A DNA stretch of 62,913 bases, from the NCBI GenBank assembly GCA_020631045.1, contig JAHDHZ010000007.1, positions 1 to 62,913 on the forward strand, given 5' to 3'. The stretch's first letter is position 1, and each line of letters opens with the position of its first letter. The translations under genes and the position numbers were made by a program. The notes beneath the pieces are model-generated. The model searched no databases. It was not told where the DNA came from and was given only the letters and a program-made list of their open reading frames with translations. Origin of the DNA: Flavobacteriales bacterium (GTDB lineage: Bacteria; Bacteroidota; Bacteroidia; Flavobacteriales_G; JALEGO01). Positions 1-62,913 of this stretch are shown in pieces.

Positions 1-1
1 T

Positions 2-61
2 AGTGATGAAAATGCACAAATTGAGAGTGATTTTCATTTCTCAGCCCAAGAAATTGTATAA
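2..61 (+). CDS. 3' end of an unidentified gene (partial)
   Basis: An open frame enters from the left edge and stops at TAA 59-61. The 19 visible residues are acidic and look protein-like (SDENAQIESDFHFSAQEIV). A Rho-independent terminator starts about 20 bases after the stop, which supports a real gene end here. Too little is visible to name a family. The other forward frame open here is shorter on information and Lys-rich, so this frame is preferred. Confidence 0.4.
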   Translation, partial: SDENAQIESDFHFSAQEIV

Positions 62-83
62 AAATTAGATCTCTTAAATGATT

Positions 84-114
84 AAAAGCTCAGCTTTTTT
101 AGCTGGGCTTTTTT
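84..114 (+). terminator. Rho-independent terminator of the upstream gene
   Basis: Arms 86-95 and 101-110 (AAGCTCAGCT / AGCTGGGCTT) form a 10-bp stem with one G-U pair and a short T loop, followed by a T run at 109-114. It ends transcription of the gene entering from the left. Because the reading frame of the next gene is open through this hairpin from an ATG at 78, the terminator also argues for the later start at 147. Confidence 0.75.
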
Positions 115-146
115 ATTTTAGCACCCATCTTAACTCGGCACAGACT

Positions 147-1544
147 ATGAAAAATCAAAACATCTCTTTTTCTTTAATCACTTTCTTATTTTTTGCATGG
201 GGTTTTATGACCTGCTTAAACGACCTTTTGATTCCGCACTTTAAAGCTGTTTTTGAATTGAATTATTTTCAAGCTATGCTCGTGCAATCTGCTTTTTTTA
301 GTGCTTACTTTTTCATTTCTCTACTGTACTTTTTATCTGCTCAAAACAACTATGACTTGATTGAAAAGTTTGGATACAAAAACACACTGGTCATTGGTTT
401 ATTGATTTGCTCGGTTGGATGTTTAACCTTTATGTTGGCTGCAAAAATGAGCGTGTTTTCAATTTTTTTAATCGCACTTTTTATCTTAGCATCAGGCATT
501 ACTTTGATTCAGATTGCTGCGAATCCTTATGTGTCTATTTTAGGTGATCAAAAGAGTGCTTCAGCTCGATTGAATTTCTCTCAAGGATTGAATTCACTGG
601 GATACACCATAGCGCCTGTTTTGGGCGGAATGATTTTATTTCAAGTAAGCCATCAGAGCACTCAAAATTTAATCAAACCTTACCTCTATCTTACAGTACT
701 TTTTGCGTTTACTGCTCTAATCTTTAAACTGCTCAAGCTCCCAGAACCCAATTATGAAAAATCTCCTACAAACCTAAATGCCAAAGATGTACTTGCTCAC
801 CATCAATTTAAACACTCCATGCTTGCTATTTTCTGCTATGTTGGTGCAGAAGTAGCAGTAGGAAGCATTTTAATCAATTTTTTAGGCCTTGAAAATGTTT
901 TTGGATTTGCTCCAGAAAAAGCCGATAAATTCTTGGCTTTCTATTGGGGAGGTCTTATGATCGGAAGATTCAATGGAGCGGTGTGGCTTAGCGAACTAAG
1001 GCAACAAAAAAAATTACTCAGTTCTATCTTATTAACACTTTTAAGTACTTTGGTAATTTACACAATGGCCATGAAAGGATGGGATGGTCATGTTTCATTG
1101 AATCAAACCTTAGTTTACTTAGGTTTTGTTGCGGTAAATTTCTTATTTTTTATAGTTGGAGGCAAGAGCTCAGCTGTATTGCTTAAACTTTTTGCTCTTG
1201 TTGTCTCAGCCTTACTACTTGGAGCTATTTTAATTCAAGGACAATTAGCTGGGTGGATGCTGATTGGCATTGGACTGTTTAATTCTATCATGTGGTCAAA
1301 TATTTTCACCTTATCACTCAAAGGAATGGACAGAGCAAGTTCTATTGCAAGTTCTTTATTGGTAATGATGATTGTAGGTGGCGCATTGATTCCGCCTATG
1401 CAAGGTTATTTAACTGATGTGCTGGTACGTTTTCAATGCTCTGAAGCTTTCGCTTTAAGATGCAGTTTAATCTTACCCTTAATCTGCTATCTGTATTTAT
1501 TTTATTACGCCAAATTAAAATCTTTTAGCGATACTGCATCTTAA
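147..1544 (+). CDS. FHS-family sugar MFS transporter (FucP/GluP-like)
   Basis: A 465-residue inner-membrane protein with about 12 hydrophobic segments, resembling the fucose-galactose-glucose:H+ symporter family (FucP/GluP). The early 'FAWGFMTCLNDLLIPHFK' block and the 'IQIAANPYVSILG' segment followed by 'SARLNFSQGLNSLGY' are typical of that family. It probably imports a hexose by proton (or sodium) symport. The ATG at 147 is chosen because the upstream in-frame ATG at 78 lies inside the preceding terminator hairpin. Its 3' end overlaps the convergent GH92 mannosidase gene by 20 bases; the pairing suggests uptake of the sugar that the mannosidase releases, but substrate is not shown by sequence. 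Confidence 0.88.
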   Translation: MKNQNISFSLITFLFFAWGFMTCLNDLLIPHFKAVFELNYFQAMLVQSAFFSAYFFISLLYFLSAQNNYDLIEKFGYKNTLVIGLLICSVGCLTFMLAAKMSVFSIFLIALFILASGITLIQIAANPYVSILGDQKSASARLNFSQGLNSLGYTIAPVLGGMILFQVSHQSTQNLIKPYLYLTVLFAFTALIFKLLKLPEPNYEKSPTNLNAKDVLAHHQFKHSMLAIFCYVGAEVAVGSILINFLGLENVFGFAPEKADKFLAFYWGGLMIGRFNGAVWLSELRQQKKLLSSILLTLLSTLVIYTMAMKGWDGHVSLNQTLVYLGFVAVNFLFFIVGGKSSAVLLKLFALVVSALLLGAILIQGQLAGWMLIGIGLFNSIMWSNIFTLSLKGMDRASSIASSLLVMMIVGGALIPPMQGYLTDVLVRFQCSEAFALRCSLILPLICYLYLFYYAKLKSFSDTAS

Positions 1545-3840
1545 AGGTTCCGCCCTTTGTGAAAGTTTGATGATCTATTCTTGCTTGCTTGAACTGCTGT
1601 TGCTGACAAAACACTCCCCAAAAAGCTTTATTTTCATTTGGCTTGTTGTTTTCTAGTACGATTTCTTTACCCTGGTAATATTTTTCTGACAATTGTATTT
1701 TCACACGATCAAAAATACTTGGGGTTATGCTGTAAGCAGGATTTGACTCACAGCCCCCATTCATTTGAAAAATACCCAACTTAAGCAGTACAGATAAACT
1801 ACCCATCAGCCCCTGATCTTCATCACCGCAGTATCCTGCATTGGGTTCTAAATCAGAATACACTTTTTCAACTACCCTCTCAGACCAATAATGTGTTAAA
1901 TCTGGTCTTGACAACTCATGAAAAATATGGGCCATATGAATTGAGGGTTGATTGCCATAATTCATATGTACTCGTGTGTTTTGCTCTTGTTCTCCTGCAT
2001 CATGAGATTTTCCTGCTACAAAACTATGCTGCTGGGCAACCTTAAAAATACTGTCTAACCTTTCAATGCATTTCTCTGATCCACCCATTAAATCTGCCAA
2101 ACCCTTTATGTCATGAGGTACCCACCATGTAAATTGAGCTGCATTGCCCTCAACCCATCCATTCTTATAAAGAAAAATATCCATTGAATCAACCCAAGCC
2201 CCCTTATTGTTCTTGAGCCACATATATTGTTTTTTAGGATGCCATAAATTTTTATAACTCTGAGATCTATGCATGAGCTTCTTATAGTTAACACGATCAT
2301 TCAAAGCTTTTGAAAATTGAGCCAAACACCAATCTTGATATGCATATTCTAAGGTTTGCCCTCCTCCATCTTGGTGAAATACTTTGGCTTGTTTTTCAGG
2401 TAAAGGGTAAGGAACATAGCCTTTTTGATCATAATGTGAGAAGCCTCCACCCAAATTTGAATAATGATCGTACCCAGCTTTAGACATTAAACCTTCTACA
2501 CTATGATTTTTCAATAATCCCTGATATGCTTTTTGAACATCAAAATCGCGAATGCCTTTTTGATAGGCACTTACGATAAAAGGTGTTGAAGAGGCCCCAG
2601 TCATTACATAGGTATAATTGCCTCCTGAAGGCCCCCTGGGAATCAATCCTCCATTTTCATACATGGTAAGCATTGATCTGATAAACTCACTGGTGATTTC
2701 AGGATAAACCAAATGCCATAAGGTATTTAATGTCCATTGAGCGCCCCAAAAACTATCTGAATTATACATCAGATGTTCTGGCTCACCATTTTTATCTAGA
2801 GCAACTGTGCGAACAACAGGCAAGTTTTGTGTCATATCCATATAAGAACCATTGTAATCACTTACTACCCTTCTACCTTGTAAAGCATGCCATAAATCAG
2901 TATAAAAGCGCTTTTGTGCTTTTTGTGTATTGCCCTGTACCTGGATTCTTGATAAATAAGTGTTCCACTCATCTTTTGATTCGTCAACAACACGCTGAAA
3001 ATCAAAATGATTGAGCTCTGATTGCATATTTAGTTTTGCATTTTCTATACTGGTATAAGAAATCGCTACCTTCATCATAATTTGTTGACCTTGGTCTGTT
3101 TTAAAATGTAGGCCTACTCCTGTAGAATCAGAAGTTAAGAATTGAATATTTTGGTTAATTTTTTGTTTGTTTTTCCAAAATATTGCAGCATCAAACTCAG
3201 TATCAAACAAGGCATAATAAAACACCTTTGTTGCCTTTGGCCTTCTTTTGGTCTTTCCCATCAAAGCCCAACCTTGAATGGTTTTATGATTGACCAATTC
3301 AATATGAGCAGAGTCTGTAGCACAAGGTCCTAAGACAGTTGAGAAATCAAATAAAATAAATGAAGAGTCTGACTTGGGAAAAGTGTATTTGTGTAGACCA
3401 ACTCTTTTTGTAGCTGTAAGTTCTGCATTGATCTGATAACTATTCAATTTCACTTGGTGATATCCTACTTCAACTGTCTCATCTTCATGTGAATAAGTAC
3501 TTCCATATTGCCTTGATCCTAAATGACCTTTAAAGGTACCTGTTTGAGCAAATACTGGAACTGCAGAGAGTTGCCAGGCATGCACGTGAGAGAACGCTTT
3601 GATACTATCTTCATTGTAGCGATAGCCAGCATTCCAAGCACCATTGGTAATCATATCTGGTGAAAGATTCATCATGCCAAATGGACGAGAAGTTGAATTA
3701 AAATAAAACCATCTTGAATTAGCTGCATCAACTAAAGGTTCAACCATATCTGTGTAGTCTATAACATTTGAATGCTTGTGAGATGTGCTACAAGAAAAGA
3801 TGCAAAGAATGCTTATGCAGGCTAAGATTTTAACTTTCAT
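1525..3840 (-). CDS. GH92 family alpha-1,2-mannosidase lipoprotein
   Basis: A 771-residue glycoside hydrolase family 92 protein: N-terminal 'MMNLSPDM' and 'NAGYRY...FSHVHAWQ' blocks, then the (alpha/alpha)6 part with 'WVEGNAAQFTWWVPHD' (the Glu of EGNA is the family's general acid), 'YGNQPSIHMAHI' and 'GDEDQGLMGS' (family acidic residues). GH92 enzymes are Ca2+-dependent exo-alpha-mannosidases acting on N-glycan-type mannosides. The start at 3840 gives a lipoprotein signal with lipobox-like 'CIFSC', so it is probably anchored in the outer or inner membrane. An upstream in-frame ATG at 3861 would add seven residues before the signal and would lie upstream of the -7 box. The last motif is diverged from the usual family form (see findings). 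Confidence 0.9.
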   Translation of the reverse strand: MKVKILACISILCIFSCSTSHKHSNVIDYTDMVEPLVDAANSRWFYFNSTSRPFGMMNLSPDMITNGAWNAGYRYNEDSIKAFSHVHAWQLSAVPVFAQTGTFKGHLGSRQYGSTYSHEDETVEVGYHQVKLNSYQINAELTATKRVGLHKYTFPKSDSSFILFDFSTVLGPCATDSAHIELVNHKTIQGWALMGKTKRRPKATKVFYYALFDTEFDAAIFWKNKQKINQNIQFLTSDSTGVGLHFKTDQGQQIMMKVAISYTSIENAKLNMQSELNHFDFQRVVDESKDEWNTYLSRIQVQGNTQKAQKRFYTDLWHALQGRRVVSDYNGSYMDMTQNLPVVRTVALDKNGEPEHLMYNSDSFWGAQWTLNTLWHLVYPEITSEFIRSMLTMYENGGLIPRGPSGGNYTYVMTGASSTPFIVSAYQKGIRDFDVQKAYQGLLKNHSVEGLMSKAGYDHYSNLGGGFSHYDQKGYVPYPLPEKQAKVFHQDGGGQTLEYAYQDWCLAQFSKALNDRVNYKKLMHRSQSYKNLWHPKKQYMWLKNNKGAWVDSMDIFLYKNGWVEGNAAQFTWWVPHDIKGLADLMGGSEKCIERLDSIFKVAQQHSFVAGKSHDAGEQEQNTRVHMNYGNQPSIHMAHIFHELSRPDLTHYWSERVVEKVYSDLEPNAGYCGDEDQGLMGSLSVLLKLGIFQMNGGCESNPAYSITPSIFDRVKIQLSEKYYQGKEIVLENNKPNENKAFWGVFCQQQQFKQARIDHQTFTKGGTFKMQYR

Positions 3841-3844
3841 AACC

Positions 3845-3852
3845 CAAATATA
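3845..3852 (-). promoter_or_regulatory. Bacteroidota -7 box for the GH92 gene
   Basis: On the minus strand this reads TATATTTG, a match to TAnnTTTG. The G is only 4 bases before the ATG at 3840, which implies a leaderless or near-leaderless transcript. I see no convincing -33 TTG at the usual distance. Confidence 0.45.
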
Positions 3853-3867
3853 GTGATACAAAAGTCA

Positions 3868-3875
3868 TAAATTTG
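3868..3875 (+). promoter_or_regulatory. Bacteroidota -7 box for the TPR-LysM gene
   Basis: TAAATTTG, matching TAnnTTTG, ends 4 bases before the GTG start at 3880. It lies about 15 bases from the opposite-facing -7 box of the GH92 gene, so the two promoters share the same 40-base intergenic region. Confidence 0.45.
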
Positions 3876-3879
3876 TAAA

Positions 3880-4644
3880 GTGAAAAATCTGTTCTTCTCT
3901 AAGACTTTTATTTATTTAGTAAGCTTTCAACTAAATGCACAATCTTCATGGGATCAGCTTGATGTCAACTACCAAAGCTTGATGCTCGAAAGCAAGACTG
4001 AAAAAGCCATTAAAATAGCTGAAAAACAGGTTGAAATTGCACACTCTTCAGAAACATCCAGCTACTTAAAACCTCTAAGCTATAGCAATTTGGCTGGCGC
4101 TCATCTACAAGCTAAGAATTTTGAGTTGGCTAAAATTAATTATAAGCAAGCTATTGAATTTGGAAAAGTATTTTTAGATACTTCAAACAGTAAACTCTTT
4201 AAATCTGACTTGAATGGCCTAGCGATTGCTCACTCAAGATTGGGCCATACAGATACAGCAATGACCATTTTTAGAAACGTACTCTCTCGCCTAAGCTTTA
4301 GAGATTCTAGTTTTAAGAAACAAGTGCATTTAAATATGATTGATTTATTTAAACGCCTTCAAAATGAAACAATGGTAAATAACCTTAGGGCAGAATTTAA
4401 TTTAGCTGCAGACACCTCTTGTGATTGCAATAAAGAAAAAGAGCTCAGTACAATTCATTCAGAAGACTCAAAAGAATTTCATCCGACAAAAAGTGAAGAA
4501 AGCAAATTTCATATTGTTCAAAAAAATGAAAACCTGTATGCATTATCTAGAAAATACAATACTAGTGTTGAAAAGCTTATTTTCTTGAACAAATTAAGCT
4601 CATATAAAATCGTAGTAGGGCAAAAATTACAGGTTAAAAAATAA
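3880..4644 (+). CDS. TPR and LysM domain secreted protein
   Basis: A 254-residue exported protein. Residues 1-21 form a signal peptide ending LNA-Q. Residues ~25-170 are helical TPR-like repeats ('SNLAGAHLQAKNFELAKINY' is a clear TPR helix pair). After a charged linker, residues ~210-253 are one LysM domain ('FHIVQKNENLYALSRKYNTS...VGQKLQVKK') expected to bind peptidoglycan glycan chains. Probable periplasmic, cell-wall-associated scaffold; enzymatic motifs are absent. Start is GTG at 3880, supported by the signal peptide and by the -7 box just upstream. Divergent from GH92 and convergent with the thioredoxin-like gene, whose stop lies 3 bases away. Confidence 0.75.
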   Translation: MKNLFFSKTFIYLVSFQLNAQSSWDQLDVNYQSLMLESKTEKAIKIAEKQVEIAHSSETSSYLKPLSYSNLAGAHLQAKNFELAKINYKQAIEFGKVFLDTSNSKLFKSDLNGLAIAHSRLGHTDTAMTIFRNVLSRLSFRDSSFKKQVHLNMIDLFKRLQNETMVNNLRAEFNLAADTSCDCNKEKELSTIHSEDSKEFHPTKSEESKFHIVQKNENLYALSRKYNTSVEKLIFLNKLSSYKIVVGQKLQVKK

Positions 4645-4646
4645 TT

Positions 4647-5165
4647 TTATTCGTAAAAGCTTTTCAGTTTATTTAAAAAAGAATAGCCCTGCATATATCC
4701 GTCAATCTTACCTTTTTGCTGGCCATGCTCATCAAAAAATATTAAAGTAGGTAAATGTTCTACTTGATATTTTTGACTAAGCTCAATTCCATCAAAAGAC
4801 TCTGTATCAACACTCAATGCCAGCATATTATAGTCTATGTAGTCAACCAAAGGCTCGTAACGAAAGGTTTCTTTCTTGAGTTTTTTGCAAGGCCCACACC
4901 AAGAGGCGTTGAAGTATATAAAATAAGGACGTTTATAGGCTTTTGTCTTTGCTAAAAAAGAAGCAAAAGATTCTTTAAAAAAGATAACTTCTTTAAAGGC
5001 AATAGTATCTTGATTTATTGTATCGTTTTTTAAACTATCGTAATACTGCTCAAATTGTTTGTTCAACGCTTCTATCTCAGCATCTTTGTATAGAGGCAGC
5101 TCATTATTTTGAGCACTCAAGAGCTCTACAAAGAGAACCAATCCTATGAACAACAGATAACGCAC
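4647..5165 (-). CDS. Secreted thioredoxin-fold protein
   Basis: A 172-residue protein: signal peptide residues 1-18 ending LSA-Q, a helical stretch to ~60, then a thioredoxin-like domain with 'WCGPC' (Cys90 and Cys93) and the cis-Pro region 'VEHLPTLIFFDEHG'. Expected to be a periplasmic thiol-disulfide oxidoreductase of the thioredoxin/DsbD-C family. The GTG at 5165 is chosen: the upstream in-frame ATG at 5198 lies within the terminator hairpin of the neighbouring gene and would place unrelated residues ahead of the signal peptide. It is read in the same direction as the repeat protein upstream but is separated from it by that terminator. Confidence 0.8.
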   Translation of the reverse strand: MRYLLFIGLVLFVELLSAQNNELPLYKDAEIEALNKQFEQYYDSLKNDTINQDTIAFKEVIFFKESFASFLAKTKAYKRPYFIYFNASWCGPCKKLKKETFRYEPLVDYIDYNMLALSVDTESFDGIELSQKYQVEHLPTLIFFDEHGQQKGKIDGYMQGYSFLNKLKSFYE

Positions 5166-5170
5166 AATAA

Positions 5171-5207
5171 AAAAATCCTGTGTATGCAAAAGATACACAG
5201 GATTTTT
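5171..5207 (-). terminator. Strong Rho-independent terminator
   Basis: A perfect 15-bp inverted repeat (5171-5185 with 5193-5207) around a 7-base loop, core ATCCTGTGTAT / ATACACAGGAT, with T runs on either strand. It lies right after the stop of the minus-strand repeat protein gene (5231) and sits just before the start of the thioredoxin-like gene, so it should insulate the two. Confidence 0.85.
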
Positions 5208-5230
5208 GTTTTGTAATTATAAAACTTGAA

Positions 5231-6190
5231 TTACTTTACACCTAAAGCTTTTAAAGTTTCAAAGTTTAAGTTACCAATTGGTAGGTTGTTGTCTTTTTGA
5301 TATTCTACTAAAGCAGACTTAGTATCAGCTCCAAAAACATTGTCAACACCGTGAGGTCCTACGTTGTAACCAGCATTCATCAATGCTCTTTGAATCTGAG
5401 CAATTTTGCTTGAAGTTAACTTAGAGTTACACAAGATCTCTTTCCATTCACCAACAGTTTCAGGAGAAACCATTACTCTTTTAGAAACAGTTTTGTATTC
5501 AGCAGGAATAACAACTTCTTCAGTAGTCGCGGGAGCTACTAATACTTTTCTAGTCTCAGTTTTATAAATAGCTGGCAAAGTCTCTTCGATCACTCTAGCT
5601 GGCTGGTCAATCACTTTAGTGTAAACAGTCTTGTACACTGGTTCAGTTTTGATCTCTTCAAATTTAGCAGGAGTTTTCAACACTCTTTTATATACAGTTT
5701 TGTATTGAGCTGGAGTTTCTTTTAAACACCAAACATTACAATCTGAAGGATTTGCAGATAAACAGTTTGCATCGGCTTTACCTTTTACCCACTCTGTTTT
5801 TGAAGGAGAAACCAATACTTTTTCAGAAACAGTCTCGTAAGTCTCAGCAATGGTCTTCATTCTAGAAGTTCCTTCATGTACTAATACTTCTTCAGAAATA
5901 GTCTTGTAGGTAGCAGGAATTACTTTCTTTACAACTTGCTCTTCTTTCGCCAATACTTTGAATGTTTGAGTTTCATACTTAGCAGGAATTGTTTTTAATT
6001 TCTTTCCGGCAGGCTTTGTCATAATTCTCTCTGTCTGCGTTTCAAATACAGCAGGAATCTTACATTTAGCGTAACATTTTCCTGGCTCAGCGTTTGGTGG
6101 AAAATCTAAAAGCTCTGGAGTAGCATTGTTTTGCGCATTTAGCGTAGAAAATCCTAAAGCTAAAATGGCTATAAAGTTTAATTTTTTCAT
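5231..6190 (-). CDS. Repeat-rich secreted protein with peptidoglycan-binding C-terminus
   Basis: A 319-residue protein. Signal peptide at residues 1-19 (ending LNA-Q). Residues ~45-245 hold about eight imperfect ~25-residue repeats of the form PA-x-Y-x-T-x-x-x-(K/R)-V-L-V, interrupted by a Cys-containing insert (CLSANPSDCNVWCL). The last ~60 residues form a PG_binding_1-like domain ('IAQIQRALMNAGYNVGP...FGADTKSALVEYQ'). The repeats look like beta-strand-rich spacers that could reach across the periplasm. Start at 6190 is chosen for the signal peptide; the open frame upstream runs through the promoter region. Similar proteins are familiar in Flavobacteriales next to OmpA-like genes; function is unknown. 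Confidence 0.75.
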   Translation of the reverse strand: MKKLNFIAILALGFSTLNAQNNATPELLDFPPNAEPGKCYAKCKIPAVFETQTERIMTKPAGKKLKTIPAKYETQTFKVLAKEEQVVKKVIPATYKTISEEVLVHEGTSRMKTIAETYETVSEKVLVSPSKTEWVKGKADANCLSANPSDCNVWCLKETPAQYKTVYKRVLKTPAKFEEIKTEPVYKTVYTKVIDQPARVIEETLPAIYKTETRKVLVAPATTEEVVIPAEYKTVSKRVMVSPETVGEWKEILCNSKLTSSKIAQIQRALMNAGYNVGPHGVDNVFGADTKSALVEYQKDNNLPIGNLNFETLKALGVK

Positions 6191-6219
6191 GGTTCTAAAG
6201 GGATTAAAATTTTGTAATG

Positions 6220-6250
6220 CGAATCTAGCGATTGAAAAAATAATGATCAA
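6220..6250 (-). promoter_or_regulatory. Candidate promoter of the repeat protein
   Basis: On the minus strand: TTG (6250-6248), 20 bases, then TAGATTCG (6227-6220), one mismatch from TAnnTTTG. The spacing fits the Bacteroidota -33/-7 arrangement. This leaves a leader of about 25 bases before the ATG at 6190. Confidence 0.4.
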
Positions 6251-6338
6251 GCAAATGCAGTAAATAAGCAACAAATACTTTGTTAAAAGGTTTTTTTTAG
6301 ATGTAAAATGCTTTAAAGGTTAGGGTAAACATAAAGTC

Positions 6339-7301
6339 ATGAAACTTTTTAACCAAAAAAGTGGTATAAAAATGCAAAACACAACAACAATGCGCATTTT
6401 AAAATCAATTTTTATACTAGCCCTTATCTCATTCTTTTCTTTTCATTATGGGCCAAATGATGATCAAAATCAATTCACTGAATTTTTAGCCAACAGTTAC
6501 TGTTCTAATGCTAAAGACATTTTAAATAAAAATAGTCACAACATTAGCAAATATGCTCAAAGCAATTCACTGAGTGATGTATTGACGGCTTTTCCTACAA
6601 TGGTGCATGAACATTATCATAGATATACCCATTCAATCAATTTAGAATCTGAGGTTCGTAAATACTTTATCAATGATGATTTAACCATTGAAGTGAATAC
6701 TTTTCCTGTATTTAGAAGTGAGGAGCTAAATGCTTTTGTGGATGAAGAATTTCAAAATCAAATTTTCAGGTATCAAGAGTACATTAGTTCTGATGATTTG
6801 AATTTAGATTCTCAGGCTAATGGGATTTTTGGAATTCTTGAGGAGTATACTGCTTATTATCAAGATTTACTTGCTTATCAAGAGCTTTATGGGTATTTGA
6901 GGGATCACATTGCTTTTAGCGAATCTCAGATTTGGGTTGATTATTTGATCAAAAACGCAGATGTTTTAACCTCAGGACATGAATTTAAACTCTTCATCTC
7001 TTGGTACATGCAATATGCCAAAATCAAACATCCTAAAACATATAGCCAAATTGTACAATCAGAACAACTTAAAAAGCTTTATAAAACTGTTAATGATGGA
7101 TTTCAAAAAGCCTCAGAACAATATTATGAAAATAGAGCCACCATCTTAGATGAGCTTGCTCCTTATATTGACCAAAGAGCTTTGTACATAAGAACTAAAG
7201 GAGATCGCTATTTTTATGAATTACCAGATCAAAATGTGTCTAAAGTAGCCTCTTTATTGTGCTCTAAAGAACATGAAATATTACTTGCTTTAAGCCAATA
7301 A
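6339..7301 (+). CDS. Uncharacterised secreted protein with HExxH motif (putative zincin)
   Basis: A 320-residue protein I cannot assign to a named family. With the first ATG (6339) the signal-peptide core is residues ~20-36; ATGs at 6372 and 6390 would give a more standard signal peptide and one of them may be the true start. Residues 90-94 are HEHYH, which fits the zinc-peptidase HExxH pattern, within 'FPTMVHEHYHRYTH'. About 75 residues later comes 'GILEEYTAYYQD' (Glu168/Glu169), which could supply the third zinc ligand of a gluzincin. The rest is predicted helical. Peptidase activity is inference only. Overlaps the convergent trmN6 gene by 12 bases. Confidence 0.7.
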   Translation: MKLFNQKSGIKMQNTTTMRILKSIFILALISFFSFHYGPNDDQNQFTEFLANSYCSNAKDILNKNSHNISKYAQSNSLSDVLTAFPTMVHEHYHRYTHSINLESEVRKYFINDDLTIEVNTFPVFRSEELNAFVDEEFQNQIFRYQEYISSDDLNLDSQANGIFGILEEYTAYYQDLLAYQELYGYLRDHIAFSESQIWVDYLIKNADVLTSGHEFKLFISWYMQYAKIKHPKTYSQIVQSEQLKKLYKTVNDGFQKASEQYYENRATILDELAPYIDQRALYIRTKGDRYFYELPDQNVSKVASLLCSKEHEILLALSQ

Positions 7302-7991
7302 ATAGTCTTTTAACAACTCTTTATAAGCTTTTGTATGAATTGAACTTTTGGTTTGAATCTCAATGGTATTTATAATCGGGGTTTCTTGATGTTTTGTAAA
7401 TTCAAGTATGACTCTAACTGCTCTGCCTTTGGCTTTGATGATGATTTTTTGCTTGAGAAACAGTAACTGATTTAAAGCAGTTTTAATTGCCAAAAAACAT
7501 TGAGCAAAGGGTAAAATCAGATAAATGCTTCCTGAACTAGATAGTATTTCAGTGCTTTTGAACATAAATTCAGATAAAGGTAAGTACTGATTGTTGCGCG
7601 CAAGTACTCTGTAACTTGGTTGATCTTTATTTACTTGAGTATCAAAAAATGGAGGATTTGAATAAATTAGATCTACTTTTTGTGTCGGCAAATAATCTTG
7701 AAACTTACAATGTTGCACCAAAAAACTATGCTGATCAAACTTAGCCGCCTCAATATTTGCCTTTGAACACTTCACTGCCTGAGGGTTTACATCTATTAAG
7801 TTAAAAGAAAGTGAGCTTGTTCTTTGAGCCAACATTAAGCTTACAACTGCGCTGCCACTGCCAACTTCTAATAATTGATTTGTGTTTTGAGGAACCTTTA
7901 TAAAAGCTCCCAACAAAAGAGCATCTGTTCCTATTTGAAAGACCTGATCAAAGACTTGAACTTGAAACCTTTTAAACTTAAAAACAGACAT
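7290..7991 (-). CDS. trmN6: tRNA1(Val) (adenine(37)-N6)-methyltransferase
   Basis: A 233-residue class I SAM-dependent methyltransferase of the YfiC/TrmN6 type. Visible: 'FQIGTDALLLGAF' start block, SAM-binding motif I 'LLEVGSGSAVVSLMLAQR', acidic loop 'FNLIDVNPQAVKCSKAN', and the catalytic 'NPPFF' motif ('LIYSNPPFFD') typical of N6-adenine methylation. It methylates A37 next to the anticodon of tRNA-Val. Length matches the family. Lies 22 bases downstream of rimM on the same strand, giving the likely order rpsP-rimM-trmN6 in one transcript. Confidence 0.85.
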   Translation of the reverse strand: MSVFKFKRFQVQVFDQVFQIGTDALLLGAFIKVPQNTNQLLEVGSGSAVVSLMLAQRTSSLSFNLIDVNPQAVKCSKANIEAAKFDQHSFLVQHCKFQDYLPTQKVDLIYSNPPFFDTQVNKDQPSYRVLARNNQYLPLSEFMFKSTEILSSSGSIYLILPFAQCFLAIKTALNQLLFLKQKIIIKAKGRAVRVILEFTKHQETPIINTIEIQTKSSIHTKAYKELLKDYLLA

Positions 7992-8013
7992 TTAAAGAAA
8001 ATTCATAGCCTAT

Positions 8014-8511
8014 TTAAAGCTCAAAAAGCCCTTCAAATATTTGTACTTGAATGTTTTTATTGGAGTGATCAACTTCAATAATCAAACGCTCAGCTATGGG
8101 CACAAAATATTCTTTTTCATTTATCATTACACTGACCAAAGGGTTCACTTGATTGTCAATATGTTCTAAAATCAAACCAATCTCTTTGCCGTTTTGATCA
8201 ACTAATTTATAGCCCTTAAACGTAGGAGCTTCTAATGCTTTAATTTCTTGGGCTTGCTCTAAAAAAATTTGTCTTTTAAGTAGTTCTTGAGTTTGGTCAA
8301 TGTGATTTACTCCCTCAAAACTAAGTACAAATTGATTTTTTGATTTTTGATGCATCTCGACAACAAAAAACGGAATATAGCTGCCATCAATTAAACAATA
8401 TAAATGATCGATTTGAAGATAATCTACAGGATTGGGAACATCAAAAAAAGCCACAACAGCTCCTTTGAGACCGTGTGGCTTTAATATTTTTCCGAGTAAG
8501 AAATAGTTCAT
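8014..8511 (-). CDS. rimM: Ribosome maturation factor RimM
   Basis: A 165-residue protein with the RimM N-terminal barrel ('LLGKILKPHGLKGAVVAFF') and the C-terminal PRC-barrel ('KGYKLVDQNGKEIGLILEH', 'YFVPIAERLIIEVD'). It assists 30S subunit head maturation and binds S19. It follows rpsP by 25 bases on the same strand, the standard rpsP-rimM arrangement. The usual partner trmD is not next to it in this window. Confidence 0.95.
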   Translation of the reverse strand: MNYFLLGKILKPHGLKGAVVAFFDVPNPVDYLQIDHLYCLIDGSYIPFFVVEMHQKSKNQFVLSFEGVNHIDQTQELLKRQIFLEQAQEIKALEAPTFKGYKLVDQNGKEIGLILEHIDNQVNPLVSVMINEKEYFVPIAERLIIEVDHSNKNIQVQIFEGLFEL

Positions 8512-8536
8512 GTTTCTTTACTCTTACAGAGCATTG

Positions 8537-9097
8537 TTAAGCTTGCTCTTCTTCTTTTGAATCAGCTTCTTTTGCTTCTTCTGGCTTTGCCTCAGCAACT
8601 GGCTCACTAGTTTCAGCAGGAGCTTCAGCAGCAGGCGGTGGAGCTAATTTCTCAGCAATTTTTTTCTCCATTTGTGCCTTGTATTCTTTTTCTGCTTTCA
8701 ATTTCGCAGCAGCCAAATCTTGCTTTTCTTTTGCAATAGCATCGATCTTTTTCTGAACTTTAGCTTCTTTGTCTTTCAACCAAGCTTCAAATTTCTTCTC
8801 AACTTGCTCTTCAGTCAATGCACCTTTTCTAACACCATTTAATAGGTGATTCTTATAAATTGCACCTTTGTATGACAACATTGCTCTGCAAGTATCTGTA
8901 GGCTGTGCTCCAACTTGAAGCCAATGAACAGCTCTATCCATGTCAAAATCAATTGTTGCAGGGTTTGTGTTTGGATTGTACTGACCTATTCTTTCAATGT
9001 ATTTACCATCACGCTTTGCTCTTGAATCAGCAATTACAATGTGGTATACTGGTCTACCTTTCTTTCCTTTTCTTTGGAGCCTAATTTTTGTTGCCAT
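8537..9097 (-). CDS. rpsP: 30S ribosomal protein S16 with long acidic tail
   Basis: A 186-residue S16. The first ~85 residues are the conserved core ('[20 protein letters not shown]', '[14 protein letters not shown]', '[10 protein letters not shown]'). The remaining ~100 residues are a Lys/Glu/Ala-rich, probably coiled-coil and then acidic disordered extension ending EEEQA, absent from the E. coli protein (about 82 residues). Extended S16 proteins are common in Bacteroidota. The ATG at 9097 follows a 5' leader with a 7-bp hairpin (9114-9131). Confidence 0.95.
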
Positions 9098-9113
9098 AAA
9101 ATCTTAAAAATAT

Positions 9114-9131
9114 GCTTGTACACGTACAAGC
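9114..9131 (-). promoter_or_regulatory. Perfect inverted repeat in the rpsP leader
   Basis: GCTTGTAC-AC-GTACAAGC: 8-bp arms with a 2-base centre. In the predicted rpsP mRNA it would fold as a 7-bp stem with a CGUG tetraloop ending 16 bases before the start codon. There is no T run after it, so it is not a terminator. It could be a translational control hairpin or a protein-binding site in DNA. Confidence 0.5.
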
Positions 9132-9148
9132 TTCGTTAAACATGAGGG

Positions 9149-9156
9149 CAAATTTA
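9149..9156 (-). promoter_or_regulatory. Bacteroidota -7 box for rpsP-rimM-trmN6
   Basis: Minus strand TAAATTTG, an exact TAnnTTTG match, 51 bases upstream of the rpsP ATG, so the leader is about 45 bases and contains the inverted repeat at 9114-9131. The -33 region is T-rich but has no clear TTG at 19-20 bases. Confidence 0.45.
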
Positions 9157-9198
9157 CAACCTTTTGTCGAAAAACCATATGAATCACCTAATATGTTT

Positions 9199-9206
9199 TA
9201 ATTTTG
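9199..9206 (+). promoter_or_regulatory. Bacteroidota -7 box for rlmD
   Basis: TAATTTTG matches TAnnTTTG. It ends 9 bases before the ATG at 9216 and overlaps the alternative TTG start at 9204, which makes the ATG the likelier start and implies a leader of only a few bases. Confidence 0.5.
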
Positions 9207-9215
9207 CGCACGCTA

Positions 9216-10604
9216 ATGGGTGAACTTCTAGAACATATCGAGATTGAATCCTTTGCTGCAAAAGGCAAAGCACTTGCAAGATACGACGGAAAAGTCATTT
9301 TTGTCAAACAGGCTGTTGTAGGTGATGTGGTAGACATTAATATATACAGAAAGAAAAGAAAGTATTCTGAAGCAGAAATTGTTAAAATTCATAAATACTC
9401 AGACTTAAGAACCACTCCTTTTTGCGAGCACTTTGGCACTTGTGGTGGGTGTAAATGGCAAAATTTATCTTATTCGCATCAATTACAATTCAAACAAAAT
9501 GAAGTTGTTGAGAATATGAAGCGCATTGCCAAACAAAAAGAATTCAACATTCAACCAATTATTCCTTCTAAAAATCAACAGTTTTACAGAAATAAACTTG
9601 AGTACACTTTTTCTAACAAAGCCTGGGTTGATGACAAAGAACAATTCAAAGCTCAAGGAGCACAACAAAATGCTTTAGGTTTTCATGTTCCAGGGAGGTT
9701 CGATAAAGTATTAAGCATTGATAAGTGTTATTTACAAAATGATCTACAAAACAAGATTAGAAATTTTGTTGAAGACTACTGTAATGAGCATGACTATGCT
9801 TTTTATGACATTAGAAAGCATGAAGGATTGATGCGCAATTTGATCTTAAAAAGTACCCAAGATGGTCAATGGATGGTGATTTTAATTTTTGCTCAAAATC
9901 AACAAACCAAAATCACAGAACTTTTAGATGCTTTAAAACAAACATTTTCTGAAATTTCATCACTTTATTTTGCCATAAACACAAAACTAAACGACAGTAC
10001 TTTTGATTTGCATATGCAACATTACTGTGGAAGTAAAATCATCACAGAAAAACTGAAAGAGTATACTTACCAAATTGGCCCTAAATCTTTTTTTCAGGTT
10101 AACATTGAGCAAACTGTTGCGTTATATGACAAAATCATTGAGTTTGCTGCATTTAAAAAATCTGATCTGGTCTATGATTTATATTGCGGTGCAGGAAGCA
10201 TAGGAATTTATATCTCTAAACTCGTTAAAAAGGTCATTGGTATTGAATATGTTGAAGAGGCTGTAAAAGATGCCAAAGAAAATAATCATTTAAACAAGGT
10301 TGAGAACCTTGAATATTTTGCTGGAGATATGCACAAAGTATTGACCAAAGAATTTATACAGCTAAATAGTCAAGCTGATGTCGTTATTTTAGATCCTCCC
10401 AGAGCTGGAATGCACCCTAAAGTGTGTCAAAGACTTCTTGAGATGAGTGTTGAAAAGATTGTTTACGTAAGCTGCAACTCTGCCACACAAGCTAGAGATA
10501 TTGAAATTTTATCTTCTAAATATAACCTTGTTGAAATTTGCCCCGTAGATATGTTTCCGCACACACATCATGTAGAAAATGTGGCACTTTTAACACTAAA
10601 GTGA
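9216..10604 (+). CDS. rlmD: 23S rRNA (uracil-5-)-methyltransferase, RlmD/RlmC (TrmA family)
   Basis: A 462-residue RNA m5U methyltransferase. N-terminal TRAM domain (~1-60), an Fe-S cluster region with 'CEHFGTCGGCKWQ' and a later 'DKCYL' Cys, then the SAM domain with 'FFQVNIEQTVALYD', 'VYDLYCGAGSIGIYI', 'DPPRAGMHP' and the nucleophile region 'YVSCNSATQARDI'. It methylates a uridine of 23S rRNA; RlmD versus RlmC specificity cannot be set from sequence alone. Start ATG 9216 is preferred over TTG 9204, which lies inside the -7 box. Divergent from rpsP and overlapping the next gene by 4 bases (GTGA). Confidence 0.88.
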   Translation: MGELLEHIEIESFAAKGKALARYDGKVIFVKQAVVGDVVDINIYRKKRKYSEAEIVKIHKYSDLRTTPFCEHFGTCGGCKWQNLSYSHQLQFKQNEVVENMKRIAKQKEFNIQPIIPSKNQQFYRNKLEYTFSNKAWVDDKEQFKAQGAQQNALGFHVPGRFDKVLSIDKCYLQNDLQNKIRNFVEDYCNEHDYAFYDIRKHEGLMRNLILKSTQDGQWMVILIFAQNQQTKITELLDALKQTFSEISSLYFAINTKLNDSTFDLHMQHYCGSKIITEKLKEYTYQIGPKSFFQVNIEQTVALYDKIIEFAAFKKSDLVYDLYCGAGSIGIYISKLVKKVIGIEYVEEAVKDAKENNHLNKVENLEYFAGDMHKVLTKEFIQLNSQADVVILDPPRAGMHPKVCQRLLEMSVEKIVYVSCNSATQARDIEILSSKYNLVEICPVDMFPHTHHVENVALLTLK

Positions 10605-11104
10605 GAGTTGAAAAACCATATCATCAAGCATTAAAAGCCTTTAGTGAGCTCAACCAGTTAAGCTACAAAGGGCCTATAACAGATGAATTCTTAACACCTT
10701 TATGGATTGTTAGTGAAGAGGTTTTTTTTAAAAATGCTTCTTCAAAAAAAGCGAAAAAACAACAACATATTCTTATTGAGCTTAGCCAAAACATCAATCA
10801 ACACAGCATCAATAAACAAGGTGAAATTGACATTGAATTCAATGAAAAAAAGCAAGCTACTATTTGTTGCTTTAATAAAATATCGAATGATCAAATTGTG
10901 GAGCTAAAACATCATTTACAAGAACTTTCTCAAGCCAGTCAAATAGGACTCACAAAATTATACATAAAGGGCTTGTCTAAAAAAATGACAAAAAAAACAG
11001 CTGGCTTAGGCCTCATTCAAGTATTCAAGTACGCAGAAAAAATTCAATATGATTTTATTGAAAAAAACGGACAATATTTTTATCTTTTAAAGGCTATTTT
11101 ATAA
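10601..11104 (+). CDS. SiaB-like GHKL-fold protein kinase (DUF6272)
   Basis: A 167-residue protein that resembles SiaB, the kinase of the Pseudomonas SiaABCD pathway. A GHKL-type ATPase fold is suggested by the N-box 'HILIELSQNINQHS' and the ATP-lid segment 'KKTAGLGLIQVFKYA'. SiaB phosphorylates the small acceptor SiaC, which here is the next gene, only 2 bases downstream; the adjacency strengthens the call. The GTG at 10601 overlaps the rlmD stop as GTGA and is preferred to the much earlier in-frame ATG within rlmD. No receiver or sensor domain is attached. Confidence 0.72.
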   Translation: MRVEKPYHQALKAFSELNQLSYKGPITDEFLTPLWIVSEEVFFKNASSKKAKKQQHILIELSQNINQHSINKQGEIDIEFNEKKQATICCFNKISNDQIVELKHHLQELSQASQIGLTKLYIKGLSKKMTKKTAGLGLIQVFKYAEKIQYDFIEKNGQYFYLLKAIL

Positions 11105-11106
11105 AC

Positions 11107-11484
11107 ATGGAACCACTTATCATAAAAGCAACAGAATATACACCAGAAATTACTTTAGACAAAGAGGCTGCTTTATTTGAATTCAAAGGCAACTCTTTAC
11201 CAGAAAATGCTGTGAATTTCTTTGCTCCAGTTATTGAATGGTTTGAAGATTACAAAGAAAAGCCTCTAGAAAAAACAGAAGTCGTTTTTAATCTTGGTTA
11301 CATCAATTCTTCTTCTTCAAAAAAAATTATGGAAGTTTTAGAAGAACTAGAAGAAATCATGGATGAAAAAAAGGTACAAATCAATGTTTTCTGGAGATAT
11401 GAAGAAGATGATGAAGTAAATGAAGATACAGGAAAGGCCTTTCAAGAAATTACTTCTATTCCTTTTAAATTAGAGGTTTACTAA
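11107..11484 (+). CDS. SiaC family regulatory phosphoprotein (DUF1987)
   Basis: A 125-residue acidic protein. The opening 'TEYTPEITLDKEAALFEFKGNS', quoted here in part as residues 9-30, and 'FNLGYINSSSSKKI' (residues 61-74) are characteristic of SiaC/DUF1987, a STAS-like fold that toggles between SiaB kinase and PP2C phosphatase SiaA, and in Pseudomonas activates the diguanylate cyclase SiaD when unphosphorylated. Residue 68, where I recall the phospho-Thr of P. aeruginosa SiaC, is Ser here. No siaA or siaD lies within the window. Last gene of the rlmD-siaB-siaC run. Confidence 0.8.
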   Translation: MEPLIIKATEYTPEITLDKEAALFEFKGNSLPENAVNFFAPVIEWFEDYKEKPLEKTEVVFNLGYINSSSSKKIMEVLEELEEIMDEKKVQINVFWRYEEDDEVNEDTGKAFQEITSIPFKLEVY

Positions 11485-11510
11485 GAAACTGTTTAAATTT
11501 AAGCTTCTTC

Positions 11511-14018
11511 TTAAAACTCGAATCTTAGCCTTAGATTGATTCTCCTTGAGGTAAGAAAATTGGGAATCGCCCATCTATTGTTGCTGATGTCTTTGATCCA
11601 CAAATAAGAAATCGTATTGTTAATTTCAAATAAATTGAATACCTCTAGAGTTAGCCATATGTTGTTAAAATGCTTGAAAGCTCCTATGTTTTTACTTTGT
11701 GCATCCTTTAACAAAGCTGAAAATCCAATATCTACCCTTCTGTAAGGCGGAACCTGCAATGTATCTCTTGTTCTAAACAACAACTCTCCGTATGGAATTC
11801 TAGTGCCGTACAACATATTCAAATGTACCTTGAACTTTGGATTCCCCGGTAAGTAATCTTGAAAAAACAAACCAATATTTAATCTTTGATCTGTAGGCCT
11901 TGGAATAAATCCTGGACTTACCAATTGAGAATCTACTACTTGCTGATCAACAGTAAAGGGTCTGATAATTTCATTGTTGTCATTATAATAAACTAAATAA
12001 TCATCGCCCTGAATATCTTCTTTTGCGCTTAATAGAGAAAGGCTTAGCCAAGAATCAATGCCTTTGACAAATTCTCCGTTTAATTTAAAGTCTATGCCTG
12101 TAGTTTTTGATCTGGCTATTAAATCAGGGTAATAGCGAATTCTAACATTTTCAACAAAATAAGGCAAGACATTCCACCCATATTTATAATATGCTTCTGA
12201 ATTAAAAATAAAAGGGCGATTCCACATTGAAAAGCCTTTAGAAATACCAGCTACAATTTGAAAAGTTTGTTGTGCTTTCACATTTAAGTTTAAAGAACCG
12301 TCTAACCTTCTCAACTCTCTGTAAAATGCAGGCTGGTTATATAATCCCATTGACAAACGATAGGTCATTTGAGCAGAATCCCTCAAAGTTGAAAAGGTCA
12401 ATCTTGGGCTAACCAACACTTCTTTGTTCACAGTCCAATAATTAGAACGCACGCCAAGGTTTGAATGAATTTTTTTATCAAATAACTCAAACCATTTTGA
12501 ATGCTGAACAAAACCACTAAATCGATGAGAATTCAACTTATTATTTGAACGGATGGATTGATCAATTTCAAAGTCTGGATACGCTTGAAGCTCAGGGGAG
12601 GTATATCCAACCGAATCTTGTGGATGCACCAATGAATAGCCTGATGAATCAATCAAATTCCACTCTTTATACACATCATCAATGATCTCAAAATTGTGCT
12701 GCACACCTATTTTTAATTCAGATTGTTTAGGCATTGTTTTTAAAAACAATAACTTATTGGTAAATACTGAGGCATTAAAAGTGTTTCTGGCGTGGTCTAA
12801 AAATCCTCCAACCCCAAGAGTAAAAGTCTCATTTCCAAAATCTTCACTACCCAAATCAGCTTCTAATTCACTTAACCTGTAGAGCCCTAGAACATCGTAA
12901 AACTCTCGTTCATTTGAATGAAAAAATGAACTGATGTACTTCAATTTACTTCGATCAAACTGTTTTTCTGCAGAAAAAGCTGCTGTATAGGTATCAAACT
13001 TGTTTTGCTCCTCTCCTTCATAAAAGACACTTAAACGCAGGGCTTGTTGAATGGTTCCAAAATCAGTTTGTCTGCTCTGTGGTTTGAAATTATAAGCATT
13101 GGTGGCCACATTGATGAGCAGTGAAAATTTAAAATCTTCAATGGGTTGATAAGTCAAGAAAGATTGGTAGTCTAAAAAATTAGGAGCAAAACTTCCGTCA
13201 GTCTCTAAGGCTCCTAACAAATATCTATTGGTACGATATCTCAATGCATGCGACTGAGTAAACTTATGGTTCTTACTCTTATCTGCAATGTAAAATTGGG
13301 CTCCTAGCAAACTCATTGAAATGGCACCTGCACTAGAATCTACCTCTTTATAGGTTACATCAAGCACTGATGAGATTTTGTCTCCGTATTGAGCGGCAAA
13401 TCCACCCGCAGAAAAATACACAGACTCAACCATATCAGGGTTGATAAAACTCAAGCCTTCTTGCTGACCTGAACGTACTAAAAAAGGGCGATAGATTTCA
13501 ATATCATTTACATAAATCAAATTTTCATCAAAATTTCCGCCACGCACAGAATATTGAGCACTCATTTCATTTCTTGAACTTACGCCCGCTTGAGAAAACA
13601 ACAAAGATTCAAAACTTCCAGATGCCGTAGGTAAAGCTTTGAATTTTTTAGCATCAATTTCTTGCATTTCAGGCAACTTCTCAATGGCATTGTCTTCAAT
13701 ATTGATCTGAGGCAACGCCTTGGCATTAGAATAAAGCACAAAAGAGCCCAAGCTCTGATTGCAAGAGACTTGCTGTACAACCGTGTGAAATGATAAATGA
13801 GAGAAGACAAGGGTTAATTGCTTTTCAGAACTTTTGAATTCAAATCTTCCTTGATCATCAGTGATGCTTCCCAAGGTTGGATTTGATTGAGCATATACAT
13901 TCACACTTTCTAGCGCATTGCCAGAAGCGTCAACTACTCTGCCTTTGTACGTACAATCTTGTGCATAAGAAAATGCAAAAAGGGCTGATAAAATCAAACT
14001 TGATAGAACATACTTCAC
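11511..14018 (-). CDS. TonB-dependent outer-membrane receptor
   Basis: An 835-residue receptor. Signal peptide residues 1-19 (SYA-Q), carboxypeptidase-regulatory-like beta domain ~22-105 ('GRVVDASGNALESVNVYA', 'SITDDQGRFEF'), plug domain ~120-235 ('YSVRGGNFDENLIYVNDIEIY', 'GGFAAQYGDKISSVLDV'), then a 22-strand-type barrel ending in an aromatic residue (LRLRFEF). It imports a substrate across the outer membrane using TonB energy. No SusD-like gene lies next to it, so this is not an obvious polysaccharide locus; substrate is unknown. The start is GTG at 14018. Confidence 0.92.
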   Translation of the reverse strand: MKYVLSSLILSALFAFSYAQDCTYKGRVVDASGNALESVNVYAQSNPTLGSITDDQGRFEFKSSEKQLTLVFSHLSFHTVVQQVSCNQSLGSFVLYSNAKALPQINIEDNAIEKLPEMQEIDAKKFKALPTASGSFESLLFSQAGVSSRNEMSAQYSVRGGNFDENLIYVNDIEIYRPFLVRSGQQEGLSFINPDMVESVYFSAGGFAAQYGDKISSVLDVTYKEVDSSAGAISMSLLGAQFYIADKSKNHKFTQSHALRYRTNRYLLGALETDGSFAPNFLDYQSFLTYQPIEDFKFSLLINVATNAYNFKPQSRQTDFGTIQQALRLSVFYEGEEQNKFDTYTAAFSAEKQFDRSKLKYISSFFHSNEREFYDVLGLYRLSELEADLGSEDFGNETFTLGVGGFLDHARNTFNASVFTNKLLFLKTMPKQSELKIGVQHNFEIIDDVYKEWNLIDSSGYSLVHPQDSVGYTSPELQAYPDFEIDQSIRSNNKLNSHRFSGFVQHSKWFELFDKKIHSNLGVRSNYWTVNKEVLVSPRLTFSTLRDSAQMTYRLSMGLYNQPAFYRELRRLDGSLNLNVKAQQTFQIVAGISKGFSMWNRPFIFNSEAYYKYGWNVLPYFVENVRIRYYPDLIARSKTTGIDFKLNGEFVKGIDSWLSLSLLSAKEDIQGDDYLVYYNDNNEIIRPFTVDQQVVDSQLVSPGFIPRPTDQRLNIGLFFQDYLPGNPKFKVHLNMLYGTRIPYGELLFRTRDTLQVPPYRRVDIGFSALLKDAQSKNIGAFKHFNNIWLTLEVFNLFEINNTISYLWIKDISNNRWAIPNFLTSRRINLRLRFEF

Positions 14019-14023
14019 AACCT

Positions 14024-14031
14024 CAAAGGTA
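14024..14031 (-). promoter_or_regulatory. Bacteroidota -7 box for the TonB receptor
   Basis: Minus strand TACCTTTG matches TAnnTTTG and ends 5 bases before the GTG start at 14018, implying a leaderless or near-leaderless mRNA. No clear -33 element was identified. Confidence 0.35.
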
Positions 14032-14088
14032 TTTGAATTTTATATGAAACCACGTTTTATTGTTATTATTGTGCTGTAAACTAAAAAA

Positions 14089-14679
14089 ATGGCCCTAGTC
14101 ACTCCGCTTTCTGAAAATCACGACAAAGAAGTTCAAGAACTGGCAGACTTTTTTAACGAAACGCTCGGATTTTGCCCTAACAGTGTGCTTACGATGCAAA
14201 TCAGACCTGCTATTGCTAAAGCATTTATTCACTTGAATAAAGCTGTGATGGACAATCAAGAATCTTTAACTGCTGAGTTGAAAAGATTGGTCGGATACCT
14301 CACCTCTCACGTTACGGGTTGTCAATACTGTAAAGCACATACCATACTTGCTGCCAAGCGTTATGGAGCAAGTGAGCAGCGTCTGAAAAATATATGGAAC
14401 TACAAAAACAGTTCACTTTACACAGAGCGCGAAAAAGCTGCATTTGATTTTGCCATTGCTGCATCAACAATTCCGAATGGTGTTGATCAACATATTGAAC
14501 AAAATTTAAAAAAGCATTTTACCGAAGGAGAGGTCGTAGAATTGTTAGGCGTTATCTCTTTGTTTGGATTTTTAAATAGGTGGAATGATTCTATGGCAAC
14601 AACACTAGAACAAGGAGCGATTCAGGCGGGTAGTAAATACCTACATGAAAACCACTGGGCTGTTGAAAAGCACAAGTAA
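14089..14679 (+). CDS. AhpD-like / carboxymuconolactone decarboxylase family peroxidase-related enzyme
   Basis: A 196-residue helical protein of the CMD/AhpD superfamily. The motif 'TSHVTGCQYCKAHT' carries the redox pair C-x-x-C followed by His, as in AhpD, and 'EREKAAFDFA' is the usual next conserved helix. Proteins of this subgroup are annotated as peroxidase-related enzymes and act on peroxides with an external thiol or dihydrolipoyl donor; the donor here is unknown. It stands alone on the plus strand and its stop lies 2 bases from the convergent rsmE stop. Confidence 0.8.
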   Translation: MALVTPLSENHDKEVQELADFFNETLGFCPNSVLTMQIRPAIAKAFIHLNKAVMDNQESLTAELKRLVGYLTSHVTGCQYCKAHTILAAKRYGASEQRLKNIWNYKNSSLYTEREKAAFDFAIAASTIPNGVDQHIEQNLKKHFTEGEVVELLGVISLFGFLNRWNDSMATTLEQGAIQAGSKYLHENHWAVEKHK

Positions 14680-14681
14680 AT

Positions 14682-15389
14682 TTAACCTTGAGATAAAGTA
14701 TCGATTATAATTAAACCTGTAAGCGCAGCAGTTTCAACTCTTAATCTTTTTTTGCCTAAAGAAACTGCAATTACTTGATTTGACTCAGCCAACTGTACTT
14801 CTTTATCTGTAAAGTCTCCTTCTGGGCCAATAAGTAAAGAAATAGCATCACCCTTTAAGGGCAAGTGAGTAAGCCTTTTTTTGGTTGAATTTTGACAGTG
14901 CGCAATCAGCTTGAAATCAGAAACATCTTTTTCAAGAAATTCATTTAGTCGTGTAATTGGGTGGAGTTTGGGTAAAAAAGCACTTTGGGATTGCTTCATA
15001 GCAGAAATTAAAACCTTTTGCAAACGATCAGGGTTGTTGATTTTCTTACGCTCACTATTTTGAGAAACAATGGGCACAATTTGGTCAACACCAATTTCAC
15101 AAGCTTTTTCTAAAAACCAAGTGTAGCGATCTAAACTTTTAGTTAGCGCAACTGCCATAGTGATTGATACAGGTGCTTTTTTTTCAAAATTACGCTCTAA
15201 AACACTTAATTGTACATTTTTCTTATCTGCTTGTTCTATCAAACAAGTTGCTAAAAGCCCTTTACCGTTGGTCACTACAACCTTTGAACCTTGCGTTAAG
15301 CGCAGTACTTTTAAAAGATGATGAGCCTCTAACTGGTTGAGTAAAAAGCTTTCTTGTTGATCTAAGTCATGCTGATAGAATCTATGCAT
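14682..15389 (-). CDS. rsmE: 16S rRNA (uracil(1498)-N3)-methyltransferase
   Basis: A 235-residue SPOUT methyltransferase. N-terminal PUA-like part ('HHLLKVLRLTQGSKVVVTNG') and the SAM-binding knot 'SLLIGPEGDFTDKEV' plus 'AVSLGKKRLRVETAAL' are the RsmE signatures. It methylates N3 of U1498 in the 16S rRNA decoding region. It is the last gene of the minus-strand run plug protein-glycosyltransferase-rsmE, with a 30-base gap to the gene before it. Confidence 0.93.
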   Translation of the reverse strand: MHRFYQHDLDQQESFLLNQLEAHHLLKVLRLTQGSKVVVTNGKGLLATCLIEQADKKNVQLSVLERNFEKKAPVSITMAVALTKSLDRYTWFLEKACEIGVDQIVPIVSQNSERKKINNPDRLQKVLISAMKQSQSAFLPKLHPITRLNEFLEKDVSDFKLIAHCQNSTKKRLTHLPLKGDAISLLIGPEGDFTDKEVQLAESNQVIAVSLGKKRLRVETAALTGLIIIDTLSQG

Positions 15390-15419
15390 CAGATAAAATT
15401 AAAAAACTTCAAATAGATC

Positions 15420-16166
15420 TTACAAGCCTTCATATATTTTAAATCGAAACAAGCCCTTTGATTGAATAAAATGTTGCAATGAGGTTTTTAAAACTCCAAG
15501 CCCATAGGTGACACTTCTCGAAAAATTAATCGAAGAGGCTTCTTCAAAATACTTGGTCGGACATGTAATTTCTGCGATTGAAAACTTAGCGTAAATAATC
15601 TGAGAAAGCATTTGATTGTCAAACACAAAATCATCTGAATTTTGGTCTAAAGGCAAACGCTCTAAGACTTCTTTTGAAAAGGCTCTAAAACCTGTATGGT
15701 ATTCAGAAAGTTTGTGATTACACAACAAGTTCTGTGAAAGTGTTAAAAATCGATTGGCCAAATATTTATACAATGGCATACCTCCCTGAAGAGCTCCTAC
15801 CCCTAAAATTCTTGAACCCAACACCGTATCATAAAGACCTTGAGCTATAAGGTAACACATTGATGGAATTAATTTAGGAGTGTACTGATAATCAGGATGT
15901 AACATTACCACAATGTCTGCTCCGATTTCTAAGGCCTTTTTATAACAGCTTTTTTGATTTCCACCATAACCCAAATTCTCATCATGCTGAATTACATAAT
16001 CTATATTTAATTTTTTAGCCAGCTTATAGGTGTCATCCGTACTGTTGTCATCTACTAAAATAACCTGATCAACTACATTAAAATCTATCTCTTTATATGT
16101 TTTTTCAAGCGTTTGTGAAGCATTGTAGGCAGGCATCACGACCACTATTTTTTTATCTCCTATCAT
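15420..16166 (-). CDS. Family 2 glycosyltransferase, polyprenol-phosphate mannosyltransferase-like
   Basis: A 248-residue GT-A glycosyltransferase resembling DPM1/polyprenyl-phosphate glycosyltransferases. Visible: 'KIVVVMPAYNASQTL', nucleotide-sugar acid residues 'LVDDNSTDDT', and the DxD-like 'VMLHPDYQYTPKLI', then 'EYHTGFRAFSKEVLERLP'. No membrane anchor is evident, as in soluble DPM1-type enzymes. ATG 16166 overlaps the stop of the T9SS plug gene as ATGA, so the two are translationally linked; this start is preferred over an earlier in-frame ATG at 16214. Likely transfers a sugar to a polyprenol phosphate for envelope glycan assembly (inference). Confidence 0.85.
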   Translation of the reverse strand: MIGDKKIVVVMPAYNASQTLEKTYKEIDFNVVDQVILVDDNSTDDTYKLAKKLNIDYVIQHDENLGYGGNQKSCYKKALEIGADIVVMLHPDYQYTPKLIPSMCYLIAQGLYDTVLGSRILGVGALQGGMPLYKYLANRFLTLSQNLLCNHKLSEYHTGFRAFSKEVLERLPLDQNSDDFVFDNQMLSQIIYAKFSIAEITCPTKYFEEASSINFSRSVTYGLGVLKTSLQHFIQSKGLFRFKIYEGL

Positions 16167-17434
16167 CTTTGCTGTGTTTGATTTACTGAATTGATTTGCA
16201 AGTAACCTATACATCGGTCATAATCATCTGAAAAACCTTTGTGATAAATCAATATCTGATAGTCATTCTCTGTCTGACGATGATTGCCTTCTGTAAAAGT
16301 ATAATCAAATAATTGTTTAGGCTCGTTATAAGTAGCGTATAAATAACTATGAAGACCTTGTTTTAACAACAAGTGTTTATAGTACACCTTGTAAGTAGTG
16401 TCGTATTTCATTTCACAATTACGCTTTTCTAATGAAGGGTTGCAAACACTTCCTGTAAGAAAAACAGGGGCATCTAATTGGTGTTTACTCTTTAAGCTAA
16501 ATTGAACTTTTAAATACTCACTAGAATTTTCTGCTTGAATGTTCAATTCATTGCCTATAATTGGCGTTCCATTAAAATCTTGTTGAAAAACATAAGCCAT
16601 TGAAGCTCTTTTTTGATCTGGATATAAATCTACTTCGACAGGATTGTTCAATATAATTTCTGAAACCATTGCTGGCTTATAATGAATTGACTTTAAATCA
16701 AGCATTCTGTATTCATTTGATCCGAAAAAATTAGATTGCTCATCCACCCCAAATTCAATCTCGTCTCCTTTCACAAACAAAGGTTCTAAACTTCTTGCAT
16801 GATTCCAATCTTGATTTTGAAAAGCTTTTACGTTCAAATCTTGATACGGTTGAGAAATTTGATAATTATTTTGAGCAAAAACACTGAAACTTAATTGCTG
16901 TTTTGATCTGGTATATTCTGCAGAAGAAGAAGGTAGAACATTTGCCTGAATCTGAACACGCTCTTCACACACAACAAAGCGTTTTTTAACAACCACCAAA
17001 GAAGTGTCATCATCTTGATAAACCTCTAGCAAATAATTGCCAGATCTCAAAAACTCAAACTGACTGTTAGGAATTTCAAGTTGGTAATGAATATAGTTTG
17101 AGTATTGGGCAGAAGAGTAGTCAATGTCAGTTATGTAATCCCAGTTATTTCCATTGATATACTCCATGGGCAATAAACTGCTTTTGTTAAAATGTGCATC
17201 ACAATGTGTTATTCTGTAAGCATAATCTTGAGGCTCAGCCAATAAATCGTCAAAAGAAAAAACTAAAGGTTGATCTGTATTTAAAAAATATACTGGAAAC
17301 GATAAAGGAGCATCTTTAGGATGCATTAATACAGTTTTAATATTGCTCTTCAATTCATATGTCTTCTGGGCATTACCAAGTGTAGTAAACACCAAAAGCA
17401 GCAGTAAAAAAATCATCAATTTAGACCTATTCAA
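16163..17434 (-). CDS. Type IX secretion system plug protein (DUF5103)
   Basis: A 423-residue secreted protein with a signal peptide (residues 1-22, ending GNA-Q) and the DUF5103 pattern: 'LKSNIKTVLMHPKDAPLSFP', 'LVFSFDDLLAEPQDYAYRI', a 'HCDAHF' block and many beta-strand segments. Proteins of this family were named the T9SS plug because one caps the periplasmic side of the SprA translocon pore. The window also contains T9SS substrates (type A and type B C-terminal signals at 34, 40, 44 and 53 kb), which fits. It is co-directional and overlapping with the glycosyltransferase gene. Confidence 0.82.
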   Translation of the reverse strand: MNRSKLMIFLLLLLVFTTLGNAQKTYELKSNIKTVLMHPKDAPLSFPVYFLNTDQPLVFSFDDLLAEPQDYAYRITHCDAHFNKSSLLPMEYINGNNWDYITDIDYSSAQYSNYIHYQLEIPNSQFEFLRSGNYLLEVYQDDDTSLVVVKKRFVVCEERVQIQANVLPSSSAEYTRSKQQLSFSVFAQNNYQISQPYQDLNVKAFQNQDWNHARSLEPLFVKGDEIEFGVDEQSNFFGSNEYRMLDLKSIHYKPAMVSEIILNNPVEVDLYPDQKRASMAYVFQQDFNGTPIIGNELNIQAENSSEYLKVQFSLKSKHQLDAPVFLTGSVCNPSLEKRNCEMKYDTTYKVYYKHLLLKQGLHSYLYATYNEPKQLFDYTFTEGNHRQTENDYQILIYHKGFSDDYDRCIGYLQINSVNQTQQR

Positions 17435-17484
17435 AACAAAAATTATTTTGCGAATTTATATATAGTTTATTTAAATCTAATTTT

Positions 17485-17492
17485 TACATTTG
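17485..17492 (+). promoter_or_regulatory. Bacteroidota -7 box for the nqr operon
   Basis: TACATTTG matches TAnnTTTG, 18 bases before the nqrA ATG at 17510. The region upstream is very AT-rich; no clear -33 TTG at the consensus distance. Confidence 0.4.
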
Positions 17493-17509
17493 TCATCAAA
17501 CAATTGTTA

Positions 17510-18853
17510 ATGGCCTCTAAAGTCATCAAAATAAGAAAAGGTGCTAATGTAAAGTTAAAAGGAGACGCACCACTCAAATTAATAGCTGAAGCTTCGTCTT
17601 CTGTTTACGCATTAAAACCAACTGATTTTCACGGGTTAACTCCAAAGCTCTCTGTAAAACAGGGCGATAAAGTAAAGGTGGGCTCTACCGTTTTCTTTGA
17701 TAAGAAAAGGCCTCAAATCAAGTTTACTTCTCCTGTAAGTGGTGTTGTAAAAGAAATTGTAAGAGGTGCAAAAAGAAAAATACTTGAAGTACTTATTGAA
17801 AATGATGGCAAAATGACTTGTGAGTCATTTAAAGTCGATACAAAAGACAGGGCAAGCATCATTCAAGCACTTACTTCTTCAGGACTTTGGCCATTTATTA
17901 GACAAAGACCTTTTTCAACAATCGCAAACCCTGAGCAGACACCAAAATCCATTTTCATCTCTGGATTTAACAGCAATCCTTTGGCTCCAGATTATAACTT
18001 TATCTTAAATGGTGAAAAACAAGCCATTCAATCTGCAATTGATGCACTCTCACTATTGACTGACGGAAAAATCTATTTAGGATTGCCTAAAAACAACGCT
18101 GCTGAAGATCTTAAAGGATTAAGCAATGTTCAAGTCAATACATTTGACGGTCCACATCCTGCTGGAAATGTAGGCATTCAAATACATCATATTTCTCCGA
18201 TCAATAAAGGAGACTTAATTTGGTATGTTGATGTTCAAAACCTAGTGAATATCGGTAAGTTTTTGAGTACGGGTAAATATGATGCTTCAAAAAAGATTGC
18301 CTTGGCAGGATCATCGCTTTCTGAAAGAGGTTATTTCAATGTGATCTCTGGTGCTCAAATATCTTCAATCACTCAAGATCGTGTGAATAATGACGCAGCG
18401 CGTTATATAAGCGGCAATCCTTTTACCGGATCTCAAATTGCAAAAGATGGGTACTTAGGGTTTTATGATGATCAAATCACCATCTTAAATGAAGTGCAAG
18501 ACGCTGAAATGTTTGGGTGGATCATCCCTTCACCAAAAAAGAAAAGTTTTTCAAGAGCATTTTTCAGCTGGCTTACTCCAAACAAATCATATGAGCTTAA
18601 CACCTCAATGAATGGTGAGGAGCGCGCTTTTGTGGTATCGGGTCAATACGAAAAATTATTGCCCATGGATGTGCTTCCTGTACAGCTCTTAAAATCAATC
18701 TTAATCGAAGATGTAGAATTGATGGAAAACTTAGGCATCTACGAAGTCGCTCCAGAAGATTTCGCCTTGTGTGAATTTGCTTGCACTTCAAAGCAAGATG
18801 CTCAAAAAATCATTCGAAAAGGATTAGACATCGTTCAAAAAGAATTTGAATAA
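17510..18853 (+). CDS. nqrA: Na+-translocating NADH:quinone reductase subunit A
   Basis: A 447-residue cytoplasmic subunit of the sodium pump Na+-NQR. N-terminal 'KIRKGANVKLKGDA' and 'DFHGLTPKLSVKQGDKVKVG' are typical NqrA; no redox cofactor motifs are seen, as expected. NqrA sits at the quinone site. ATG 17510 is preferred to TTG 17504. First gene of nqrABCDEF, followed by nqrB after 6 bases. Confidence 0.96.
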   Translation: MASKVIKIRKGANVKLKGDAPLKLIAEASSSVYALKPTDFHGLTPKLSVKQGDKVKVGSTVFFDKKRPQIKFTSPVSGVVKEIVRGAKRKILEVLIENDGKMTCESFKVDTKDRASIIQALTSSGLWPFIRQRPFSTIANPEQTPKSIFISGFNSNPLAPDYNFILNGEKQAIQSAIDALSLLTDGKIYLGLPKNNAAEDLKGLSNVQVNTFDGPHPAGNVGIQIHHISPINKGDLIWYVDVQNLVNIGKFLSTGKYDASKKIALAGSSLSERGYFNVISGAQISSITQDRVNNDAARYISGNPFTGSQIAKDGYLGFYDDQITILNEVQDAEMFGWIIPSPKKKSFSRAFFSWLTPNKSYELNTSMNGEERAFVVSGQYEKLLPMDVLPVQLLKSILIEDVELMENLGIYEVAPEDFALCEFACTSKQDAQKIIRKGLDIVQKEFE

Positions 18854-18859
18854 ATATTT

Positions 18860-20035
18860 ATGAAGGCTTTACACAACTTTATAGAAAATAACATCAAGCC
18901 TACCTTCGATGAAGGAGGTAAGCTAGAAAAGCTGTATCCGGCTTATGATGCTTTATACACATTTTTATTTGTGCCAGCACATGCTAATCATCATGGCGTA
19001 CACGTTCGCGATGGCATTGATTTGAAGCGTACTATGGTCACTGTAATTTTAGCATTGGTGCCCTGCTTGCTTTTTGGTATTTGGAATACAGGCCACCAAC
19101 ATTTTTTAGCATTAGGTCAAACTGCTGAGTTTTGGGACAAAGTATTATTTGGAGCACTCAAGGTAATGCCTATTGTTGTGGTGTCTTATACTGTAGGATT
19201 AGGTGTTGAGTTTGCTATGGCTGTAATTAAAAAATCTCAAGTTGAAGAAGGTTTTTTGGTCTCAGGTATGTTGATTCCACTTTGTTTGCCTGCTGATATC
19301 CCACTTTGGATGGTGGCTGTGGCTACAATTTTTGCCGTTTTAATTGGTAAAGAAGTTTTTGGAGGAACAGGCATGAATGTTTTAAACCCTGCATTAACTG
19401 CTAGAGCTTTCTTATTTTTTGCCTACCCTACTTACATGTCAGGAGATACGGTATGGCATGCTGATGAGGCATTCTCTGGTTCGGTAGATGCTGTTACAGG
19501 TGCCACTGCTTTGGGTGATGCTGCTGCTAAAATGCCAGTAGATCAAATTGGGGCAAAATACGATATGATGGCCTCTTTTATTGGTACAATTCCTGGGTCA
19601 GTCGGCGAGACATCAGTAGTAGCCTGCCTGATCGGAGCTTTTATTTTATTGCTCACAGGCATTGGTTCTTGGAGAATCATGGCTTCTATGGTTTTGGGTG
19701 GATATACTATGGGATTGATTTTTAACTTTTTTGCAGTAAATCCGCTCATGCAAATTGATGCCCTACATCATTTATTAATTGGTGGATTTGCTTTTGGATG
19801 TGTTTTTATGGCTACAGATCCTGTAAGTGCTGCACAAACCAACACAGGTAAATATATCTATGGGTTTTTATGTGGATTTTTAGGCATTATGATTAGGGTC
19901 TTTAACCCTGCATATCCTGAAGGCATTATGTTGGCTATTTTATTTATGAATGTAATGGCACCAATGGTTGATCATTATGTAGTGCAAGCCAACATCAATA
20001 GAAGATTAAAACGATTAAACACTGTAAACGCTTAA
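18860..20035 (+). CDS. nqrB: Na+-translocating NADH:quinone reductase subunit B
   Basis: A 391-residue integral membrane subunit with about 10 hydrophobic segments. 'VDAVTGATALGD' holds the covalent FMN site; Thr216 by this start is the predicted acceptor of FMN from ApbE. NqrB also carries riboflavin and contributes the Na+ pathway and quinone site. The N-terminal 'VPAHANHHGVHVRDGIDLKRTM' (quoted in part; residues ~40-60) is the family opening. Separated from nqrC by 1 base. Confidence 0.96.
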   Translation: MKALHNFIENNIKPTFDEGGKLEKLYPAYDALYTFLFVPAHANHHGVHVRDGIDLKRTMVTVILALVPCLLFGIWNTGHQHFLALGQTAEFWDKVLFGALKVMPIVVVSYTVGLGVEFAMAVIKKSQVEEGFLVSGMLIPLCLPADIPLWMVAVATIFAVLIGKEVFGGTGMNVLNPALTARAFLFFAYPTYMSGDTVWHADEAFSGSVDAVTGATALGDAAAKMPVDQIGAKYDMMASFIGTIPGSVGETSVVACLIGAFILLLTGIGSWRIMASMVLGGYTMGLIFNFFAVNPLMQIDALHHLLIGGFAFGCVFMATDPVSAAQTNTGKYIYGFLCGFLGIMIRVFNPAYPEGIMLAILFMNVMAPMVDHYVVQANINRRLKRLNTVNA

Positions 20036-20036
20036 G

Positions 20037-20798
20037 ATGAATACCAACAGTAACGCATATACATTTGTTTTCATGGCTGTTTTAGCCATTGCGGTCTCTA
20101 TATTGCTCGCATCAACAGCTGAAGGGTTAAAGCCTTTTCAAAAAGAAAACATCAAGAAAGAGAAGATGCAAAATATTCTAGCATCAGTGGGCATAAAAGT
20201 AAGTCCAGAGAACGCGCAGTCTAGTTTTGATCAGTATATTGTCAATCAAATTGTATTAGATGGCAAGGGTGATGTAAAAACGTCTAATAAAAAAGCTTTT
20301 GATGTAGATGTCTTAAAAGAATACAAATCGGGCTTGAACAGCATTTATGCACAACATCAAAATGATGCTTCTGCAAGAGCTAATGCTTTAATAGAAAAGG
20401 ATGCCAATTATCCTTTGTTTGTATGCAAGAAAGAAAATGGAACGACCAATTACATCATTCCTGTTGTTGGTAAAGGACTTTGGGGCCCAATATGGGGGTA
20501 TGTAGCCCTTGAAGAAGATAAGGCAACAGTTTCAGGAACTACGTTTGATCACAAAACAGAAACCCCAGGTCTTGGTGCTGAAATCAATCAAGCATTTTTT
20601 CAAGTACAATGGGTAGGTAAAAAGATATTTGACAATGATGGAAATTTCACTTCTGTAAAAGTGTTAAAAGGAGGCAACACAGCTTCAAACCCGCATGGAG
20701 TAGACGCTATCAGTGGCGGCACCATTACTAGTAACGGAGTAAGTGAAATGGTTGAACGTACGCTTTCAATATATGAACCATATCTTAAAAATTCATAA
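20037..20798 (+). CDS. nqrC: Na+-translocating NADH:quinone reductase subunit C
   Basis: A 253-residue subunit with one N-terminal membrane helix and a periplasmic FMN-binding domain. The flavinylation motif is 'DAISGGTITSNGV', S-G-G-T with Thr229 as predicted FMN acceptor. 'GKGLWGPIWGYVAL' and 'ETPGLGAEI' are typical NqrC blocks. It passes electrons between NqrB-linked flavins and the membrane part of the pump. Confidence 0.95.
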   Translation: MNTNSNAYTFVFMAVLAIAVSILLASTAEGLKPFQKENIKKEKMQNILASVGIKVSPENAQSSFDQYIVNQIVLDGKGDVKTSNKKAFDVDVLKEYKSGLNSIYAQHQNDASARANALIEKDANYPLFVCKKENGTTNYIIPVVGKGLWGPIWGYVALEEDKATVSGTTFDHKTETPGLGAEINQAFFQVQWVGKKIFDNDGNFTSVKVLKGGNTASNPHGVDAISGGTITSNGVSEMVERTLSIYEPYLKNS

Positions 20799-20801
20799 CA
20801 C

Positions 20802-21458
20802 ATGTCAGCACTAGCAGAAAAGAAGAAGCCTTTTTTTGGCAAAAAAGAAAAAAAGTTAATCACTGATCCTTTTGATGATAGCAACCCTATCACAGTTCAG
20901 GTATTGGGTATTTGCTCAGCTCTTGCCATTACCGTTCAGGTAAAACAAGCAGTTGTGATGAGTATTTCTGTGATTTTTGTAATGGTATTTTCAAGTTTGA
21001 TTGTCTCGCTTTTAAGAAACTTGATTCCTACTCGAGTGCGTATTATCGTTCAGTTGGTGGTAGTAGCTACAATGGTGATTTTAGTTGATCAAGTACTGAA
21101 AGCTTATGTCTATGATGTAAGTAAACAACTTTCAGTATTCGTAGGATTGATCATTACCAACTGTATTGTAATGGGCCGTTTAGAGGCTTTTGCGTTGGGC
21201 AACAAGCCTTTTCCTGCGGTGATTGATGCAATCGGAAATGGTCTTGGTTATGGCATTATCTTGATCATTGTCGCCTTTGTAAGAGAATTATTTGGTTCTG
21301 GTAAACTATGGGGCTTTCAAGTCGTTCCGCAAAGCTTTTATGATTTCGGGTACGTCAATAATGGGCTGATGATTTTGCCTCCCATGGCTTTAATTACTGT
21401 GGGTATTATCATTTGGATTCAGCGAAGTAGAAACACAGCGTTAATCGAAGAAAATTAA
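20802..21458 (+). CDS. nqrD: Na+-translocating NADH:quinone reductase subunit D
   Basis: A 218-residue membrane subunit (six helices) of the RnfA/NqrE-RnfE/NqrD superfamily. '[17 protein letters not shown]' contains the conserved Cys in helix I, and '[18 protein letters not shown]' the second conserved Cys in helix IV; with NqrE these ligate the intramembrane Fe-S centre. Three bases after nqrC and 5 before nqrE. Confidence 0.95.
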
Positions 21459-21463
21459 GCATT

Positions 21464-22078
21464 ATGGATTTAGTAAACATCTTTGTTAAGTCAATTTTTG
21501 TAGACAATATGATCTTTGCCTACTTTTTAGGCATGTGTTCATATTTAGCGGTATCTAAAACTGTGAAAACCGCCTTTGGGTTGGGAATGGCCGTCATATT
21601 CGTTTTGGTGGTGACCGTGCCGATGAATTATCTGTTAGAGAATTATGTGTTAAAAGAAGGCGCGCTGGCATGGATTGATGCTTCATACGCCTCAGTTGAC
21701 TTGAGTTTCTTGAGTTTCATCATGTTCATTGCTGTGGTAGCTGCCATAGTACAATTGGTAGAAATGCTGGTTGAAAAACTCTCTCCTGCCCTTTACGGAT
21801 CTTTAGGTATTTTCTTGCCCCTTATTGCCGTGAACTGTTCAATCTTGGGTGGTGCACTATTTATGCAAGAACGACAGTATTCTAGCATCGCTGAGGCAAC
21901 AAGCTTTGCTTTAGGTTCAGGTATTGGATGGTTCTTGGCTATTGTGGCCATTGCAGCCATCAGAGAAAAAGTGCGTTATTCAAACGTTCCTGCCCCATTA
22001 AGAGGATTGGGCATTACATTTATCATCACAGGACTCATGGGCCTTGCCTTTATGAGCTTTATGGGAATTGAATTATAA
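21464..22078 (+). CDS. nqrE: Na+-translocating NADH:quinone reductase subunit E
   Basis: A 204-residue membrane subunit paralogous to NqrD in inverted topology. '[19 protein letters not shown]' and '[17 protein letters not shown]' carry the conserved cysteines for the shared Fe-S centre. Six hydrophobic segments and the family length. Confidence 0.96.
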
Positions 22079-22088
22079 TATATAAGAT

Positions 22089-23387
22089 ATGGGAATTACT
22101 TTAGTTGCGACTACCATTGCGTTTTTAATCTTATCACTACTCTTAGTGGCTTTATTGTTGTTTGCAAAAGCCAAACTCACTCCTTCTGGAGCCATTAGCC
22201 TGAATATCAATGGTGAGAAAACCATAGAAGTTGAAGCAGGAAGCACGATTCTTTCTACCCTGGGCAACAACAAAATCTTCTTACCTTCTGCTTGTGGAGG
22301 CGGTGGTACTTGTGCTATGTGCAAATGTCAGGTCTTGAAAGGAGGCGGAGAAATTTTACCTACAGAAGCACCTTATTTCTCTAGAAAAGAAATCGCAGAT
22401 AATTGGCGTTTAGGTTGCCAGGTGAAAATCAAAGAAGATATGGATATTCAAATTCCTGAAGAAATCTTTGGTATTAAAAAGTGGGAATGTGAGGTGATCT
22501 CTAATTACAACGTAGCGACATTTATCAAAGAATTTATTGTAAAGCTCCCAGAAGGTGAAACCCTTGATTTTGAAGCGGGTGGATACATTCAAATTGATGT
22601 ACCTGAAGTGACTGTTAACTATAAAGACTTTGATATTACTGCTCACCCTAAATATCATGATTCACCTGATAAATTTCAAAAAGATTGGGATAAATTTAAT
22701 TTATGGCCTCTTAAAATGACCAATGATGAACCCATCTTTAGAGCCTATTCAATGTCAAATCACCCAGCCGAGGGTAATATTGTATCACTCACCATTCGTA
22801 TTGCCACTCCCCCATTTGACAGAGCGAAAAATACTTGGATGGATGTAAACCCAGGAATCTGTTCTTCTTATGTATTTTCTAGAAAGCCAGGTGATAAAGT
22901 GACTATTTCTGGCCCTTACGGTGAATTCTTCATTAAAGAGACTGAAGCAGAGATGCTCTACATTGGTGGTGGTGCAGGTATGGCCCCAATGCGCTCTCAC
23001 TTATACCACTTATTTCATACCCTTAAAACAGGTCGAAAAGTAACGTTCTTCTACGGAGGTAGAACCAAACAAGAGCTCTTTTATGTAGAAGAATTTAGAG
23101 AAATTGAAAAGAAATTTCCAAACTTTAGATTTGCAGTTGCCCTTGACAACCCTTTACCCGAAGACAATTGGGAGCTGAAAAAAGATTTAGATGACCCTAA
23201 TGGCGATGGATTTAAAGGCTATGTGCACCAAGTAGTAATTGATGAATTTTTAAAGAAGCATGATGCTCCTGAAGACTTAGAATTGTATTTTTGTGGACCT
23301 CCAATTATGAATCAATGTGTACTTCAGATGGCTGAAGATTGGGGGATTCCTGATGAGAATGTTTCATTTGATGACTTCGGAGGGTAA
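22089..23387 (+). CDS. nqrF: Na+-translocating NADH:quinone reductase subunit F
   Basis: A 432-residue NADH-input subunit. One N-terminal membrane helix (~3-25); 2Fe-2S domain with Cys69, Cys75, Cys78 and Cys110; FAD domain with 'RAYSMSNHPAEG'; NADH domain with 'YIGGGAGMAPMRSH' and 'LYFCGPPIMNQ'; C-terminal 'VSFDDFGG'. It oxidises NADH and feeds electrons to the pump. Presence of both NqrA and NqrF separates this operon from Rnf complexes. Confidence 0.97.
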   Translation: MGITLVATTIAFLILSLLLVALLLFAKAKLTPSGAISLNINGEKTIEVEAGSTILSTLGNNKIFLPSACGGGGTCAMCKCQVLKGGGEILPTEAPYFSRKEIADNWRLGCQVKIKEDMDIQIPEEIFGIKKWECEVISNYNVATFIKEFIVKLPEGETLDFEAGGYIQIDVPEVTVNYKDFDITAHPKYHDSPDKFQKDWDKFNLWPLKMTNDEPIFRAYSMSNHPAEGNIVSLTIRIATPPFDRAKNTWMDVNPGICSSYVFSRKPGDKVTISGPYGEFFIKETEAEMLYIGGGAGMAPMRSHLYHLFHTLKTGRKVTFFYGGRTKQELFYVEEFREIEKKFPNFRFAVALDNPLPEDNWELKKDLDDPNGDGFKGYVHQVVIDEFLKKHDAPEDLELYFCGPPIMNQCVLQMAEDWGIPDENVSFDDFGG

Positions 23388-23459
23388 CTTATTTTTTTAA
23401 TCAGCTTTTCGTTATCTCACAAAATAAAAATACTCACTTACACCAGTAAGCTCCGTTTT

Positions 23460-23467
23460 TAATTTTG
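23460..23467 (+). promoter_or_regulatory. Bacteroidota -7 box for apbE
   Basis: TAATTTTG matches TAnnTTTG and ends 4 bases before the ATG at 23472, implying a leaderless or near-leaderless apbE transcript separate from the nqr operon. Confidence 0.45.
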
Positions 23468-23471
23468 TAAG

Positions 23472-24527
23472 ATGCCTCAACCTGATCAAAAACATTGCGT
23501 TACCTTATCAATAAAAGTTTCTTTTTTTTGCTTACTCCTTATTTATTCATGTTCTAGTAAAAAGAACAGTTGGATACAACTTTCTGGAAATACTCAAGGC
23601 ACCACCTACTCTATCGTTTATGAAGATGCTGGGGCTAAAAATTATGCCTCACAAATTGATTCTATTTTAAATCAAGTCGATCTAGAGCTTTCAACTTATA
23701 GAGCTGATAGTAAAATCTCAGCTTTTAATAAAGCTGCTGACACCTCTTTTGTGTTTGATCAACATAGTTTCTTATTCAAAGAAATGTGTGCTGAGAGCTT
23801 TAAGATTCAACAACAAACAGGTGGGTATTTCATGCCTAGTGTTGGCCCTATGATTGATTATTTTTACAAAGTAAATGATTCGCTTTTTAACAAGGCCTTT
23901 GACTCTTTAAACGTCATTTGTCATGATATTCAATATCATTTTCAGAATGATGAGTTAACTTCTATCTCAAAAACTAAAGTAGAAAGCTCTCTAAACTTCA
24001 ACGCAATTGCACAAGGGTATAGTTGTGATTTAATTGCTTTATTTTTTAAGCAAAAGAATATCTCAAATTTCATGATTGAAATTGGCGGTGAGGTTTTAAC
24101 AAACGGAAAAAATAAAACAAACCTGCCTTGGAATATTGGAGTTGACAAACCAGTAGAAACTCAAGAACAAAGAGCCTTACAACTCATTCTATCTATTGAC
24201 TCTGGAGCTGTTGCTACTTCAGGGTCTTATAGAAATTATAAAATCAAAAACAACCAGAAATACGCACATATACTAAACCCTAAAACTGGGCACCCTATTG
24301 CCCATAACACACTAAGTGTTACAGTTTACCACCCAAACTCTTGTGCCTTAGCTGATGCTTATGCAACTGCTTTTATGAGCATGGGTAAAGAGCGTGCACT
24401 TTTATTTTTAGAAAAAAACAACCACCTAAATCTCTCGGCTTATTTTATATTTGACCAAAATGCTGAATTTAAAACACAATACTCTACATCTTTTAAGCGC
24501 CTGATCAAACGTGAAATTTCAAACTAG
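23472..24527 (+). CDS. apbE: FAD:protein FMN transferase, lipoprotein
   Basis: A 351-residue ApbE. A lipoprotein signal ends in 'LLIYSCSS' (Cys ~27). Core motifs: '[14 protein letters not shown]', '[13 protein letters not shown]', '[16 protein letters not shown]', '[15 protein letters not shown]' and '[10 protein letters not shown]'...'[11 protein letters not shown]'. It attaches FMN to Thr in S/T-G-A/G-T motifs of exported proteins, here presumably NqrB Thr216 and NqrC Thr229, whose genes are directly upstream. An 84-base gap and its own -7 box suggest independent transcription as well as possible read-through. Confidence 0.93.
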
Positions 24528-24969
24528 CATAGAAGTTAAAAACAAAAAAGCATACTTTGAGTATGAAATTTCAGACAAATACACATCTGGCATTGTACTT
24601 ACAGGTACTGAAATCAAATCAATACGCCAGGGAAAAGTCGCCATTAAAGAGTCTTTTTGCGAATTTAAATCTGGTGAACTTTTTATTGTCAATATGCATA
24701 TTGACCCTTATGAAATGGGCACTTACAACAATCATGAACCAAGAAGAAAGCGCAAGTTATTGCTTAATAGACAAGAACTCAATAAACTTTTCAAAGGAGT
24801 AAAAACAAAGGGGATGACCATTGTGCCTCTTAAACTTTTTCTCTCAGAAAAAGGATTGGCTAAAATTCTACTAGGACTTGCGAAGGGCAAGAAAATTCAC
24901 GATAAACGAGAATCAATCAAAGAGAAAGATCTTAAAAGAGAATTAGATCGAAAGCTTAAAAATTATTGA
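24511..24969 (+). CDS. smpB: SsrA-binding protein SmpB
   Basis: A 152-residue tmRNA-binding protein for trans-translation. '[17 protein letters not shown]', 'ESFCEF', '[19 protein letters not shown]' and the basic tail '[20 protein letters not shown]' are hallmark segments. The start is GTG at 24511, overlapping apbE by 17 bases; no other in-frame start gives the full N-terminal barrel. Its 3' end overlaps the convergent PD40 gene by 7 bases. Confidence 0.96.
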
Positions 24970-26582
24970 CCTTCTGTGGGAACACTCAAAGGCTTTAAAT
25001 CAATAGCTCTGTTGACTTCTTGGTAAGCAGAACCTGCAGGAACTTCTAAGGTCTCACTGAAAATAACTCCAACATTTCCTTCGTAATCAATGTTATAGGT
25101 TTTTCCTGGGTGTAAAATAATAATGTATTTTCCAGTTTGAGAATTAGGTATGTAATTACCCACTAGATCGCCATTTTCAGCATCAGTAACTGTAATAAAT
25201 AAATCTTGTGGAATATTGCCTTGATCATCTTTTGCGATGCCTTTATAAACCGTTAAAGGAGTCGGAGAAACATCAGGAAAAGTGATCTCATAAATATCTT
25301 GTTTCCCAAATCCATCACCTCTAAAAGTAGAGTACATAGCTCTTCTTCTATCAAGTGTGGGCTTGAAATGAATATCGTCTGCAGGTGAATTTACAGGGTA
25401 GCCTAAGTTTTGAGGCTTTGACCACTTATTTTTTTCAAGTTCAGTAAAGAAAATATCGTAACCCCCAATACCTGGGTGGCCTTTAGAACTAAAAAACAAT
25501 GTAATGCCATCTGGATGCATAAAAGGTGCATTTTCATCTTCTTCAGTATTGATCATCTGACCTGCATTTTGAGCTAGCGCCCACGCACCATTCGGTAATT
25601 TATTACAAAAATAAATATCCTTACCTCCAAATCCTCCCGGACGATCACTTGAAAAATAAAGCCTCTGCTTATCATTGCTGATGCTCACACTGCCTTCCCA
25701 ATATTCAGAATTGATATCAGATCCAAACTTTACAGGACTTTGCCATGTTCCGTTTTCAATGTTACTGTAATACAAGTCTCCGCCACCTTGCAAATCATAT
25801 CTATAAATTAAAAGCTGCTTGCCATCTGTAGATAAGTTGATCGAAGCATCATGAGCAGAAGTATTTATATTTCCTGAAATAAGCTCAGGAGCTTGCCAAG
25901 AACCTTGTGCATCTTTGAAAGACACATAAATATCTTCATCTACCTTTTCTTGCTGAATAGAATCTGACACATTGGGTCTTTTAGAGGTAAAAACAAGCAT
26001 TGACTCATCGCCACTCAAACAAGGAAAATACTCTTGGTAATTTGTATTAATCACTTTTCCTATGTTCTTGATTGTCATATTTAAAGGGAATTGCTTTTGT
26101 TTAATGGCATTTTTTGAAGCTTCAATTTTTCGATTCACTTCTTTTATCGCCTCAATTCCATTTGGGTCTAATTGGTCTTTATAACGCTCATATGTAGCAA
26201 TTGCTGTTTCAAACTGATAATTTAAGTGGTAAGCATCTCCTAAAAACATCAATGCATAAGGCGGTGCATACTGTTCTCTATAGTCACCAATCACGTATCT
26301 TGTTGAAGTATTTGAAGCTGCTTTTGTAAGGTATTCAATCGCTCTATGCGGATTGATTACAGGTGGATTCAAATAACAAAATCCCTTCAAATAATGAACA
26401 TTGGCATTTGCAGCATCAATTGATTCAAGCTTATCGACATACTTCAATGCTAAAAAATAATCTTCAAGCTGAAATTCAAGCATTACACGCTCAAAAGTAG
26501 TTCTAAAATTATCATCTTGCTGGGCAAATCCAACTTGAATAGAATAACAAATAAATATAAGTACGAGAAGTCTTTTCAACAT
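24963..26582 (-). CDS. TPR and PD40 beta-propeller secreted protein
   Basis: A 539-residue exported protein: signal peptide (residues 1-20, ending GFA-Q), TPR-like helices ~25-160 ('[20 protein letters not shown]', '[20 protein letters not shown]'), then PD40/WD40-like blades ~180-430 ('[12 protein letters not shown]', '[22 protein letters not shown]', '[20 protein letters not shown]'), and a carboxypeptidase-regulatory-like beta domain at ~440-525. The layout matches the first part of PorE/OmpA-type Bacteroidota proteins but it lacks the C-terminal OmpA domain. A second relative starts at 60321. Likely periplasmic or outer-membrane associated; function unknown. Confidence 0.8.
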
Positions 26583-26604
26583 TTTACATGCATTAAGTAT
26601 TGCA

Positions 26605-26612
26605 CAAATATA
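26605..26612 (-). promoter_or_regulatory. Bacteroidota -7 box for the PD40 gene
   Basis: Minus strand TATATTTG, exact TAnnTTTG match, 23 bases before the ATG at 26582. Confidence 0.42.
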
Positions 26613-26623
26613 TTTATATAATG

Positions 26624-26642
26624 TGATTCTTAAGTAGAATCA
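26624..26642. promoter_or_regulatory. Inverted repeat between divergent promoters (candidate operator)
   Basis: TGATTCT-taagt-AGAATCA: perfect 7-bp arms and a 5-base spacer, centred midway between the -7 boxes of the PD40 gene (26605-26612) and the cytochrome-b-like gene (26655-26662). No T run follows it in a place that would suit termination. Could bind a dimeric regulator of both genes. Confidence 0.4.
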
Positions 26643-26654
26643 TGAATTGTTTGT

Positions 26655-26662
26655 TAAATTTG
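26655..26662 (+). promoter_or_regulatory. Bacteroidota -7 box for the cytochrome-b-like gene
   Basis: TAAATTTG, exact TAnnTTTG match, 16 bases before the ATG at 26678. Confidence 0.42.
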
Positions 26663-26677
26663 TGCAAAAATTAGCCT

Positions 26678-27091
26678 ATGTCAATGCTCATTCATGCCCA
26701 CTCAGGAATTAGATACCTTATTATTTTACTTATTGCACTTACCATTGCTTATGGTTTGTATTTGATCTTTACAAAAAAAGCATATGATTCTGTATTTAAA
26801 AAGTTGACTACCTTAACCATGTCAATCACACACATTCAATTCATCATCGGTATTGTTGTTTATTTTATGTCCCCTAAAGTGATGCTTTCAGATATGTCTG
26901 TAGCTATGAAAAATCCTTCGATACGCTTTTTTACTGTTGAGCATGCTTTTATGATGGTCATCGCCATTGTGTTGCTAACAATTGGTCATGTTCGTTCTAA
27001 ACGCAGTCAAAAAATCACTCCAGCACTTTCTTTATTTGTTTTTGCTTTTATTTTAATACTAGCAGCTATCCCTGGCTTTTTAAGAGCTTAA
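26678..27091 (+). CDS. Small four-helix membrane protein, 'cytochrome B' family of Flavobacteriales
   Basis: A 137-residue protein with four hydrophobic helices and conserved-looking histidines: 'HAHSGIRYLIILL' in helix 1, 'MSITHIQFIIGIV' in helix 2, 'FFTVEHAFMMVIA' in helix 3 and 'TIGHVRSKRSQK' after it. Proteins like this are annotated as cytochrome B in Flavobacteriales because the His pattern could bind haem; I know of no firm biochemical assignment. Divergent from the PD40 gene and 13 bases upstream of hflX. Confidence 0.65.
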   Translation: MSMLIHAHSGIRYLIILLIALTIAYGLYLIFTKKAYDSVFKKLTTLTMSITHIQFIIGIVVYFMSPKVMLSDMSVAMKNPSIRFFTVEHAFMMVIAIVLLTIGHVRSKRSQKITPALSLFVFAFILILAAIPGFLRA

Positions 27092-27103
27092 GAGCTAGCT
27101 TAA

Positions 27104-28288
27104 ATGATTGAAAAAAAGAAAACATTTTCAGCAGAGAGCATCGTTTTAGTTGCCCTAATTACACAACACCAAAACGATCAAAAGACAAAAGAGTATTTAG
27201 ATGAATTAGCTTTTTTAGCACTTACCGCAGGAGGGCAAACAAAAAAAAGTTTTGTGCAAAGACTAGATACTCCGAACCCTTCAACATTTATTGGCAAAGG
27301 AAAAGCCATAGAAATAGGCAAATACTGTCATGAATATGAAATTGACATGGTCATTTTTGATGATGAACTCAGTGCCACTCAAATTCGTAATCTTGAAAAA
27401 ATCATTGGTGTTAAAATCGTTGATAGAAGCGGATTGATCCTTGATATTTTTGCTGCACGAGCACAAACCGCACACGCCAAAACACAAGTTGAACTTGCTC
27501 AATACGAATATCTTTTGCCAAGGCTTGCCGGCATGTGGACGCACCTTTCTCGTCAAAAAGGAGGTATTGGCCTTAGAGGACCTGGTGAAACAGAAATTGA
27601 AACTGACAGGAGAATCGTCAGACAAAAAATCTCTTTACTCAAAAAGAAACTTGCTCAAATCGACAAACAAAAATCCACCCAAAGGAAAAATAGGGCTCAA
27701 ATGATTCGAGTAGCCTTGGTAGGTTATACAAATGTGGGTAAATCAACCCTGATCAATCGACTTGCCAAGTCAGAGGTATTTGCAGAAAATAAATTGTTTG
27801 CAACACTCGACACCACGGTAAGAAAAGTAGTCATTGAAAACTTACCTTTTTTACTTTCAGATACCGTTGGATTTATCAGAAAGCTTCCGCACCAATTGAT
27901 TGAGTCTTTTAAATCAACACTCGATGAGACAAGAGAAGCAGATTTGTTGATTCATGTAGTTGATCTTTCAAATCCTGCTTTTGAAGATCAAATGCTAACG
28001 GTGGCTAAAACCATCCATGAAATCGATTCAAATAAAAAACCTACACTCATAGTTTACAATAAAATTGACATGGTTGACCAGAGTCTTCAAGAACATGAGT
28101 TTGATCACACAGGAAATAAACCTGCTTTCAATTTTAAAGAATTTGAAAAGATGAAATTAAAAACAGAGCAATGTGTGTTTATCTCAGCAGTTGAAAAAAC
28201 CAATTTTGAACACTTTAAAAAAGTATTGTATAAAACCGTAGCAGAATTACATAAAAAGCGCTATCCGTACAATCATTTTCTATACTAA
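27104..28288 (+). CDS. hflX: GTPase HflX, ribosome-splitting factor
   Basis: A 394-residue GTPase. N-terminal HflX domain ('LALTAGGQTKKSFVQRLDTPN', seen at ~45-65; 'GKGKAIEIG'), coiled linker after 'GGIGLRGPGETEIETDRR', and G domain with P-loop 'VGYTNVGKSTLINRL', 'DTVGFIRKLPHQL' and 'VYNKIDM'. HflX splits stalled 70S ribosomes, often in stress. First gene of a long plus-strand run to 34.4 kb. Confidence 0.95.
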   Translation: MIEKKKTFSAESIVLVALITQHQNDQKTKEYLDELAFLALTAGGQTKKSFVQRLDTPNPSTFIGKGKAIEIGKYCHEYEIDMVIFDDELSATQIRNLEKIIGVKIVDRSGLILDIFAARAQTAHAKTQVELAQYEYLLPRLAGMWTHLSRQKGGIGLRGPGETEIETDRRIVRQKISLLKKKLAQIDKQKSTQRKNRAQMIRVALVGYTNVGKSTLINRLAKSEVFAENKLFATLDTTVRKVVIENLPFLLSDTVGFIRKLPHQLIESFKSTLDETREADLLIHVVDLSNPAFEDQMLTVAKTIHEIDSNKKPTLIVYNKIDMVDQSLQEHEFDHTGNKPAFNFKEFEKMKLKTEQCVFISAVEKTNFEHFKKVLYKTVAELHKKRYPYNHFLY

Positions 28289-28293
28289 TCTAG

Positions 28294-29052
28294 TTGCAAG
28301 ACCAAAAGCATATAAAAAACAACGCCTACTTTTTTCAAATCAAACACGAGAAACAAAGTAGCTTTAGATTTGATCAGATTTTCAAACAATCTATCAAAAA
28401 TCCTGAGATTGTTTTGAACAACATCAGTGCAAATAATCAGCCCATTATCGCCTACTCTTCTCTTTGTTTAGTCTTGTTTATCATTGTTTTTAAAATAAGC
28501 ATTCAAAACCGTTTTCAATTTTTTTTTCAAAACATTTCAAATGAAAAAAATACGCTTTCACTTTTTCTGCAAAGCACCTTTGTTTTATTTTCATCATTGA
28601 TGCTATCTTTAGTTGTTTTCACTTTACTTATCGATTTAGTTGTTGATGTGAAGCCCTTATTTGTTATCTATTTTTGGGGACTTTTTTGTTTGTTTTTCGG
28701 CTTAAAAACACTGTTAAGTCAGCTCATTACGTTTAATTATAAATTAAGCGTTAGAACCAAAGAATTTATTGAAGAATCTCGCTTTATTATTTTAAAAGCT
28801 ACTTGGATTGCCCTACCTTTTACTATTTTTTATTTTTTTGCTAATTTTCAAGGATTTTCAGGCCTTCAAAATAGTTTAATTTTTGTTGGATTTGGGTTGC
28901 TTTTCTTGTTTTGTGCATGGCTGTTTATAAGAACTTCTCAACACATTAGACAAAAAGAAAAAGTCTCGCTTTATCATATATTTTTATACCTTTGCTGCCT
29001 GGAGTTTTTGCCCATTGCAGTGATTGCAAAATTTGTAGCACAACTCTGCTGA
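28294..29052 (+). CDS. DUF4271 membrane protein
   Basis: A 252-residue protein with a charged N-terminus of ~50 residues and about six hydrophobic segments. The position between hflX and a hemD-like gene and the overall layout fit DUF4271, a Bacteroidota family usually found directly upstream of uroporphyrinogen-III synthase. Function is unknown. The start appears to be TTG at 28294, 5 bases after hflX; there is no in-frame ATG before the first hydrophobic segments. Confidence 0.65.
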   Translation: MQDQKHIKNNAYFFQIKHEKQSSFRFDQIFKQSIKNPEIVLNNISANNQPIIAYSSLCLVLFIIVFKISIQNRFQFFFQNISNEKNTLSLFLQSTFVLFSSLMLSLVVFTLLIDLVVDVKPLFVIYFWGLFCLFFGLKTLLSQLITFNYKLSVRTKEFIEESRFIILKATWIALPFTIFYFFANFQGFSGLQNSLIFVGFGLLFLFCAWLFIRTSQHIRQKEKVSLYHIFLYLCCLEFLPIAVIAKFVAQLC

Positions 29053-29071
29053 AAATGATTAAACTATCTGT

Positions 29072-29818
29072 ATGCAAGTAAAAAGTATTCTTGTTTCTCA
29101 ACCGCAACCTGAAAATGATAAAAATCCTTATTCAGAATTAGCACGAGAGCTTAAGTTAAAACTTGACTTTCGTTCATTTATTCACATTGAAGGTATTCCA
29201 ATTCAAGAATTTAGAAAAGAACGCGTACATTTTACTGATTATTCAGCGGTAATCTTGACCTCAAGAAATGCTGCAGATCATTTTTTTAGAATTTGCTCTG
29301 AGGCTAGGATATCTCCGCCAGATTCTATGAAGTATTTTTGCACAAATGAAGCAACTGCTCATTACCTTCAAAAATATATCGTTTATAGAAAAAGAAAAGT
29401 TTTTTACGGTAAAGGGCGTTTTGCTGATTTAATCGAAATAATGGAAAAACATAAAAAAGAAAAGTTTGTGCTTCCTTGTTCTAATGTTTTAAAACCAACG
29501 ATCCCAAATCTGTTAGAAGAAAATAAATTCAATTACACCAAAGCCAATATCTTTAAAACTGTGGTTAGTGATCTATCTGATCTTGAAGATGTTTATTATG
29601 ATATGTTGGTGTTCTTCAGCCCTTCAGGTATAGAGTCTTTATTCAAAAATTTTCCTGATTTCAAACAAAACAAAACAAGAATTGCCGCTTTTGGTCCGAC
29701 CACTATAAAAGCTGTTGAAGACAGAGGATTAAAAGTACACGTAATGGCTCCTTCAAAAGAAGCCCCTTCGATGACCATGGCCATTAGACAATATGTCAAT
29801 CAAGTCAACAAAAACTAG
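29072..29818 (+). CDS. hemD: Uroporphyrinogen-III synthase
   Basis: A 248-residue two-lobed protein of the HemD family: 'SILVSQPQPENDKNPYSELA', 'DYSAVILTSRNAADHFF', 'FVLPCSNVLKPTIPNLL', 'YDMLVFFSPSGIESLF' and 'RIAAFGPTTIKAVEDRG'. It cyclises hydroxymethylbilane to uroporphyrinogen III in haem synthesis. The family is poorly conserved, but these segments and the DUF4271 neighbour make the call good. Overlaps rnpA by 26 bases. Confidence 0.85.
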   Translation: MQVKSILVSQPQPENDKNPYSELARELKLKLDFRSFIHIEGIPIQEFRKERVHFTDYSAVILTSRNAADHFFRICSEARISPPDSMKYFCTNEATAHYLQKYIVYRKRKVFYGKGRFADLIEIMEKHKKEKFVLPCSNVLKPTIPNLLEENKFNYTKANIFKTVVSDLSDLEDVYYDMLVFFSPSGIESLFKNFPDFKQNKTRIAAFGPTTIKAVEDRGLKVHVMAPSKEAPSMTMAIRQYVNQVNKN

Positions 29819-30182
29819 TCACAACTCTTCAAAAAAACTTTCTAAACAAGAGATTGTAAGAAGCAAGATTTTGCTTCAAAAGATTTTTTCAAAGACGGCT
29901 ACAAAACTTTACACACAACATCTAAAGTGTTTTGTGATCAAAGAAGATAAGACTGAACACTCAAGATTTTTTGTAAGTGTGTCGAAAAAAAATGTGAAGC
30001 TTGCTGTTACAAGAAATCAAATTAAAAGACGTTTGAAAGAAGCCATTCGACTTGAAAAACAAACCCTCTCAAATGTACTAAACATTGCTATTGTATATGC
30101 GCATAAGCAGCCTTTACCTTACCAGGTTTTGTTGAATGAAATACGTACTGTTTTTGAGAAAATCAATGCACAAAATGCATAA
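29793..30182 (+). CDS. rnpA: Ribonuclease P protein component
   Basis: A 129-residue basic protein. After '[19 protein letters not shown]' comes '[29 protein letters not shown]', which contains the RnpA RNR-like signature (here V-x-R-N-x-x-K-R-R), read at ~52-80. It forms RNase P with the M1-type RNA for tRNA 5' maturation. Start ATG 29793 overlaps hemD; the next gene is yidD, as in many bacteria, although rpmH is not here. Confidence 0.92.
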
Positions 30183-30399
30183 AGTATTTATTCTTCTTAT
30201 TCGATGTTATCAAGTCTTGATTTCCCCCTTCACGCAAGCTAGTTGTCGGTTTGAACCTACTTGCAGCAATTATGCAATAAAAGCTTTTGAAAAGCATGGT
30301 TTTTTTAAAGGATTTGTTTTAACTTTTAAACGCCTTATTCGTTGTCACCCTTGGGGTGGTTTCGGTTTTGACCCCGTCCCAGAAAAAAAAGATAAATGA
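30175..30399 (+). CDS. yidD: Membrane protein insertion efficiency factor YidD
   Basis: A 74-residue protein with the full YidD signature: '[12 protein letters not shown]', '[19 protein letters not shown]', '[17 protein letters not shown]'. An amphipathic N-terminal helix places it at the inner membrane, where the family aids YidC insertion. The start is taken at ATG 30175 (an ATG at 30166 adds three residues); both overlap rnpA. The stop overlaps the next start as ATGA. Confidence 0.93.
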
Positions 30400-32084
30400 A
30401 ATCAACAACAAAACTTTTTTTAATTATCAGCATTGGCCTGACTTCATTGTTGAGCATTCAAGCCTATAAAGAAGATTTCTTTGAAATCTCTAAAAACCTA
30501 GATATTTTCTCTTCTTTATATAAGAACATAAACATCTATTATGTAGACAATACTAAGCCAGGAGAACTCATGAAAATTGGTATTGATGCTATGCTAGAGT
30601 CTTTAGATCCTTACACCAATTTCATTGCAGAATCTGATATTGAAGATTATAGGTTCATGACTACAGGACAATACGGGGGCATTGGCTCGGTAATTCGTAA
30701 AAAAGACAAATATGTAGTAATTGCTGAACCTTATGAGGATTCTCCGTCTTTAAAAGCTGGTCTTAAAGCAGGCGATAAAATATTAAAAATTGATGGCAAA
30801 GACATCAAAGGTAAAAACGTTTCAGACATCAGCTCTTTTCTAAAAGGTGAACCCAACACAAAAGTATTGCTTGAAATTGATCGAATGGGCTCTGATTCAA
30901 TATTTAATATTGAAGTGATTAGAGAAGAGATTAAAGTCAAAGATGTTCCTTATCATGGTTTAGTGAGCCCCAAAACAGGATACATTAAACTCAACAGTTT
31001 TACCCAAACTGCATCAAAAGAAGTAAGTAATGCCTTTCAAGAACTTAAAGATGACCACCAAATTGAAAACCTTATTTTAGACCTCAGAGGAAACGGCGGA
31101 GGCCTTTTAAGAGAAGCTGTGAACATTGTAAATCTTTTTGTTAAAAAAGGCACTAAAGTGGTTGAAACTAGAGGTAAAATAAAAGATTGGGATAGAATTC
31201 ATAAAACCTCTAATGAAGCCCTTGATCAAGATATTAAGTTGGCTATTTTGACTGATGGAGGATCTGCTTCTGCTTCTGAAATTGTTTCAGGAGCCATACA
31301 AGATTTAGATCGTGGCATAGTCGTGGGCGATCGCACTTACGGAAAGGGGCTTGTTCAGCAAACCTTTGATGTATCTTACAATTCTAAAGTGAAAGTTACA
31401 GTTGCTAAATATTATATCCCTAGCGGAAGGTGTATTCAGCGCCTAGATTATTCAAATAAAGATGCTAAAGGCAAAGCCATCCAGGTAGCTGACTCTTTAA
31501 CTCAAGAGTTTAAAACCACTAAAGGCAGAGTAGTTAAAGACGGAGCGGGTATAGCACCAGATATTTTTGTTGAAAAACCTGAAATTGCAGAGCTCATAAT
31601 TACTTTAATGCGTAAAAATATTTTCTTTGATTACGCAACAGATTTTGTTTTAAAAAACTCATCTATTGCCAAAGCAGATCAGTTTCAAATAACTGATGAG
31701 CAGTACCAAGATTTTGTAGCCTACGCCAAACAAAAGGGGTTAGATTATGAAACAAAACTTGAAAAAGAATTACACAAGCTAGAAAAAATTTCTGAAAAAC
31801 AAGCTGATCAGCATATTGTAAAAGACATACAAGATTTAAAAAACCACATAGCTGACCAGAAAGAAAAAGACTTTACCACATATAAAAGCTTTATTCAAAG
31901 AGTATTAGAACAAGAAATTGTCTCAAGATACTACTATCAAAGTGGTAAAGTACAAAATGCCTTGAGCAAAGATGAAGATGTTTTAAAAGCCATTGAAATC
32001 TTGAATGATGCGGCTCAATATAGCGCTATTTTTGAACCAAGCTATTTGCCTAATTTCCCAAAAGAAGTTTTAGAAGATGAATAA
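30396..32084 (+). CDS. S41 family C-terminal processing protease
   Basis: A 562-residue secreted serine protease. N-terminal signal or membrane anchor (~1-23), helical region with 'LDPYTNFI', PDZ domain ~95-180 ('[21 protein letters not shown]'), and the S41 core '[12 protein letters not shown]' and '[14 protein letters not shown]'. By alignment with D1P the nucleophile is Ser292 and the general base Lys317 in 'RTYGKGLVQ', 25 residues later as in the family. It cleaves C-termini of periplasmic proteins. Long charged C-terminal extension (~420-562). Overlaps yidD by 4 and the M14 gene by 8 bases. Confidence 0.93.
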
Positions 32085-34452
32085 TCTAAAGTTTTTTACA
32101 TGCCTAATTTTATGTGCTCTTTCGTCTTCTTGGCTTATGAGTCAAGAATATCACAGAACTAAGGTATGTTTTAAAAATATCGAAGAGCAGCAAAATTTGC
32201 ATAATTTAGGCATTTGCCTTGATCATTATAAAAAAGAAAAAGGCTGCATTGTCACAGACTTTTCAGATTTTGAACTTCAACAATTATCTAAAATTGGTAT
32301 TGATTATGAGATTGAAATTTATGATGTTGTATCTCATTACAAAACACAAAATAACACTACACAACAGCTTTTATCAACTAGTTCTTTAAATTGTAATTCG
32401 ATAGGTTCTATAGATGTAAATTCCAAGTATAACACTCCTACAGGATTTGCTTTAGGGAGTATAGGAGGATTTTTTACGTACCAAGAGTTTTTAGCCCATT
32501 TAGATACCATGCATGCAAGATTTCCTCACTTAATCACAGCAAAAACTCCTATTGATACATTTTTAACGCATGAGAATAGACCAATTTATCAAGTTAAAAT
32601 TTCAGATCAACCAACCAATAGTGAAGCAGAGCCTCAAGTTTTGTATACAGCCTTGCACCATGCAAGAGAACCAGCAGGACTCTCTCAATTGATTTTTTTC
32701 ATGTATTATCTATTAGAAAATTATGACCAAAACCCAAAAATAAAAGCTCTGATTGACAATACTGAGCTTTATTTTGTGCCCATGATTAATCCTGATGGCT
32801 ACATCTTTAATCAAACCAATGAGCCAAGCGGAGGAGGCCTATGGCGTAAAAATAGAAGAGACAATCTCGATGGAACTTATGGTGTTGATTTAAATCGAAA
32901 CTATAGTTATCAGTGGGGTGGATCGGGAGCCTCTTCAAATACAAATTCTGATGTGTATCACGGCCCAACTCCTTTTTCTGAGCCTGAGACTCAAGCCATC
33001 AAACACATAGTCGAGAATCATAATTTTAAATTTGCTTTAAACTACCATACTTTTAGTGACTTATTGCTTTTTCCGTTTGGATATGAACAAAATGTCTTCT
33101 CTGATGATCACACTTATTTTCAAGATTTTACAACACCAATGGTCAGAGAAAATAACTATGCCAACATTATGGCCTCAGAGCTCTACCCTGCGGCTGGTGA
33201 TTCAGATGATTGGTTTTATGCCGACTCATTGAAACCTAAGGTTTTTGCACTCACTCCAGAAGTTGGCTCTGCTAACGAAGGTTTTTGGCCTCCATCTTCA
33301 AACATTATACAGCTATGCAAAGAAAATGTTCAAGCGAACATCATTCTTACAGAGTTGGTACATGATTATCACGATTTAATCAAGCATAAAGCTGAGTTGA
33401 TCACTCAAGATACACTTTTGCTATCACTCTTCTCTCAGCGTTTGGGCCTTGATTCTAATCTAGTGCATCTTACCATAAGTGCTGTTTCACCTAATATTCA
33501 AAGTATTAGCACAGATTCTATTTTACTTGATTTAGCCGTTCAAGAAATTAAAGAAGATTCTTTTCTGGTCGCTTTTAATTCTTTAGGAGGCTTTCAAGAC
33601 ACACTTGAATTTTTAGTAGAATATCACTACCCTTTCTATTCAAATGCTCAAACCATTCAAATCATTACTCAGCCTGCTCCTGAATTGATTGAATACCAGA
33701 ATTCTATTGTGTCAAATTCAGACTGGAATGGCAACTGGGACATTAGTAATGAAACTTTTGTAAGTGCAGACTTCTCTTTAACAGACTCTCCTTTTTCTGA
33801 ATATCAAAATCAAAGCACTTCAATTTGCTCATTGAGCCAAAATTTTGATTTAAGCACTGCAAGTTTCGCTCAAGTTCATTTTTGGGCAAAATGGGACATT
33901 GAAAATGATTATGATTATGTTGTATTTGAAGTCTTTGATCAAAATACTTGGACGCCACTTTGTGGCAACTATACCAATGCGGGTACTAATGATCAAATAG
34001 TTGATGCGCCTTTGTATGATGGAACACAAGACTGGATTTATGAATCAGTTGATTTGAGCGCATACTATGGAATTGAAAACATTCAATTTCGTTTTAGACT
34101 AGAGTCTGACAATTTTGTCACCGCAGACGGATTCTATGTTGATGATTTTACTGTGTTCATTCAAAGTGATTCTCTTACAACTTCTTTAAACCAACTGACA
34201 GCTGGCAAATCAGCTTTTAAGGTATTTCCTAATCCAAGTAATGGGCAAATCAATCTTTTATCAACAAACAAAGATCTTGTGAAAGCACAGATAACATTAA
34301 TGAACACACAAAGACAAGTTGTGTTTGATCAATCAGTGCAATTCAACCAAAATCAGGCATTTCAACTAAATAAAACTCTGTCACCTGGGGTTTATTTTTT
34401 AAGCATCCAGCAGGCAAATATGACAGAGATTAAAAAATTAGTTGTTCAATAA
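32077..34452 (+). CDS. Secreted M14 zinc carboxypeptidase with T9SS type A sorting domain
   Basis: A 791-residue exported protein. Signal peptide ~1-21; propeptide to ~130; M14 catalytic domain ~135-430 with zinc motif 'LHHAREP' (His195, Glu198), 'MINPDGYIFN', 'WRKNRRDN', 'VDLNRNYSYQWGG', third ligand in 'LNYHTFSD' and catalytic Glu region 'LTPEVGSANEGF'. A beta-sandwich region ~560-700 follows, then the T9SS type A C-terminal signal ('FKVFPNPSNGQINLLS'...'LSPGVYFLSIQ'). Expected to be secreted to the surface or medium to trim peptides. It overlaps the convergent uvrB gene by 15 bases. Confidence 0.93.
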   Translation: MNNLKFFTCLILCALSSSWLMSQEYHRTKVCFKNIEEQQNLHNLGICLDHYKKEKGCIVTDFSDFELQQLSKIGIDYEIEIYDVVSHYKTQNNTTQQLLSTSSLNCNSIGSIDVNSKYNTPTGFALGSIGGFFTYQEFLAHLDTMHARFPHLITAKTPIDTFLTHENRPIYQVKISDQPTNSEAEPQVLYTALHHAREPAGLSQLIFFMYYLLENYDQNPKIKALIDNTELYFVPMINPDGYIFNQTNEPSGGGLWRKNRRDNLDGTYGVDLNRNYSYQWGGSGASSNTNSDVYHGPTPFSEPETQAIKHIVENHNFKFALNYHTFSDLLLFPFGYEQNVFSDDHTYFQDFTTPMVRENNYANIMASELYPAAGDSDDWFYADSLKPKVFALTPEVGSANEGFWPPSSNIIQLCKENVQANIILTELVHDYHDLIKHKAELITQDTLLLSLFSQRLGLDSNLVHLTISAVSPNIQSISTDSILLDLAVQEIKEDSFLVAFNSLGGFQDTLEFLVEYHYPFYSNAQTIQIITQPAPELIEYQNSIVSNSDWNGNWDISNETFVSADFSLTDSPFSEYQNQSTSICSLSQNFDLSTASFAQVHFWAKWDIENDYDYVVFEVFDQNTWTPLCGNYTNAGTNDQIVDAPLYDGTQDWIYESVDLSAYYGIENIQFRFRLESDNFVTADGFYVDDFTVFIQSDSLTTSLNQLTAGKSAFKVFPNPSNGQINLLSTNKDLVKAQITLMNTQRQVVFDQSVQFNQNQAFQLNKTLSPGVYFLSIQQANMTEIKKLVVQ

Positions 34453-36459
34453 CTCTTTGATTTCTTTCATCTCGTCTCTTGCCTGAGCTGCTTGAATAAA
34501 ATCAAGCTCTTTTGCAGCCTTTTTCATACGTTTCTCAGCGAGTTTTAAACGCTGTTGTAATTCTTTTTGAGTTAGCTTAGAAAGTTCTTTTTCTGCGACT
34601 TGAACCTCTTTTTGACTTAGCTCTACTTTGATTTGATCCATCACCTTAGGAGCATCTACAACATGAGTTTGTTTTAAAATAGCTGTTTTGTCTTTTTGCA
34701 AGGGCTGTGGAGTGATACCGTGTCTTTTATTGTAAGCCATTTGAATGCTTCTTCTCCTGGCTGTCTCATCCATTGTTTTTTGAATTGAATCAGTAATTTT
34801 ATCTGCATATAAAATGGCCTTACCTTTTACATTTCTTGCTGCCCGACCAATGGTTTGGGTAAGTGATCTATGATTTCTTAAAAACCCTTCTTTGTCTGCA
34901 TCTAAGATTGCTACCAAAGAAACCTCTGGTAGGTCAAGCCCTTCTCTTAATAGGTTGATGCCTATCAACACATCAAACACTCCCATTCTCAAATCTCTTA
35001 ATATTTCAACACGCTCGATGGTATCGACCTCAGAATGAATGTACCTGCAATGAATGTTGAGCTCTGTCATATATTTGGCTAGCTCTTCAGACATTCTTTT
35101 GGTCAAAGTAGTAACCAGCACACGCTCTCTAAGCTTAACACGTTTTGCAACCTCTTCAAGTAAATCGTCTACCTGAGTCTCCACTCCTCTGATTTCTATC
35201 TCTGGGTCTAAAAGGCCTGTTGGGCGAATGACTTGCTCTACTAGTAACCCTTCAGACTGTTTGAGCTCATAATCTGCAGGAGTAGCACTAATGTATATGG
35301 CCTGACCGATTAAAGATTCAAATTCATCAAATTTTAACGGACGATTGTCCATGGCTGAAGGCAACCTAAAACCGTATTGAACCAAATTTTCTTTTCTTGA
35401 TCGATCACCACCATACATGGCTCTTACTTGCGGGATGGTCACGTGAGATTCATCCACCATCAACAAAAAATCATCTTCAAAATAATCAATCAAACAGAAA
35501 GGACGGTCTCCTTGCTTTCTTCCGTCAAAATATCTTGAATAATTTTCAATGCCAGAACAATAACCCAATTCTCTTAACATTTCAAGATCATAACTCACAC
35601 GATCTTCAATACGCTTGGCCTCTAGATTCATACCCAAATCTTTAAAGTACTGAGCTTGCTTAACCATGTCTTCACCAATTTGATAAAGTGAATTTTGAAG
35701 GGTCTCTTTGGTGGTTACAAAGATGTTTGCGGGATAAATTTTAAGCTGATCAAATACATCTAACTTATGGCCATTTACCGGATCAAAAGTGTAGATCTCT
35801 TCAATCTCATCTCCGAAAAAAATGATGCGCAAAGCATAATCAGCATAGGCTAAAAAAACATCGATCGTATCTCCTTTCACTCTAAAGGTTCCTCTTTTAA
35901 AATCACCTTGAGTTCGAGCATACAAACTACCCACTAAGTCTAAAAGAAATGCATTTCTTGAACGGTGTTCGCCTTTTTGTACGGTGATGATGTTTTCATT
36001 AAAATCATCAGGATTGCCCATACCATAAATACAAGAAACTGAAGAAACAACAATGACATCCCTTCTACCTGACAACAAAGCCGAGGTGGCGCTCAATCTT
36101 AGTTTTTCAATTTCTTCATTGATGTTTAAGTCTTTTTCAATGTAGGTGTCACTGGTTGGTAAATACGCCTCAGGCTGATAGTAATCATAATAAGAAACAA
36201 AATACTCAACAGCATTTTCAGGAAAAAACTGCTTAAACTCTCCGTAAAGCTGAGCGGCGAGGGTTTTGTTGTGCGATAAAATCAAGGTAGGGCGGTTTGC
36301 TTTGGCAATCACATTGGCAGCTGTAAAGGTCTTTCCTGATCCTGTTACCCCTAAGAGGGTCTGCGCCTGAACATTTAAATCTAAGCCTTTTACTAAAGAC
36401 TCTATTGCAGCAGGCTGATCACCCGTGGGTGAGAAAGGAGCGTGTAACTTGAATTCCAT
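34438..36459 (-). CDS. uvrB: Excinuclease ABC subunit B
   Basis: A 673-residue UvrB. Walker A 'LLGVTGSGKTFTAANVIA', beta-hairpin region 'YFVSYYDYYQPEAYLPTSDT', DEAD-like 'MVDESHVTIPQ', motif VI 'QTIGRAARNVKG', and a C-terminal UVR motif ('KELDFIQAAQARDEMKEI') that binds UvrC. Damage verification in nucleotide excision repair. Length and order are standard. Confidence 0.98.
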   Translation of the reverse strand: MEFKLHAPFSPTGDQPAAIESLVKGLDLNVQAQTLLGVTGSGKTFTAANVIAKANRPTLILSHNKTLAAQLYGEFKQFFPENAVEYFVSYYDYYQPEAYLPTSDTYIEKDLNINEEIEKLRLSATSALLSGRRDVIVVSSVSCIYGMGNPDDFNENIITVQKGEHRSRNAFLLDLVGSLYARTQGDFKRGTFRVKGDTIDVFLAYADYALRIIFFGDEIEEIYTFDPVNGHKLDVFDQLKIYPANIFVTTKETLQNSLYQIGEDMVKQAQYFKDLGMNLEAKRIEDRVSYDLEMLRELGYCSGIENYSRYFDGRKQGDRPFCLIDYFEDDFLLMVDESHVTIPQVRAMYGGDRSRKENLVQYGFRLPSAMDNRPLKFDEFESLIGQAIYISATPADYELKQSEGLLVEQVIRPTGLLDPEIEIRGVETQVDDLLEEVAKRVKLRERVLVTTLTKRMSEELAKYMTELNIHCRYIHSEVDTIERVEILRDLRMGVFDVLIGINLLREGLDLPEVSLVAILDADKEGFLRNHRSLTQTIGRAARNVKGKAILYADKITDSIQKTMDETARRRSIQMAYNKRHGITPQPLQKDKTAILKQTHVVDAPKVMDQIKVELSQKEVQVAEKELSKLTQKELQQRLKLAEKRMKKAAKELDFIQAAQARDEMKEIKELLNN

Positions 36460-36470
36460 ACTTAGTTATT

Positions 36471-36478
36471 CAAATTTA
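36471..36478 (-). promoter_or_regulatory. Bacteroidota -7 box for uvrB
   Basis: Minus strand TAAATTTG, exact TAnnTTTG match, 12 bases before the uvrB ATG at 36459. No SOS-type palindrome was noticed nearby. Confidence 0.4.
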
Positions 36479-36523
36479 TAAACAAAAAACTGCATACTGT
36501 ACTGCTTTTGCTATATTTAGAAT

Positions 36524-37528
36524 GTGTATTCAATCGTTAAAAAATTTCTGTTTCTATTCAGTCCAGAAAGGGCACATCAGCATGCAAGTAAGTTAAGTAC
36601 TCTGATGGTTAAGAGTCCTTTTAAAAAAATCTTTTTTAAAGGTGTGAAAACCAATCCTACCAAATTGATGGGACTGGAGTTTAAAAATAAAATTGGGCTT
36701 GCAGCCGGATTTGATAAAAATGCCGACATGCTTGATTGGCTCTCAGAAGTGGGTTTTGGGTTCATTGAAGTAGGTACCATTACGCCTAAGCCTCAAATGG
36801 GCAACCCCAAACCCAGATTGTTTCGATTGCCCAAAGATGAAGCTCTAATCAATAGAATGGGATTCAACAATAAAGGAGTTGAATACATGGTTGAAAACCT
36901 AAAAAAACACAAGCACAAGCTCATTATTGGCGGAAACATTGGTAAAAACAAACATACCCCTAACGATCAAGCATTTGAAGATTATACAACCTGTTTTGAA
37001 GCGCTTTTCAACCATGTTGATTATTTCTGCATCAATGTGAGCTCTCCCAACACAAAAGACCTCAGAGCACTTCAAGACAAAGAACCTTTAAATCATTTAT
37101 TAAGTCATATTCAAAATCTCAATCATCAAAAAGCTCAACCCAAACCCATATTGCTGAAAATCGCGCCCGATTTAAACCCCCAACAAATCAAAGAAATTTG
37201 CGAGGTGGTCAAAACCAATAATATTCAAGGCATTATTTGTTCTAATACGACCATTGATCGATCTAACTTAAGTACACCTAAAAGTCAGATTGAGTACATC
37301 GGCGCGGGTGGATTGAGCGGAAAACCTTTAATATCTAAATCAAATGAAGTCTTAAAACGTGTACGCAAATACCTGCCAAAGCCTTATACTATTATTGCTG
37401 TAGGAGGTATTCACAGTGTTGAAGATGCGCAAGAAAAAATTGCCTTAGGGGCTGATTTACTTCAAGTTTATACAGGTTTTATTTATAAAGGTCCTGGGCT
37501 GATTCAAGAACTATCAAAACATGTCTAG
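36524..37528 (+). CDS. pyrD: Dihydroorotate dehydrogenase (quinone), class 2
   Basis: A 334-residue class 2 DHODH. The N-terminal amphipathic helix region ('IVKKFLFLFSPERAHQHASK') is the membrane/quinone-binding extension. Core: 'NKIGLAAGFDKNADM', 'GFIEVGTITPKPQMGNPKP', catalytic Ser in 'CINVSSPNTKDLRALQ', FMN-phosphate loop 'IIAVGGIHSVEDAQEKI'. It oxidises dihydroorotate to orotate with electrons to the quinone pool. Start is GTG 36524. Overlaps the next gene by 8 bases. Confidence 0.95.
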   Translation: MYSIVKKFLFLFSPERAHQHASKLSTLMVKSPFKKIFFKGVKTNPTKLMGLEFKNKIGLAAGFDKNADMLDWLSEVGFGFIEVGTITPKPQMGNPKPRLFRLPKDEALINRMGFNNKGVEYMVENLKKHKHKLIIGGNIGKNKHTPNDQAFEDYTTCFEALFNHVDYFCINVSSPNTKDLRALQDKEPLNHLLSHIQNLNHQKAQPKPILLKIAPDLNPQQIKEICEVVKTNNIQGIICSNTTIDRSNLSTPKSQIEYIGAGGLSGKPLISKSNEVLKRVRKYLPKPYTIIAVGGIHSVEDAQEKIALGADLLQVYTGFIYKGPGLIQELSKHV

Positions 37529-38534
37529 TCACAAAATTGACATATTCAACACAGGACTTATGCTTTTTGCATTTGTCTTAGCGATACAACTGCCTTTTAA
37601 ACTTTTTTTATTTGCTTATGCTGTATTGGGCCCCTTGCACTATTTAACCGAAATTCATTGGCTTGATCAAAAAAATTACTTTTCAAATACCAAGAAATCT
37701 ATTTGGGGGCTTGTGCTGCTTAGCATTTTGATTTGCTTGGCTCCTTGCTTAAATGCTTTGGCTAGTCTTTCTATTTTTTCTTTTTTAAAACCACTTTTAA
37801 GTACAGATTTTATACAGTTTTTATTTCGGCACTCGAGTTCTTTTTTATTTGTTGGATTTCTATTGGCTATACTGGCTCACCAGCTTCAAAAGCCTTCTCA
37901 AATTGCAACAGGTTTTGCTCTATTTTGCCTAATGGCTTTGCTGCTTCACCAATCTGCTTTTTATGTCACACTATTCGGTGTTTTGTTGCCCACCGTGATT
38001 CATGTTTTTGTTTTTACACTGCTTTTTATGTGGTATGGAGCCTTAAAAAGTAAGAGCTTTATGGGCAAACTAAATGTGTGTTTGTTGATTGTTTTGAGTT
38101 TTTTGATTAGCAAATTAGACATCCACCCCAAAAGTATTGCCTTGAGCTCAGAGGTAAAACAAAATTTTATTGATTCATCATTCATTCATGTTCACAGGGG
38201 GTTTGCCGAATTTTTCAACATCAATAACTTTAACAACAAACAATACATTCTGCTCTCGACAAATGGTATTAAAATTCAAATCTTCTTGGCCTTTGCCTAT
38301 ACTTATCACTACTTAAACTGGTTTTCAAAAACATCAATCATCAAATGGCATAAAATCAAACGCTCTGGCCTAATGATTACACTTGCTCTTTGGGCTTGTT
38401 CTGTAATCTTATACTACATCAATTATAAACTTGGGTTTATGGCTTTGTTGTTTTTGAGCATGTTGCACGTATTTTTAGAATTTCCGTTGAATGTGATGAG
38501 CATTAAATCCATTTTCAAACACTACTTAAAATGA
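37521..38534 (+). CDS. Uncharacterised His-rich polytopic membrane protein
   Basis: A 337-residue protein with about eight hydrophobic segments and no family I can name with confidence. Histidines recur next to or inside predicted helices: 'GPLHYLTEIHWLDQKNYF', 'LLHQSAFYVTLF', 'TVIHVFVFTLLFMWYG', 'AYTYHYLNWFS', 'MLHVFLEFPLN'. Similar proteins appear in other Flavobacteriales as hypotheticals. The pattern recalls diiron or haem membrane oxidoreductases, including Brp/Blh-type carotenoid cleavage enzymes, but no signature is firm. It overlaps pyrD by 8 bases and the downstream surface-protein gene by 4 (ATGA). Confidence 0.7.
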   Translation: MSSHKIDIFNTGLMLFAFVLAIQLPFKLFLFAYAVLGPLHYLTEIHWLDQKNYFSNTKKSIWGLVLLSILICLAPCLNALASLSIFSFLKPLLSTDFIQFLFRHSSSFLFVGFLLAILAHQLQKPSQIATGFALFCLMALLLHQSAFYVTLFGVLLPTVIHVFVFTLLFMWYGALKSKSFMGKLNVCLLIVLSFLISKLDIHPKSIALSSEVKQNFIDSSFIHVHRGFAEFFNINNFNNKQYILLSTNGIKIQIFLAFAYTYHYLNWFSKTSIIKWHKIKRSGLMITLALWACSVILYYINYKLGFMALLFLSMLHVFLEFPLNVMSIKSIFKHYLK

Positions 38535-40777
38535 ACCGACTTGTCGCTGTATTTTCTTGTGCTCTTTTCATGTACTTGAACGGTTCAGGACAAGAGATTT
38601 GCAACAATGGCATTGATGATGATTTTGATCAATTGATTGACTACAACGATTCGCTTGATTGTACTTGTGATGGGTTTATTGATTTCTCAATGCCCAATTT
38701 AATTGAAAATGCCTCGTTTGAGTTGAATTCTAAATGTCCTGGTTTTTTTGCCGAATCAGACTCGATCTTATCTTGGTTTCAGAGCAACAGTGTTGATTAT
38801 TATCACAATTGTGGATTCAATGACCCAACACCTACGTTTTCAAACCCTGCTCCTTTTACTGATGGAGATGGTATTGTTGGTATTTGGAATGTTTTTTCTT
38901 CACCTTCAGTTCGAAAAGAATACATTTCAACTTGTCTGAATGCTCCGCTCATGGCGGGTGAGGAGTATATTTTTTCATTGTGGGTGAATTTCAGCACTTC
39001 TCAAACGGCTGGAGTGGCTGCTGATTTTGAGCTTACCATCTTTGGGGCTACAAATTGCAGTTCATTGCCCATCAATACCTCCTCAGTAATTGCTTGTCCT
39101 AGTGCAATTAATAGTGATTGGCAAATCGTGCATACCGAAAATCTAGTTTATCAAAGTGGGTGGAATGAGTATGTATTTGAATTTATACCTAATGCTGACT
39201 TTACAGCCATCAGTATTGGACCCAATTGCGCTGTTCCTTCAAGTGCAGAAGACGGATATTACTTTTTAGATGATCTTAAACTGATTAAAAAAGAAACCTC
39301 TTCAAAGGTAAGTATTGTAAAAAATGGATCTACGTGTTTAGACAATGTAGTACTTCAAGCTCAAGCAGACACAAATCTTGCACTGCAGTGGTATGAAAAT
39401 GGCCTTGCACTTGTGGGCCAAGAAAATATGAGTTTTACTCCTGCTGAATATAATGGTGAACAAGAATATCAAGTGCGCTTGGGTACAGACAGCAGTTGCG
39501 GGCTTTCAAATGGGCTGTTCACTTCACAAGATTCAATCTCTTTTTTGTTAGATAAGCAAGGTGCTACCTGTTTTGACTCATCAAACGGAAGTTTAGAAAT
39601 TACAGTCACTCATGGAGCAGCTCCATATCAGTATTTAGTTGGATCAAACTTTCAAAACACGCCCCTATTTAATAATTTATCTGCCACAAACTATTTGGTT
39701 ATTGTCAACGACTCTTTAGGATGCAAAGACACCCAAAACATTGAAATTAATCGGCCTGAAAAACTGATGATTTCAACAAGTTCAGTACTATGTATAGACA
39801 GTACAGAAGGATCAATTACCTCTCAAGCTCAGGGTGGAAATATGCCCTATCAATTTTTTTGGAACAATTCCTCTACACCTTCTGATACCTTTGTGTATCA
39901 ACTCACAGGCACGAGCTCCCAAGTTGATCTCTATGCTCAAGATAGTAATGCCTGTCTTTCAGATACCTTAACAATAGATCTGTTATTAAATCCTAAATCT
40001 GATTTTAATCTTTCAGACACCTTGGGTTGTAAACCTTTATGTATTTCTACTGAGCTGATTGAAGATTCTTTAAGCTCTATCAGTATTTATAGGTGGAACT
40101 TCGATCAAAACGTGATCAATGATAGCAATATAACCCATTGTTTTCAAGACACAGGAACCTTCGATGTCACCCTCATCTCAATTGCAACAAACTCCTGCAC
40201 AGATACCCTAACCAAACAACTGGTCATATTGCCTATCCCTCGCGCAGCCTTTAGCGTTGAACCCTCAAATGAAATTACAGGGCTTTCTTCTGTTTATTTT
40301 CAAAACAGCTCTGAATTTGCCGATAGTTTTCTTTGGTCTTATGAAGGCCTTAATTCAACTCAAGAAAGCCTATCTCATCAATTCAACAACTATGCAACCT
40401 ACACCATTGGGTTAAAAGCAATTTCTAGTGCGGGCTGTGCAGATTCAACCACCCAAAATTTAACCGTCAAAGACTTTGCAAAGATCTACATCCCAACTGC
40501 TTTTACCCCATCTTCTATTCAATTCAATAATACTGATACGATGAACAATAACTTTAAGGTCGTTCACAGGCTTAAAAACATTAGCCAAGAAAAAATTGAA
40601 ATCTTTAATCGGTGGGGAGGGCTGGTATTTCAAGCCAATAAAATTGATGCTCCTTGGAATGGTAAATATCAGGGAGTTGAACAACCTTCTGGAATATATC
40701 TATTAAAGGTATCTTACATTGACAACAATTTATTTCAAGTCAAAGAAATTCATCGTAAAGTAGTGCTGATTAGATAA
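38531..40777 (+). CDS. T9SS type B (gliding-type) surface protein with PKD domain
   Basis: A 748-residue secreted protein. Signal peptide ~1-20 (SGQ-E); 'EICNNGIDDDFDQLIDYND' near residue 25; a jelly-roll-like module ~50-245 ('NASFELNSKC' ... 'VDYYHNCGFND' ... 'YYFLDDLKLI'); Ig/SprB-like segments ~260-490; PKD-like domain ~490-640 ('YRWNFDQNV', 'HCFQDTGTFDVTLIS'); and a C-terminal type B (CHU_C) sorting domain ~655-748 ('IYIPTAFTPSS', 'IFNRWGGLVFQ', 'APWNGKYQG', 'PSGIYLLKVSY'). Expected to be secreted by the T9SS and surface-bound. Paralogue of the next gene. Confidence 0.85.
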   Translation: MNRLVAVFSCALFMYLNGSGQEICNNGIDDDFDQLIDYNDSLDCTCDGFIDFSMPNLIENASFELNSKCPGFFAESDSILSWFQSNSVDYYHNCGFNDPTPTFSNPAPFTDGDGIVGIWNVFSSPSVRKEYISTCLNAPLMAGEEYIFSLWVNFSTSQTAGVAADFELTIFGATNCSSLPINTSSVIACPSAINSDWQIVHTENLVYQSGWNEYVFEFIPNADFTAISIGPNCAVPSSAEDGYYFLDDLKLIKKETSSKVSIVKNGSTCLDNVVLQAQADTNLALQWYENGLALVGQENMSFTPAEYNGEQEYQVRLGTDSSCGLSNGLFTSQDSISFLLDKQGATCFDSSNGSLEITVTHGAAPYQYLVGSNFQNTPLFNNLSATNYLVIVNDSLGCKDTQNIEINRPEKLMISTSSVLCIDSTEGSITSQAQGGNMPYQFFWNNSSTPSDTFVYQLTGTSSQVDLYAQDSNACLSDTLTIDLLLNPKSDFNLSDTLGCKPLCISTELIEDSLSSISIYRWNFDQNVINDSNITHCFQDTGTFDVTLISIATNSCTDTLTKQLVILPIPRAAFSVEPSNEITGLSSVYFQNSSEFADSFLWSYEGLNSTQESLSHQFNNYATYTIGLKAISSAGCADSTTQNLTVKDFAKIYIPTAFTPSSIQFNNTDTMNNNFKVVHRLKNISQEKIEIFNRWGGLVFQANKIDAPWNGKYQGVEQPSGIYLLKVSYIDNNLFQVKEIHRKVVLIR

Positions 40778-40783
40778 ATTCAT

Positions 40784-40799
40784 CTAAACAACTGTTTAG
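40784..40799. repeat. Perfect inverted repeat between paralogous surface-protein genes
   Basis: CTAAACA-AC-TGTTTAG: 7-bp arms. As RNA it would give a 6-bp, A/U-rich stem. A second 5-bp hairpin (AGCAA/TTGCT, 40798-40811) followed by T6 at 40811-40816 overlaps its end, so together they may act as a weak terminator between the two genes; an operator role is also possible. Confidence 0.4.
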
Positions 40800-40839
40800 C
40801 AACCTTTTGCTTTTTTACGCGTTAAACGTGTAACAACAA

Positions 40840-43800
40840 ATGCTAAAAAGAGCTTTATACATTTTTCTTTTTTTGTCTTTAAGCATAATTCATGTGACAG
40901 GACAAAATTGTTCAGGAATACCACTAAATATTCCTCAAGAGCCTTTTAATGGTATACCAAATCCTTCTTTTGAACAGCACAGTGGCAATCCAACCCTTTA
41001 CAGTCAAATGATTAAATGTCACTTTTGGAATGATTTAGACCGAAGCTCAGATTTTTTTCATGATCCTAGTTACATGGCAAATGGCTCGCTTGGGTCACCA
41101 AATAATGCGCAAGACGGTTCTTACTACGTAGGTTTTTGGAATAAAGCCGTCAATGCCAGTGATGAGTTTTTTGGAGTTTGCCTGACTGAACCTCTTTATC
41201 AAAACACACAATATGATTTTACCTTCAATGTATTTACAGGCACGTCAAATCAAGGCAACGCTGATGTATTAAACCTAACACTGTATGCCAAAACAAACTG
41301 CACCAATGATGGCACTCAAATATGCAGTTCTTGGGATGTTTTAGGGCAAGCTATCGTTCAATATTCTAATCAATGGCAAAGTATAAATATATCTTTTTCA
41401 GCACCTAATAGCTACCAAACCATTGCAATTGGCCCGTCCTGTACGAATAATTCAAATTCGGGATATTATTATATTGATAACATATCTGCAACAAAACAGG
41501 TTCATTCAGACGCAGCGATTGCCTTGAGTTTATCTGGTGATTATTGTTCAAACAATCAAAGTTTAAATGTATCTTCAAACGCCAGTTATAGTAGTATTGA
41601 ATGGTACAAAGATGGTGCTTTGATCTCATCTGCTAACGGTTCAACATACAACCTTTCTACATCTGAAACCGGCAGTTATTATGCCATCATTTACGATCAA
41701 AATTCTAATTGCTTACAAAGTCAAACGCAAACTATAAATTCTATCAATTGCAATCAAAATGGTCATGGATCAAATGGCAATACAGGACAAAACGGCTCTG
41801 GTTTTGGCACACAAAATCCAAACCCAGCCCCTGAACCAAACCCAAATCCTAACCCCAGTCCTAATCCAATGCCAGCTCCGACACCATCAGAAGACTGCAT
41901 TAATGGCATTGATGATGATGGTGACGGGCTTATTGACTTGAATGACAACGACTGCAGTTGCAATTTATCAAATAGTCAAAATCTTCTCTCTGACCCTTCA
42001 TTTGAAGAATATGTTACCTGCCCTGTTAATGAACAAGACTTTAAACACTCTATTGATCAGTGGGTTGAAGTCACAGATTTTAATTACATAGAATATTATA
42101 ACAGTTGTGGTTTTATGAACATCAATCAAACTTCAGCAATTCCTGCAAATCCTTACGGAGAAGGCTTTATAGGTGTAAAATCTTATGGTCATAAAAATGA
42201 ATATTTTGGGCAATGCTTGGCTTCAGATTTAATTGCAGGAAACACTTATGAATTTTCGATTACTGCTTGTAATCCTGATGGTGATTCATCAATGTGGCCA
42301 GCGGCTTTTGGACCTTTTCCTAATTCAATTTCATACGATCTGGCTTTGTACGGAAATGCTTCTTGTATTAATCATCCTTACAATTCAGATGACTGTCCAG
42401 AGGATCAAGGACAGGGCTGGCAAGAGTTGGGTAGAGTGCTCATTATTAAAGACAACAACTGGAATAGTTATACTTTTAGTTTTACACCTTCTCAAAACAT
42501 TTCTGCCATTGCTATTGGTGGAGCATGTGACATGCCAAGCAATCAAGAGATTTATACCTATTTTGACTCTGTATCCATTGTTTCTATTTCTAACAGTTTA
42601 CCTCAGAGTTCTATTCAATCTTCTGGAGAGTTTTGCAATGCAAACGTAAACATCTTTACCCAAAACATTGCAGATGCTTACCAATGGTACCAGAGTGGTA
42701 TTGCATTGAATGGCGAGACATCAAGTACATTAAACTTAAATCCAGGCCAGAGCGGAGACTTTCAATTAATGATTACACATTCAGGCAATTGTGCCATAAG
42801 TGACAGTATTGTAATTGAACAAGACAGTTTAAGTTATTCAATAATTACCACTGATGCTACTTGTGGGCAAAGTAACGGTTCTGTATATATCCCAAATGAT
42901 AAATATGCTTCTATTGCCATTGATGGAAATTGGCATATTGTAGATAGTGTTGACGGGCTTGCTCCTAACACCTATGATTTATACATTGACGGGGGAGCAC
43001 TCTGCAAAGACACAACTACATTCACCATTCAAAGTGCTTCAAATGCAAGCATACAAATTACTGTTGATTCCAACCAGGCCACTATTGAGCACAACTCTTC
43101 TGCCCCCCCTATTCAATTTTATTTAGACAGTGTACTGCAAACTGATTCGATCTTTGAAAATTTGGCACCTGGCATGTATTTGGGCCATATTCAAGATGCG
43201 AATGGGTGTATTTCAGCTGATAGTTTTGAAATTCTTGCTCCTACTCTGCCTCCTTCGATTAACTGTAATTTAAATTTTGCCCATCAAATAGACTCTAATC
43301 AAGTAGCTTTAATGCACTCTAGCATTCACCACACTGTTTTATTTTATTTAGATGGAATAGTACAAACAGACAGTGTTTTTGAAAACCTTGCCAATGGCAA
43401 CTATGAAATTCACCTTACCGATACCCTAGGTTGTAGTGACACTGCTCAAATTACGATTAATCATACCCCAAACAATAATCCACCCCAAAACAATTGCAAT
43501 ACTTCTATCTCAGTACTGGTTGATTCTTCTAGCATCACCATTGCCCATTTGAATGCAACTGAGCCTATCAATTACTTTATTGATGCAAACTCAGTAGGCA
43601 GTAATGCAACTCACCACAACCTTACCAATGGCCAACATGAAGTGTCTATAATTGATGCGAATGGATGTTCAGACACCCAATTGATCACCATTTCCGTGCC
43701 CCCAATAAACTGCCCTGAAATAGTCCTAGATATTGAGGCCTCCACATGCGCTGATATAGGTCAGAATACATTTACTGCCTCAGCACAACAAGGAAGTGCT

Positions 43801-44712
43801 CCCTACCAATTTTACATCAATAATCAAGCAGTATCAATACCCTATGCATACAATTTAGATCAAGACTCTTTGAGCTTTGAGGTGTTTGTCTTAGATCAAA
43901 ATTATTGCAGTTCTGATACGATTATGTATACCGTTTATGCTCATCCAACATTTGAGATTGATCTTGAGCTAGATTCTCTTTGCGCCCCTGTATGTACTAC
44001 TCTACAAAGCATTGATCACAGTACCCAGCCCTATATCAGTGAGATTAAATCTTCTGTTATGGGCAGCATATATAATGCGCAACAAGAAATTTGTTTGAAT
44101 CAGGCGGGCCGCTACACCATTGATTATCAAATTATTGCTACAAGCGGTTGCAGCTCAATCATCCAAAAAGAAATTCAAGTGCACACTCAACCAAACGCTA
44201 ATTTTTTCATTAGCCCTTCAAATTCAGTTGAGCAAGATGATTTGGTTGATTTTCAAAACAACAGCTCTGATTACACACGCCTTTATTGGAGTATTGATGA
44301 TGAAGATTTTTCAATTTTTGAGAATCCAAATGAAATATTTGAAGATTCAGGCAACTATATAGTAAAACTTATTGTTGAAAATGAGCTTGGATGTATAGAT
44401 TCTATTTCTAAAGGAGTACAAGTGCGCCCAAAAAGCACCTTGTTTATTCCTGATGCATTTTCGCCTAATGCAGATGGCAATAACGATGCATTTGGGCCAA
44501 AACACTTAGAAGTAGACGAAGACTTTTACTCTTTTACCATTCTAAATCGTTGGGGCGAAGAAGTATTTCATACCAACAACCCAAACGAATTATGGAACGG
44601 CACTTCTAAAGAAAAAGTTTGTCAGCCAGACATCTATCTATATATACTGACCTTTAAACACAAATATGGCAACAGACAACGTATTGAAGGCAGAGTCTCT
44701 CTGATTCGCTAA
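40840..44712 (+). CDS. Large T9SS type B surface protein with duplicated modules
   Basis: A 1290-residue secreted protein. Signal peptide ~1-21 (VTGQ); first jelly-roll-like module ~30-225 ('NPSFEQHSGNP'... 'GYYYIDNISA'); Asn/Pro linker (residues 325-349); 'DCINGIDDDGDGLIDLND'; second copy of the module ~380-590 ('DPSFEEYVTCP'... 'YYNSCGFMNINQ'); three SprB-like repeats ~740-951, each closing on 'DANGC' or 'DTLGC'; PKD-like region ~1130-1200; and type B C-terminal sorting domain ~1205-1290 ('LFIPDAFSPNADGNNDAFGP', 'ILNRWGEEVFHTNN'). Probable adhesin or binding protein exported by the T9SS. It is a larger relative of the gene before it. Confidence 0.87.
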   Translation: MLKRALYIFLFLSLSIIHVTGQNCSGIPLNIPQEPFNGIPNPSFEQHSGNPTLYSQMIKCHFWNDLDRSSDFFHDPSYMANGSLGSPNNAQDGSYYVGFWNKAVNASDEFFGVCLTEPLYQNTQYDFTFNVFTGTSNQGNADVLNLTLYAKTNCTNDGTQICSSWDVLGQAIVQYSNQWQSINISFSAPNSYQTIAIGPSCTNNSNSGYYYIDNISATKQVHSDAAIALSLSGDYCSNNQSLNVSSNASYSSIEWYKDGALISSANGSTYNLSTSETGSYYAIIYDQNSNCLQSQTQTINSINCNQNGHGSNGNTGQNGSGFGTQNPNPAPEPNPNPNPSPNPMPAPTPSEDCINGIDDDGDGLIDLNDNDCSCNLSNSQNLLSDPSFEEYVTCPVNEQDFKHSIDQWVEVTDFNYIEYYNSCGFMNINQTSAIPANPYGEGFIGVKSYGHKNEYFGQCLASDLIAGNTYEFSITACNPDGDSSMWPAAFGPFPNSISYDLALYGNASCINHPYNSDDCPEDQGQGWQELGRVLIIKDNNWNSYTFSFTPSQNISAIAIGGACDMPSNQEIYTYFDSVSIVSISNSLPQSSIQSSGEFCNANVNIFTQNIADAYQWYQSGIALNGETSSTLNLNPGQSGDFQLMITHSGNCAISDSIVIEQDSLSYSIITTDATCGQSNGSVYIPNDKYASIAIDGNWHIVDSVDGLAPNTYDLYIDGGALCKDTTTFTIQSASNASIQITVDSNQATIEHNSSAPPIQFYLDSVLQTDSIFENLAPGMYLGHIQDANGCISADSFEILAPTLPPSINCNLNFAHQIDSNQVALMHSSIHHTVLFYLDGIVQTDSVFENLANGNYEIHLTDTLGCSDTAQITINHTPNNNPPQNNCNTSISVLVDSSSITIAHLNATEPINYFIDANSVGSNATHHNLTNGQHEVSIIDANGCSDTQLITISVPPINCPEIVLDIEASTCADIGQNTFTASAQQGSAPYQFYINNQAVSIPYAYNLDQDSLSFEVFVLDQNYCSSDTIMYTVYAHPTFEIDLELDSLCAPVCTTLQSIDHSTQPYISEIKSSVMGSIYNAQQEICLNQAGRYTIDYQIIATSGCSSIIQKEIQVHTQPNANFFISPSNSVEQDDLVDFQNNSSDYTRLYWSIDDEDFSIFENPNEIFEDSGNYIVKLIVENELGCIDSISKGVQVRPKSTLFIPDAFSPNADGNNDAFGPKHLEVDEDFYSFTILNRWGEEVFHTNNPNELWNGTSKEKVCQPDIYLYILTFKHKYGNRQRIEGRVSLIR
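41812..41886 (+). repeat. Asn/Pro-rich linker repeat within the large surface protein
   Basis: Codes for 25 residues alternating Pro with Asn, Ala, Ser, Glu and Met (PNPNPNPSPNPMPAPTP in part). The DNA is a run of CCNAAY-type units. It separates the two copies of the jelly-roll module and is likely a rigid extended spacer. Confidence 0.7.
43057..43690 (+). repeat. Three SprB-like repeats in the large surface protein
   Basis: Three tandem ~65-70-residue units (residues ~740-801, 811-874, 884-951). Each runs D-S-N/S-Q/S, then FYLDxxxQTDS or a variant, 'FENLA' or 'HNLTNG', and 'DANGC' or 'DTLGC' followed by (S)D. This matches the SprB repeat found in Flavobacterium adhesins. Confidence 0.6.
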
Positions 44713-44728
44713 AAAAATTATTTAACAA

Positions 44729-45724
44729 CTAGTACTTTAACAAGGCTGAAGCCCAAGTAAATCCGCTGCCAAAAGCAGTAAAACACAATACATCTCCCCT
44801 TTTGAATCTACCTTGCTCAAGGGCTTCAAATAAGGCAATCGGAATAGACGCTGCTGTGGTATTGCCATATTTTTGAATGTTGTTAAATACGCGATCATCT
44901 GAAAGGCCAAACTTTTTTTGAACCCCTTGTGCAATTCTTAAATTGGCTTGATGGGCAATTAATAAATCAATATCTTCTTTATTTAGGTCAGAAGCCTCCA
45001 GCGCCTCATTGATCGATTCACTCATACGAGTTATGGCATGCTTGAATACATTTCGGCCATTCATGTAGGGCCATCTGCCCGCGCGCTGCATCAAATCTGG
45101 CATGATGCGTTTTTCTTCTAAGGTCGAAGGTTCTTCTAAAATAAGTTCTTTGGCATATTTGCCCTCGCTGTGCAGGTGCGTACTTAATATTTGAGATTCA
45201 TCCTCACTTCTACTCAATACTAAAGCGCCCGCTCCATCTCCAAATATTACCGCCATGCTTCTGCCTTCATCGGTCAAATCAAAGGTATTGCTTTGCACTT
45301 CAGAGCAGACCAATAAGATGTTTTGATACTGTCCAGTTTTGATAAACTGATCGGCAATAGACAATCCATAAATAAAACCAGAACACTGGTTGCGTACATC
45401 TAAAGCTCCAACGGTGTCTAATCCTAACTGCTCTTGCACGAGCACACCACTGCCCGGAAAAATATAATCTGGACTAAGTGTTGCAAAAACAACAAAGTCA
45501 ATGTCTTGTTTTTCAAGCCCTGCTTTTTCTATAGCGATTTCAGCAGCACGAGTACCCATTGAAGAAGTTGAGTCAACGCCTGGTTTGAACCATCTACGCT
45601 GCTCAATGCCTGTACGCTCAACAATCCACTCATTGGTGGTGTCAATCATAGAGGCAAGCTCTTCATTTTTAACAATACGATCAGGCACATACATGCCCAC
45701 TCCTGCTATTTTAGTTTGATACAT
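44729..45724 (-). CDS. 3-oxoacyl-ACP synthase III family protein (FabH-like)
   Basis: A 331-residue ketosynthase. 'TTNEWIVERTGIEQRRW' N-terminal block, active-site Cys114 in 'VRNQCSGFIYGL', catalytic His in 'LLIAHQANLRI' and Asn in 'KYGNTTAASIPIALF', Gly-rich end 'CFTAFGSGFTWASALL'. It has the full Cys-His-Asn triad, so it should be active. The gene stands apart from any fab cluster in this window, so it may be either the housekeeping FabH or a second ketosynthase for a special acyl product. Confidence 0.88.
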   Translation of the reverse strand: MYQTKIAGVGMYVPDRIVKNEELASMIDTTNEWIVERTGIEQRRWFKPGVDSTSSMGTRAAEIAIEKAGLEKQDIDFVVFATLSPDYIFPGSGVLVQEQLGLDTVGALDVRNQCSGFIYGLSIADQFIKTGQYQNILLVCSEVQSNTFDLTDEGRSMAVIFGDGAGALVLSRSEDESQILSTHLHSEGKYAKELILEEPSTLEEKRIMPDLMQRAGRWPYMNGRNVFKHAITRMSESINEALEASDLNKEDIDLLIAHQANLRIAQGVQKKFGLSDDRVFNNIQKYGNTTAASIPIALFEALEQGRFKRGDVLCFTAFGSGFTWASALLKY

Positions 45725-45739
45725 AGGTGATGAATTGGC

Positions 45740-46291
45740 TTACAAATTAACAAAATTTTTAATCAACGCTGCGCCCCAGTATTCTGAGATCTCAGGGTGA
45801 AATTGCACACCATAAAATGGTTTAAAGGCATGACGCATTGCCTCTACTGAACAAACCACAGAGCTTGCAGTACAGATAAAATCATTGGGCAAATCAATGC
45901 ACTCAGTATGATCTTGCTTCATTTGTACTTGAGGTTCAAAATCTTTGAATAACTCCTTGTGGTCATGTACTTGAATGTTTTGCCAATCTCGATCTTCATC
46001 GCATTTAAATGCCCTAGCGCCATGTAACAACCCTAAGATCTGGTGTCCGAAACAAACGCCTAACACAGGCTGCTTTAAGGCTTTTAGAAACTGAAATTTT
46101 TCTAAATAGGGTGCTTGATCGACTTGGGTGAGTAAAATTGGCGCGCCACTGATGATGATCTTATCGTGCTCAGTGGTTTGAAAAGGTGTTATATCAGCAA
46201 GCTTAATGGTTTTTGATGCAAGATTGAATTGTGAAATAATCTCACTAAAAAAAGGTGTTTTTGTACTGCCACAATCAATAATGTAAATCAT
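45740..46291 (-). CDS. Class I glutamine amidotransferase (GMP synthase-like domain)
   Basis: A 183-residue stand-alone GATase-1 protein. 'HDKIIISGAPILLTQ' resembles the oxyanion strand, nucleophile Cys in 'VLGVCFGHQILGLLHG', and the His-Glu pair in 'FYGVQFHPEISEYWG'. It would hydrolyse glutamine to supply ammonia. The synthetase partner is not adjacent; the resemblance is to the amidotransferase part of GuaA, but it is not a complete GMP synthetase. Between fabH-like and tsaC-like genes in a co-directional run. Confidence 0.85.
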   Translation of the reverse strand: MIYIIDCGSTKTPFFSEIISQFNLASKTIKLADITPFQTTEHDKIIISGAPILLTQVDQAPYLEKFQFLKALKQPVLGVCFGHQILGLLHGARAFKCDEDRDWQNIQVHDHKELFKDFEPQVQMKQDHTECIDLPNDFICTASSVVCSVEAMRHAFKPFYGVQFHPEISEYWGAALIKNFVNL

Positions 46292-46300
46292 AATACTTCT

Positions 46301-46918
46301 TTATAATTCAACATGACCTATGCCTTGTCTTACAATACTTGGCTCGTCTGTAGTACAATCAATGATTGTAGAGGGCTCTAAAGCACCCACTCCACCATCA
46401 ACAACAGCACCCACCTTGTTTTTAAACTGTTCATAGATCAGCTCTGCATCTGCAATATACTCTAAGATTCCATCATCAGAATGCAAAGAGGTAGTAATCA
46501 TAGGATGGCCCAACATCTGTGAGATTGAAATGGGAATCTGATTGGCTGGAATGCGAATGCCAATTTCACGCTTTTTTTGTACCCGAAACACCTTAGGAGT
46601 ATTGTTATTGGCTTGTAAAATAAAGGTAAAGGGCCCTGGCAAGCACTGCTTTAAAAGTCTAAATACTCGATTTGAAATCGGTTTGGTGAACTCAGAGACT
46701 TGAGCAATGTCACTACAAATAATTGAGAGTTTCGCCTTATCAAGTTTCATGCCCGCAAATGCGCAAAGTTTTTCAATGGCCTTTGAGCTGTGCAAACTAC
46801 ATCCTACCGCATAGACAGAATCTGTCGGGTAAATGATGATTTGATCTTGCTTTAAAAGCTCAACAACTTGCTTTATTTTGCGCTGATCAGGGTTTTGTGG
46901 ATGGGTCTGAATAAGCAT
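46301..46918 (-). CDS. L-threonylcarbamoyladenylate synthase (Sua5/YciO/YrdC)
   Basis: A 205-residue YrdC-fold protein. 'QIIIYPTDSVYAVGCSLHSS' and 'KLDKAKLSIICSDIAQVSEF' match the family, as does 'CLPGPFTFILQAN' and 'REIGIRIPANQIP'. It lacks the extra Sua5 C-terminal domain. By position and length it may be TsaC (threonylcarbamoyl-AMP for t6A37 of tRNA) or the YciO branch; these are hard to separate without alignment. Confidence 0.88.
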   Translation of the reverse strand: MLIQTHPQNPDQRKIKQVVELLKQDQIIIYPTDSVYAVGCSLHSSKAIEKLCAFAGMKLDKAKLSIICSDIAQVSEFTKPISNRVFRLLKQCLPGPFTFILQANNNTPKVFRVQKKREIGIRIPANQIPISISQMLGHPMITTSLHSDDGILEYIADAELIYEQFKNKVGAVVDGGVGALEPSTIIDCTTDEPSIVRQGIGHVEL

Positions 46919-46940
46919 CAGAAAAGCTTGTAATGAGTTT

Positions 46941-47597
46941 TTACCCGTTTACTTTCTTATAATCTGCTAAAAACTTCTCTAAACCATTGTCAGTTAAAGG
47001 GTGGTTCAAGAGCGCTAAAATAGATTTTAAAGGGCAAGTGGCTACATCGGCACCAATTTCTGCACATTTAATAATATGCATCGGATGACGAATCGAAGCC
47101 GCTAAAATCTCAGTATCGTAATTGTAATTGTCATAAATTACTCTGATCTGATCAATCAAATCTATACCATCAGTGCTGATGTCATCTAAACGCCCTAAAA
47201 AAGGCGACACATAACTTGCTCCTGCTTTGGCTGCCAAAAGTGCTTGACCTGCAGAAAATACTAAGGTACAATTGGTTCTGATGCCTTTAGAAGTGAAATA
47301 TTTAATTGCTTTTACTCCCTCTTTAATCATCGGTACCTTCACCACAATGTTCTTGTGCAGCTTGGCCAAGGCCTCTCCTTCTTTGATCATGCCTTTAAAA
47401 TCAGTTGAGATCACCTCTGCACTTACGTCGCCATCTACGATATTACAGATATCAACATAATGCTTTAAAATGTTTTGCTCTCCTGAAATGCCTTCTTTGG
47501 CCATCAAAGATGGATTGGTCGTCACTCCATCTAATACACCCAAGTCGTGAGCTTCTTTGATCTGATCTAGGTTTGCGGTATCGATAAAAAATTTCAT
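46941..47597 (-). CDS. fsa: Fructose-6-phosphate aldolase / TalC-type transaldolase
   Basis: A 218-residue short transaldolase of the TalC/FSA subfamily. '[20 protein letters not shown]', '[13 protein letters not shown]', Schiff-base Lys in '[16 protein letters not shown]', '[20 protein letters not shown]', '[12 protein letters not shown]' and '[19 protein letters not shown]'. Such proteins act either as transaldolase or fructose-6-phosphate aldolase; sequence here does not settle which. 22 bases upstream of the tsaC-like gene. Confidence 0.92.
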
Positions 47598-47621
47598 AAT
47601 TCTTTTTTTGTAAAGGTATAC

Positions 47622-47945
47622 TCACGCACTTTGCGGAGCAAGTTTAATTTTTAAGCCTTCAAAGTTTTGATTGATCTTAAGTTGACAGCCCAATCGTGAG
47701 TTTTCTTCAACAAAAAAGGCTTGATCTAGCATATCTTCTTCATCTTCAGACATTGCACTCAATTCATGCTCTGAAAGCACATAACAATGACAAGAAGCGC
47801 ACATAGCCATTCCTCCACAAGTGCCTTCAACATCAAGCTCGCTTGCTTTGCACAACTCCATAATATTCATATTCATGTCTGTTGGCGCTTGCACAGTGTG
47901 CATACCACCTTCTCTATCTTCTATATGTATGGTAACCTCAGACAT
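47622..47945 (-). CDS. 2Fe-2S ferredoxin (adrenodoxin/ISC type)
   Basis: A 107-residue ferredoxin. Cluster ligands Cys43, Cys49, Cys52 ('GTCGGMAMCASCHCYVLS') and Cys87 ('SRLGCQLKI') have the vertebrate/bacterial-type spacing C-x5-C-x2-C-xn-C. It overlaps the reductase gene by 1 base (TAATG), so the pair forms a translationally coupled electron-transfer unit: NADPH to reductase to ferredoxin. The acceptor is unknown. Confidence 0.92.
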   Translation of the reverse strand: MSEVTIHIEDREGGMHTVQAPTDMNMNIMELCKASELDVEGTCGGMAMCASCHCYVLSEHELSAMSEDEEDMLDQAFFVEENSRLGCQLKINQNFEGLKIKLAPQSA

Positions 47946-48952
47946 TATTCGAAGCCATTTACACCATTTACTGTTGTGTATTTCAACACCAAGTTCTTAT
48001 CAGGATAAATACGCTTGAAGGCTGACTGTACCATTAAAGTAGCCTCATGAAATCCACAGAGAATCAGTTTTAACTTTCCTTTGTAAGTATTGATATCTCC
48101 TACAGCGTATATGCCTTCTATGTTGGTTGAATAATCAAATGTGTCTACTTCAATGGCATTCTTGGTAATGTTTAAATTCCAATCTGCTATGGGGCCCAAT
48201 TTTGGAGAAAGTCCAAATAAAGGCACAAAATGATTGGTCGGCTTTTGCATTTCTCCCTGAGTTTTATGCTTAATGGTTACCCCTTCAAGTGTACCTTGCC
48301 CCGTAAGACCTACAACCTCAGCATTGGTAATCAAATTAATCTTTTTCTCTTTTGCCAAGTCCATCACCTTTTCAACAGAATCTAACGCCCCTCTAAACCC
48401 TTCTCTTCTGTGCACCAAAGAAACCTCTGAGGCCACGTCTGTTAAAAATATTGACCAATCTAAGGCAGAATCTCCTCCGCCTGAAATCACTACTTTTTTA
48501 TCTCTATAAAACTCAGGGTCTTTGATGATATACTCAACACCTTTGTCTTCAAAATCTGTAATGTTTTCAATGGGTGGTTTGCGCGGCTCAAAACACCCTA
48601 ATCCACCGGCAATGGCAATATTTTTTGCTCTATGCTTTGTGCCTTTATTGGTGGTAACAATAAAGAAATCTTCAGCATCTTTTTCGATCTGCTCAGCACG
48701 CTCACCCAAAGTGAAACCAGGTTTGAAAGGCGCAATTTGTTGCATTAAATTATCGATCAAATCTCCTGCCAAAATCGAAGGAAATCCGGGAATATCATAA
48801 ATCGGTTTTTTAGGATAAATCTCAGAGCACTGCCCTCCGGCTTGTGGCAAAGAGTCAATTAAATGACAACGCAGCTTTAAAAGGCCTGCTTCAAAAACAG
48901 TGAATAATCCTACCGGACCTGCCCCAATGATGATGATGTCTGTTTGAATCAT
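47945..48952 (-). CDS. Ferredoxin-NADP reductase, thioredoxin-reductase-like type
   Basis: A 335-residue two-dinucleotide-domain flavoprotein. FAD motif 'IIIGAGPVGLFTVFEAGLL', 'QAGGQCSEIYPKKPIYDI', NADPH motif 'VVISGGGDSALDWSI', 'VHRREGFRGA' and C-terminal 'IYAVGDINTYKGKLKLI'. The Cys-x-x-Cys of true thioredoxin reductase is absent, as in YumC-type ferredoxin-NADP reductases. Coupled with the following ferredoxin gene. Its promoter carries a perfect palindrome (48966-48978). Confidence 0.92.
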   Translation of the reverse strand: MIQTDIIIIGAGPVGLFTVFEAGLLKLRCHLIDSLPQAGGQCSEIYPKKPIYDIPGFPSILAGDLIDNLMQQIAPFKPGFTLGERAEQIEKDAEDFFIVTTNKGTKHRAKNIAIAGGLGCFEPRKPPIENITDFEDKGVEYIIKDPEFYRDKKVVISGGGDSALDWSIFLTDVASEVSLVHRREGFRGALDSVEKVMDLAKEKKINLITNAEVVGLTGQGTLEGVTIKHKTQGEMQKPTNHFVPLFGLSPKLGPIADWNLNITKNAIEVDTFDYSTNIEGIYAVGDINTYKGKLKLILCGFHEATLMVQSAFKRIYPDKNLVLKYTTVNGVNGFE

Positions 48953-48956
48953 ATCG

Positions 48957-48964
48957 CAAATTTA
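48957..48964 (-). promoter_or_regulatory. Bacteroidota -7 box for the ferredoxin reductase
   Basis: Minus strand TAAATTTG, exact TAnnTTTG match, ending 4 bases before the ATG at 48952. The transcript should be leaderless or nearly so. Confidence 0.45.
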
Positions 48965-48965
48965 G

Positions 48966-48978
48966 TGAGTTCAACTCA
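48966..48978. promoter_or_regulatory. Palindrome abutting the ferredoxin reductase promoter (candidate operator)
   Basis: TGAGTT-C-AACTCA: perfect 6-bp arms around one base, starting 1 base upstream of the -7 box and filling the promoter spacer. A protein bound here would overlap RNA polymerase, which suits repression. The regulator is unknown. Confidence 0.45.
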
Positions 48979-48988
48979 AAGAAACACT

Positions 48989-49873
48989 CTATTCAGACTT
49001 TTTATACAAGTCATCTTGATCAATGATTTTGATGGATGGATTGCCTTTGTCTTTACCTCTAAAATCAATGTCTTTTATGAATTGAAAATGGTCTTTTTCC
49101 CATTTGTAAGCATTAAAGCTTAAATCAGGACCATAATACTGATATTGACCAGTATATTGAGGTTCATGCGCCGCTAAAGAAGAGAAAATCAATTGTTGTT
49201 TATCGATTACAATATCGTAACGAACATCTGAGCTGTACTGAAAAACAGCTCGTCTTTTGATACGCTTTTCATGGCGAAGTAGAGCCTTGCCCAAAACAAG
49301 GTGCTTTGAAGAGGTGAAAGCAATAGGCTCAATGACCTTTTTACTGATCAATGGATTAGATTTATCAATACCCAGCAGCACGTAGGTGGTTTTCTTTTTG
49401 TGCTTGACCTGTAAAAGATCAAAATAAATGGCTCCGTACCACTTAAAGGCATTGAGTTTTTTATAAGCCAATTTGTCGTTTAACACAATTGATGGATCTT
49501 GTTTGAGTTCAATGGTTTTTTGCCCTTTTTGATCAGTAAAGGATAGGTAACAAAAGTACTTATAGCTAAAATCTTGTTGTTGCATACTCCATGAGAAGAC
49601 TTGTAATTTTTCGTCTTTACTGATGATGTGGGCCATGCTCAACAAAGAATCGATTTTGTAGTTTTTTAAATTTGGCTCTTGGCGAATGAGTTTTTGTAAA
49701 AAGAGGGCAAAAAGCTCGTTGAACTTTTTTTGATTGGATGAAGGTGCTGTGCTCTGAGCTCTGTAATATTTGGCTGAATCAATTAATTGTTCAGTAGAAT
49801 AGATCTGCGATAGACCAGTAAATGGTAGGCAAGCAAAAACTAAATAGAATACATGCTGTTTAAAAAGAGGCAT
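48989..49873 (-). CDS. Uncharacterised secreted protein
   Basis: A 294-residue protein of unknown family. Start at ATG 49873 gives a clear signal peptide (residues 1-23, ending GLSQ). The mature part is mixed alpha/beta with a Lys-rich, basic character ('LLQVKHKKKTTYVLLGIDKS', 'RHEKRIKRRAVFQYSSDVRYD') and no catalytic motif I can see. The second half reads like a repeated beta-strand fold. The upstream open frame is an artefact of the neighbouring ferredoxin gene region. Probably periplasmic. Confidence 0.65.
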   Translation of the reverse strand: MPLFKQHVFYLVFACLPFTGLSQIYSTEQLIDSAKYYRAQSTAPSSNQKKFNELFALFLQKLIRQEPNLKNYKIDSLLSMAHIISKDEKLQVFSWSMQQQDFSYKYFCYLSFTDQKGQKTIELKQDPSIVLNDKLAYKKLNAFKWYGAIYFDLLQVKHKKKTTYVLLGIDKSNPLISKKVIEPIAFTSSKHLVLGKALLRHEKRIKRRAVFQYSSDVRYDIVIDKQQLIFSSLAAHEPQYTGQYQYYGPDLSFNAYKWEKDHFQFIKDIDFRGKDKGNPSIKIIDQDDLYKKSE

Positions 49874-49889
49874 GTAGTTAAAACGTAAA

Positions 49890-50252
49890 TTATGATGGAT
49901 TATTTGCCAAATGCAAAAAGTCTTTTCTAGCCAAAAGCGTTTCGTCACTTTCTCTAAAATCGGGATCATCAACACAACAATCAACAGGACAAACTGCTGC
50001 ACACTGTGGCTCATCATGAAATCCCTTGCACTCAGTACACTTATCAGTCACGATATAATAGTACTCCATGCTCACAGGCTCTTGATCTTCAGAGGCATTC
50101 ATTTTGTTACCAAGCGTTGTAGTTAACTCTCCTTGTAATGATGTGCCATCTGAAAGCTTCCATTCAGCTCCCGCCTCATAAATTGCATTGTTGGGGCACT
50201 CAGGTTCGCAAGCTCCACAATTGATGCATTCGTCTGTGATCATTATTGCCAT
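49890..50252 (-). CDS. Ferredoxin with two 4Fe-4S clusters
   Basis: A 120-residue 8-Cys ferredoxin. First cluster: Cys9, 12, 15, 19 in '[18 protein letters not shown]'. Second: Cys72, 75, 84, 88 in '[19 protein letters not shown]', with the long C-x2-C-x8-C loop of YfhL/alvin-type ferredoxins; Cys92 and Cys93 are extra. An insert of ~45 residues separates the clusters. Low-potential electron carrier. Divergent from the acyl-CoA reductase gene with overlapping promoters; I recall this gene pair from other Bacteroidota. Start ATG 50252 (50243 possible). Confidence 0.88.
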
Positions 50253-50261
50253 AAAGTAGTG

Positions 50262-50269
50262 TACTTTTG
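50262..50269 (+). promoter_or_regulatory. Bacteroidota -7 box for the acyl-CoA reductase
   Basis: TACTTTTG matches TAnnTTTG, 24 bases before the ATG at 50294. It lies in the start region of the opposite ferredoxin transcript. Confidence 0.4.
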
Positions 50270-50275
50270 TTCTTA

Positions 50276-50306
50276 CAAATTTAGCAGATACAAATGGATA
50301 AAGCAA
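50276..50306 (-). promoter_or_regulatory. Promoter of the 8-Cys ferredoxin (-33 and -7)
   Basis: Minus strand: TTG (50306-50304), 20 bases, TAAATTTG (50283-50276). Both elements and spacing fit the Bacteroidota consensus. The -33 element lies inside the coding start of the divergent acyl-CoA reductase gene, so the two promoters overlap. Confidence 0.5.
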
Positions 50307-51316
50307 TTGAAAATCGCATCGAAACATTCTCAGCACTTGGTGAGCTGTTAAAAGCATATCTAGAAAAAACGCCAACCCCGTATTCATCAAAGATTCAAGT
50401 CGCCATTAATGAGGCTCAAAAAGAGAATCCTTGGTTTACAAGCCAAAACATTGAGTACATGCTGAACTGTATTGCTCATCAACTTAGCCCACAAATCTTA
50501 AAAAACTGGTTAACTCCTTTTAAAACTAAAGAAAAAACCATTGCTATTATTATGGCTGGAAACATTCCTTTGGTTGGATTTCATGATTTATTGGCCTGTT
50601 TACTCATGGGCTGCAAGGTAATTGTAAAGCCCTCTTCTAAAGACGCAAAACTCATGCATATGATCTGCTCTTTGATTGTCGAGCTTTCAAGTAATTTTAA
50701 AGACAAAATTAATTTAGTGCACAGCTTGATTGGCCACTCTTATGATGCTTTAATTGCAACAGGCAGCAATGCTTCAAACACTCAATTTAAAAAATACATG
50801 CAAAACAAACCTTGTTTGTTTAGAGGACATAGAAATGCTGTGGCCATTCTCTCAAAAGACATTTCAGATGAGCAACTTAATTTACTTGCCAAAGATGTTT
50901 TTCAATACTTTGGAATGGGATGCCGAAATGTAAGCAAATTATTCATCGAACAAGGATTTGATTTTAAACGCATGAATCAATTTGGCCTTGAATATCAAAC
51001 TGCTTTAGAAGCCCACAACAAATACATGAACAATTACCAGTATTACAAAACCATTTATGCTTTAAACAACATTGCTTTTTATGACATGGGGTTTTACAGT
51101 TTAAAAGAAGACGTTTCTTTACATGCCATGGTTTCTGTGTTGCATTACCAGGTGTATGAAGAGCTTTCTGAGGTTTACAAACAAATTGAAAATCAAAGCA
51201 ATGCAATACAATGTGTTATTGGTTTGAATCACGTTGATTTTGGCATGGCTCAACAACCTAAAGTTGATCAGTATGCTGATCAAATCAATACCTTAGAATT
51301 CATTGACGGCATATAG
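50294..51316 (+). CDS. LuxC-type acyl-CoA reductase
   Basis: A 340-residue aldehyde-dehydrogenase-fold protein resembling LuxC. '[22 protein letters not shown]' and '[18 protein letters not shown]' form the NADPH-binding region (quoted in part), '[15 protein letters not shown]' follows, and the predicted nucleophile Cys is in '[14 protein letters not shown]'. It would reduce an acyl-CoA or acyl-enzyme to a fatty aldehyde. No luxD, luxE or luciferase is present, so bioluminescence is not implied. Shorter than Vibrio LuxC (about 480). Confidence 0.85.
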
Positions 51317-51329
51317 CCTTAAATAGCAA

Positions 51330-52655
51330 TCAATTATTGCGTTTTGCACCTACCTTTTGTGAAGGTTTATTTGTCTTTGAAGGTTTAAAATTTTCTAAGG
51401 CTTCATTGATCTGCCTGAGCTCGGTAAGCAATCTAATTTCTTGTTTATTGGTCATGATTGAAAAAGCAGCTTTCAAGTCAACAAGGTCTATAAACTCATA
51501 TAAATTAGTCATGTAAAAAGCATCATGGTACAAGTTCTGATCAGTTTTGCTGTTTAAATCTATAGGCCATACCTTCAAGTTCAATTGCTTTGATTTTTCT
51601 TGCACATGTAGCAAAGCCTTTAAAGCATAGGTGTTTTTAGAATCAAAAAAACAAAACACGTTATTTGTATCAGATAGTAAATCAGCGAAATTGTTGACAT
51701 TTTGTTTTTGATCAATTAATATAAATTCTTTAAAATCTTTAGGCTTGTGCTTTTTTGTAAACATTTGATATGCTAACTGGTACAGATCTGTATACTTAAG
51801 TGACCGATGGTTTTTAACATTATCTAAAGCCTTGATGAGTTCAGTTTTTTTGAATTGAGTACTTGAATGATAATACGCGTATAACATCGATAAAAACATC
51901 AATTCTGCTTGCTGATCATCAACGTTAAAATGCTCTTTTGTTTGAACAATACTTCTTGCTATATCTCTATGATGTATAAAAGTTGAATCTAGTGTAAAAC
52001 GTATTTTTCTTTGTTTAAACACAGATCTAAATTGTTTGTCGAAAAGTATTTTTGCTGCCTTTTGATTACGATTAAACATTAAATCATAGTCTTTTTTAGG
52101 TAGCTTTTGAGATTTAAAATCAGTGTTATACAAACACTGTTGAATCAAAATATAGTCTTGAACAAATGCGTCTAAAGTATCTTTATTTAAAAAGATTGCT
52201 TGCATGGCTGAATCTGAGATGATCTGTTTTTGATCAATGGCTGTATTGTATAAAGTATTAAACATTGAATCTACCCAATACATGTGATGATTGATTTGTG
52301 CATCAGGTTCTGTTATTTTTTGGATGAAGAGCTGGTGTTTTTTGTAGTGAGAATCTTGTACATCAAATATGCCAAAATCAATTGAAAAGCTTCCAGGATA
52401 CAAAATCAATTCAGCAACATAATTCTTATGTTTAATCTCTACATACTGCCGAGTGTCAAGTTCAAAACTAAAGCTATCAATAGCTTGATCTGAGGCATAG
52501 ACTAAACGCTTGGTTTCAAACGGAAAAAAACTTTTGGTGTGTACCTGAATGCTAAGCGTTGTATCTAATCGAACTTCAACACTATTTTGGGATTGAAAAG
52601 CATTAAAAAAAAATAGAAACACAAAAAAAAGCCCCGCTCCTCTTCTAAAGTTCAT
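51330..52655 (-). CDS. Uncharacterised secreted protein with thioredoxin-like end lacking CxxC
   Basis: A 441-residue protein. Start ATG 52655 gives a signal peptide ('GLFFVFLFFFNAFQSQ'). Residues ~30-120 resemble a DUF4369-like beta domain found in Bacteroidota thiol-disulfide proteins, the middle is helical, and ~310-420 has a thioredoxin-like arrangement ('NNVFCFFDSKNTYALKALLH', 'LNLKVWPIDLNSK') with no C-x-x-C; the usual motif is replaced around 'FFDSKNTYAL'. So it may be a redox-inactive relative. Overlaps coaD by 11 bases. Confidence 0.65.
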   Translation of the reverse strand: MNFRRGAGLFFVFLFFFNAFQSQNSVEVRLDTTLSIQVHTKSFFPFETKRLVYASDQAIDSFSFELDTRQYVEIKHKNYVAELILYPGSFSIDFGIFDVQDSHYKKHQLFIQKITEPDAQINHHMYWVDSMFNTLYNTAIDQKQIISDSAMQAIFLNKDTLDAFVQDYILIQQCLYNTDFKSQKLPKKDYDLMFNRNQKAAKILFDKQFRSVFKQRKIRFTLDSTFIHHRDIARSIVQTKEHFNVDDQQAELMFLSMLYAYYHSSTQFKKTELIKALDNVKNHRSLKYTDLYQLAYQMFTKKHKPKDFKEFILIDQKQNVNNFADLLSDTNNVFCFFDSKNTYALKALLHVQEKSKQLNLKVWPIDLNSKTDQNLYHDAFYMTNLYEFIDLVDLKAAFSIMTNKQEIRLLTELRQINEALENFKPSKTNKPSQKVGAKRNN

Positions 52656-53112
52656 CCTTAATTGCTTTAGGAACAAAAGAGCTTACATTTCCATTGTTTT
52701 TTAATACATCTCTCACAATACTTGAACTTATAGCCGTATACCGAGCATCACAGATTAAAAATATTGTCTCAACAGTATCATTCAATGACTTGTTAGCCAT
52801 AGCAATAGATTGCTCATAGGTAAAATCAAGCGAAGATCTCAAGCCTCTGACAACATATTTAATCTCTTGTTGAGCACAAAAATCAACAGTAAGACCTTCA
52901 TAAGAGACCACTTTAACTTTCTGATAATCTGCGAAGGTTTTTTGCAAAAAATGCATTCTTTGCTCAAGGCTAAACATATACTTTTTCTCTGCATTTTGAC
53001 CAATGGCAACATACAATTCATCGAATAAGTCTAAAGCTCTCAAAATAACAGACTCATGCCCCTTTGTAATGGGATCAAAAGAACCTGGAAAAATTGCTTT
53101 TTTTAGTTTCAT
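52645..53112 (-). CDS. coaD: Phosphopantetheine adenylyltransferase
   Basis: A 155-residue nucleotidyltransferase. 'AIFPGSFDPITKGHESVI' is the substrate and ATP-binding (T/HxGH) motif, 'VVRGLRSSLDFTYEQSIAM' the conserved loop, and 'AISSSIVRDVLKNNG' the ISSTxxR-like motif. Penultimate step of coenzyme A synthesis. Two bases after the surface-protein gene on the same strand, part of a six-gene minus-strand run from pyc. Confidence 0.97.
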   Translation of the reverse strand: MKLKKAIFPGSFDPITKGHESVILRALDLFDELYVAIGQNAEKKYMFSLEQRMHFLQKTFADYQKVKVVSYEGLTVDFCAQQEIKYVVRGLRSSLDFTYEQSIAMANKSLNDTVETIFLICDARYTAISSSIVRDVLKNNGNVSSFVPKAIKDEL

Positions 53113-53114
53113 AG

Positions 53115-55775
53115 CTAGTATATAACGTTGATTGTACCAGTTTTATTGAACACCTTATCTTGAACAGTAGTATACTCAAGCTCATATAAGTAGACTCCTT
53201 GACCAACTAGTTTACCGTTGAAAAGACCGTTCCATGAAACGTTCAAATTTTGCGTCTCATATACCCTATTGCCCCAGCGATTATAGATTTTAAAATCTAC
53301 CGTTTTAATATGTTGATGTACCAATTGAAATTCTTCATTTAAAAAATCTTGATTAGGTGTAAAGGTGTTGGGTAAATAAATAACTGGATGGCCTGTAATT
53401 ACAAGACGCTCGCAAACTGTGTCTTTACAAGAATTTAAATCAGTTAAAACCATACAAATATTTGAAGTGTCACCCTGAACATCTAATTCAAAAGTCGTTG
53501 AACTTTTGTTTAAAGCAATAAAATTTGAATCTACAAACCAACTTACAGTTCCTTCATCTGATGACTCATCAAACAATTCAATAGTATTGTTCACATACGT
53601 TGGAAATTCTGGATAAATATTCATCTGCGCCTCAGGAAAATCATGTAAACAAGTTATGTTGTATATGAAATCTTCTCCCTGACAACCACTATTAGATATA
53701 ACTTGTAACCCAACATCAAAACAATCTTCTGTAGAGTAAACATGCGTTTGTGCTTGACACCCATTTGCTGTATTACCGTCTCCAAAATTCCACAAACAAA
53801 TAGCAGATTGGTCAATATTTGTATTGTCAATTTCAAAAACACGATTCGGTGAATCAAAACATGTTGATACAGTATCAACAGAAAAAGAAAGTCCTGAGGC
53901 TGTAAAAAAAGCTTGACCAAAAACTTGATTAGAACAATTTTGATCAGTGATGGTAAGTCCCGTAATGGTATCTACAGCATTGATGAAAATTTGAATCTGA
54001 GAATCATTTATTGAACTCAATGTATTGATTTGATCTAAATGCAAATAATCTATTTGAAAAGGAGCCGTACCCTGAAATTCTATGAAAAGTGAATCAGAAA
54101 TACTATCACACAAATTTCCTGATCCAGACAACAATGCTTGAGGTTGTCGAAGAATTTGAACTCTGACACTAGAGGTATCATCACAAGAACCTATAGTATA
54201 TAAAATCTGATAGACTGAGTCAACCTGATAATTTGACAAGGCTCCTGAAACTGAGTTTATTTGGGCTGAAGTTGACCCCAACAATGAATAGCTGCCTCCA
54301 AAAACGTTTGGGACAGGCAATATCACAGAGTCTTCACAAAAATCATTGATCACAAAACCCGCATCAACCGGTTCAAAAACCAAAACAGAATCTTGTAAAG
54401 TATCAGGGCATTGCCCCTGTGTGATGTACTGAATATAGTATAACTCACCTGGCAAAACGCCTGTTAAGTATGCAGAATCTTGACTGATAGAGGCTGAAGG
54501 AGTAGGCTGATAAAAACTAAATATCCCGTTTGGAGTTCCTAAAATTTGAACATCAGATTGCTGAGAGATACAAAAATCTTCTTTTATAAATAGTGCTGAT
54601 TCACTTGGTAGAACTTCAACTTGTTGAACATGGGTATATGATTGGCACTGATTAGCAGAGCTAATTGCATATTGTAGCGCATAAGTTTGTCCGACTTGCC
54701 CCATAGAAATAATTCCTGTATTCTGATCAACAATCGCTGGGGGCGAGGCATTGACTAATGAAAATAAGCCTTGATTGGGTTGATTGATTGAAGTAATGGT
54801 ATTTGTTAAGCCCTCACAAATATCAGAACTCGTAAACGTAGGGTCGATGTTCTGATCAACTTGAACATCAAAGGTAATCGATCCACCATAATCAAGATTT
54901 CCACAATTAGACATATAAAAATCAAATGTTGTGGTTTCAAATAACTGCACATAAACTGTTTGCCCGTGAGCTATATCATAACTAATAGAGGCTGACCCAG
55001 TATCAACTTCATAACATCTGTTACCTGTGTAAGGAGCTCCCATATCAAACATATTAAAGGTGAAAATTGCAGAATCTCCTGGGCATAAAGTAGTTGAACC
55101 TGTCGTGCTATTTACTTCAACAAATGCAGAATCTAGCATCGGGATCAAACAAACATCATCAATGGCTACATCATGCCCTCCAGACATGGGGCCAGGATGA
55201 GCAGTATACTGATAAATACACAATTCAGTAGAAGTACTATTCGCAGTAAATAAATGCTGATAGTTCTGCCATCCAACATTTTTTAAGAATTCCATATCAA
55301 CATTCTGAGCTACCCCATTGATACGCAAATCAAGTGTAGGGTTAATTTCTCCGCCAATGTTTGGAACATTTCCCCAGAAAGAAAACATGTAGTTTTGTCC
55401 TATTTGTGTTTGAACTGTAGTACAATAAATAACAGGGAAAGAATCAGGTACATTGTTGTTGCGCATGTTTACACTTAAAAAACTGCCTTGTCCTGAATGA
55501 TCAGTAGGGATTTGCCATGCGTTTACTCCCATCCAAGGAAAACAGTCTGCATGTGTTGAAACAGTATAAAATCCATCTAACACACAGCCAGAATCGCTTT
55601 GATTGTCATAATTATGATCAGGAACTGTAAATCCAACAAGACCGTTTTCAAAATCACCATTGGTAATTAGATTTTGTGAACATTGGCCTATCACTTTTAA
55701 AGAGATAACCAGAATACAAAAAGTAAAAAAGAATGAATGAAAACGTTTAAACACCCTTAAATTTATGAAAATCAA
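53115..55775 (-). CDS. T9SS type B (gliding-type) surface protein
   Basis: An 886-residue secreted protein. Signal peptide ~1-31 ('VISLKVIGQ'); N-terminal jelly-roll-like module ~33-215 ('NLITNGDFENGLVGF', 'GHDVAIDDVCLIP'); Ig-like beta segments ~220-640; PKD-like domain ~645-715 ('CLWNFGDGNTANGCQAQTH'); type B C-terminal sorting domain ~795-886 ('VIYLPNTFTPNQDFLNEEF', 'IYNRWGNRVYETQN', 'LVGQGVYLYELEY'). Expected on the cell surface through the T9SS. Its position within a metabolic run (pyc to coaD) with 4-base and 2-base junctions is unusual. Confidence 0.87.
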   Translation of the reverse strand: MIFINLRVFKRFHSFFFTFCILVISLKVIGQCSQNLITNGDFENGLVGFTVPDHNYDNQSDSGCVLDGFYTVSTHADCFPWMGVNAWQIPTDHSGQGSFLSVNMRNNNVPDSFPVIYCTTVQTQIGQNYMFSFWGNVPNIGGEINPTLDLRINGVAQNVDMEFLKNVGWQNYQHLFTANSTSTELCIYQYTAHPGPMSGGHDVAIDDVCLIPMLDSAFVEVNSTTGSTTLCPGDSAIFTFNMFDMGAPYTGNRCYEVDTGSASISYDIAHGQTVYVQLFETTTFDFYMSNCGNLDYGGSITFDVQVDQNIDPTFTSSDICEGLTNTITSINQPNQGLFSLVNASPPAIVDQNTGIISMGQVGQTYALQYAISSANQCQSYTHVQQVEVLPSESALFIKEDFCISQQSDVQILGTPNGIFSFYQPTPSASISQDSAYLTGVLPGELYYIQYITQGQCPDTLQDSVLVFEPVDAGFVINDFCEDSVILPVPNVFGGSYSLLGSTSAQINSVSGALSNYQVDSVYQILYTIGSCDDTSSVRVQILRQPQALLSGSGNLCDSISDSLFIEFQGTAPFQIDYLHLDQINTLSSINDSQIQIFINAVDTITGLTITDQNCSNQVFGQAFFTASGLSFSVDTVSTCFDSPNRVFEIDNTNIDQSAICLWNFGDGNTANGCQAQTHVYSTEDCFDVGLQVISNSGCQGEDFIYNITCLHDFPEAQMNIYPEFPTYVNNTIELFDESSDEGTVSWFVDSNFIALNKSSTTFELDVQGDTSNICMVLTDLNSCKDTVCERLVITGHPVIYLPNTFTPNQDFLNEEFQLVHQHIKTVDFKIYNRWGNRVYETQNLNVSWNGLFNGKLVGQGVYLYELEYTTVQDKVFNKTGTINVIY

Positions 55776-56245
55776 GTTTTTTTATCAAAAAACTCTTCGA
55801 CAAACTTGAATCTATATTCAAAAATAGACTCAATTTTTTTGGCAATAAACAACTTGTTTAAAAGCCTGCCTAAAAAAGAAAAACCAATGGCATAGTTTAC
55901 CTCGTCGTACATTTCTACACCACCATCAACCTGCTTAAAATGATGTTGGTGGTGCCATAGGGCATAAGGTCCAAAGCGTTGTTCATCAACAAAGAACTGT
56001 TTGTCAACTACATGTGTGATTTCAGTAACCCAATGCATTTTCAAACCCAAAAGAGGGCTTACATGATATTGAATGATCATTCCCGAATGCATTTTTTGTT
56101 GCGCGTTAAAATCAGAAATAATCTCAAAACCCATGTTATCTGGAGTGATTTTTTGCAGATTCACTGGGGTTGAGAAAAACTCCCATGCTCGATCGATTGA
56201 TATGGGAATAAATTGTGTTTTCTTTAAGGTATAAACTTTAGGCAT
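55772..56245 (-). CDS. SRPBCC-fold protein (polyketide cyclase / START-like)
   Basis: A 157-residue helix-grip protein. 'FIPISIDRAWEFFSTPVNLQKITP', seen at ~10-33, is the typical opening, with 'HWVTEITHVVDKQFFVDEQ' and 'WHHQHHFKQVDGGVEMYDEV' following, then a long C-terminal helix. Such cytoplasmic proteins bind hydrophobic ligands; the cell-division-inhibitor SulA-like label sometimes given to this group is not supported. Overlaps the next gene by 4 bases and the upstream one by 8. Confidence 0.85.
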   Translation of the reverse strand: MPKVYTLKKTQFIPISIDRAWEFFSTPVNLQKITPDNMGFEIISDFNAQQKMHSGMIIQYHVSPLLGLKMHWVTEITHVVDKQFFVDEQRFGPYALWHHQHHFKQVDGGVEMYDEVNYAIGFSFLGRLLNKLFIAKKIESIFEYRFKFVEEFFDKKT

Positions 56246-56690
56246 CTGTATGTTCTTGAATTATTTTCCAGGTGTGATCAGCCAATAGAGTAGCTGATGC
56301 GATAAACTTTTTAAATTGTTTCGAACGCCCCCAATCATCAGGACCAATCAAAGAGAGATGATGTTCGTGTTGATCATCTTCATAGAGATGATAAGTATGA
56401 TTAATCAAAGGCTTAAAACTATACTTAGCCTTGTAAATCATTCTTGAAACTTCAACTCTATTTTGAATTGCTGTGGCTTGGGTAGCCAACAACTGCATTT
56501 GCTCATAAATTTGCTTAAGCTGCATATTGGTTTGATCAACCATAGCTACTTCTGCTGTTTTTTTTATTTGGCCCACTTTTGTAGGTTCAAACTTAATGGA
56601 ACCCACCGTGTGAGCGTACTCAAGAAAACTAGGTTTATCAGTGATCTTATCTTTAGAAATTGGATTGTATGTCTTTTTTTTCTTAGACAT
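56238..56690 (-). CDS. DUF2452 family protein
   Basis: A 150-residue soluble protein. Residues ~50-90 form a probable coiled coil ('MVDQTNMQLKQIYEQMQLLA'), and the C-terminal part 'HHLSLIGPDDWGRSK' and 'LADHTWKII' match DUF2452 as I recall it. Function unknown. It overlaps pyc (8 bases) and the SRPBCC gene (8 bases), so it is very likely translated together with them. Confidence 0.7.
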   Translation of the reverse strand: MSKKKKTYNPISKDKITDKPSFLEYAHTVGSIKFEPTKVGQIKKTAEVAMVDQTNMQLKQIYEQMQLLATQATAIQNRVEVSRMIYKAKYSFKPLINHTYHLYEDDQHEHHLSLIGPDDWGRSKQFKKFIASATLLADHTWKIIQEHTDA

Positions 56691-59600
56691 TGAAATCTAA
56701 CTCTAAAACTAAATCATCAGCTCCAACAAGTGTAGATTCACTCAAAACAATCTTTTTAACTTTTGCTTTCTGAGAAGCTGTTATGGTTGTCTCCATTTTC
56801 ATCGCTTCAATAATAAACAAAGGCTGGTTTTTTTCTATCACATCACCCTTATTTACAAGAATCTTAGATAAGAGACCCTGTAAAGGAGAGCCAATTTGCT
56901 CTTTGAGTTCAACATCAGCTTTTCTATTTTGAGCAGCATCAATTTTTAAAGCATTGTCTTTAATTTGAACGTTTCTTGTTTGTCCGTTTACTTTAAAAAA
57001 GACTGTTCTTATACCCTCTTGGTTGGCAGGACCTACAGAAAGAAGTTTGACAATGATTTTTTTGCCCTCAGCAATTTCGATGATGGTCTCTTCCATGAGC
57101 TGCATTCCATAGAAGAAATTCTTTGTAGGAATTTTAGAAATATCTCCATACTTGGCATGCTTCTCATAGGCCTGTTTCCAAACTTTAGGATAAAGCTTAA
57201 AAGATAAGAAATCAGAGAAATTTAGCGGCCTTACAAATCCTTTTTGAAACTCTTTGATAAACTCGTTATACTCTTTATCAAAATCAACAGGTTTGAGGTG
57301 TTGATTTGGTCTTTGTGTATATGGCTTAATGTCTTTGAGAATAATTTTTTGAAGCTTTTCAGGAAATCCACCATACGGCTGACCTAGATCTCCTTTAAAA
57401 AAGGCTTGAACTGAATCAGGAAAAGAAATTTCTTCTCCTTTGCTTAACACATCTTCTACAGTCAAATCATTGCTCACCATAAATTGAGCCATATCTCCTA
57501 CTACTTTTGAACTTGGGGTAACTTTAATCACTCCTCCAAACAAATCATTTACCTCTTTATACCTTTGCTTGATCAGATCAAACTTATCTTCAAGACCTAA
57601 AGCGATTGCCTGGGGCTTTAAATTTGAGTATTGCCCTCCAGGAATTTCATGTTCGAACACTTGGGCTGTACTTGATTTTAAACCAGACTCAAAAGGATAG
57701 TAATACGTTCTTACACTTTGCCAGTAATCAGAATATTCGTTGAGTTTCTTAGAATCAAACTTGTTTTCTCTTTCTGAATATTTTAACATCTCAACCACCG
57801 CATTGAAATTAGGTTGTGATGTCAAACCTGATAATCCACCCAAAGCAACATCAACTACGTCTACCCCAGCCTCAATAGCTTTCAAATAAGTAGTTGTTTG
57901 CAATGAAGAAGTATCATGAGTATGCAAATGAATCGGCAAATCAACTGTATCTTTCAACGCCTCGATCAACAATTTAGCAGCATAAGGTTTTAAAAGACCT
58001 GCCATGTCTTTGATTGCTATAATATGAGCTCCAGCATTTTCAATGTCTTTAGCAAGCTTTAAATAATAATCTAGTGTATATTTTGTTTTGGATGTGTCTA
58101 AAATATCACCCGTATAACACAAGCAAACCTCGGCCAGAGCACCAGTCTTATTTCTTACTGTGTTGATACTTGTTTCCATCGCCTTGAGCCAGTTTAAAGA
58201 ATCAAAAATTCTAAATACATCAATGCCTGTTTCATGTGACTGCTCAATAAATCGCTCAATCAAATTGTCAGGATAAGAAGTGTATCCTACTGCATTTGAC
58301 CCCCTGATTAACATTTGCAATAAAATATTGGGAACCGCCTTTCTAAGTTCTGCTAAACGCGCCCAAGGATTTTCGTGCAAAAACCTTAAAGCCACATCAA
58401 ATGTCGCTCCGCCCCAAACCTCTAGACTAAAAATGTTAGGATTGTTTTTGGCATATGACTCAGCCACATTAAGCATGTCAATCGTACGCATTCTAGTCGC
58501 CAAAAGAGACTGATGTGCATCACGCATAGTAGTATCTGTAAAATGAATTTTTTTCTCATCTTTAAGCCACTTACTAAAATCCTGAGGTCCTAACTGGTTC
58601 AACAAATCTTTTGTGCCCTTTGGGTATGACTCAAAAGCATTAAATGAAGGCACGTTGGGTACATCAAATTTTGCTTTCTCATCTACAAAACGAACATCCT
58701 GATTACCATTGATGACTACTTCTCCGAGATATTGAACAATTTTAGAAGCCCTATCTTGCCTTTTTTTGACTTTAAACACCTCAGGGTAATTTTCAATAAA
58801 ACTCACTCGTGTAGCTCCATTTTTAAAAACCTGATGGTTGATGATGTTTGATACAAATTGAATGTTGGTTTTTACTCCTCTAATTCTAATTTCTTTCAAT
58901 GCTCTAGTCATTTTTCGAATTGCTCCATCTAAAGAAGAAGAATGCGAAGAAATTTTTAAAAGCATAGAGTCAAAAAACGGGCTTATCTGCGCCCCTTGAT
59001 AAATACTGCCTTCATCAACGCGTATTCCGAATCCATTTGCAGCCCTATAGGTTGTAATGGTTCCATAATCAGGCTTAAAGTTATTAGAGGGGTCTTCAGT
59101 AGTCACTCTGCATTGAATGGCATAACCATTCACTTTAATCGCTTGTTGAGAAGCTGTATTTTCATTGTCAGAAAGCTTGTGGCCTTTGGCGATCATAATT
59201 TGTGACTTAATTAAGTCAACTCCCGTTACCATTTCTGTCACCGTGTGCTCGACTTGAATTCTTGGATTTACTTCAATGAAAAAGATTTGTTCATTTTTAT
59301 CAACCAAAAACTCAACTGTTCCTGCATTATCATAGCTAACCTTTTTTGCAATTGAAAGTGCATAATTATACAAATCTTGCTTTGTTTGGTCTTTAAGGCC
59401 TATTGATGGAGCTTGTTCAATTACCTTTTGGTATCTTCTTTGAACAGAACAGTCTCTTTCATACAAATGAATGATGTTACCGTGTGAGTCTCCTAAAATT
59501 TGTACTTCAATGTGCTTAGGGTCTTCAATAAACTTTTCAAGAAAAACAGTTGCATCACCAAAAGCATTTTCAGCTTCTCTTTTTGCTTCTGAAAAAGCAG

Positions 59601-60144
59601 TTTGTAAATCGTCAACAGAGCGAATTACACGCATGCCTCTACCACCGCCACCACTTGCAGCTTTGAGCATGACAGGAAAGCCTATTCTTGTGGCTTCTTT
59701 TTGAGCTTCTTGAAGTGTATTTAGAGCTTTTTGGCTACTCTCAATAATAGGCACTGAAGCCTTTTGCGCAATAAGTTTAGCTTGTTCTTTATTGCCTAAA
59801 TGATCCATTACTTCTGGACTAGGGCCAATAAAAACAATATTGTTTTTAGCGCAGGCTCTTGCAAAATCAGAATTTTCAGATAAAAATCCATACCCTGGAT
59901 GAATAGCGTCAACCTGTTTGGCTTTAGCAAGCTCTATGATTTGATCTATGTCTAAGTAAGGTTTTAATGGATCTTGATCTGATCCGACCTGATAGGCTTC
60001 ATCAGCTTTGTACCTATGCTGTGAATAGCGATCTTCATAAGTGTATATTCCGACTGTTTCAATCCCTAATTCTACGCAAGCTCTAAAAACTCTAATGGCA
60101 ATTTCGCCTCTGTTGGCGACTAAGACTTTGTTTATTTTTTTCAC
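56683..60144 (-). CDS. pyc: Pyruvate carboxylase
   Basis: An 1153-residue single-chain pyruvate carboxylase. Biotin carboxylase domain ~1-455 ('VLVANRGEIAIRVFRAC', 'KAASGGGGRGMRVI', 'FFIEVNPRIQVEHTVTE'), carboxyltransferase ~530-830 ('HFTDTTMRDAHQSLLATRMRT', seen at ~540-560, 'VFRIFDSLNWL', 'HLHTHDTSSLQTT'), tetramerisation region, and C-terminal biotinyl domain with the biotin Lys in 'IEAMKMETTITA'. It makes oxaloacetate from pyruvate and bicarbonate (anaplerosis). Start is GTG 60144. First gene of a six-gene overlapping minus-strand run. Confidence 0.97.
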   Translation of the reverse strand: MKKINKVLVANRGEIAIRVFRACVELGIETVGIYTYEDRYSQHRYKADEAYQVGSDQDPLKPYLDIDQIIELAKAKQVDAIHPGYGFLSENSDFARACAKNNIVFIGPSPEVMDHLGNKEQAKLIAQKASVPIIESSQKALNTLQEAQKEATRIGFPVMLKAASGGGGRGMRVIRSVDDLQTAFSEAKREAENAFGDATVFLEKFIEDPKHIEVQILGDSHGNIIHLYERDCSVQRRYQKVIEQAPSIGLKDQTKQDLYNYALSIAKKVSYDNAGTVEFLVDKNEQIFFIEVNPRIQVEHTVTEMVTGVDLIKSQIMIAKGHKLSDNENTASQQAIKVNGYAIQCRVTTEDPSNNFKPDYGTITTYRAANGFGIRVDEGSIYQGAQISPFFDSMLLKISSHSSSLDGAIRKMTRALKEIRIRGVKTNIQFVSNIINHQVFKNGATRVSFIENYPEVFKVKKRQDRASKIVQYLGEVVINGNQDVRFVDEKAKFDVPNVPSFNAFESYPKGTKDLLNQLGPQDFSKWLKDEKKIHFTDTTMRDAHQSLLATRMRTIDMLNVAESYAKNNPNIFSLEVWGGATFDVALRFLHENPWARLAELRKAVPNILLQMLIRGSNAVGYTSYPDNLIERFIEQSHETGIDVFRIFDSLNWLKAMETSINTVRNKTGALAEVCLCYTGDILDTSKTKYTLDYYLKLAKDIENAGAHIIAIKDMAGLLKPYAAKLLIEALKDTVDLPIHLHTHDTSSLQTTTYLKAIEAGVDVVDVALGGLSGLTSQPNFNAVVEMLKYSERENKFDSKKLNEYSDYWQSVRTYYYPFESGLKSSTAQVFEHEIPGGQYSNLKPQAIALGLEDKFDLIKQRYKEVNDLFGGVIKVTPSSKVVGDMAQFMVSNDLTVEDVLSKGEEISFPDSVQAFFKGDLGQPYGGFPEKLQKIILKDIKPYTQRPNQHLKPVDFDKEYNEFIKEFQKGFVRPLNFSDFLSFKLYPKVWKQAYEKHAKYGDISKIPTKNFFYGMQLMEETIIEIAEGKKIIVKLLSVGPANQEGIRTVFFKVNGQTRNVQIKDNALKIDAAQNRKADVELKEQIGSPLQGLLSKILVNKGDVIEKNQPLFIIEAMKMETTITASQKAKVKKIVLSESTLVGADDLVLELDFNV

Positions 60145-60151
60145 GGTAGCA

Positions 60152-60159
60152 CAAAACTA
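60152..60159 (-). promoter_or_regulatory. Bacteroidota -7 box for pyc
   Basis: Minus strand TAGTTTTG matches TAnnTTTG, 7 bases before the GTG start at 60144, so the leader is at most a few bases. No -33 TTG was found at the consensus distance. The rest of 60160-60297 is AT-rich and shows no gene. Confidence 0.42.
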
Positions 60160-60297
60160 AACAAAGCAATTTTTCAGGCCTTAGAAACCTATATTAATTT
60201 TTTAAAAAATCTATCAATAAAAAGTTTAGTAATGGTTTTCAACCAACAACTTATAAACACCATCAAATAAAATACTTAACAATACATTGTTTTTTTT

Positions 60298-60305
60298 AGA
60301 TTTGT
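60298..60305 (+). promoter_or_regulatory. Bacteroidota -7 box for the PD40/TSP3 gene
   Basis: TAGATTTG, exact TAnnTTTG match, 15 bases before the ATG at 60321, preceded by a T8 run. Confidence 0.45.
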
Positions 60306-60320
60306 GAAAATTTTGTATTC

Positions 60321-62913
60321 ATGAATTTGCACAGATTTGTTATTGGAATATTCTTTTTGGCCTGTTCTTTCTATAGTCAGGCACAAGAAACCTACAAAAA
60401 CAATGCTAAAAAGCTTGAAGCTGCTCAAGAAGCTTTTTACGAGGGTTACTATACCAAAGCATATCATTTGTATACTGAGCTTCAAAAAGATCTTCCTGAA
60501 GATTCAAACTATTTCAAATTTGAGCGTGCAGTCTGTTTGATTAACATGGATCACGAAGAGCGCAAATCACTTTCTCTTCTATTAGAATCTAAACAGGAAT
60601 TTTCTGAATCAGATTACAAGGCAGCATATTTTTATTATTTGGGCGAATCGTTTCACTTAAATGAACAATTTGATAGCGCTACGCACTATTTAAACAAATC
60701 TCTAGAAAGTGGTCATTTAGAAAAAACTCAAATTGATCGTATCAATCAAAAACTTGCCCAAGTCGATTATGCTAAAGGTGCCTATGCCAACGGTAAAAAT
60801 TATGAAGTTTTTGATGTACAAGATGAAGTGAATGGAAAATATAAAGATTATAGCCCTTTGATTTCAACTGATGAATCTATTTTAATTTTCACTTCAAAAA
60901 GGCCTGGTATAAACACAGAGCTCGATGAAGACGGTGAACACTTTGAAGATATTTACATTTCAAGAAGAAATGCCTTAGGTTTCTGGGAAAATCCTGTTTC
61001 TATAAGTGACAATATCAATACGAAAGACCATGAAGCAAGTGTGGGGATTTCACCTGACGGAAACCAAATTATTATATATAAAGGTAACGAGCAATCTGGT
61101 GCATTTTATACCAGCTCACTTGACGGATCTGACTGGTCAAAACCTGAATTGTTGGATGACGGAAAAACCATCAATCAGAAAAAATATTGGGAGACCAGCG
61201 CAACAATGAGTCTTGATAAAAAGACTATTTATTTTACTAGTGACCGAAAAGGTGGCAAGGGTGGATTAGATATTTACTATTCAACAAGAGCTGATGAGCA
61301 AAGCAGTTGGACTGAGCCTAAAAACTTAAGTACCCAAGTGAATACTCAATATGACGAAGAATCTCCTTTTATTCATCCTGACGGAAAAACACTTTTCTAC
61401 AGCTCACAAGGAGGAGAAAACATGGGTGGATTTGATGTTTTCAAGACTGTTTTACAAGATGATGGATCATGGTCTGCTCCAGTGAATTTAGGCTATCCAA
61501 TCAACACAGTACACAACGAAGTGCACTTTACACTCACTGCAAATGGCCGCAAAGCTTACTTCAGCTCTTCTAGACTAAACACTAAAGGAGAAGAAGATAT
61601 TTACAAGGTAATTTTAGATGAAGACGTTGAACCTCTTGTATTGATTAAAGGTCTTGTTAAAGCTAATGATCAGCCCTTAAATAATGTTGAGATTAAAATT
61701 ATTGACAAAAGAACGGGCAAAAGTGTTGGAATCATCCACAAACCAAATCCAGCGTCAGGAAAATACATGATTATCATGCCTCCAGGAAACAATTACACTA
61801 TGATAGTTTCTGGAGAAGGATTTGACAGCTATCAAGTAGATTTAAATGTTCCTAATCAAGAAGAATTTCATGAAGTCTATCAAGAGATTGATTTAAAAAA
61901 ATCAGAAAGCGACTCTTTGCTTTATGAAGAGATTACTGTCTATAATTCTTTTGATGACCTTAGAGACAAGTCGTTTACCCCTGAGTTAGAGCACCCAAAT
62001 ACTACCTATGTCAATGAGCTTATTCATGACATTATGGAAAACAAAGATAATCCTGAAGTATTACAAAAAAAGATCAACCAAATTGATGTCATTACCAATC
62101 AGGTAACCAATGATTTTAATAGGGTAATTGAAGAAGAAGCACATACCGAAGAAATTCATGTTTCTTCTCTTGACACATTAGAGCAAATCGTAGTAAATAA
62201 TGACACAATCAACGTAGTACCTTCAAGTTTCTCTACACCAATTCCTAAGGGCAGAGACTTATTTGCAGACAAAAGCTCTGATTTTGACGGCGATGGAATC
62301 TCTGATTTTTCTGAAATGAATGGGAGCAAAAAAAGTGATATGTATGATCCATGTGATCCTGATCCCAACTGTGCTGCATGCATGAGAGTTATTGCATTCA
62401 ATGACACCAACTCTTACGGAGATGTTGAGCAGGCTTTGATTAAAAAATCGAATGAACAAACCCTTTACAGCAATCTTTCTAGTGATGACACAGACAAGGA
62501 TGGCATCGCAGACTATTTTGAAATTAATGGTTCTGAGAAAAGCAACTTACTAAACCCTTGTAGCCCAGATGCAAGTTCAAAAGCATGCATCCAATACAAG
62601 AACGATTTAGCCTCAAACAATGCTTCAGATTTTGATAAAGACGGCATTACTGATTATGATGAGTTAAATTCAACCACTAAATCAGATCCTAGTGATCCTT
62701 GCGACCCAAATGTAAATTCTAGGGCATGTAAAATTTATAAAGATGCATTAGCAAAAACAGATTATACTTCTGATTTCGATCAAGATATGTTTCCTAATTA
62801 TTTTGAGTTGAACGGTAGCCAAAAAAGCAATGAGCTTGACCCATGTGACCCTGACCCTAACTGTAAAGCGTGTATAGACAGTAAAAAAGATTTAGTGGTT
62901 GAGACTATTAAAG
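60321..62913 (+). CDS. Large TPR-PD40-TSP3 repeat envelope protein (partial, runs off the end)
   Basis: 864 codons are visible with no stop before the window ends. Signal peptide ~1-22 ('FFLACSFYSQAQ'); TPR-like helices ~25-150 ('EAFYEGYYTKAYHLYTEL'); PD40 propeller ~170-430 ('ESILIFTSKRPG', 'KTIYFTSDRKGGKGGLDIYY', 'KTLFYSSQGGENMGGFDVF'); carboxypeptidase-regulatory-like beta domain ~435-535; linker; then TSP3-like acidic repeats from ~653 (see the repeat entry). The architecture fits PorE/OmpA-family Bacteroidota proteins, which normally end in an OmpA peptidoglycan-binding domain; that part would lie beyond the window. A smaller relative is at 24963-26582. Confidence 0.85.
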   Translation, partial: MNLHRFVIGIFFLACSFYSQAQETYKNNAKKLEAAQEAFYEGYYTKAYHLYTELQKDLPEDSNYFKFERAVCLINMDHEERKSLSLLLESKQEFSESDYKAAYFYYLGESFHLNEQFDSATHYLNKSLESGHLEKTQIDRINQKLAQVDYAKGAYANGKNYEVFDVQDEVNGKYKDYSPLISTDESILIFTSKRPGINTELDEDGEHFEDIYISRRNALGFWENPVSISDNINTKDHEASVGISPDGNQIIIYKGNEQSGAFYTSSLDGSDWSKPELLDDGKTINQKKYWETSATMSLDKKTIYFTSDRKGGKGGLDIYYSTRADEQSSWTEPKNLSTQVNTQYDEESPFIHPDGKTLFYSSQGGENMGGFDVFKTVLQDDGSWSAPVNLGYPINTVHNEVHFTLTANGRKAYFSSSRLNTKGEEDIYKVILDEDVEPLVLIKGLVKANDQPLNNVEIKIIDKRTGKSVGIIHKPNPASGKYMIIMPPGNNYTMIVSGEGFDSYQVDLNVPNQEEFHEVYQEIDLKKSESDSLLYEEITVYNSFDDLRDKSFTPELEHPNTTYVNELIHDIMENKDNPEVLQKKINQIDVITNQVTNDFNRVIEEEAHTEEIHVSSLDTLEQIVVNNDTINVVPSSFSTPIPKGRDLFADKSSDFDGDGISDFSEMNGSKKSDMYDPCDPDPNCAACMRVIAFNDTNSYGDVEQALIKKSNEQTLYSNLSSDDTDKDGIADYFEINGSEKSNLLNPCSPDASSKACIQYKNDLASNNASDFDKDGITDYDELNSTTKSDPSDPCDPNVNSRACKIYKDALAKTDYTSDFDQDMFPNYFELNGSQKSNELDPCDPDPNCKACIDSKKDLVVETIK
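62277..62913 (+). repeat. Tandem TSP3-like calcium-binding repeats
   Basis: Four units start at 62277, 62481, 62625 and 62769 (residues 653, 721, 769, 817). Each begins SD-x-D-x-D-G-I-x-D-type acidic loops, then an N-G or equivalent, a DPC-x-P-D stretch and a closing Cys. Units 2 to 4 have an exact 144-base (48-residue) period; the array continues off the window. Acidic loops of this kind bind Ca2+ in the thrombospondin type 3 family. Confidence 0.75.

Follow-up and report, generated by a model that had tools for sequence, protein, structure and literature searches.

What can a SiaB kinase and a SiaC phosphoacceptor control in a genome that has no diguanylate cyclase of the kind on which SiaC acts in Pseudomonas aeruginosa? 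The question is raised by two adjacent genes in a contig of a Flavobacteriales bacterium (GCA_020631045.1, contig JAHDHZ010000007.1, positions 1 to 62,913, forward strand; here C10), whose 62,913 nucleotides are the window analyzed. A sequence-only reading had taken the genes for siaB and siaC, pointing to the absence of SiaA and SiaD nearby, a GTGA overlap with an rRNA methyltransferase gene, and a serine at residue 68 of SiaC, and had concluded that the pair must have another output or one specified by genes at a different site. In the literature surveyed, the output of SiaC is known in one organism only, and a literature search, judged at the level of its listing, returned no publication dealing with SiaC in Bacteroidia or with a link between SiaC and a transporter.

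The genome carrying the window (G000) comprises 2.34 Mb in 86 contigs and is 98.6% complete. Scanning GTDB contigs for close relatives of the window SiaC yielded only three loci, and whole-genome searches were therefore used instead. These covered 60 relatives and 197 genomes of the class Bacteroidia, 25 of which had been examined earlier. A survey of siaC neighborhoods supplied 106 SiaC and 68 SiaB open reading frames (ORFs) from the loci fetched.

The siaB-siaC pair and its phosphosite

Table 1. Features of the siaB-siaC locus, in window coordinates
Feature	Position	Strand	Basis or remark
23S rRNA/tRNA (uracil-5)-methyltransferase-like gene, 466 aa	9204..10604	+	ORF; Pfam TRAM and tRNA_U5-meth_tr
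siaB-like protein kinase gene, 167 aa	10601..11104	+	DUF6272; GTG start overlaps methyltransferase TGA
siaC-like phosphoacceptor gene, 125 aa	11107..11484	+	PF09345; PDB SiaC match; model
SiaB motif E60..Q63 N64..H68	10778..10804	+	Glu aligned with presumed catalytic Glu61 of P. aeruginosa SiaB
SiaB glycine loop T133-A-G-L-G	10997..11011	+	Family consensus GGxGLG; GG lost
Codon of Ser68	11308..11310	+	Aligned with phospho-Thr68 of P. aeruginosa SiaC

The identity proposed for the pair held in profile searches, both products scoring above the curated Pfam cutoffs: the SiaC-like protein matched PF09345 (E value, 1.8e-34; 118.4 bits versus a cutoff of 24.5; profile positions 1 to 118 of 120) and the SiaB-like protein matched PF19788 (DUF6272; E value, 2.5e-17; 63.3 versus 26.6 bits). 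Scores against the NCBIfam models were below the cutoffs, at 87.6 versus 150 bits for the SiaC equivalog NF038265 and 66.4 versus 85 bits for the SiaB family kinase NF038262. When solved structures were searched, the window SiaC matched P. aeruginosa SiaC (6kko/6k4f; E value, 2e-14), and its AlphaFold model (pLDDT 88.9) reached a TM score of about 0.90 to 6kko, 6kkp, and 7e6g. The window SiaB alone had no significant match in the solved structures. A family profile of 32 SiaB sequences (A2), in which the window protein is one row, matched the SiaB chain of the P. aeruginosa SiaB-SiaC complex (6kko_A; E value, 8e-33). An AlphaFold model built for the window SiaB from 2 sequences had a pLDDT of 52 and was left out of the fold search.

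Phosphorylation of P. aeruginosa SiaC takes place on Thr68, within LLYLNTSSIK (PMC7647112). The alignment set Ser68 of the window protein against this residue, keeping a hydroxyl acceptor in the context N67-S68-S69-S70-S71-K72 (NSSSSKK), and in the model Ser68 is the first residue of helix alpha-2 (residues 68 to 88). Serine can act as a phosphoacceptor, as it does in SpoIIAA. The run of four serines noted earlier is present (S68 to S71), but as a special feature Ser68 did not stand up: of the 106 SiaC ORFs, 64 have Thr in the residue-68 column, 38 have Ser, and the remaining 4 have some other residue, and Ser68 is therefore a common variant within the SiaC family. Within the own genome, one of the five SiaC proteins has Thr at this position and four have Ser.

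The surface that meets the effector is less well kept. P. aeruginosa SiaC contacts the SiaD stalk with helices alpha-2 and alpha-3 through D79, R103, L107, E110, and D114 and the T68 segment (PMC8457831). At the five named positions the window protein carries E79, V103, T107, A110, and I114, retaining none of the P. aeruginosa residues. Across Bacteroidia SiaC sequences, the segment from about residue 65 to 70 was conserved, R103 was mostly replaced by Asp, and D114 was mostly replaced by Ile, Leu, or Met. By these alignments, SiaC proteins of the class have retained the switch segment, and their effector face is altered.

In SiaB, E60 and N64 were invariant in the 32 sequences of A2, and the motif Glu was present in 67 of the 68 SiaB ORFs. 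The window protein keeps E60, N64, and H68, with the loop KTAGLG in place of GGxGLG; the GG pair is missing in 13 of the 68 ORFs, and the corresponding loop of P. aeruginosa SiaB is SGAGLG. Identity to the only close orthologue, in G001 of the same genus (its contig also serves as locus L006), was 33% for SiaB and 74% for SiaC, so that the kinase is evolving much faster than the acceptor. Phylogenetic trees grouped the window proteins at strong support with the G001 orthologue only (0.998 for SiaC and 0.997 for SiaB), and none of the loci read outside the genus carried the pair. The pair is thus a paralogue at the level of the genus, and its kinase has diverged.

In several genomes, siaC is preceded by double SiaB (DUF6272) proteins, either tandem or fused, of approximately 290 to 430 aa (L007, L126, L133, L151, L116, and L122).

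SiaB, SiaC, and SpoIIE proteins in the genome and in Bacteroidia

Profile searches across the own genome identified five SiaC, five SiaB-family (DUF6272), and ten SpoIIE/PP2C proteins, most of the last being long enough to accommodate sensor regions. GGDEF domains were absent from this genome in a search that was positive in 8 of 14 control genomes, so the output of the window pair cannot be a GGDEF-type diguanylate cyclase of the SiaD kind. C10 itself gave no match to either SpoIIE or GGDEF, in agreement with the reported lack of SiaA and SiaD nearby, and neither a phosphatase nor a transporter gene adjoins the pair, which is flanked by the methyltransferase gene and a convergent receptor-like gene. 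The prediction of a different or distant output is likewise supported by the gene content, since GGDEF proteins are missing and all ten SpoIIE proteins are encoded away from C10, one of them directly upstream of another siaB. A complete siaABCD set elsewhere, which the sequence-only reading had named as evidence that would count against it, was encountered in part: four more SiaC and four more SiaB proteins are encoded, including a probable siaA-siaB-siaC arrangement, and siaD is absent.

That arrangement was reconstructed from two contigs. C35 ends in siaB, directly after a gene for a 1,071-aa Reg_prop/Y_Y_Y/SpoIIE protein, and C56 ends in siaC. The counterparts of these SpoIIE, siaB, and siaC genes lie side by side, in intact order, in both G001 and G002 (domains were examined in the G001 protein), and C35 and C56 therefore probably represent one SpoIIE-siaB-siaC operon split by assembly. 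On a further contig, C83, two successive pairs (siaB-siaC-siaB-siaC) precede an FtsE-like ATPase gene that overlaps the second siaC. On C60 (L028:6236-9850), a siaB without siaC follows the gene for a 1,031-aa protein that has SprB repeats and a C-terminal domain of the type IX secretion system (T9SS), and C73 has a lone siaC.

Two of these arrangements recur in other genomes. A second siaB-siaC pair overlapping an FtsE-like cell-division ATPase gene was observed in four genomes of the family (L024:5003-7592, which is C83 of G000, L065, L069, and L090), which could reflect a possible SiaB/SiaC switch on FtsE. A lone siaC beside OmpH-like and DUF4924 genes was seen in two families (L026:7344-8993, which is C73 of G000, L068, L096, and L101). 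The SiaC proteins of L096 and L101 have Ile at the Thr68 position, and for this reason may be phosphorylation free.

Among the 60 relatives, SiaC was found in 44 and SiaB in 45; 43 genomes had both, 1 had SiaC alone, 2 had SiaB alone, and 14 had neither. Of the 43 genomes with both proteins, 42 encoded two or more SpoIIE proteins, compared with 1 of the 14 that lack both (Fisher P = 8e-11), and the SiaC count correlated with the SpoIIE count across the 60 relatives (Spearman, 0.89), both figures being uncorrected for relatedness. One of the 60 genomes encodes as many as 47 SpoIIE proteins. GGDEF proteins were rare, occurring in 2 of the 60 relatives and in 3 of the 197 class genomes, of which only G123 has SiaC, versus SiaC in 115 of the 197. 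SiaC in Bacteroidia therefore appears to work largely without a GGDEF partner.

A transporter linked to siaC

A protein of approximately 1,030 aa, with a TerB-like start followed by an ABC ATPase and an ABC2 membrane domain, was a recurrent neighbor of siaC. The TerB match (E value, 3e-4), found in one of two transporter proteins scanned, was below the Pfam cutoff. At seven loci (L103, L124, L178, L177, L126, L176, and L086) the gene order was SpoIIE-siaB-siaC-transporter, placing the transporter in the position that siaD occupies in the Pseudomonas operon. In a second arrangement, siaC is followed by a gene of approximately 280 aa and then the transporter gene; at L171:4359-5462 and L172:3640-4773 this intervening protein is replaced by one of approximately 370 aa with a C-terminal SiaC domain of its own. 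In a third, the transporter gene is convergent to siaB-siaC. Searches of Pfam gave no usable name for the ~280-aa gene, nor did Pfam and NCBIfam for two genes adjoining the transporter gene, of ~300 and ~150 aa. The transporter was not alone in recurring next to siaC, which counts against the link: SpoIIE proteins, an S46 peptidase, and a ~245-aa gene did so too.

The genomic distribution of the transporter was examined with a profile (A1) of nine rows, taken from copies beside or near siaC in eight genomes; as a result, it favors the siaC-adjacent transporter subfamily. A threshold of E ≤ 1e-69 was read off the table for the 60 relatives and fixed before the 197 class genomes were searched. 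Of these, 90 had both SiaC and the transporter, 25 had SiaC only, none had the transporter only, and 82 had neither. In the 172 genomes outside the threshold setting, the corresponding counts were 74, 23, 0, and 75 (Fisher P = 1.7e-28, with no phylogenetic correction). Against the link, nine of the 115 SiaC genomes had no transporter match at E ≤ 1e-3, and 16 more had only matches weaker than E 1e-69. Conversely, five of the 197 genomes gave weak matches although they lack SiaC, and a lower-scoring transporter paralogue is retained in several Flavobacteriales among the 60 relatives that are likewise without SiaC.

Physical linkage was counted among the 133 transporter matches kept after excluding those weaker than E 1e-28, and among the SiaC matches listed, to which five rows (four from G000 and one from G054) were added, making all counts lower bounds. 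At least 42 of the 133 matches lay within 6 kb of siaC, in at least 40 genomes and at least 21 families, 15 of the 21 families having no representative in A1. Convergent orientation accounted for at least 26, siaC followed by the transporter for at least 15, and divergent orientation for at least 1. For 37 linked pairs, restricted to transporter ORFs of at least 400 aa within three ORFs of siaC, the SiaC and transporter distance matrices correlated at 0.80, versus a maximum of 0.30 in 2,000 permutations. Arrangement types largely clustered on both trees, including those of the genomes with two types, G015 (L078, L103), G060 (L165, L166), and G088 (L167, L168). Shared ancestry inflates each of these counts and correlations and partly accounts for the co-occurrence and for the congruence of the trees. 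The transporter is the best candidate for the effector of SiaC in this class, as a likely replacement for SiaD.

The own genome encodes two transporters of this architecture. One, on C73, belongs to the operon-type clade; it lies downstream of the lone siaC at a distance of 2.3 kb, and the two genes that separate them are on the opposite strand. The other, on C32, belongs to the convergent-type clade.

Proposed switch, its alternatives, and known systems

Taken as one of several paralogous partner switches, the window pair probably operates with SpoIIE phosphatases acting in trans and with a non-GGDEF effector, for which the transporter is the best candidate in the class. By homology to P. aeruginosa, the SiaB-type Ser/Thr kinase would phosphorylate SiaC at Ser68, and one or more of the ten SpoIIE/PP2C phosphatases would strip the phosphate on a signal. 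Unphosphorylated SiaC would then bind an effector other than a diguanylate cyclase of the SiaD kind, and in the class at large SiaC may gate the ~1,030-aa transporter. Because no transporter adjoins the window pair, its own effector can only be proposed. A broader proposal, made tentatively and with slightly less than even confidence, is that throughout Bacteroidia the SiaA-SiaB-SiaC system has been rewired, with an ABC exporter taking the place of the diguanylate cyclase. SiaC, unphosphorylated or phosphorylated, would dock on the TerB-like N-terminal domain and gate export, with many SpoIIE sensor phosphatases feeding the gate, and the window pair would supply an input, specific to its lineage, to this module or to a sister of it.

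The most serious competitor, though a doubtful one, has the window SiaC acting on another partner, such as an unlinked regulator or the FtsE-like ATPase. The second siaC of C83 overlaps the gene for this ATPase in an order also kept in G001, G002, and G003, but the window SiaC stands apart from that SiaC in the tree and its pair has quite different neighbors, the methyltransferase and receptor-like genes. It is less probable still that the pair is a degenerating duplicate, in which a kinase losing its activity leaves SiaC only to buffer or cross talk with the other SiaB/SiaC switches. The lost GG, the low identity of SiaB to its G001 orthologue, the subthreshold NCBIfam scores of both proteins, and the restriction to one genus among the loci read are what such decay could produce. 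Both frames are intact, however, gene order is kept in two genomes of the genus, the better conserved SiaC retains N67-S68-S69-S70, the kinase retains its E60, N64, and H68, and a loop without GG is shared with P. aeruginosa SiaB and other family members.

Two further explanations appear highly improbable. A c-di-GMP output as in Pseudomonas would require a diguanylate cyclase either missed in a draft assembly or too divergent for the profile. The assembly is fragmented and slightly incomplete, and three SiaC-bearing relatives (G007, G034, and G123) do have GGDEF proteins; yet G001 as well as the own genome has none, such proteins are scarce in a class where SiaC is common, and the SiaD-touching residues of SiaC are not kept. 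Equally remote is a role for the switch in a response to ribosomal RNA modification, suggested by the overlapping stop and start codons. The overlap itself was confirmed, whereas the coupling read into it was not: in G001, the sole close orthologue, the 106 bases upstream of siaB, which reach the contig end, contain no methyltransferase gene end, and the methyltransferase had no cluster mate among the siaB/siaC neighbors compared. The overlap is therefore probably incidental and the methyltransferase-like gene probably lies outside the switch.

If SiaC does act on an exporter without c-di-GMP, the SiaC family would be a general phosphoswitch whose effectors can be exchanged, and there would be a testable target for the SpoIIE phosphatases that are so expanded in Bacteroidia; the SpoIIE-siaB-siaC-transporter operons are ready test cases.

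The SiaABCD system of P. aeruginosa (PMC7647112, PMC8457831, PMC7278518) shares with the window the SiaB-SiaC gene order, the SiaC fold, and a phosphoacceptor at the start of helix alpha-2. A kinase motif with Glu and Asn is common to both, and PP2C phosphatases are encoded elsewhere in the genome of the window. Unlike that system, the window has Ser rather than Thr at residue 68, lacks the SiaD-contact residues, and has an altered kinase glycine loop, with no SiaA adjoining the pair and no GGDEF protein in its genome. The slr1658 and slr1659 regulator superfamilies of NCBIfam are more distant, the window SiaB scoring 24.7 bits against the former and a C83 SiaC 19.5 bits against the latter, far from the cutoffs of 100 bits. 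In the SpoIIAB/SpoIIAA/SpoIIE and RsbW/RsbV/RsbU partner switches, as in SiaB/SiaC, a small acceptor is combined with a GHKL-type kinase and a PP2C phosphatase. SiaC has been likened to an anti-sigma factor antagonist (PMC7647112). In contrast to the proteins of these partner switches, SiaB and SiaC constitute separate Pfam families of their own.
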